A stretch of 24,129 nucleotides of DNA, taken from a virus. The first letter of the stretch is position 1; each line of letters opens with the position of its first letter. A model generated the notes under the pieces. It ran no database searches. It was given only the letters and a program-made list of their open reading frames with translations, and had not been told where the DNA came from. The stretch is taken from the IMG/VR virus record IMGVR_UViG_3300032086_000934, positions 1-24,129 of that record; one strand, written 5' to 3'. This document shows positions 1 to 24,129 of the stretch, piece by piece. The translations under genes were made by a program, and so were the position numbers.

Positions 1-1
1 T

Positions 2-91
2 GGCGAGCCTCTATCTAGCAATCCATATGGTTACAATTCTGATATTTGTTCGTACTGTGCATGGGCCGCAGGCTGGCATGATGCAAGATAA
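2..91 (+). CDS. Small Rmf/CrpP-like protein, 3' end only
   Basis: The window opens inside a reading frame that stays open for 29 residues and stops at TAA 89-91. The visible C-terminus contains an NPY motif, a CxxC pair (CSYC) and ends AWAAGWHDAR. The pattern NPY...AW..GW.DA is what I associate with the short ribosome-modulation-factor/CrpP-like proteins common in phages of Gram-negative bacteria. The start lies before the window, so length and domain content cannot be judged. Another frame is also open across this stretch but gives an unpatterned peptide. The family assignment is from pattern memory only. Confidence 0.42.
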   Translation, partial: GEPLSSNPYGYNSDICSYCAWAAGWHDAR

Positions 92-94
92 CAC

Positions 95-122
95 TTGACG
101 CACCTGCAAGAGGTGCTATCTT
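95..122 (+). promoter_or_regulatory. Candidate promoter with inverted repeat in the spacer
   Basis: TTGACG (95-100) and TATCTT (117-122) are separated by 16 bases, a sigma70-like arrangement, 29 bases before the beta-barrel gene start. The spacer is nearly filled by a perfect inverted repeat, GCACCT (100-105) and AGGTGC (111-116), with a GCAAG loop. It is not followed by a T tract, so it looks more like an operator than a terminator. The ten bases CGCACCTGCA (99-108) recur at 2563-2572 before the terminase genes. Confidence 0.5.
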
Positions 123-150
123 TACATAAACACACAAAAGGAGAGCACAA

Positions 151-678
151 ATGAAACTAACAACAACAATGCTAATAATCTGGGTTGCGGTAGTATTCGG
201 CGCGTTTACGTATGACGCGTTCGGTGACGAGGTTGAATTCCGAGTAACGGATATGACTTATAACTGGGGCGAAAACTACAACTTCCCAGTAACTGCGTAC
301 CATATCGGCTATACAAAATATTATGGTTTAACCGGTGTCCGCTTTATGGGTGGCCAGTCCGATACTCGAACAAACACAAAAGGCACGACTCACACAAACC
401 AAATTCGTAATTTCTTTGTATTGAATATCCATCGTAAATTGCAATTAACTGATCGTGTATCAATTCAGTATGGGCTTAACTACTCTGAATACAAAGGCGG
501 TTCGAAGGGGCAATATAATTCAGATTGTGATTATGGTCACGGCTTGGCTTTTCAATATCGAGTTAATAGCAAAGTGTCGTTGAAAGCCTCTTATGATTGG
601 TATTATGAGAAGTACAAAGAAGGGCTGGGTTTAGAAGAAACAAAAGGTTTGGGCTTGTCAATTGTCGGGGTGTTTTGA
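151..678 (+). CDS. Phage-encoded outer-membrane beta-barrel protein
   Basis: This 175-aa protein starts at an ATG preceded by a strong AGGAG ribosome site. Residues 1 to about 25 form a hydrophobic signal peptide, with a plausible AFG/DE cleavage site. The mature part is a series of alternating polar/aromatic strands (for example VSLKASYDWYYEKY) and the chain ends in phenylalanine, the usual terminal signature of outer-membrane beta-barrels. The size suits an eight-stranded barrel such as Ail, OmpX or lambda Lom, but no specific family is certain. It is the first gene behind the promoter at 95-122 and leads into the 55-aa gene with a TGATG overlap. By analogy with Lom it could alter the host surface, for example to block superinfection; that role is inferred. 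Confidence 0.65.
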   Translation: MKLTTTMLIIWVAVVFGAFTYDAFGDEVEFRVTDMTYNWGENYNFPVTAYHIGYTKYYGLTGVRFMGGQSDTRTNTKGTTHTNQIRNFFVLNIHRKLQLTDRVSIQYGLNYSEYKGGSKGQYNSDCDYGHGLAFQYRVNSKVSLKASYDWYYEKYKEGLGLEETKGLGLSIVGVF

Positions 679-845
679 TGAAGTTTAGCAGCTGGATACC
701 TGATTATATTTATACGGTTGAGATTGATGATTATGACGCTATCGGCGACCACTTCGATTTTTGCAAGATAATGGCTGATGAAGTAATTGCTTCGATGGTT
801 GCTAATGCTGCTATATTTAAGATGATGCGAGGAGAGAGCAAATGA
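678..845 (+). CDS. Hypothetical 55-aa protein
   Basis: A 55-codon frame begins MKFSSWIPDYIYTVEID and ends RGESK. Its ATG overlaps the stop of the beta-barrel gene (TGATG) and its stop overlaps the ATG of the DUF6378 gene. A GGGG ribosome site lies seven bases before the start. The product is acidic in its first half and hydrophobic in its second (VIASMVANAAIF), without a convincing membrane span. Coupling on both sides supports a real gene. I do not recognise a family. Confidence 0.6.
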   Translation: MKFSSWIPDYIYTVEIDDYDAIGDHFDFCKIMADEVIASMVANAAIFKMMRGESK

Positions 846-1333
846 AAGAACCAGAATGGCTACCAAACCCAATGACGGATGAGTGTCCTGTACCATATGG
901 GCATGATGTTGAAATCAAGTTTAAAAGCGGTAATGAGCAAATAATTAACAAGCCAGGTAACTGGTATTGGGGAAGATTAGATGACACTAGAACAATCACC
1001 CACTACCGAGACTGGACAGCATTCAATCAGCAGCAAGCTAAGCCAGCACCAAACCAACAACCAGCACACGAGTTCCTAGAAAAAGCACTGGGGCATATGC
1101 AAGACCGTGCGACCACATACGACTCAGCGAAAGGTGAGCGTAGCATGGGTAAGACGGTTGCTATGTTTAACGCTATGTATGAGCAAGAGATCACAGAAGA
1201 ACAGGGCTGGGCGTTTATGTGCTTGCTTAAACTTGTTCGTACAAGTCAAGGCGATTTTAGAGCGGACAATTATGAAGACTTAGCGGCGTATGCTGGCCTT
1301 ATGGGTGAATCTGCTAGACAAGGGGGTGAGTGA
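842..1333 (+). CDS. DUF6378 domain phage protein
   Basis: This 163-aa protein appears to combine two modules. Residues 1-60 hold a PYGHDVEIKFKSG...WYWGRLDDTRTITHYR segment typical of small phage proteins. Residues 75-158 hold the DUF6378-like pattern with YDSAKGERSMGKTVAMFN, EEQGWAFMCLLKLVR and DNYEDLAAYAGL. The function of DUF6378 is not established; the genes usually sit among accessory and early genes of tailed phages. A GGAG site precedes the ATG by seven bases. Its stop overlaps the start of the metallophosphoesterase gene, so the two are translationally coupled. Confidence in the family is good; no biochemical role is claimed. Confidence 0.75.
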   Translation: MKEPEWLPNPMTDECPVPYGHDVEIKFKSGNEQIINKPGNWYWGRLDDTRTITHYRDWTAFNQQQAKPAPNQQPAHEFLEKALGHMQDRATTYDSAKGERSMGKTVAMFNAMYEQEITEEQGWAFMCLLKLVRTSQGDFRADNYEDLAAYAGLMGESARQGGE

Positions 1334-2544
1334 TGAACGAACTAAAGAAATACTGCGCAAACGAAAGCCAATGGGTGAAGGTGAAAGCCTTTATTGATAA
1401 CGGCCAAAACTACGCAGCAGGGGCAAAAGCTACCGGTTGCGACCATTCAAACTATCATAAAACGGTAAAAGCGGTCTTATTCAAAGCTGCACAGCATGGA
1501 TATAGCCCTGAACATGACTTAGAGCACCCGGTGCCAGACTCGCACCTGTTAAAAGGCGCATCCACGCTATACAAAGAAGGCAAGCCTGTGTTGCAGTGGG
1601 TAAAGTCGCAAATAAACATATTAGAGTGCAAAGAGCAGGCTAAAGAGTCAATTAAAGCGTTTTATGATGACTTACCAAAGATCAAAGTGCCAAAAGCGCC
1701 TAAGCTAAAATATGATCAGGATGTCATCCCGTGGATTCAGATCGGTGATGCTCACTTTGGCATGCTGGCCCACGAATGGGAAACAGGTGAAAACTTCGAT
1801 CTAAAGATTGCCGAGCGTGAGTTATCTCAAGCAATTAAGATGCTTATTGATGATTGTAAGCCTTGCGAGCGTGTTGTGATTAACGACCTTGGGGATTTTA
1901 CGCACTATGAGAACTTCGAGGGCGTGACACAGGCTAGCGGTCATGCTTTGGATTTAGACGGCCGATTCCCTAAGATGGTAACGGTTTACAGTCGCACGAT
2001 GCGTTTTATTGTTGATGAATGCCTTAAGAAATTCAAATACGTTGATGTGATTATCAATCAAGGAAATCATAGCCGCACTAATGATATCTGGATGGTCGAG
2101 CTATTACGCTGCGCATATCAGACCGACCGTGTAAACGTAATGGATAACAGCAGTATATTTATCCCTTACCGCATGGGCAACACGTTCGTAATGACGCATC
2201 ATAGCGATAAGTGCCGCCCGAATAAACTGGCTAATGTAATGGCCACTGACTTTTCCAATGAATGGGGAGAGGCTGAATTCCGCTATATTGACATTGGACA
2301 TATTCATCACAACATGGTATTGAAGGAACATCCAGGCGTTGTTATCGAGTCGTTTAATATTCTTGCTCCAATGGATAAATATGCGCATGATGGCGGCTGG
2401 CGTTCACGCTCAAGCATTACAATGGTATTCCGGTCCAAGAAATACGGCGAGATTGGCCGACGTAAACTACCTATTGAGCAGGTTCGTGATAGTTTGCAGA
2501 TAAAGGGCAAGAAACCACAACGCCGTAAAGTTTATACGGTTTAG
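1333..2544 (+). CDS. HTH-metallophosphoesterase protein
   Basis: I choose the ATG at 1333 (403 aa), which overlaps the previous stop and follows AGGGGG by six bases; a GTG at 1330 is in frame but less likely. The N-terminus (about 10-50) reads as a helix-turn-helix segment (NYAAGAKATGCDHSNYHKTV). A calcineurin-like metallophosphoesterase core follows, with metal-binding motifs in order: GDAH (D139, H141), LGDF (D188), GNHS (N245, H246), THHS (H289, H290) and GHIHH (H323, H325, H326). All expected positions are present, so the enzyme is probably active as a phosphoesterase or nuclease. Related proteins occur near terminase genes in other phages. A role in DNA processing before packaging is inference. 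Confidence 0.8.
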   Translation: MNELKKYCANESQWVKVKAFIDNGQNYAAGAKATGCDHSNYHKTVKAVLFKAAQHGYSPEHDLEHPVPDSHLLKGASTLYKEGKPVLQWVKSQINILECKEQAKESIKAFYDDLPKIKVPKAPKLKYDQDVIPWIQIGDAHFGMLAHEWETGENFDLKIAERELSQAIKMLIDDCKPCERVVINDLGDFTHYENFEGVTQASGHALDLDGRFPKMVTVYSRTMRFIVDECLKKFKYVDVIINQGNHSRTNDIWMVELLRCAYQTDRVNVMDNSSIFIPYRMGNTFVMTHHSDKCRPNKLANVMATDFSNEWGEAEFRYIDIGHIHHNMVLKEHPGVVIESFNILAPMDKYAHDGGWRSRSSITMVFRSKKYGEIGRRKLPIEQVRDSLQIKGKKPQRRKVYTV

Positions 2545-2562
2545 CAGTTACCGCGCCTAGTG

Positions 2563-2602
2563 CGCACCTGCACATATTCTGGTACTATTTATACATTAGT
2601 AC
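2563..2602 (+). promoter_or_regulatory. Inverted repeat and repeated 10-mer before the terminase genes
   Basis: The short gap between the metallophosphoesterase and terminase genes holds the palindrome GTGCGCAC (2560-2567), the 10-mer CGCACCTGCA (2563-2572) that is also present at 99-108, and a perfect inverted repeat GTACTA (2582-2587) / TAGTAC (2597-2602) around TTTATACAT. No good sigma70 -35/-10 pair is seen. The arrangement suits an operator or a phage-specific regulatory site for the late operon. Confidence 0.4.
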
Positions 2603-2635
2603 TGGGATATGTACATTTTTTGGGGTTATTTATAC

Positions 2636-3064
2636 ATGACTAAAAAGCTAACCCAAAAGCAAGAGAATTTCTGTAAGTTATTTATCGAGTTAGGCAATCA
2701 GTCTGAGGCATACCGTCAAGCATACGAGACGAAAGCGGACTATAAAAGCGTTAATGTAAGGGCTTGCGAGCTTCTAAAGGATCGTAATGTTGCCGTAAGG
2801 GTTCAGGAGTTAAGAGAATTGGCACAAGAAAGACACAATGTCACCGTTGACAGCCTCCTGAAAGAGCTAGAAGAGGCGCGCACAATCGCATTGAAATGTG
2901 AGACGCCTCAAAGCTCTGCGGCCATCTCAGCGACAATGGGTAAGGCTAAGCTGTGCGGGTTGGATAAGCAGATTATTGATCATACTAACTCTGATGGCAG
3001 TATGGCACCAAGCGTCATCCAGATAGTTGCACCCGTCGAGTCTACAGAATCAAGTGACGATTAA
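2636..3064 (+). CDS. terS: Terminase small subunit
   Basis: The preferred start is the ATG at 2636 (142 aa, beginning MTKKLTQKQENFC), which has GGGG ten bases upstream. An in-frame ATG at 2609 adds nine hydrophobic residues and has a poorly spaced ribosome site. The N-terminal region LTQKQENFCKLFIELGNQSEAYRQAY is the typical helix-turn-helix start of Terminase_2-type small subunits, which bind the packaging site and load the large subunit. Residues 70-115 are helical (VDSLLKELEEARTIAL) and suit the oligomerisation region. The C-terminus is acidic (ESTESSDD). It overlaps terL, as is usual for this pair. Confidence 0.85.
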   Translation: MTKKLTQKQENFCKLFIELGNQSEAYRQAYETKADYKSVNVRACELLKDRNVAVRVQELRELAQERHNVTVDSLLKELEEARTIALKCETPQSSAAISATMGKAKLCGLDKQIIDHTNSDGSMAPSVIQIVAPVESTESSDD

Positions 3065-4280
3065 GCGCGTAGAAATACCACCAAAGCTAATACCCGTATT
3101 TGCCCCGCCTAGGGGCGAATTGCGTTACCGTGGCGCATATGGTGGCCGTGGTTCGGGTAAGTCCTACACGTTCGCTAAGATGGCTGCTATATGGGGAGCC
3201 GTTGAGTGCCTGCGTATTCTCTGCACTCGTGAACTGCAAAACTCAATTAAAGAATCATTCCACGCTGAATTAAAGAACGCTATTGCATCCGATCCTTGGC
3301 TGGCTAGTTGTTACGATGTTGGCATAGATTATATTCGTGGCCATAATGGCACTGAATTTCTTTTCCGTGGCTTGCGTCACTCGATGGGTGCTATTAAGTC
3401 TACCGCTCAGATTGATTTGTGCATCGTTGAAGAAGCGGAAGACGTGCCAGAAAGCGCATGGCTTGACTTGTTGCCGACTATTCGGGCGCCTAAGTCTGAG
3501 ATATGGATTGTATGGAACCCCAAGAAAGATGGCAGCCCTACCGATACCAGGTTCAAGAAGAATGAGCCTAGCCGCTCAAAGATAGTGGCAATGAACTACA
3601 ATGACAATCCGTGGTTCCCAGATGAACTAGAAGAGATGCGACTAGATCAACGGGCTATCATGGAAGACGCTGTTTACCGTCACGTTTGGGAAGGTGCCTA
3701 CCTAAAACATGGTGCTGCTCAGATATTCAGCAAGAAGTACAAAATCCAATCATTCGATGCTCAACCGACATGGGATGGGCCATACTTTGGCGTCGACTTT
3801 GGTTTTGCACAAGACCCGACCGCCGCTGTGCGTTGTTACGTTGCGGATAATCGCCTTTATATCGATTATGAAGCGGGCAAAGTTGGGCTAGAGCTAGACG
3901 ATACAGCCGACTACATTAAAGACCGTATTCCTGAGATAGAGCGACATGTATCGCGCGCGGACTGTGCACGTCCTGAGTCTATTAGCTATCTAAAGCGCAA
4001 GGGTTTGCCGCGTATCACTGGTGTTGAGAAGGGAAAGGGTAGCGTTGAAGATGGTATCGAGTTTATTAAGAGCTTCGAGTGTGTTGTGATTCATCCACGC
4101 TGCGAGAAGGTGGCCGAAGAATTTAGCAACTACAGTTACAAGGTTGACAGGCTATCAGGCGATATACTGCCCGTGCCTGTCGATGATTGGAACCATTACA
4201 TTGATGCGCTGCGTTATGCATTACAGCCGCTTATGAAGGCCCGCAAAGTCGCCCCGATTGCGTTTAGTTGGGCGAATTAA
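3054..4280 (+). CDS. terL: Terminase large subunit, packaging ATPase/nuclease
   Basis: The likely start is the GTG at 3054 (408 aa, MTIKRVEIPPKLIPVF), overlapping the terS stop by 11 bases; a TTG at 3027 is also in frame. The N-terminal ATPase domain has a Walker A motif GGRGSGKS (30-37, K36) and a Walker B LCIVEE (122-127, E126/E127). The C-terminal RNase H-like nuclease has VDFGFAQDP (D248), a second acidic residue in RADCARPE (D303) and DDWNHYIDALRYAL (D377, D378, H381, D384). This is the Terminase_3 layout. The enzyme cuts concatemeric DNA and pumps it into the procapsid through the portal. All key residues are present. The 3' end overlaps the minus-strand HTH gene by 17 bases. Confidence 0.93.
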   Translation: MTIKRVEIPPKLIPVFAPPRGELRYRGAYGGRGSGKSYTFAKMAAIWGAVECLRILCTRELQNSIKESFHAELKNAIASDPWLASCYDVGIDYIRGHNGTEFLFRGLRHSMGAIKSTAQIDLCIVEEAEDVPESAWLDLLPTIRAPKSEIWIVWNPKKDGSPTDTRFKKNEPSRSKIVAMNYNDNPWFPDELEEMRLDQRAIMEDAVYRHVWEGAYLKHGAAQIFSKKYKIQSFDAQPTWDGPYFGVDFGFAQDPTAAVRCYVADNRLYIDYEAGKVGLELDDTADYIKDRIPEIERHVSRADCARPESISYLKRKGLPRITGVEKGKGSVEDGIEFIKSFECVVIHPRCEKVAEEFSNYSYKVDRLSGDILPVPVDDWNHYIDALRYALQPLMKARKVAPIAFSWAN

Positions 4281-4425
4281 ACAAAGGCCGCAACACCCGC
4301 CCATCACGCCACTCGCAGCCATACTCAAGCCAGCGCACTACCTGCGTGCGACTGACTCCGATTGAACGGGCAAACTCTGAGACGTTGCCCGCGTGGGTTT
4401 GGGTTATGTGTTGGTGTAGTGTCAT
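4264..4425 (-). CDS. Small helix-turn-helix DNA-binding protein
   Basis: This 53-aa minus-strand frame starts at the ATG complementary to 4423-4425, with AAGGA upstream on that strand. Residues 14-37 read as a classical Cro/YdaS-like helix-turn-helix: GNVSEFARSIG, the turn GVSRT, then QVVRWLEYG as recognition helix. The C-terminus CEWRDGRVLRPLF would pack on it. It is shorter than most Cro proteins but complete as a minimal domain. It lies downstream of the 68-aa gene on the same strand and overlaps the end of terL in convergent orientation by 17 bases. It could regulate its own promoter at 4719-4746 or the neighbouring late genes. The fold is a confident pattern call; the target is inference. 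Confidence 0.68.
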   Translation of the reverse strand: MTLHQHITQTHAGNVSEFARSIGVSRTQVVRWLEYGCEWRDGRVLRPLFNSPN

Positions 4426-4447
4426 TTGAAGTCATCCTTTAATGGGA

Positions 4448-4462
4448 AGGGCTTAAAGCCCT
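4448..4462 (-). other. Short hairpin between the two minus-strand genes
   Basis: AGGGCTT (4448-4454) and AAGCCCT (4456-4462) form a near-perfect palindrome, giving at least a five-pair stem with a five-base loop. It lies between the 68-aa and 53-aa minus-strand genes. No T tract follows on either strand, so it is a weak terminator or a processing/attenuation hairpin that could lower expression of the HTH gene. Confidence 0.4.
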
Positions 4463-4473
4463 GCCTTCATTAT

Positions 4474-4680
4474 TTATATTTGTGCGTAATATCCAGTAAT
4501 TTCACCTTTAAACCATTTCGGAAATAACACTTGTTCAACTGTGTTTAGTCGCTCACCGTCCACCAGTGTTCCGAAATATCCAGTCTTTACTGTGTTTTTA
4601 CCGACTGTCTTCATTACGCCATTTATTAGAATTGTGTCACCGGTATTTAAATCAGCTGGATGAATAGATACTGTTTTCAT
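4474..4680 (-). CDS. Hypothetical small phage protein (68 aa)
   Basis: The 68-aa product begins MKTVSIHPADLNTGDTI and ends FPKWFKGEITGYYAQI. It has an AAGGA ribosome site and its own promoter (4719-4746). I recognise the general form (an SH3/KOW-like stretch GDTILINGVMKTVGKNTVKTG followed by a KWFKGEI.GY tail) from accessory proteins of gammaproteobacterial phages, where no function is assigned. It is the first gene of a two-gene minus-strand unit inserted between terL and portal, so it behaves as a moron. Lack of membrane segments or metal motifs leaves the role open. Confidence 0.7.
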   Translation of the reverse strand: MKTVSIHPADLNTGDTILINGVMKTVGKNTVKTGYFGTLVDGERLNTVEQVLFPKWFKGEITGYYAQI

Positions 4681-4718
4681 TCTCTCTTTCCTTTTTGGTT
4701 TATCGTTTCGATGTAGTA

Positions 4719-4746
4719 ATAGTACAATACTGTGCTATTTATGCAA
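4719..4746 (-). promoter_or_regulatory. Minus-strand promoter with overlapping operator-like repeat
   Basis: On the minus strand TTGCAT (4746-4741) and TACTAT (4724-4719) are 16 bases apart and lead into the 68-aa gene. An inverted repeat ATAGTAC (4719-4725) / GTGCTAT (4732-4738), with a six-base centre and one mismatch, covers the -10 box and most of the spacer. A protein bound there would block this promoter. The small HTH protein of the same operon is an obvious candidate. Confidence 0.5.
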
Positions 4747-4771
4747 GCATTAATTTCAATTTATTTTGGTA

Positions 4772-4780
4772 TGTTACAAT
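4772..4780 (+). promoter_or_regulatory. Candidate extended -10 promoter for portal
   Basis: TGT-TACAAT (TG 4772-4773, -10 box 4775-4780) matches an extended -10 element, 28 bases before the portal ATG. No convincing -35 is present, as is allowed for extended -10 promoters. Together with the minus-strand promoter at 4719-4746 it makes a divergent control region. Confidence 0.4.
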
Positions 4781-4807
4781 TAACCCAATTATCTACAGGG
4801 CCAACTA

Positions 4808-6208
4808 ATGAGCGTTTCCACTAAGCACCCAGAATACCTAGAAGCACTCAAAACGGTGCGATTAACACGTGACGCCGTTAAAGGCGATCCAGCCATTAAG
4901 AAAGGCGGGGAATTATACCTACCTGCTGAGTTTGCCGATTCTGACACTGCTCGATATAAAGCATATAAAAACCGCTCGTTCTTCTTAGGTGTGACTAAGC
5001 AGGCCCAGAAGTCCACCATGGGTATGATATTCCGCAAACAGCCTGATGTTGGCGAGGGTTTGCCTGCATACCTTGAAAGCATTCAATTCAATATCGACGG
5101 CTCAGGCCAGTCACTCGAACAAGTGGCGAAGTTTGGCGTTAAGGAAATGGAAGAGACGGGACGTGTAGGCTTGTTTGTCGACTATCCGCCTATTGACACA
5201 ACCGTGACACGAAGCCAAGAGACACAAGCTGGTGCACGTCCTGTGCTTATCTCTTATGAGTTTGAGCAGATTATTAACTGGCGCACGACCGTTGAGAATG
5301 GCATTGAGAAGTTAAGCCTTGTTGTACTTGAGGAAAAGGTGCTCAAGGAATCAAACACTGAGTTTCAGCATGACATGGAAAAGCAGTATCGTATCCTGCG
5401 CTTACGCGATGGCATCTATACAGTTGAAGTACAAGATGAGCATGAAAACACCATAGAAGACGAATTCCCACCTCTTATGGCAGGTGGCGAGCCGTTTGAT
5501 CATATTCCGTTCTACATATCTGGCACTGAGAACAACCGCCCATGCGTAGACGCGCCATTACTAGCTGATTTAGCAGTGGTCAATGTTGCGCACTATCAAA
5601 CAACAGCAGATCATCGAGAGAACTTGTATATCCATGGTCAACTAACGCTAGGCATTGCGACAAAGCTCGACTATCACCAGTTCAAAGAAGCTAACCCAGA
5701 TGGAATCAAGGTCGGCTCTCGTTCAGGCCACTACTTAGGTGAAGGTGGTTCATTCCAGACTGCTACAGCGCCTGAGTCATCTAGCCTACGTGTAGGGCTG
5801 CAAGACCTAGAAGAGCAGATGGTTTCTATTGGTGCCAAGCTTGTAACCAAATCAGGACAAGCTGAGACAGCAGAGGCCGCACGCCTTAAAGCAAGCGGTG
5901 AGGCAAGTTCGCTAGACATTATGGTGAACAACTACAGCGACGCAATAGAACTGGCACTAGAAGACATGCTTTTCTTTGTTGGCCAGTGGGAGCCTGTTAC
6001 TTATCGCTTAAACACTCAATTCTTCGAGGATACACTAACGCCTCAACTAGCCGCGGCAATCACTGGTTTTGAAACTGCCGGCACAATCGCCAAGCGTGAT
6101 GCTCGCTATATGATTCGCAAAGGTAAGATTGAGATAGAAGAAGGCCGCACCGATGAGGACATAGACCTAGACATAGCTGGGCAAGTGGCATTGACAACAC
6201 AGCTTTAA
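4808..6208 (+). CDS. Portal protein (DUF4055 type)
   Basis: The 466-aa protein has the length and layout of DUF4055 portal proteins, which form the dodecameric DNA channel at the capsid vertex. Recognisable parts are the N-terminal YKAYKNRSFFLGVTKQAQKS clamp-like helix, the VGLFVDYPP segment (about 120-130), the VVNVAHYQTTADHRENLYIHG segment (about 258-278), the GAKLVTKSGQAETAEAARLK helix (about 339-358) and an acidic C-terminus. It comes directly before the scaffold gene and after the terminase genes, as expected. The ribosome site (GGG 13 to 11 bases upstream) is weak. No frameshift or truncation is visible. Confidence 0.85.
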   Translation: MSVSTKHPEYLEALKTVRLTRDAVKGDPAIKKGGELYLPAEFADSDTARYKAYKNRSFFLGVTKQAQKSTMGMIFRKQPDVGEGLPAYLESIQFNIDGSGQSLEQVAKFGVKEMEETGRVGLFVDYPPIDTTVTRSQETQAGARPVLISYEFEQIINWRTTVENGIEKLSLVVLEEKVLKESNTEFQHDMEKQYRILRLRDGIYTVEVQDEHENTIEDEFPPLMAGGEPFDHIPFYISGTENNRPCVDAPLLADLAVVNVAHYQTTADHRENLYIHGQLTLGIATKLDYHQFKEANPDGIKVGSRSGHYLGEGGSFQTATAPESSSLRVGLQDLEEQMVSIGAKLVTKSGQAETAEAARLKASGEASSLDIMVNNYSDAIELALEDMLFFVGQWEPVTYRLNTQFFEDTLTPQLAAAITGFETAGTIAKRDARYMIRKGKIEIEEGRTDEDIDLDIAGQVALTTQL

Positions 6209-6222
6209 TGATGTGTTACAAT
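6191..6222 (+). promoter_or_regulatory. Candidate promoter before the scaffold gene
   Basis: A consensus TTGACA (6191-6196) lies inside the end of the portal gene, and an extended -10 box TGT-TACAAT (6214-6222) follows its stop. The spacer is 20 bases, longer than ideal, so activity would depend mostly on the extended -10 element. The same nine bases TGTTACAAT occur before the portal gene at 4772-4780. Confidence 0.38.
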
Positions 6223-6229
6223 TGGGCAA

Positions 6230-6276
6230 AACCTAAGCGGGGCTTGGGTTATGTTCAATATCTAAACGGGGTTTAG
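6230..6276 (+). promoter_or_regulatory. Tandem hairpins in the scaffold leader
   Basis: Two consecutive stems, each with a GGG loop, precede the scaffold ATG at 6278. The first is AACCTAAGC (6230-6238) with GCTTGGGTT (6242-6250), nine pairs including one G-U. The second is CTAAAC (6262-6267) with GTTTAG (6271-6276). They look like diverged copies of CTAARCGGGGYTTRG. The GGGG of the second is the only ribosome-site candidate for scaffold. A four-codon frame (MFNI, 6251-6265) lies between them. Confidence 0.5.
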
Positions 6277-6277
6277 A

Positions 6278-6934
6278 ATGTCCGAAGAAAATGCAGCGCC
6301 AACCAATGAAGAAGTAGGCGCACCAAACACAGAAGTAAAAAGTTATAGCGAGGCCGATGTTCGTGCCATGCTAGATAAAGAAACTGCGGGCTTAAAGTCT
6401 AAAGTTGATGAGTTGCTAGGCGAAAAGAAATCAGCATCTCAAAAGGCGCGTGAAGCCGAAGAGCGTGTTGAACGTGAACGCTTAGAGCGAGCCAAGCAGG
6501 AAAAAGACTTTGAATCGTTGTTCAAATCAAGTGAAGAAAAGCGCAGCGAGATAGAGAACAAGTACAAAGAGCTTAACACCTCAATCCGCAACGAAAAGCG
6601 CAATACAGAAGCGTATAAACTGGCCAACGAACTAGCAACAGGGCCAAACGCTGAATTATTAAGTGAATTTGTCGCTCGACGTTTAGACGTTGGCGAAGAT
6701 GGCAAGCTGGTTGTAATGGATGCTAACGGTAATCCGACAGTATCAACACTAGCAGACCTTAAGAAAGAATTTGTGTCCTCTGGCAAATACGACGCCTTAC
6801 TGAGTGGCACAGGTGCGACAGGTGGCGGGGCTACCAATAGCAGATCAGGCGGGGCCAGTATCTCAGGTAAGAAATTGTCAGAAATGACACGAAGCGAAAA
6901 AATCGAATACTTTAAACAGAAACGGGAAGGTTAA
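6278..6934 (+). CDS. Capsid scaffolding protein
   Basis: This 218-aa protein is highly charged and mostly helical. Residues 22-110 form a long coiled coil rich in Glu, Lys and Arg (AREAEERVERERLERAKQ), a Gly/Ser/Ala linker follows at about 175-195, and a short basic helix (LSEMTRSEKIEYFKQKRE) ends the chain. That arrangement, with a C-terminal coat-binding helix, is typical of internal scaffolds such as that of P22 or phi29. It sits between portal and major capsid genes, three bases before the latter. No protease motif is seen in it. It would guide coat assembly and then leave the shell. Its leader carries the tandem hairpins at 6230-6276. Confidence 0.82.
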   Translation: MSEENAAPTNEEVGAPNTEVKSYSEADVRAMLDKETAGLKSKVDELLGEKKSASQKAREAEERVERERLERAKQEKDFESLFKSSEEKRSEIENKYKELNTSIRNEKRNTEAYKLANELATGPNAELLSEFVARRLDVGEDGKLVVMDANGNPTVSTLADLKKEFVSSGKYDALLSGTGATGGGATNSRSGGASISGKKLSEMTRSEKIEYFKQKREG

Positions 6935-6937
6935 AAC

Positions 6938-7894
6938 ATGGCAACGTCTGACATGATTATTTTTAACGAGCAAACACAGCTCGTTGCAACAGAAACAGTA
7001 GCACAGGCACTAGCAGCGTTTAACGAAGCAAGTGGCGGCGCTATTCTCATTGGTTCCAGCTCTACGCTTGGTGACTACATTGAAGAAGCTAGCTACAAAG
7101 CTATCTCAGCATTAGTTACACGTCGTGATGCGTATGGCTCGGGTACTTTAAGCACCAAAGCTTTACAGCAAATCAAAGACGTTAGCGTTAAGATTGACCA
7201 GTCTATCGGCCCAGTTGAATGGACGATTGAGCAGTTCCAACGCTTACTTAAAAACGAATCAGAAGCTGGCATCATCATTGGCGAGCAAGCTGCTGAGGCA
7301 ATGATTCAAGATTACTTGAACACTACTGCTTCATCTCTTGCGGCTGCTATCGGCAACCAAGCTACTTTGGTTAATGATTACTCAGCTACTGGTACTGCTA
7401 AGCTAGTTGAATTAAACAAGGCCGCTGGTAAGTTTGGCGACCGTCAACAGTCTTTGGTTGCTTGGTTAATGCACTCTAAGGTGTTCACTGACTTGACCAA
7501 CGAAGCTGTGACTAACACCAATCGCTTGTACAACATTGGTAACATCCAAGTAATGCAAGACGGCTTAGGTCGTCGTTATGTTGTTACTGATGCGCCTGCG
7601 CTAGTTGTTGCCGGTGCGCCGGATACTTATAACACTATCGGTATGGTACCAGGTGCGGCTATGGTTGAAACCCAGCCATTGCTAACTATGACCCAGCCTA
7701 AAGCTGACCAAGAAAACATGGGCACAATCTGGAAGGGCGAGTCTAGCTTTACCCTTGGCCTTAAAGGTTACGCTTGGGATATTGCAAACGGTGGCAAGTC
7801 GCCTACTGATGCAGAAGTGGCAACTGGCACCAACTGGGACTTGATCGCATCAAGCACCAAGGACACTGCTGGTGTAATGCTTATCTCTCAATAA
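6938..7894 (+). CDS. Major capsid protein (HK97-fold likely)
   Basis: The 318-aa product follows scaffold at once, has a GGAAGG ribosome site and is closed by a strong terminator. The N-terminus (MATSDMIIFNEQ) has no long delta domain, so maturation by cleavage is not expected. Segments typical of this coat family are ISALVTRRDAYGSG (about 54-67), VSVKIDQSIGPVEWT, the MHSKVFTDLTNEA helix (about 178-190), GRRYVVTDAP and a C-terminal SSFTLGLKGYAWD strand. It resembles the coat proteins grouped as Gp13-like, but the exact family is uncertain. Position, length and codon use make the coat assignment firm. Confidence 0.85.
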   Translation: MATSDMIIFNEQTQLVATETVAQALAAFNEASGGAILIGSSSTLGDYIEEASYKAISALVTRRDAYGSGTLSTKALQQIKDVSVKIDQSIGPVEWTIEQFQRLLKNESEAGIIIGEQAAEAMIQDYLNTTASSLAAAIGNQATLVNDYSATGTAKLVELNKAAGKFGDRQQSLVAWLMHSKVFTDLTNEAVTNTNRLYNIGNIQVMQDGLGRRYVVTDAPALVVAGAPDTYNTIGMVPGAAMVETQPLLTMTQPKADQENMGTIWKGESSFTLGLKGYAWDIANGGKSPTDAEVATGTNWDLIASSTKDTAGVMLISQ

Positions 7895-7905
7895 GCTGCT
7901 AAACA

Positions 7906-7932
7906 GGGGCGGCATTAGTCGCCCCTTTTTTT
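7906..7932 (+). terminator. Rho-independent terminator after the capsid gene
   Basis: GGGGCGGC (7906-7913) pairs with GTCGCCCC (7918-7925) across an ATTA loop, eight pairs including one G-U, followed by seven T residues (7926-7932). It lies 11 bases after the capsid stop and 16 before the next ATG. It probably reduces read-through so that the coat is made in excess over downstream proteins. Confidence 0.88.
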
Positions 7933-7948
7933 ATCTAAGGAATAGCAA

Positions 7949-8131
7949 ATGAGCAAGGCAAAAGAAGTTGTTTATTTAAAGCATCCTGTTAGTGCAGCCG
8001 AGAAAGCTAAGCACATGAAAGCAGGCAAAAAGATTATTGATATTCGCTTTGCGCCAGAAGGTTACGGTGTTGAAGTGAAAGAAGAGAAGCCCGCGCCAGT
8101 GGCTAAGGCAAAACCGAAAGCAGGTAAATAA
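7949..8131 (+). CDS. Small basic protein downstream of capsid
   Basis: A 60-aa protein with an AAGGA site seven bases before its ATG. The N-terminal part (VVYLKHPVSAAEKAKHMKAGKKIIDIRFAPEGY) suggests a small alpha/beta unit, and the last 20 residues are a Lys/Ala/Pro tail (PAPVAKAKPKAGK) that could bind DNA or acidic surfaces. Similar small genes often follow phage coat genes without assigned function. Its stop overlaps the next ATG (TAATG), indicating coupled translation with the 195-aa protein. Confidence 0.7.
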   Translation: MSKAKEVVYLKHPVSAAEKAKHMKAGKKIIDIRFAPEGYGVEVKEEKPAPVAKAKPKAGK

Positions 8132-8718
8132 TGGCTCAAACAGAAGCGCCAACTAAACAGATTTTAATGTCTGACATGTTCTACAATAATGAACAGGTTG
8201 GATCTCGCTTCTTTAAGATAGCAGCTGACAGTCCACTACTAGCAGCCGCATTAAATGACAAGGCGTTTAGCATTAATGCCAGCTATACCGTAGCGGCTGG
8301 GCAATCCGTATCACTTAATATTAACTTCGCGTCCAAGGTAGTTATTCGTAAAGTTGCTGTAAATGATGGGCTTTCGTTATCTATTACCAATGATCACGGC
8401 ACTGGTGAAGCTGATGGTGTGTTTCCCTCAGTTAATTTAAACATGTGTTCGATAGATGAGTCACCTGCCACATCTAAGATTTACTACAACGCAACACAAG
8501 GCGGGCAGGTCGTAGCTTCTGGCATTGGTTCAATAGAGCCGTTCATCGTGTCATGTGAAGATGCAAGCCCTGCTGTATTCGTGACAAATACAACTGGCGC
8601 TAGTGCTAGTGTAATGATAACCGTAACATTTGAAGAGCTAGGCCCGCGTAATCCGTTGTCTGGCCTTACTGCTACCACCTTAATCGAACCAGACACGGAG
8701 ATGGCCACCTATGGCTAA
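8131..8718 (+). CDS. Probable virion accessory protein (beta-rich, 195 aa)
   Basis: No family is recognised. The 195-aa product has no signal peptide or membrane span. It is dominated by short polar beta-strands separated by turns (INASYTVAAGQSVSLNINFASK, VVASGIGSIEPFIVSC, TNTTGASASVMITVTFEEL), as in immunoglobulin-like or jelly-roll domains of decoration proteins. It lies between the coat and connector genes and overlaps both neighbours (TAATG before, eight bases after). These features suggest a head decoration or minor head protein, but that is position-based inference. Confidence 0.62.
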   Translation: MAQTEAPTKQILMSDMFYNNEQVGSRFFKIAADSPLLAAALNDKAFSINASYTVAAGQSVSLNINFASKVVIRKVAVNDGLSLSITNDHGTGEADGVFPSVNLNMCSIDESPATSKIYYNATQGGQVVASGIGSIEPFIVSCEDASPAVFVTNTTGASASVMITVTFEELGPRNPLSGLTATTLIEPDTEMATYG

Positions 8719-9250
8719 GCAAACAATACCAAATACAGGCTTGTGGTCGTCTATTGCTAGCCTTTTGAATTCAAACTTTACTAATGCTGAGGATGGCACA
8801 GGATGGGCGCAGTATAGTGATACACAATACACAGAAATAGCACCATTTTCATTAACTGGAAACACTGACACGATACTACCAAATGACGGCCTTTCGGTGT
8901 TTGACCCTGAAAAGCCTAGCGATATAACTACCATGTACGATGGCAATGTAATTACAGGGCGACAGGGCGACGGTATGGGAATAACGATTGACTTCCAGAC
9001 TGTCCCAACCTCTGCAAGCACTACATTTATTGAAGTGTGGCTGGATATTGGAGCAGGCGAGCAATTATACAAGCGGATTGTGTCATTCCCAAAAGGCACA
9101 GGGGTGAATAGGCCCATTAACTTTACAGTGATGGGATACACTTACGCTCAATGGGAGGCCAATGGAGCTACAGTTTATGTGAGAAGCAATGGCTCAGCTG
9201 ATCTTTTTGGTATGCGCTACGTATTAACCCGTACTCATAAGGCGAAGTAA
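8711..9250 (+). CDS. Probable head-attached appendage protein (179 aa)
   Basis: The 179-aa product overlaps the preceding gene by eight bases and has GGAG upstream. Its first 30 residues contain LWSSIASLLNSNFTNAED, which resembles LRSSQQKVNSNFAVAEN near the start of the fibre protein at 22086; this type of N-terminal motif is common in virion appendages. The rest is a beta-rich domain with TFIEVWLDIG, YKRIVSFPKG and a C-terminal GMRYVLTRTHK strand, suggesting a jelly roll. Its place among head genes, not tail genes, points to a head fibre or decoration. No enzyme motif is visible. Confidence 0.6.
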   Translation: MAKQTIPNTGLWSSIASLLNSNFTNAEDGTGWAQYSDTQYTEIAPFSLTGNTDTILPNDGLSVFDPEKPSDITTMYDGNVITGRQGDGMGITIDFQTVPTSASTTFIEVWLDIGAGEQLYKRIVSFPKGTGVNRPINFTVMGYTYAQWEANGATVYVRSNGSADLFGMRYVLTRTHKAK

Positions 9251-9676
9251 ATGGCACTAATAGGCTACGTAACAACAGAAGAATATGAAGCAAGCGCAGC
9301 ACTTAGAGGTATTACCCTGACAAAAGTGTCTAGCGAAATGCTTTGGTTGGCAGTCGACTATATGGAGCTGCAATCATATAGCGGATACAAGACTGACCCT
9401 GACCAGGTTCTGGCTTTCCCTCGCAATGGCGATACAGAGGTGCCATTGCAAATTAAGCATGCGCAAATGCTAGCCGCTGGAATATATGACCAAGGCGGAG
9501 ACCCTATCGGCACTGTAGGCCCGCGAGTAATCGAGAACACCGTACACGGCGCAGTGACTCAGCGTTTTAGCGACTCAGGCACAAGTACGCCTATCTATCG
9601 CAAGCTAAACGCGGCATTGCGTCCGTTCTTATCTAATGGCGGTTCGGGTATGCAGTTCGAGGTGACTCGTGGCTGA
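9251..9676 (+). CDS. Head-tail connector, DnaT-like family
   Basis: This 141-aa protein matches the phage family labelled putative DnaT-like ssDNA-binding protein, which by position acts as the adaptor below the portal (HK97 gp6-like). Visible features are GYVTTEEYEASAALRG at the N-terminus, the LAFPRNGD segment (about 54-61) and the helix IKHAQMLAAGIYDQGGDP (about 68-85). Sequences of the type FPR.G......P..IK.A...LA are typical of these adaptors. The ATG directly follows the stop of the 179-aa gene and its own end overlaps the next GTG start. Confidence 0.72.
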   Translation: MALIGYVTTEEYEASAALRGITLTKVSSEMLWLAVDYMELQSYSGYKTDPDQVLAFPRNGDTEVPLQIKHAQMLAAGIYDQGGDPIGTVGPRVIENTVHGAVTQRFSDSGTSTPIYRKLNAALRPFLSNGGSGMQFEVTRG

Positions 9677-10016
9677 ATTCTATGGCGATATGCAAGGCGT
9701 GGCCACTGAGCTTCTGACAGAGTTCAATCAAGGCTCTATGGTCTACAACTACATTACGGGCGGCACAAGCCCGTTTGATGGCCCTGCTACAGTCACGGCG
9801 GTTCCATTTAAGGGCACTGCCACAGGTGTTGCGTTTAAGTACCGCAATGACCTTGTGACGGCTTCTGATATTGAAATAACGGCAGCTGTGTTTGAGCCGG
9901 CCCCACTACCTAATGGCACTGTGACCATTGACGGCACAGAGCGCCAAATCCTATCTATCATGGCAATCCCCGCCGCCGGCACCCCTTCCATATATAAAAT
10001 ATTTGTCAAAGGCTAA
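9669..10016 (+). CDS. Head closure / head-tail joining protein
   Basis: A 115-aa protein starting with GTG at 9669, overlapping the previous stop by eight bases; a later ATG at 9690 would remove the conserved-looking start MAEFYGDMQGVATELL. The pattern (short N-terminal helix, then a beta barrel with GTATGVAFKYRN, SDIEITAAVF and GTVTIDGTERQILSI) and the position after the adaptor fit a head-closure or stopper protein such as those of the HK97 gp7 / SPP1 gp16 type. Assignment rests on size, order and strand pattern, not on a diagnostic motif. Confidence 0.6.
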   Translation: MAEFYGDMQGVATELLTEFNQGSMVYNYITGGTSPFDGPATVTAVPFKGTATGVAFKYRNDLVTASDIEITAAVFEPAPLPNGTVTIDGTERQILSIMAIPAAGTPSIYKIFVKG

Positions 10017-10025
10017 TCTTTGGGC

Positions 10026-10045
10026 TAGTATCATGGATGATGCTA
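10026..10045 (+). promoter_or_regulatory. Inverted repeat before the 134-aa gene
   Basis: TAGTATCAT (10026-10034) and ATGATGCTA (10037-10045) form a nine-base inverted repeat with one mismatch around GG. It lies just before the AGGAG ribosome site at 10051-10055. It could be an operator or a 5' mRNA hairpin; a TATCAT box inside it has no well-spaced -35 partner. Confidence 0.42.
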
Positions 10046-10063
10046 ATCAAAGGAGAGAAGCAC

Positions 10064-10468
10064 ATGGCAAAACTAACACGCGAACAAGTATCACAGCTTA
10101 GTGATGTAGAGCTTAATCGGGGTATGGCTTGGCTATTCGCCGAGCATGTGGCAGTAACAATATTAGGTGGGGGAACATACAAATACACCAGTGGTATCAG
10201 TGATCGCAATGGCACAAATCTTAGCATTTTCGCTTATGATGATCATGAGTCCATTGATTTTTTAACCGACTACAACCTGACTATGCCGTTAGTGATAAAA
10301 CATAAAATATTGCACTCGATTCACTATTGCGCCAGTGGATTGGACAATAAACCAATATACAAGGCTTGCGGTCAATTGAAGTGCAGGACAGAATCAGAAT
10401 ATTGCCCTACATTGCTTAGGGCTTATTGTGAATGCCTTGTATTAACAGCCATGGAGCGTGAAGTATGA
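10064..10468 (+). CDS. Phage protein, DUF2591-like (ABA sandwich)
   Basis: The ATG at 10064 (134 aa, MAKLTREQVSQLSDVELN) is preferred because AGGAG sits eight bases upstream; an ATG at 10037 lies inside an inverted repeat without a site. The layout resembles phage ABA-sandwich proteins: LSDVELNRGMAWLFAEH at the start, a central DYNLTMPLVIKHKI, and RAYCECLVLTAME at the end. It carries several Cys residues (C103, C107, C114, C121 region) that might bind metal. It is not a structural gene by family and interrupts the connector/morphogenesis block. Its stop overlaps the next ATG (ATGA). Confidence 0.65.
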   Translation: MAKLTREQVSQLSDVELNRGMAWLFAEHVAVTILGGGTYKYTSGISDRNGTNLSIFAYDDHESIDFLTDYNLTMPLVIKHKILHSIHYCASGLDNKPIYKACGQLKCRTESEYCPTLLRAYCECLVLTAMEREV

Positions 10469-10671
10469 CAACATTCTGGCCAAAACGAGACGAAGACGGG
10501 CGGCATATGAGCGAGCCAAAACCACTATCCGAACTACTAGCAAAGCTTGATCCTGATGTTGTTGAGCGGGCGCGGGCGGATGCTGACAATGAATTGAAGT
10601 GCGCCAAGTGTGATGGCTATCAGATAATTGCATTAGATGGCGAAATATACAATTGCGAGTGCACAGAATGA
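10465..10671 (+). CDS. Small Cys-rich protein (68 aa)
   Basis: The frame begins at an ATG overlapping the previous stop; an internal ATG at 10507 (MSEPKPLSEL) is an alternative start. The C-terminal third has CAKC, then CEC 17 residues further on, a likely zinc-binding knuckle with four cysteines. The middle is an acidic helix (LLAKLDPDVVERARADAD). No family is recognised. Its stop overlaps the ATG of the head morphogenesis gene, so it is part of the same transcript. Confidence 0.62.
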   Translation: MTTFWPKRDEDGRHMSEPKPLSELLAKLDPDVVERARADADNELKCAKCDGYQIIALDGEIYNCECTE

Positions 10672-11693
10672 CAATCAACCTAGACCTAATCGCAAGCCGC
10701 CAAGAGCGCGACATGCTCCGTGCATTCACTCAGGCTATTAGCGACATAAAAAACAGTACGAAGCTGAGCCAATTAGAGGCACTAATCAGCTCAAATGATA
10801 TTGATGGAGCCATTCGCTTACTTGGCCTAGAACCCGCGTCCTTTGAGGGTTTAGAGGAGGAGATATACCAAGCCTATCGCACAGGAGGGCTGACAGGAGC
10901 GGCCCAAATTGGGTCTGTTCCAACCAAGATTGGGACTCTTTCAATGAATTTCAATATCTCAGCGCCCGCAGCCGTTGAATGGGTGCGCAATCAGTCCAGC
11001 CAGTTCATTACTGAAATGGTCGAAGGGCAGCAACAGCTTGTACGCGAGGTGATAGCCACCAACCTGGATAATGGCATCAACCCTAGACAGTCAGCACTTG
11101 ATTTAATAGGGCGCGTAAACGACTCAGGAAAGCGCACAGGCGGCAATGTAGGGTTAACAACACAACAGGCCGGATGGGTGAGTAAAGCCCGTGAAGAGCT
11201 GCAGGGACTGGATAAGAACTACTTAACGCGTGATCTGCGAGACAAGCGTTTTGACTCGCTAGTTAAGAAAGCCATAGCCGATGGCAAGCCACTAACCAAG
11301 GCGCAGATTGACAACGCCATTACGCAGATGCAGAACAAAACCCTTAAATACCGTGGCGATGTTATAGCACGCACTGAGTCAATCAACGCCCTTCGAGCTG
11401 GGCAGCATGAGTCACTAATGCAGGCGGCTGACAAGGGTGACGGGTCGCGTAATGATGTCAAACGTTACTGGGATGCCAGCGCTGACGACCGAACCCGGTT
11501 TGATCATCTAATCATGGAAGAACAAGAGCGCATTGGTGATGCCCCGTTTACGTTCCCTGATGGTACGCAGGCGCGCTTCCCTGGCGATGATAGTTTAGGC
11601 GCACCAGCTAAGCAGCTGATACAGTGCCGTTGCCGTGAGCGCATAGAGATTGACTTCATTGGGCGATTGAAAAGAATTGACGGGTTTAGATAG
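10668..11693 (+). CDS. Head morphogenesis protein (Mu gpF / SPP1 gp7 family)
   Basis: Start chosen at the ATG 10668 (341 aa) that overlaps the preceding stop; a TTG at 10653 is unlikely. The C-terminal half carries the MuF signature: IARTESINALRAGQ (about 233-246), RYWDASADDRTRFDHLIMEEQ, a PFTFPDGTQARFPGD segment and the closing QCRCRE. Proteins of this family bind the portal, are packaged in low numbers and help DNA exit or capsid assembly. The N-terminal half is helical. The gene is complete; unlike many relatives it is separated from the portal by about 4.5 kb. Confidence 0.85.
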   Translation: MTINLDLIASRQERDMLRAFTQAISDIKNSTKLSQLEALISSNDIDGAIRLLGLEPASFEGLEEEIYQAYRTGGLTGAAQIGSVPTKIGTLSMNFNISAPAAVEWVRNQSSQFITEMVEGQQQLVREVIATNLDNGINPRQSALDLIGRVNDSGKRTGGNVGLTTQQAGWVSKAREELQGLDKNYLTRDLRDKRFDSLVKKAIADGKPLTKAQIDNAITQMQNKTLKYRGDVIARTESINALRAGQHESLMQAADKGDGSRNDVKRYWDASADDRTRFDHLIMEEQERIGDAPFTFPDGTQARFPGDDSLGAPAKQLIQCRCRERIEIDFIGRLKRIDGFR

Positions 11694-11729
11694 CGGTGCT
11701 AGGCTGGGTTAAACCATTGGAGTAACGAC

Positions 11730-12185
11730 ATGACAACCCTAGCCTACAGCCGCAAAGAAAACGTGATAGCCGTGGATAGCCGATGCACTAGCGGAGGCAT
11801 AGCGATTAGTAATAAGTCTAATAAGTGGATAACCAAGGGCAAAAACGTGTATTTCTTCTGCGGTGATGTGGCAGACGTTGAGCGGCTGGTTGATCTTATC
11901 GAGGACGGTATAGAACAGCTAGAAGAAGGCGAGCACCTAGATGCCACCGTTATTCTGGCCCTACCTGATCCAATGACGTTCTATGTGGATGATTCCATCA
12001 TTAAGACATATAAACTGCATTACGATGATTACACAGCTTACGGCACTGGCGCACCATGGGCATTATCAGCATTTGATCACGGAGCAACCGCAAAGAAAGC
12101 CGTCGAATACGCCATGACCCGCGACATATACACTGGCGGCAAGGTGGTACAATATGACCTAACAAAGCAGGGGTTTAAGAAATGA
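11730..12185 (+). CDS. HslV/proteasome-like Ntn-hydrolase
   Basis: This 151-aa protein begins MTTLAYSRKENVIAVDSR. Removal of Met would expose Thr2 as an N-terminal nucleophile, as in HslV and proteasome beta subunits. D16 and K32 lie 16 residues apart, the same spacing as the catalytic Asp17 and Lys33 of HslV. Later parts also match: YFFCGDVADVERLVDLIE, the turn YGTGAPWALSAFDHGATAKKAVEYAM, and IYTGGKVVQYDL. It is smaller than HslV (about 175 aa). It lies between head morphogenesis and neck genes, with GGAG before the start and an ATGA overlap after. It may process a virion protein or act on host proteins; target and partner ATPase are unknown. Confidence 0.75.
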   Translation: MTTLAYSRKENVIAVDSRCTSGGIAISNKSNKWITKGKNVYFFCGDVADVERLVDLIEDGIEQLEEGEHLDATVILALPDPMTFYVDDSIIKTYKLHYDDYTAYGTGAPWALSAFDHGATAKKAVEYAMTRDIYTGGKVVQYDLTKQGFKK

Positions 12186-12592
12186 CCTTTACCGCAAGCA
12201 TAGATAAATTTATTGCAAAGTCTGAGGCTAAACTAGAGGCCGTAGTCAAGACCGCTGTGCAGGACACCATTAACGAAGCGCAAACAAGTAACCGCAAGGG
12301 CGGCTTTATGCGTATTGATACAGGCTTTCTTGTTAATAGTGGCCAAGCTTCTATTGGCACCTTACCAGTTGGCGAGAGCAAAAACCCAGGCATTCAATTG
12401 CCAGAATGGAATCCTCAATCAATAGCAGGTGCACTACTGCAATGGGATTTAAACAGCCCGTTCTATTTCGGCTGGGTGGCAAACTACGCACGAGCGCGTG
12501 AAAACAAAGACGGATTCATGAGACGAGCGGCGCAGAACTGGCCGCAGCATGTTAATAAGGCAGTGGCTAAGGTTAAGGCGGCGAGTAAATGA
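12182..12592 (+). CDS. Neck / HK97 gp10-like protein
   Basis: The 136-aa product shows the usual form of gp10-like head-tail completion proteins: an N-terminal helix (IDKFIAKSEAKLEAVVKTAVQD), the central GGFMRIDTGFLVNSG, a WVANYARARENKDGFMRRAAQNW motif and a final basic helix (VNKAVAKVKAASK). The YA.A.E...GFMR pattern is characteristic. The protein connects the closed head with the tail terminator. The ATG overlaps the stop of the HslV-like gene, with AGGGG upstream, and its own stop overlaps the next small gene. Confidence 0.75.
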   Translation: MTFTASIDKFIAKSEAKLEAVVKTAVQDTINEAQTSNRKGGFMRIDTGFLVNSGQASIGTLPVGESKNPGIQLPEWNPQSIAGALLQWDLNSPFYFGWVANYARARENKDGFMRRAAQNWPQHVNKAVAKVKAASK

Positions 12593-12762
12593 ATATATTT
12601 GAAGAATTAGCAGAGCGCAAAATTAAATGCGAGATTTGCGGCAGTGAGACAATAGCTCTATATGGCGGCGGATGGGACAATGACAGAATATATTGTATGG
12701 ATAGAGAATGCGGCTCTGAGTATGAGTTTCCAACCACAACAGTTCACAAGGACTTGAAGTGA
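12589..12762 (+). CDS. Zinc-ribbon-like small protein (57 aa)
   Basis: A 57-codon frame starting at an ATG that overlaps the neck gene stop. The pairs C14/C17 (CEIC) and C36/C41 (CMDREC) form a likely zinc ribbon around an AAY-type beta-hairpin (SETIALYGGGWDNDRIY). No other domain fits in this length. Its TGA overlaps the GTG of the next gene. It is one of three tiny genes placed between neck and tail-terminator genes. No function can be named; zinc-ribbon morons in phages are often transcription or nucleic acid binders. Confidence 0.62.
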   Translation: MNIFEELAERKIKCEICGSETIALYGGGWDNDRIYCMDRECGSEYEFPTTTVHKDLK

Positions 12763-13001
12763 AAGAGTACACCCCAGAAATGGCGGGTAGCGGGCAATAC
12801 GGGATTTGTTCAAAATGCAAGTTACCGCCAAGCCATGAAGGTCATGATGGATGCTTAGGTGCACTTAATGACCCTGATATTATGAACGCTTGTTGCGGCC
12901 ATGGGCTAGACGATCAAGCTTATATTCAATATTGGTCAGGAAAGGATTTAAGGGGTGATAGTGCGATTAAAGAGCAGAAACGACTAAAGGCGATTAAATG
13001 A
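12759..13001 (+). CDS. Cys-rich phage protein (80 aa)
   Basis: The GTG at 12759 overlaps the previous stop and has AAGGAC upstream; an ATG at 12780 is a possible later start. The core has CSKC (17-20), HEGHDGC and MNACCGHG (about 43-50), followed by AYIQYW. The NACCGHG.....AY motif is recurrent in small phage and prophage proteins of unknown function and suggests a compact metal site with Cys and His ligands. The C-terminus is basic. It ends with an ATGA overlap onto the 59-aa gene. Confidence 0.68.
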   Translation: MKEYTPEMAGSGQYGICSKCKLPPSHEGHDGCLGALNDPDIMNACCGHGLDDQAYIQYWSGKDLRGDSAIKEQKRLKAIK

Positions 13002-13177
13002 AAAACTACACAACAAAAAAAGCTATGGAATTTGCAAGGAAAAACAATAAACCTGATAGGTTTTGCAGGATAATTGACGGCAAGCTTTGCTACGGAACAA
13101 AAAGCACACATATGAAGCCGTACGGGCGTAAGTTTTGCAAGCTAATCAGGCTTAATCGCGACTACTTCAGGGCATAA
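12998..13177 (+). CDS. Small basic protein (59 aa)
   Basis: This 59-codon frame starts at an ATG overlapping the stop of the Cys-rich gene. The product is strongly basic (KNYTTKKAMEFARKNNKPDR, KPYGRKFCKLIRLNRDYF) with three cysteines at 23, 31 and 47. Charge suggests nucleic acid binding. No family is recognised. It ends three bases before the tail terminator gene. Unbroken coupling with both neighbours supports a real gene. Confidence 0.55.
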   Translation: MKNYTTKKAMEFARKNNKPDRFCRIIDGKLCYGTKSTHMKPYGRKFCKLIRLNRDYFRA

Positions 13178-13180
13178 ATA

Positions 13181-13573
13181 ATGCAAACAAACTCAGATAT
13201 ATACCAAGCGTTTATTGACAAGATAGACACCGAATTCGGCGGCACTTTCAGTATTAGCTATGAGGGATATAGCTTCACGCCTCCAGCTAGTGGCGTATGG
13301 CTAGAGCTAAAACACTTCCCGAATACTGGCGTTGATCAATCTTTGGCCAGTAATACTGTGCTAGCTCAAGGCTTATTCCAAGTGACTGCAAAGAGCCGCA
13401 AAGAGAAAGGCATCATGCATATCCAAAACACATGCGACTTAGTGGCAGCTGAATTCCAAAAGAATACAGTTATTGCTGGTACATGTCGTGTGAGTGCTGT
13501 ACCTTATCAATCTAGCCCACTAACAGAAGATGACCGCATATCGGTTGGGCTTACCATTCCCTACTCTGAATAG
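13181..13573 (+). CDS. Tail terminator protein (DUF4128-like)
   Basis: The 130-aa protein has the size and pattern of DUF4128 / lambda gpU-like tail terminators: an N-terminal helix (SDIYQAFIDKIDTEF), the strand VWLELKHFPNTGV, the central GLFQVTAKSRKEKGIMHIQNTCDLVAAEF and a final VSAVPYQSSPLTEDDRISVGLTIPY strand. It would cap the tail tube when the tape-measure length is reached and dock to the head. It directly precedes the tail tube gene. A GGG site lies before the ATG. Confidence 0.75.
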   Translation: MQTNSDIYQAFIDKIDTEFGGTFSISYEGYSFTPPASGVWLELKHFPNTGVDQSLASNTVLAQGLFQVTAKSRKEKGIMHIQNTCDLVAAEFQKNTVIAGTCRVSAVPYQSSPLTEDDRISVGLTIPYSE

Positions 13574-13586
13574 CTAGCTTTAATTA

Positions 13587-13616
13587 TGGTATCATTGGCT
13601 TACATTTAAACCAATG
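13587..13616 (+). promoter_or_regulatory. Candidate promoter and inverted repeat before tail tube gene
   Basis: TGG-TATCAT (13587-13595) fits an extended -10 element. The inverted repeat CATTGG (13593-13598) / CCAATG (13611-13616) overlaps it and reaches the GAGG ribosome site of the tail tube gene. A separate promoter would suit a protein needed in many copies. The -35 region is not recognisable. Confidence 0.38.
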
Positions 13617-13626
13617 AGGAAAACCC

Positions 13627-14085
13627 ATGGCTGAAGTATTAAAGTCCGGTGTTGGTGCTACGTTTAGCATCGTTGCCGGTGAACCTGCTACCTATGACGA
13701 CACTGGCTTTGCCGCACTTACTTACCTAGAAGTTGGCGAAGTCATCTCTATTGGCGCTTACGGCGGCACAGCAGAAGTCCTAACCCAAACCCCTGTTAAG
13801 TCTGGCATCATCAAGAAAGTAAAAGGCTCAACCAACTACGGCTCTCAAACGCTACAGTTCGGCCTTGAGACTGACACTGGCCAAGCTGCCCTACAGTCTG
13901 GCTTTGATGGCGCTAACAAAAACGCAATCCACAGCGTTAAGCTTGAATATTCTGACGGTTCTATCCGCTACTACACCGGCCTTGTGACTTCTTTCGAGTT
14001 CCAAGAAATTAGTGCAAGCTCGTTCGTAAACGCCGCTTCGACTATCGAAGTGAACAACTCAGTTGTAGACGTGGTGCCTGCATAA
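13627..14085 (+). CDS. Major tail tube protein
   Basis: A 152-aa protein with GAGG before its ATG. It is rich in Gly, Thr, Ser and Val with the strands expected of a lambda gpV-like tube: TYLEVGEVISIGAYGGTAEVLTQ, GIIKKVKGSTNYGSQTLQFGL, a loop DTGQAALQSGF, then HSVKLEYSDGSIRYYTGLVTSFEF. The N-terminal KSGVGATFSIVAG and the conserved-type D.GQ..L..G motif are typical. No C-terminal Ig domain is present. It is followed immediately by the tail assembly chaperones, the canonical order. Confidence 0.85.
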   Translation: MAEVLKSGVGATFSIVAGEPATYDDTGFAALTYLEVGEVISIGAYGGTAEVLTQTPVKSGIIKKVKGSTNYGSQTLQFGLETDTGQAALQSGFDGANKNAIHSVKLEYSDGSIRYYTGLVTSFEFQEISASSFVNAASTIEVNNSVVDVVPA

Positions 14086-14086
14086 T

Positions 14087-14467
14087 ATGGATTTATCTAG
14101 CCTAGCCCTTGAGCAAACCGCTGAAATGATTCTTAAAGATCCAGTATCTGGTGTTGACACTGATGCTGTGATTGTTTTATACGGCAAAGACTCAAAGCAA
14201 TATCGTGACTCTTTCGCAGTACAAGCGAAGAAAGCCGCAGCCATGAAGTCAAGCGATAGCGATTACCAGGAGAAGCTCTCGGAGCTAGGACTAGATATTT
14301 TCATTAAATGTACCAAGGATTGGCGCAATGTTGGACTAGATGGCAAAGAGCTAGAGTGCACGCCAGAAAACGTGACCATGCTGTATAAAGATGAGCGCTT
14401 TGTATGGATACATAATCAAATTAGTGCCTTCATGGAGAAGCGAGCAAATTTTATGAAGCGTCCATAG
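14087..14467 (+). CDS. Tail assembly chaperone, upstream part (gpG-like)
   Basis: The 126-aa zero-frame product is acidic and helical (FAVQAKKAAAMKSS, YQEKLSELGLDIFIKCTKDWRNV, FVWIHNQISAFMEKRANF). It lies between tail tube and tape measure, the place of lambda G. It does not end in the tail tube but wraps the tape measure during assembly. Near its 3' end the zero frame reads GCA AAT TTT ATG, giving a heptamer A AAT TTT at 14446-14452. A -1 slip there joins it to the downstream frame to make a 242-aa fusion. The zero-frame product ends four codons after the slip site (MKRP, then TAG). Confidence 0.8.
   Translation: MDLSSLALEQTAEMILKDPVSGVDTDAVIVLYGKDSKQYRDSFAVQAKKAAAMKSSDSDYQEKLSELGLDIFIKCTKDWRNVGLDGKELECTPENVTMLYKDERFVWIHNQISAFMEKRANFMKRP
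14446..14452 (+). promoter_or_regulatory. -1 ribosomal frameshift site A AAT TTT
   Basis: The heptamer fits the X XXY YYZ rule in the correct phase of the gpG-like gene (codons AAT 14447-14449, TTT 14450-14452). After slippage the next codon is TAT at 14452 in the frame of the 14491-14814 gene, which is open from there. A stem of about six pairs (14455-14460 with 14471-14476) with a ten-base loop follows at once and could stimulate slipping. Confidence 0.8.
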
Positions 14468-14814
14468 AGGCGCTTTTAAACTGGGCAAAAATGGAGGCGT
14501 TTCTTGATACGACTCCAAACGAGGCCAAGATTTGCAGGCGTGAACAGGGTGGATTGAAGTCTAACCCAAAGGGGCCGTTGGCTTACTTGATCGACACGTT
14601 TAATGAGCTTGGACAGATTGTTTCAGGTGATGGCGGTCAACTAAGGCCGCTTAACTGGGCAGACTTGGCCGGGTATTGCCAAGTCACTGACACCAAGCTT
14701 GACCCGTGGGAATGTAAAACCCTAATAGATATGTCAGTCACTTATTTGTCTTCACATTTTAAATACAAAGACCCGCGCAGTCTAGCGCCTATAGCTGGAG
14801 AATTTAATGGCTGA
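14452..14814 (+). CDS. Tail assembly chaperone, frameshift part (gpT-like)
   Basis: This frame has an ATG at 14491 (107 aa), but 13 codons before it (YEASIEALLNWAK, 14452-14490) are open and read like coding sequence, and no clear ribosome site precedes the ATG. The better model is expression only as the -1 fusion: residues 1-122 of the upstream protein followed by 120 residues from here. The part contains WADLAGYCQVTDTKLDPWECKTLID, a motif seen in downstream parts of such chaperones. The fusion would recruit tail tube subunits to the tape measure. It overlaps the tape measure start by eight bases. Confidence 0.8.
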   Translation, partial: YEASIEALLNWAKMEAFLDTTPNEAKICRREQGGLKSNPKGPLAYLIDTFNELGQIVSGDGGQLRPLNWADLAGYCQVTDTKLDPWECKTLIDMSVTYLSSHFKYKDPRSLAPIAGEFNG

Positions 14815-16435
14815 TATTGCAGAGTTAGGTTTAAAGATAAACAGCCAACCAGTCGACCAAGCTGGTGCAAAGCTAAAGAACTTTGGCAAGATTGCGAGTG
14901 ATACAGAGCGCAAGGTTCTGCAATCCACTAATGGCATGGCTACTGGTTTTAAGTCGTTTAACACGTCTGTTAAGTCCGCCGCGCCAGTTGTTACTACGTT
15001 TGAAAAAACCGCAAAGACAGCCACCGCTACAAGCGGCAATTTCTCTAATAGCATTCGTCAAATATCCCTACAGCTTTCACAGGTTGCACAGCAAGGCGCA
15101 GTGACTGGTGACTTCTTCCGCGCGTTTACCGTCCAGCTTCCGGATTTACTCCTAGGCTTTGGTACGTTTGGTATCTTAATCGGTGCTGTAGCTGGTGCAT
15201 TAGGTGGGCCTTTGATTGATGCGTTGAGTGGGTCAAGCCAAGCATTAAAAGACGTTGATAAGGATATAGAAGAGCTTACCGATGGCTTTGAAGAGCTAAC
15301 AGACGCGCAACGTGCTTATGTTTTGTTATCGTCTGAGATTAAGCAAGCTGATCTGCAAAAAGAATTCGACGACATAGCGCAAGAGGTAAAGACCGCTGCC
15401 GATGAGTTAAAGGTACTCGAACAGGGCTTTAGGCTTATATCTCGTGGCAATAGAACGCAACGAGTTACTGTATCTGCTGATGCAGAAGAAATACAAGAAG
15501 CTGAGCTTGCACTAAAAAGACTTAGTGCGGTTCGTGACAATATAAGCCTAAAGCTTGATCGTGAAATAAAGCTACAAGATGAATTAAAGAATGCCACCGA
15601 CTTGACAACTCAGGCGGCGCTTGAGGCAAGCCGTGAGCAATCAAGGACTGACCTACTTAACCAGCTTGAGAATGCAACTGATGCCATACGGACAGCAGGT
15701 AGCACGCAGACTGAGATAGCTATTCGAGCGGCTAGCGAACGTAATTCTATTTTGGCGGCTGCTTATAATCAAGACTTAATTAGTTTTGCTGAGTATCAAG
15801 AGCAGCGTGTTCAAAACCAATTAAACCTACAAGCCGAACTGACAGAGATTGACGAAAAGGCACAGCAGCAACGCACGCAAATACTAACGGCTGGACAAGA
15901 GGCCGCCCTATCAGCTAGTGGTCAATTATTCGGAAACCTTGCATCCATTGCTAAAGAGGGTGGCGAAGACCAGTTTCAAGAGTATAAGAATCTTGCAAGT
16001 GCACAGGCTGCTATTGCTGCATCATTGGCAGCTATCAAGGCATTAGCAGAGGGTGGCCCGATACTAGGCCCAGCTTTGGCTGTTTCTATTGGTGCCGTTG
16101 CTGCTATCCAGATTGCCAAAATACAAGGCCAAGAATACCAGTCTAGCCGCGCAAGTGGCGGACAAGCCAAGGGGCGTGTATTAGTTGGTGAGAACGGGCC
16201 AGAGATATTAAACATGGGCAACAGCACTGGCTCTATTACTTCTGCCGCAAGCACTAAGCAAGAGCTAGGCGGCCAAACCGTCCAGCAGGTATTCAACATA
16301 TCACCTGGGCTATCCGGTGCTATCCAAGCCGAAATGCGAGCTATGTTACCATTGATTAAACAAGTTGCCATTAGTGGCGTATCAAGCGACATAAGAAACG
16401 GCGGTTCGACCGCTAAAGCCGTGGGGATTAGATAA
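14807..16435 (+). CDS. Tape measure protein
   Basis: At 542 aa this is the longest gene of the tail tube block and follows the chaperones with GGAG before its ATG. It begins ADIAELGLKINSQPVDQAGAKL, the usual phage tail tape start. Residues about 112-145 hold a Gly/Ala/Leu hydrophobic stretch (LLGFGTFGILIGAVAGALGG), which could insert into the host membrane during DNA delivery. Residues 150-370 are long helices with coiled-coil character, and a second hydrophobic Ala-rich stretch lies near 390-430. It is short for a tape measure; at roughly 0.15 nm per residue a tail of about 80 nm is expected, indicating a short siphovirus tail. Confidence 0.88.
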   Translation: MADIAELGLKINSQPVDQAGAKLKNFGKIASDTERKVLQSTNGMATGFKSFNTSVKSAAPVVTTFEKTAKTATATSGNFSNSIRQISLQLSQVAQQGAVTGDFFRAFTVQLPDLLLGFGTFGILIGAVAGALGGPLIDALSGSSQALKDVDKDIEELTDGFEELTDAQRAYVLLSSEIKQADLQKEFDDIAQEVKTAADELKVLEQGFRLISRGNRTQRVTVSADAEEIQEAELALKRLSAVRDNISLKLDREIKLQDELKNATDLTTQAALEASREQSRTDLLNQLENATDAIRTAGSTQTEIAIRAASERNSILAAAYNQDLISFAEYQEQRVQNQLNLQAELTEIDEKAQQQRTQILTAGQEAALSASGQLFGNLASIAKEGGEDQFQEYKNLASAQAAIAASLAAIKALAEGGPILGPALAVSIGAVAAIQIAKIQGQEYQSSRASGGQAKGRVLVGENGPEILNMGNSTGSITSAASTKQELGGQTVQQVFNISPGLSGAIQAEMRAMLPLIKQVAISGVSSDIRNGGSTAKAVGIR

Positions 16436-17583
16436 TGGCAGACTTTCCAGATATTGAACCGGATTTAGAAGAGATTGGATTGATTGCTAATAACCAAGTT
16501 TACGATTCAATCCTAACAGGGCAGGTGCAAACAGCATCGTTAAGCGGTGCCAAGTGGACATGCGCACCTACATTTAGCAACCGCAACGGCAAAGAAGCGC
16601 GCGACCTAAGGGCGTTTATCTTTGGGCAGAACGGTGTATCCGGTCGGTTTAATTATTACCCCGCCTCGATAGATAACGTTGGCACCCATGCTGGGCTAGG
16701 TGTGGTCGATGGCGCTGGCCAGACTGGTAGTACATTAGTGACAAAGGATTGGGATGCTGATCAGTCATTGTTATTCGCCGCTGGCGATTATTTAACCGTC
16801 AATGGTGAGATGAAAATGGTCACGGCTGATGTTGGAACTACCGATGATAGGATTGAATATGATGAAACTAATTACATGTCTAGTCCGTTTGATCCGAGTG
16901 GGTGGAGTGGTGCTAGTGATCCAGATTTATCATACACAAGCACTACCGAGACAAACCCAAGCGGGGAGAGTTTTGTGGGTGAATTCGAATATATTGGGCC
17001 ATCATTCCCTTTATTAAGTACCGCCTCCTATATAAGTTCGCCAGTTATCGGGGATTATTTCTTTTGTGTGCAAATTAAGTCTGAAGATATAAACGCAGGG
17101 TTGAGAATTATTTTCAGAAGTGTAGCTACTACCCAAATTGCCAACATATATATTAATGCGATAACTGGTAACTTCACAGATGGTGGGTATGGCGTATCTA
17201 CCAATAACATATTTACAAGCAGTGGGGAAAACATAATACAGGTAAAAATACCTTATCTTGGCGGGCAAAGCGAAATCAGAACTGAATTTTATTTTTATGA
17301 GGTTGATCCTAATGGTAATCAGTCAGGGTTTCCAGTTGTTGGCGACAAAATTAAAATACAAGCCGCCTTCTTCGGCAAAGCCGACGACTGGCCAGCTAAA
17401 CTACGCGCAGACGCTACCATACCAATCACGCCGCCTATGCGCACAAGTCCAGCTGATGGCGCACTAATCGAGGCTAATAATCCATACTTTCAGGGCCGCT
17501 TAGAATCTGATGATATGAGCCGTTTACAGGTTAGTTCGCCAGTCATCTATAACACAACACTCTCAATAGTCGAGGCGTTCTAA
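16435..17583 (+). CDS. Distal tail / minor tail protein with inserted binding domain
   Basis: The 382-aa protein seems to be a split structure. Residues 1-133 (FPDIEPDLEEIGLIANNQVYDSILTG to MKMVTADV) and 327-382 (PPMRTSPADGALIEANNPYF to YNTTLSIVEAF) read as one minor tail protein domain. Between them residues about 134-326 form a beta-rich module starting SSPFDPSGWSGASDPDLSY and ending VGDKIKIQAAFFG, the general form of carbohydrate-binding or lectin-like modules found in phage tails. The DNA of the inserted part is visibly richer in A and T than its flanks, suggesting separate acquisition. By order it replaces a lambda M/L-type protein between tape measure and hub. Confidence 0.7.
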   Translation: MADFPDIEPDLEEIGLIANNQVYDSILTGQVQTASLSGAKWTCAPTFSNRNGKEARDLRAFIFGQNGVSGRFNYYPASIDNVGTHAGLGVVDGAGQTGSTLVTKDWDADQSLLFAAGDYLTVNGEMKMVTADVGTTDDRIEYDETNYMSSPFDPSGWSGASDPDLSYTSTTETNPSGESFVGEFEYIGPSFPLLSTASYISSPVIGDYFFCVQIKSEDINAGLRIIFRSVATTQIANIYINAITGNFTDGGYGVSTNNIFTSSGENIIQVKIPYLGGQSEIRTEFYFYEVDPNGNQSGFPVVGDKIKIQAAFFGKADDWPAKLRADATIPITPPMRTSPADGALIEANNPYFQGRLESDDMSRLQVSSPVIYNTTLSIVEAF

Positions 17584-18131
17584 TGGATCCTGCAGTTATT
17601 ACGGCGCTAGAAAGTGATCATTTCGACATTCGGTTTTTAGTTAAATTCGAATTAGATAGTGGAACGCTTTTCTATACCACTAATCCGAATGGCGCTACCT
17701 TTGACGGGGATGATTATACCTATCTTGGTGCTATTGGCTCCTTGTCTGATTCAAAAGAAACTGACCAGTTAGACCCTAGCGAGTACCAAATAGGGATAGG
17801 CGGTGCTGACCCTACAATATTGGCCCTCTTCCTTAGCGAGCCAGTAATTAATCGTAAATGCTCCATAATCACTGTGGTTTGCCAAAATGGTATACTTATC
17901 GGAGAAATGACACGGGTTGAGGGTTTTATGCAACCGGCGACTATATCGCAGGGCAAAAGCTCATTAATAACTATACCCATCAAAGATGATTTAGCGGATT
18001 GGGATCGTAATATTGAACAACTATACACAGATGCAGCACAGAAACGAATCAATCCTAATGACAACTGCCTTGAGCATGTTAGCGAACTTGCAAGCAAAGA
18101 AATCCGCTGGCCCGCAGCATCTTTCTTTTAA
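17583..18131 (+). CDS. Minor tail protein, DUF2163-like
   Basis: The 182-aa protein starts at an ATG overlapping the previous stop (TAATG). It begins with a helix DPAVITALESDHFDIRFLVKFEL and a beta domain (GTLFYTTNPNGATFDGDDYTYLG), and ends DLADWDRNIEQLYTDAAQKRI...DNCLEHVSELASKEIRWPAAS. That combination resembles DUF2163 / lambda gpL-related tail tip proteins, which sit between the distal ring and the central hub. One lambda gpL-like iron-sulfur cysteine cluster is not evident here. It is followed after ten bases by the gpJ-like gene. Confidence 0.7.
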   Translation: MDPAVITALESDHFDIRFLVKFELDSGTLFYTTNPNGATFDGDDYTYLGAIGSLSDSKETDQLDPSEYQIGIGGADPTILALFLSEPVINRKCSIITVVCQNGILIGEMTRVEGFMQPATISQGKSSLITIPIKDDLADWDRNIEQLYTDAAQKRINPNDNCLEHVSELASKEIRWPAASFF

Positions 18132-18141
18132 GGGGGTTTAA

Positions 18142-21100
18142 ATGGCCTCTTTTAGTGATTTAGATATTACCTATAGCAAAGGTGCACTAGGGCAAGCTGC
18201 CAGTGCATTTGGGTTAGATTATTTAATCAATCCATTTGTCGCGCTTGGCAATGACATATTCGAGGCCGCTGGCAATGAATTAATCAAAGCCTTGCAGCCT
18301 GACATTGACTACTCAGACCGCAAGGTAAATACACGAGGCCCGACCACGCCTAGGCGCATCATCTATGGCGAGGCTCGAGTTGGTGGCCAAGTTATATTCA
18401 CAGACTCAACCGGCGACGACGACAGAAACCTTCGAATGGTTATTGCGTTTGCTGGCCATAGCTGTGAAGAAATCGGCGATATTTATATCAATGACGATTT
18501 AGTTACTGACCCCAAGTTTGACGGCCTTGTCTCTGTATTCAAACAGCCTCAAACTGGCGTTAATGAGACGCTTAATTTTGCCAACGAATATGCAGGCAGA
18601 ACGAACTACCTTTATGAGCAGATAGCTTATGTATTTATAGTTTTCAAATATGATCAGGAAGTGTTTGCTGGCGTGCCGAATGTTACGGCTATAGTTAAAG
18701 GCAAAAATACTATCTATGATCCGCGCTCTGGGTTAAGCAGCTACACTGATAACGCTGCTTTATGTATGCTCGACTTCTTGCGTACTGAGCGCAAGCTTTC
18801 CGACGACTTAATTGACATGGACTCATGGGCTAATGCTGCTGATATATGTGACGAACAAGTCGCCGCGGCTAATGGCGGGACTGAGCCGCGCTTTACGCTT
18901 AATGGTACGTTAATCCGCAACGGCTCTAAGCTTCAAGCACTGACTAAGATGGCAGTGAATTCTGGCATCTACCCAGCGCGTGAAGAAGGCATATATAAAG
19001 CTGTGCCGCTTGTTTATACTGCGCCCGCAGTTGACGCCATTGTTGATGAAACAGATATTATTGGCGATATCCAGATAACAACCGGTAACGGCAAGCAAGA
19101 CAAAATCAATACTATTGTTGGCACCTATATCGACGCTGCCACTAACTACGAGCAAGTCGAATACCCATCTATTCAAACGCCAAATTACGAGACAGAAGAC
19201 CGAGAGGTCTTGCAGCAGTCGGTTGACTACCAGCTTGTAAACAGTGGCACACAGTGCCGCCGGTTATCAAAAATAGCATTAGAGCAATCGCGTCGAGGGA
19301 TTACTGTTTCATTTAATGGCCGTTACCGTTTGCTACAGTACCCAGTTGGCAGCAGGATTAAACTAAATTATTCAGCATTCGGATGGACTGAGAAAATATT
19401 CCGAGTGGTTAGCCGCACAGTTAGCCCACAAGCTGGCGTTAACGTCATTCTAAAAGAAGACGACCCAACTATCTATTCATGGGAAGAAGGCGACGCACTG
19501 GCTACAGTGGTGCCGCCATTCTTGAACCTGCCTAACCCTAATGTGGTTGGTGCGCCTTTTGATTTGGCAGTCACTGAGACACTCTACCAAGCGAACACAC
19601 AAGCCGCCGTTAAGGTTCGAGCCGCTTTTACTTGGTCAGCTAATGACGCATCTATCCGCCATTATGAATTAGAAGGCTCATATCAGGGCGGGCTATATCG
19701 GGCCTTGAGTTCGTTTATAGCTGGCAATGAATTCAAGTTTGACGATTTGCAGGTTGGCACATGGGTATTTCGTGTCCGTGGGGTTAATAGTATTGGGGTT
19801 AAGTCACCTTATGCTGTGCTTGCCTACAATATGCTGGGCAAAACCGAACCGCCTAGTGATGTGACTGGATTTAAAGGGACTGTGCGCCCATTCGGGATAG
19901 AAATAAGCTGGGATGAAGTACCCGATTTAGATATTGATTTGTATGAAATCCGCTTAGGCTTAAGTTGGGATACTGGCACAGTATTGCAGCGTATGTCTGC
20001 CTTGAACTGGTCATGGGAAACCCGCCCGACTGGTACAGAGCGCTTGTTCATTAAGGCCATAGATACCAGTGGGAACTACTCACAGAACGCCAGTGAGGCG
20101 CAGATTGTAATTCTTGCACCTAAAGCACCTTCACCAGTTAGCGCTACTGTTATTGATAATAATGTGGCACTTCGCTGGGTTGATGCTACTAGCTCGTTCA
20201 GTATTGCCAAATATGAAGTGCGTAAAGGTGCGACTTTCGAGTCTAGCGCGTTGCTTTACGAGGTAACTGGCACAGGCAAGCAAGTACAAGAAGTGGCCAA
20301 GGGAACTTATACATATTGGGTGCGCGGTATCGACATTAAGGGGAATGCTGGCCCTGCTGCGGGCGCTACTGCAAACGTAGACCAGCCGCCTGATTTTGTG
20401 TTGCAATCCGATGCCAATCTGGACTTAACGACCGCCACAGTTGTTAATATGGCCGATACGATTAGTGCCGGTGTAACAATTGATAATGACACCATAACGA
20501 TTGATAACGATGCCATAACCATTGACAGCGACGTTATGAGCGTATGGGTTGGCCCCTGTAACACTACTGAGACATGGGCGGAGCATTTCGAGAAGTTACC
20601 AGGCTATGTACTGCCAACAACTATCGACAACGACACGATAACAATAGATAACGATACGTTGTTAATTGATAACGATTATCAGTCTATTCAACAATTGCAG
20701 ATTAACAATGGCTTTAATAGTTACCTACAGCCAACGCCTGCCAGTGCAAGCTTGGAAGCAGTAGAAGACTATCAGGGAATTCTGGCGCTGTCTCGAATCC
20801 AAGTTACGCCAGATGTCGAAGTATTATCAGGCTCGCCTACTGTGACTTATACGACAAGTTATTCGGCCGATGGAATTACTTACACCGACGTAGCAGGTAC
20901 TGAGGCAGTAGGTGTTAACTTTCGCTATGTGAAAGTAAGGGTTGATATTACCAGCACGTCCGAGCTTGACCTTCTGCGAATAAATTACCTTCGTGTTAGA
21001 CTTGACGTTAAATTAAAGACTGATGCAGGGCGCGTTGTTGTGTCGTCAACAGGCGGCACACCGGTGCTGTTTAATGTGCCTTTTGTCGATATCCAGTCGC

Positions 21101-21252
21101 TAACAGTATCAGCCAATGGGACTACTTTTAGAAATGCAATATATGATTTTGTTGATACCCCTAACCCTACAGGGTTTGATGTGTATCTATTCGATGAAAA
21201 TGGCAACGAGCTATCTAGTGGCGAAGTGTCTTGGAATGCGAGGGGCGTGTAA
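18142..21252 (+). CDS. Tail tip attachment protein (lambda gpJ-like)
   Basis: This 1036-aa protein is the largest of the window and has GGGGG before the ATG. The first 420 residues match a gpJ-like hub (APRRIIYGEARVGG-type segment near 70-83, TNYLYEQIAYVFIVFKYD, WANAADICDEQV, LTKMAVNSGIYPAREEGIYK). Three fibronectin type III-like repeats follow at about 471-568, 570-661 and 662-750. Residues 779-847 hold two triplets of a TIDND heptad repeat around a 27-residue segment with WVGPC and TWAEHFEKLPGY. The C-terminal 190 residues are beta-rich. It probably forms the central tip and binds the fibre proteins encoded next, whose first gene overlaps its stop. Confidence 0.85.
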   Translation: MASFSDLDITYSKGALGQAASAFGLDYLINPFVALGNDIFEAAGNELIKALQPDIDYSDRKVNTRGPTTPRRIIYGEARVGGQVIFTDSTGDDDRNLRMVIAFAGHSCEEIGDIYINDDLVTDPKFDGLVSVFKQPQTGVNETLNFANEYAGRTNYLYEQIAYVFIVFKYDQEVFAGVPNVTAIVKGKNTIYDPRSGLSSYTDNAALCMLDFLRTERKLSDDLIDMDSWANAADICDEQVAAANGGTEPRFTLNGTLIRNGSKLQALTKMAVNSGIYPAREEGIYKAVPLVYTAPAVDAIVDETDIIGDIQITTGNGKQDKINTIVGTYIDAATNYEQVEYPSIQTPNYETEDREVLQQSVDYQLVNSGTQCRRLSKIALEQSRRGITVSFNGRYRLLQYPVGSRIKLNYSAFGWTEKIFRVVSRTVSPQAGVNVILKEDDPTIYSWEEGDALATVVPPFLNLPNPNVVGAPFDLAVTETLYQANTQAAVKVRAAFTWSANDASIRHYELEGSYQGGLYRALSSFIAGNEFKFDDLQVGTWVFRVRGVNSIGVKSPYAVLAYNMLGKTEPPSDVTGFKGTVRPFGIEISWDEVPDLDIDLYEIRLGLSWDTGTVLQRMSALNWSWETRPTGTERLFIKAIDTSGNYSQNASEAQIVILAPKAPSPVSATVIDNNVALRWVDATSSFSIAKYEVRKGATFESSALLYEVTGTGKQVQEVAKGTYTYWVRGIDIKGNAGPAAGATANVDQPPDFVLQSDANLDLTTATVVNMADTISAGVTIDNDTITIDNDAITIDSDVMSVWVGPCNTTETWAEHFEKLPGYVLPTTIDNDTITIDNDTLLIDNDYQSIQQLQINNGFNSYLQPTPASASLEAVEDYQGILALSRIQVTPDVEVLSGSPTVTYTTSYSADGITYTDVAGTEAVGVNFRYVKVRVDITSTSELDLLRINYLRVRLDVKLKTDAGRVVVSSTGGTPVLFNVPFVDIQSLTVSANGTTFRNAIYDFVDTPNPTGFDVYLFDENGNELSSGEVSWNARGV
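20476..20682 (+). repeat. TIDND heptad repeats within the gpJ-like gene
   Basis: Three 21-base units at 20476-20538 encode TIDNDTI, TIDNDAI and TIDSDVM. Three more at 20620-20682 encode TIDNDTI, TIDNDTL and LIDNDYQ. The amino acids are conserved while many third positions differ (ATT/ATC/ATA, GAT/GAC), so protein selection keeps them. The regular Asp/Asn could bind calcium or form a small beta-solenoid. Confidence 0.75.
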
Positions 21253-22076
21253 TGGCTGCTGATTTTAATAAGCCCACAATCACAGGCGATGCGTATATAG
21301 ACTTACCGGGCGAAATACGCGCCCAGTTTGAAGTCGTGAGCACGATGTCATACGGTGATGCGCTTAATACCAAGGTTGGCGCTGTGCAGTTTTTAGACGG
21401 TTCTTTGCAGAAATGGGATGGATCTAGTTTTAATGTTGTACCGGTATCAATCACCGGTGGCGGATCAGGGGCAAGCACTCCCGCTGGCGCTCGAGCTGCT
21501 TTTAATGTGAATGAAAAAGGGACCCTTGGTACACAGGTTCGCAGTAATGCGGAATCGGATGCTTTGTATGTGCCGCAGTCGCGGACTATCACTACAGCTG
21601 GCGCACTGAATGGCGGTAACTCGCTTGATAGTAATATCAGCTTAACCGTGGATAGTGCAACGACTGGGCAGCAAGGTGTTGTGCAGTTGTTTAATGGCCT
21701 GAATAGTACGAGCACGACTCAGGCTTTGACTGCGGCTCAGGGGAAGGTGTTAGGCGACAGAGCCGACGTTGGTTACTATAACTCCCAGACATTAAGCCCT
21801 AGTGGCAGCCTATCTGGCGGATCTTGTAAGGTAGTTAGGGTTGGCGATTTAGTCACAATAAGCGGGTTTTATACCCACGCAAACTTGGCATATGTAGAAT
21901 CACCAGCTAATTACTTGCCGACATGGGCAAGGCCTAATTCAAGTGTGAACAATTACTACTCCGCTCAGAATTTAGGAGCTGAAAGGACAATATCTATCGT
22001 GACTGGGACTATGTATTTTCAGTACAATACAAGCCAGACTTCCACCTCTGGCTTCACAATCTCTTACACAATATAG
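21252..22076 (+). CDS. Tail fibre protein
   Basis: The ATG at 21252 (274 aa, MAADFNKPTITGDAYIDLP) overlaps the gpJ-like stop; a TTG at 21231 is less likely. The N-terminal 65 residues (EIRAQFEVVSTMSYGDALNT, AVQFLDGSLQKWDGSSFNVVP) resemble fibre attachment domains. The middle has a phage fibre repeat SATTGQQGVVQLFNGLNSTSTTQALTAAQGKVL (about 134-166). The C-terminal 95 residues (KVVRVGDLVTISGFYTHAN, YLPTWARPNSSVNNYYSAQN) form a beta-rich tip likely to contact the receptor. It is probably trimeric. No chaperone gene for it is seen beside it. Confidence 0.78.
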   Translation: MAADFNKPTITGDAYIDLPGEIRAQFEVVSTMSYGDALNTKVGAVQFLDGSLQKWDGSSFNVVPVSITGGGSGASTPAGARAAFNVNEKGTLGTQVRSNAESDALYVPQSRTITTAGALNGGNSLDSNISLTVDSATTGQQGVVQLFNGLNSTSTTQALTAAQGKVLGDRADVGYYNSQTLSPSGSLSGGSCKVVRVGDLVTISGFYTHANLAYVESPANYLPTWARPNSSVNNYYSAQNLGAERTISIVTGTMYFQYNTSQTSTSGFTISYTI

Positions 22077-22085
22077 GAACCAACC

Positions 22086-22787
22086 ATGGCAATACTTCCA
22101 TTAAACGTAGGCTCAGGCCCAGGCGCTGGAGACGGCGAGGGGCTACGAAGCTCACAGCAAAAAGTAAACTCAAATTTTGCAGTGGCTGAAAACGCTGCCT
22201 CAAAGATCGTGCAGGCATCTAGTGCGGATACGACGTCCGATAAGGTTATGCTGTCAGACTACGCATGGCGCGGCGCACAGCTTGGTGATTACTTCACTTA
22301 TGGCGGAACGGCTGATGCTATCACTCTAACCAGTGCCAATCTTAAAGCAGGCGGCACACTTATCGCTGGTATGAGGTTTAGGTTTAAAGCTACTACTACA
22401 AACACAGGCGCAACCACTATCGCAGTAGATGGCGGCACGGCTACAGCTTGTGTTACTCCAACAGGGGTGGCGTTACCGGCTGGGTTTATTTCTACATCAA
22501 CAGAAACAGAGGCTTATTATAATGGCTCTACCTTTACTGTTTATTATGCAGTAGATGAATTATTCAAGGTGGATGGGATAGGAATTGTTAGAGAGCTACA
22601 AAATAATAGTGGCGGGAATATAACCAGTGGATCAACTGTTGCAGGGAATTTACTTCAAGAGTTCACGCGCACAAATACAGGCACAATAGCAACTGCCGTC
22701 GCCCTAAACTCAGCTCATGGTTACAAGTGCATTTCAGGACTGGATGTGGCAGACCAAAGGACTAGTGACTTTGTTAGGGTTTATTAA
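22086..22787 (+). CDS. Second fibre / appendage protein
   Basis: The 233-aa product begins ILPLNVGSGPGAGDGEGLRSSQQKVNSNFA, the motif (gap, GDG..LR....KVN.NF) that anchors many phage fibres or spikes to the virion. The centre has GTADAITLTSANLKAGGTLIAGMRFRFKATTTNTGATTIAVDG, a beta-rich segment frequent in fibre shafts, and the end is a small beta domain closing with DFVRVY. An AGGA site precedes the ATG. It follows the first fibre by nine bases, so the two likely form one adsorption module. Receptor and host range cannot be told. Confidence 0.72.
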   Translation: MAILPLNVGSGPGAGDGEGLRSSQQKVNSNFAVAENAASKIVQASSADTTSDKVMLSDYAWRGAQLGDYFTYGGTADAITLTSANLKAGGTLIAGMRFRFKATTTNTGATTIAVDGGTATACVTPTGVALPAGFISTSTETEAYYNGSTFTVYYAVDELFKVDGIGIVRELQNNSGGNITSGSTVAGNLLQEFTRTNTGTIATAVALNSAHGYKCISGLDVADQRTSDFVRVY

Positions 22788-22799
22788 CCGCTACCTAGG

Positions 22800-22819
22800 A
22801 TGCGCCTTCATAGGCGTAT
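22800..22819. other. Hairpin between fibre gene and minus-strand membrane gene
   Basis: ATGCGCC (22800-22806) pairs with GGCGTAT (22813-22819) across TTCATA, seven pairs including one G-U. It lies where the + strand fibre gene and the minus-strand gene converge. No T tract is present on either strand, so a bidirectional terminator role is only possible, not shown. Confidence 0.3.
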
Positions 22820-23152
22820 TCCTGCTCGGGCTGCTTGTTGCTGGGGCTGGGTATGTTGTGGCTCGCTGGCTAGACGGTCAAAGCCGAGGCCTACAACTGC
22901 GGAAAACAAGACGACAATCGCAGCGCCGGCCACTTTCCAATAAGCGTTATTAGTGGCTTGGTTCTGTTTGAGTGTGGAGACATCATTAACAACAACGTCC
23001 AACACCTTGGCCGTCTGATTTGTCATCGTGTCTATCTTGTCAATAATAGCGTTAAATTTTAAATCACTTTTTTCACTACTGTGTGCAATACGTTCGTCTA
23101 TCGAGTTCAAATGTCTATCCAGGTCTTCTTGGGTTACTGGTGAGCGATCCAT
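22808..23152 (-). CDS. Coiled-coil membrane protein on the minus strand
   Basis: The preferred start is the ATG complementary to 23150-23152 (114 aa), with AAGG nine bases upstream on that strand. Residues 7-68 form a helical coiled-coil region (EDLDRHLNSIDERIAHSSEK, AIIDKIDTMTNQTAKVLDVVV). Residues 74-93 are a single membrane span (VAGAAIVVLFSAVVGLGF), followed by a short Gln-rich tail. The layout recalls XhlA-type haemolysin/holin helpers and superinfection-exclusion proteins. It is the only minus-strand gene in the right half and has its own likely promoter (23179-23206). The lysis genes beside it make a holin-related role possible, while its orientation fits a moron expressed apart from them. 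Confidence 0.68.
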   Translation of the reverse strand: MDRSPVTQEDLDRHLNSIDERIAHSSEKSDLKFNAIIDKIDTMTNQTAKVLDVVVNDVSTLKQNQATNNAYWKVAGAAIVVLFSAVVGLGFDRLASEPQHTQPQQQAARAGIRL

Positions 23153-23178
23153 CAAACATGCCTTAAAAATTAGTGTAT

Positions 23179-23206
23179 ATTGTAACCTTGATTATACATT
23201 AAACAA
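23179..23206 (-). promoter_or_regulatory. Candidate promoter for the minus-strand membrane gene
   Basis: On the minus strand TTGTTT (23206-23201) and TACAAT (23184-23179) are separated by 16 bases, 26 bases before the ATG of the coiled-coil membrane gene. A second box, TATAAT (23196-23191), lies between them without a well-spaced partner. This fits independent transcription of the gene. Confidence 0.45.
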
Positions 23207-23240
23207 TCGGTAAACAGTACCAAGTGGGTAAGGATGTGAC

Positions 23241-23693
23241 ATGGAACTACATTTAAAGCGAATAGGTGGCGATAATGACTCGACACTAGGCGCGCTATAT
23301 ATTGGGGATGGCGTTAGTCAATATCTATTCTCATTTACAGTAGAAGATGAACGACGATTTAAGAAGGTATCAGGCGAAACACGCATACCATCTGGGCGAT
23401 ACAAGATTGAATACAACAAGTGCGGCGGCATGAATGCCCGTTATGCCAAGTACCCATGGCACCATGGCATGTTAGAATTACAGGACGTTGAAGGGTTTGA
23501 GTACATTTATATTCACCCAGGGAACGATGACGACGACACAGAGGGCTGTATCCTGCCAAATTACAAAGCCGATGCTGAAAATATGCGCGGTGAGAACAGT
23601 TTCGAGTGCTACAAAGACCTTTATCTATTGGTCAATGAAGCCATGAAAGACGACGAAGACGTTTATATTACAATCACAGACGAGGGATTTTAA
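23241..23693 (+). CDS. DUF5675 family protein, likely lysis or cell wall function
   Basis: The 150-aa protein has AAGGA seven bases before its ATG. It fits DUF5675: TLGALYIGDGVSQYLFSFTVED at the start, ETRIPSGRYKIEYN (about 46-59), MLELQDVEGFEYIYIHPGN (H92) and DTEGCILPNY (C103). The H....(T)xGC(I) arrangement is like the active site of YkuD L,D-transpeptidases, so it may act on peptidoglycan. It is the only candidate wall enzyme in this window and opens the lysis-type gene set. Whether it is the actual endolysin is uncertain; a conventional muramidase or amidase may lie beyond the window. Confidence 0.7.
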   Translation: MELHLKRIGGDNDSTLGALYIGDGVSQYLFSFTVEDERRFKKVSGETRIPSGRYKIEYNKCGGMNARYAKYPWHHGMLELQDVEGFEYIYIHPGNDDDDTEGCILPNYKADAENMRGENSFECYKDLYLLVNEAMKDDEDVYITITDEGF

Positions 23694-23870
23694 ATGGAAT
23701 ATATCGAGTTAGCGTTTCAAGTAGTAGGCGCAATCTATGCCATCATTCTTGGCCTAGAGAAAATAGCGGAAATTACACCAAGCACGAAAGATGACATCTA
23801 TGTGAGCAAGGCCAAGAAGTTCTTTGGCCGTGTTTCCGATATTCTTTCACGCTTGATTATGAAAAAGTGA
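23694..23870 (+). CDS. Small membrane protein, possible holin
   Basis: A 58-codon frame starting directly after the DUF5675 stop. Residues 4-21 form one hydrophobic span (IELAFQVVGAIYAIILGL), followed by a charged segment EKIAEITPSTKDDIYVSKAKKFFGRV and a basic end. The TPSTKDD.YV.KAKK pattern is one I associate with short membrane proteins in phage lysis regions. With the DUF5675 protein and the Rz-like protein around it, a holin or antiholin role is plausible. The single span and short length do not prove it. Its TGA overlaps the GTG of the next gene. Confidence 0.65.
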   Translation: MEYIELAFQVVGAIYAIILGLEKIAEITPSTKDDIYVSKAKKFFGRVSDILSRLIMKK

Positions 23871-24070
23871 AAACCCTAGCGCGGCTAATAAGTGTATTGC
23901 TCTCAATATGGGAGCAGTACCAAGCCGAACGAAAGGCAGACAAACGGGCGAGGGAATTGGATGCGTTACGCAAAGAACCTGTTAATTGGTATCGTAATCA
24001 CTTTAACGGGGTGCGTGACGTGTCCGACAAAGCCGATAATGCCGATCAAGCCAGTACTAAGTCCGACTGA
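23867..24070 (+). CDS. Rz-like small protein of the lysis block
   Basis: The GTG at 23867 overlaps the previous stop by four bases. The 67-aa product starts with a short hydrophobic helix (LARLISVLLSIW), then a strongly charged helix (QYQAERKADKRARELDALRK) and a polar end with PVNWYRNHFNGVRD and an Asp/Ala-rich tail. Similar proteins with a W..HF.GV/L motif occur at this place in other phages. It could be an inner-membrane spanin-like partner, though it is shorter than lambda Rz and no lipobox Rz1 frame was found inside it. The spanin call is tentative. Confidence 0.55.
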   Translation: MKTLARLISVLLSIWEQYQAERKADKRARELDALRKEPVNWYRNHFNGVRDVSDKADNADQASTKSD

Positions 24071-24071
24071 A

Positions 24072-24129
24072 ATGAAAGACGGCTCCCTGCTGTTTAGCAG
24101 GGATGATGCCGTTAAGCTGGGGGTTTATG
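24072..24129 (+). CDS. Start of an unidentified gene, cut by window end
   Basis: An ATG one base after the previous stop opens a frame (MKDGSLLFSRDDAVKLGVY) that runs to the window end without a stop. No clear ribosome site precedes it, so coupling to the Rz-like gene would be needed. Codons 5-11 contain a perfect eight-pair hairpin (24084-24103). Too little is visible to name a family. Confidence 0.38.
   Translation, partial: MKDGSLLFSRDDAVKLGVY
24084..24103 (+). other. Strong hairpin near the window end
   Basis: TCCCTGCT (24084-24091) pairs perfectly with AGCAGGGA (24096-24103) across a GTTT loop. No T tract follows, so it is not a standard terminator. It lies in the first codons of a possible gene and 14 bases after the Rz-like stop, and could act as an mRNA end protector, attenuator or weak terminator. 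Confidence 0.5.

Follow-up and report, generated by a model that had tools for sequence, protein, structure and literature searches.

In bacteriophage lambda, gpG and gpGT are reportedly produced through a programmed -1 frameshift, as described by Levin in 1993 and by Xu, Hendrix and Duda in 2004, and G/GT frameshifting is an already known kind of event that is standard in long-tailed phages. A review covers the proposed roles of gpG and gpGT in lambda (PMC5009743). Predicted G/GT cases with other heptamers are routine, and include KL1 (GGGAAAC) and AH2 (AAAAAAG) (PMC3483164) as well as phiCbK (AAAAAAC) and Colossus (GGGAAAC) (PMC3556154).

We identified a putative site of this kind in the virus record IMGVR_UViG_3300032086_000934. 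The window analyzed here is the whole 24,129-base record, positions 1 to 24,129. The upstream chaperone ORF begins directly after the stop codon of the major tail protein gene (14083–14085) and ends ...CGA GCA AAT TTT ATG AAG CGT CCA TAG, with the stop at 14465–14467. Read in frame 0, A14446 to T14452 form A_AAT_TTT, an X_XXY_YYZ heptamer in phase with the upstream gene, as a sequence-only reading of this DNA had claimed. An open -1 frame extends from 14425 to its stop codon at 14812–14814 and contains no ATG, GTG or TTG upstream of 14491. From T14452 the frame reads YEASIEALLNWAK-M(14491)...; after a one-base slip T14452 would be read again, followed by YEASIEALLNWAKMEAF... up to the stop. 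The resulting fusion has 122 + 120 = 242 aa, its residues 1–122 being common to the 126-aa unshifted product. Both the open stretch of 13 codons ahead of ATG 14491 and the length of the fusion had been proposed in the sequence-only reading, and our computation agrees. In the 22 genes of the window that were tested there are 22 in-phase heptamers of any kind. Of these, A_AAT_TTT alone opens into a long -1 frame, of 120 aa against 41 aa for the runner-up, and just two, this one included, lie near the stop of their own gene. At the observed rate, the 14-codon overlap would hold about 0.045 heptamers of any kind by chance, and 0.009 of the efficient bacterial classes.

Features of the tail chaperone locus, in window coordinates
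Feature	Position	Strand	Basis
Major tail protein gene (context)	13627..14085	+	phrog_158, E=4.1e-14
Upstream chaperone ORF, 126 aa unshifted, lambda gpG position	14087..14467	+	phrog_313, E=2.8e-17
GGAG, possible Shine-Dalgarno-like stimulator (speculative)	14434..14437	+	8 nt upstream of heptamer, seen in sequence
Slippery heptamer A_AAT_TTT	14446..14452	+	In phase; codon-level conservation in relatives; P-site Asn AAT->AAA, A-site Phe TTT->TTT
-1 frame part of the predicted fusion, 120 aa + stop, lambda T position	14452..14814	+	Phage_TAC_18 (PF23812), E=6.6e-7
Predicted stimulatory hairpin, 8 bp, 6-nt loop	14455..14476	+	RNAfold -9.7 kcal/mol, z -1.9
ORF from ATG-only gene calling, 107 aa, 13 residues short	14491..14814	+	ORF list
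Tape measure protein gene (context)	14807..16435	+	phrog_1538, E=5.1e-26

We propose, with a probability of about 0.95, that, through a programmed -1 ribosomal frameshift, a single start codon would serve for two tail assembly chaperones. The site, its phase, the open frame, the membership of each half in its family, the gene order, and the conservation of site and frame are shown by the analysis. We infer the slippage itself, its efficiency, a role for the hairpin and the following division of labour. Most ribosomes would reach TAG 14465 and produce a G-like protein of 126 aa, and a minority would slip by -1 on the heptamer, aided by the hairpin just downstream and possibly by the upstream GGAG, to produce a G-T-like fusion with a terminal Phage_TAC_18 domain. 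If the pair works as in lambda, the short form would coat the tape measure protein, and the T-like domain of the fusion would recruit the tail tube protein. For a pair of this kind the fusion is expected to be the minor product and to be missing from the virion.

The proposal that the pair takes the place of lambda G/GT is borne out by both the proteins and their neighbours. Part 1, the product of the upstream ORF, is assigned to phrog_313, a tail assembly chaperone family, and part 2, encoded in the -1 frame, matches Phage_TAC_18 above the curated cut-off; this model is matched by all 25 members of the part-2 alignment, and a search of 14 control genomes with it gave no match. The genes are ordered phrog_158, phrog_313/PF23812, phrog_1538, that is, the pair is flanked by the major tail protein and tape measure genes, and the overall order is the same in annotated relatives. 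No significant match was obtained for either half in a sequence-profile search of the PDB, or for the part-2 model in a Foldseek search. AlphaFold models part 2 with a mean pLDDT of 86.8. Its first helix comprises residues 2–19 and spans Met14, which corresponds to ATG 14491, so a product begun there would be without most of this helix; the 13 residues ahead of the ATG lie in the confidently predicted helix.

The end of the -1 frame and the start of the tape measure gene overlap by 8 nt (ATGGCTGA; window 14796–14815). This overlap is common to several relatives, and a GGAG ribosome site lies upstream of the tape measure start. In Acinetobacter phage Effie (L008:2483-5037) the order is unusual, in that a small ORF and the terminase, rather than a tape measure gene, come after the chaperone pair. 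In Vibrio phages K69 and phiHSIC (L063:2036-2563 and L070:1953-2429) an opposite-strand ORF is located between the pair and the tape measure gene.

Alignment of homologues shows that the site and the frame relation are both conserved. We collected 22 non-redundant, diverged loci that encode the peptide R-[AS]-N-F. Because this selection sets amino acids and leaves codons free, codon choice is a fair test of conservation at the site. The asparagine codon is AAT in all 22 loci (log10 P -8.3, or approximately 5e-9, from the codon usage of the locus concerned), and A is the last base of the preceding codon in 18 loci where 5 are expected (P 2e-9). Both P-values assume independent loci; the loci are related and only partly independent, so that the P-values overstate their independence. 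AAT and NNA are kept even in phages of 65–70% GC that otherwise avoid AAT and GCA. In every locus the -1 frame continues for 102–159 aa, commonly without a start codon for 40–300 nt. Judged by these codons, the site is conserved in its nucleotides beyond what the protein demands.

A second set of 17 groups was found with a part-2 profile built from a subfamily alignment, so that the site was not a selection criterion. The -1 relation occurs at the same place in these 17 groups, and the sites include A_AAT_TTT (L056, L057), G_AAT_TTT (L054), C_CGT_TTT (L051), C_CAT_TTT (L053), A_ACT_TTT and G_GCT_TTT (Vibrio phages and phiHSIC), T_TTT_TTC (Donnerlittchen, Barton, YB23, PMBT28 and others), G_GGA_AAC (L045) and lambda's own G_GGA_AAG (L060). 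A stop ahead of the ATG combined with a strong ribosome site for it had been named as the arrangement that would count against a fusion. It did not occur: wherever part 1, part 2 and the site were all recognised in a relative, the stretch from the slip to the position of ATG 14491 is free of stops, and most of these relatives lack a start codon at that position or for tens to hundreds of nucleotides. The -1 slippage is not universal among distant relatives, as three of them are arranged otherwise. In L058 (1001-1070) part 2 is in the +1 (or -2) frame, with the junction AAC TTT TTT CGT TGA; TTT_CGT is similar to the +1 site in influenza PA-X (PMC3498833), and either a sequencing error or a +1 version of this gene pair may be the explanation. 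No recognisable slippery site was found in L059, L061 or L062. L059 (1069-1473) and L062 (1108-1515) have part-2-like frames of weak kinship with GTGA/GTGATG starts overlapping an upstream ORF, as if their part-2 domain were separately translated.

That arrangement, together with an ATG 23 nt beyond the stop codon that is kept in the closest relatives L001 and L002, is what favours reading the window as encoding two separate proteins, with part 2 started at ATG 14491, perhaps by ribosomes that re-initiate beyond TAG 14465. However, the ribosome site upstream of this ATG is weak (GGG only), a start there cuts the first predicted helix, and most relatives keep the frame and that helix with no start codon nearby. 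Moreover, the conservation of the slippery site would lack a reason. We therefore rejected an independent start at ATG 14491 as very improbable. The run of A followed by T at the site could also be taken to suggest that the frames are joined by transcriptional slippage, or by a sequencing error, rather than by the ribosome. The runs comprise only three A and four T, which is short for polymerase slippage. Dozens of phages sequenced independently show this frame break at the corresponding place with varying local bases, and some of their sites have a shorter A run or none (CGT_TTT, GCT_TTT, GGA_AAG). We also rejected transcriptional slippage, and we regard either form of this explanation as even less credible than separate proteins.

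Ribosomal frameshifting is also consistent with the pattern of substitution near the site. L001 and L002 share 97 and 87% amino acid identity with the window in part 1, and the stretch GCAAATTTTATGAAGCGTCCATAGAGGCGCTTTTAA is identical in all three. In the comparison with L002, synonymous changes affect 47% of the informative codons outside the region and 0 of the 15 at 14444–14507 (P 8e-5 if the outside rate applied; P 0.002 by permutation of the longest run). Compared with L001, none of 18 informative codons is changed synonymously (P 0.009). Part of the invariance around the site may stem from the recent shared ancestry of three close sequences. Dual coding is confined to the first part of the invariant stretch, and the rest therefore points to RNA constraint or recent exchange. 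The GGAG upstream of the heptamer is present in L001 and L002 and absent from distant relatives; as it is kept in close relatives only, we rejected it as a general stimulator.

The stem that had been placed downstream of the heptamer was recovered by RNAfold at exactly the same positions; its stability is modest and its spacer short. Its arms are 14455–14462 and 14469–14476, the frame-0 stop codon lies in the loop, and the hairpin is identical in L001 and L002. The predicted spacer between heptamer and stem is 2 nt, or 4–5 nt if the weak A-U/G-U base of the stem opens; the usual spacer between a slippery site and a stimulatory structure is 5–9 nt. Among relatives, the 45 nt after the site have a mean z of -1.23 (SE 0.25, 29 loci), versus -0.49 (SE 0.12) for control stretches further along, where z compares structure with synonymous re-codings of the same -1 protein and the shuffles ignored the short dual-coding stretch. 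The excess structure sits in the longer hairpins of some subfamilies (L018, L023, L030, L034, L035, L051, L054), and the window's own hairpin is shorter, modest, and moderately more stable than shuffles. For this reason a stimulatory RNA structure is likely in the family, and a stimulatory role for the window's own hairpin is moderately likely. The stem is the weakest element of the case, and is real in many relatives as a group.

The relatives also bear on which tRNA movement matters. T_TTY is found in 36 of 38 relative groups. In about 11 of the 38 the P-site codon is unable to re-pair properly, breaking the X_XXY_YYZ pattern, and T_TTY is still kept (the codons are T/C/G_AAT, C_CGT, C_CAT, A_ACT and G_GCT). 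In the window, both tRNAs could re-pair on A_AAT_TTT: the asparagine tRNA would meet AAA with a poor fit at the third position, and the phenylalanine tRNA would match TTT perfectly. The heptamer falls in the class H_HH.U_UU.Y, which ranks among the most efficient in a systematic E. coli study (PMC4066793). Since T_TTY is nearly constant and the P-site codon varies, A-site slippage seems, on this comparison, the indispensable step in the family. A finer version of the frameshift reading would hold that the slip needs only the A-site tetramer T_TTT, read by the phenylalanine tRNA, so that the motif is T_TTY and re-pairing of AAT on AAA is a bonus. Beyond the groups with a broken P site, this agrees with the shifting of the tetramers U_UUC and U_UUU in the E. 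coli study (PMC4066793). However, the full heptamer is intact in the window, and the enrichment of A before AAT, far above chance in the peptide-selected loci, implies that the P site matters in most lineages; we consider this finer version less likely than not. As a description of the chaperone family as a whole, the proposal that its shift is held by A-site phenylalanine slippage on T_TTY while the P-site codon drifts is tentative, at a little under even odds. The family spans phages of Vibrio, Acinetobacter, Salmonella, Klebsiella, Xanthomonas and Salicola and from metagenomes. If the proposal is true, these phages would carry, within a single gene, tetramer and heptamer frameshift sites that form a natural series of long standing and depart from the X_XXY_YYZ rule on which most annotation depends. 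Related sites with differing P-site codons form a natural mutant series suited to asking how far P-site re-pairing counts in bacterial -1 frameshifting.

Gene calling by ATG alone had been expected to yield two proteins, the second truncated at its start, and this is what the public records that we inspected contain. The pair is labelled as two hypothetical proteins, the second starting late by 8 (phiHSIC), 17 (CGphi29), 34 (Donnerlittchen) or 44 (Effie) codons. With part 2 of one relative as query, 103 phage records were matched. The gene model is corrected here, and the same correction is indicated for about a hundred public phage records.

In our literature search, which did not cover the site list of the 2004 survey, no paper was found that describes A_AAT_TTT in a tail chaperone gene; the single match to AAATTTT was a hydrolase pair of a Wolbachia prophage, for which a +1 shift has been proposed (PMC10299305). 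The locus resembles lambda G/GT in its place between the major tail protein and tape measure genes, in the -1 direction, in a slip near the first gene's end, in the prediction of a short product and a fusion, and in having chaperone families on both halves. No detectable sequence kinship to lambda G or T emerged for the two halves. The heptamer differs from that of lambda, as had been pointed out, and the lambda site occurs in one relative, L060. KL1, AH2, phiCbK and Colossus share the gene pair, the logic and the kind of bioinformatic evidence, and the KL1 heptamer is also found in relative L045. However, their A-site codons are A-rich, whereas the window has a phenylalanine TTY codon there. 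Bacterial IS elements share U_UUY tetramers, U_UU.U_UU.C heptamers and a downstream structure as stimulator, but there the shift serves transposase regulation rather than tail assembly (PMC4066793). Compared with these systems, what appears mildly new, judging from the aligned sites, is a family that conserves A-site slippage on T_TTY while its P-site codon drifts.
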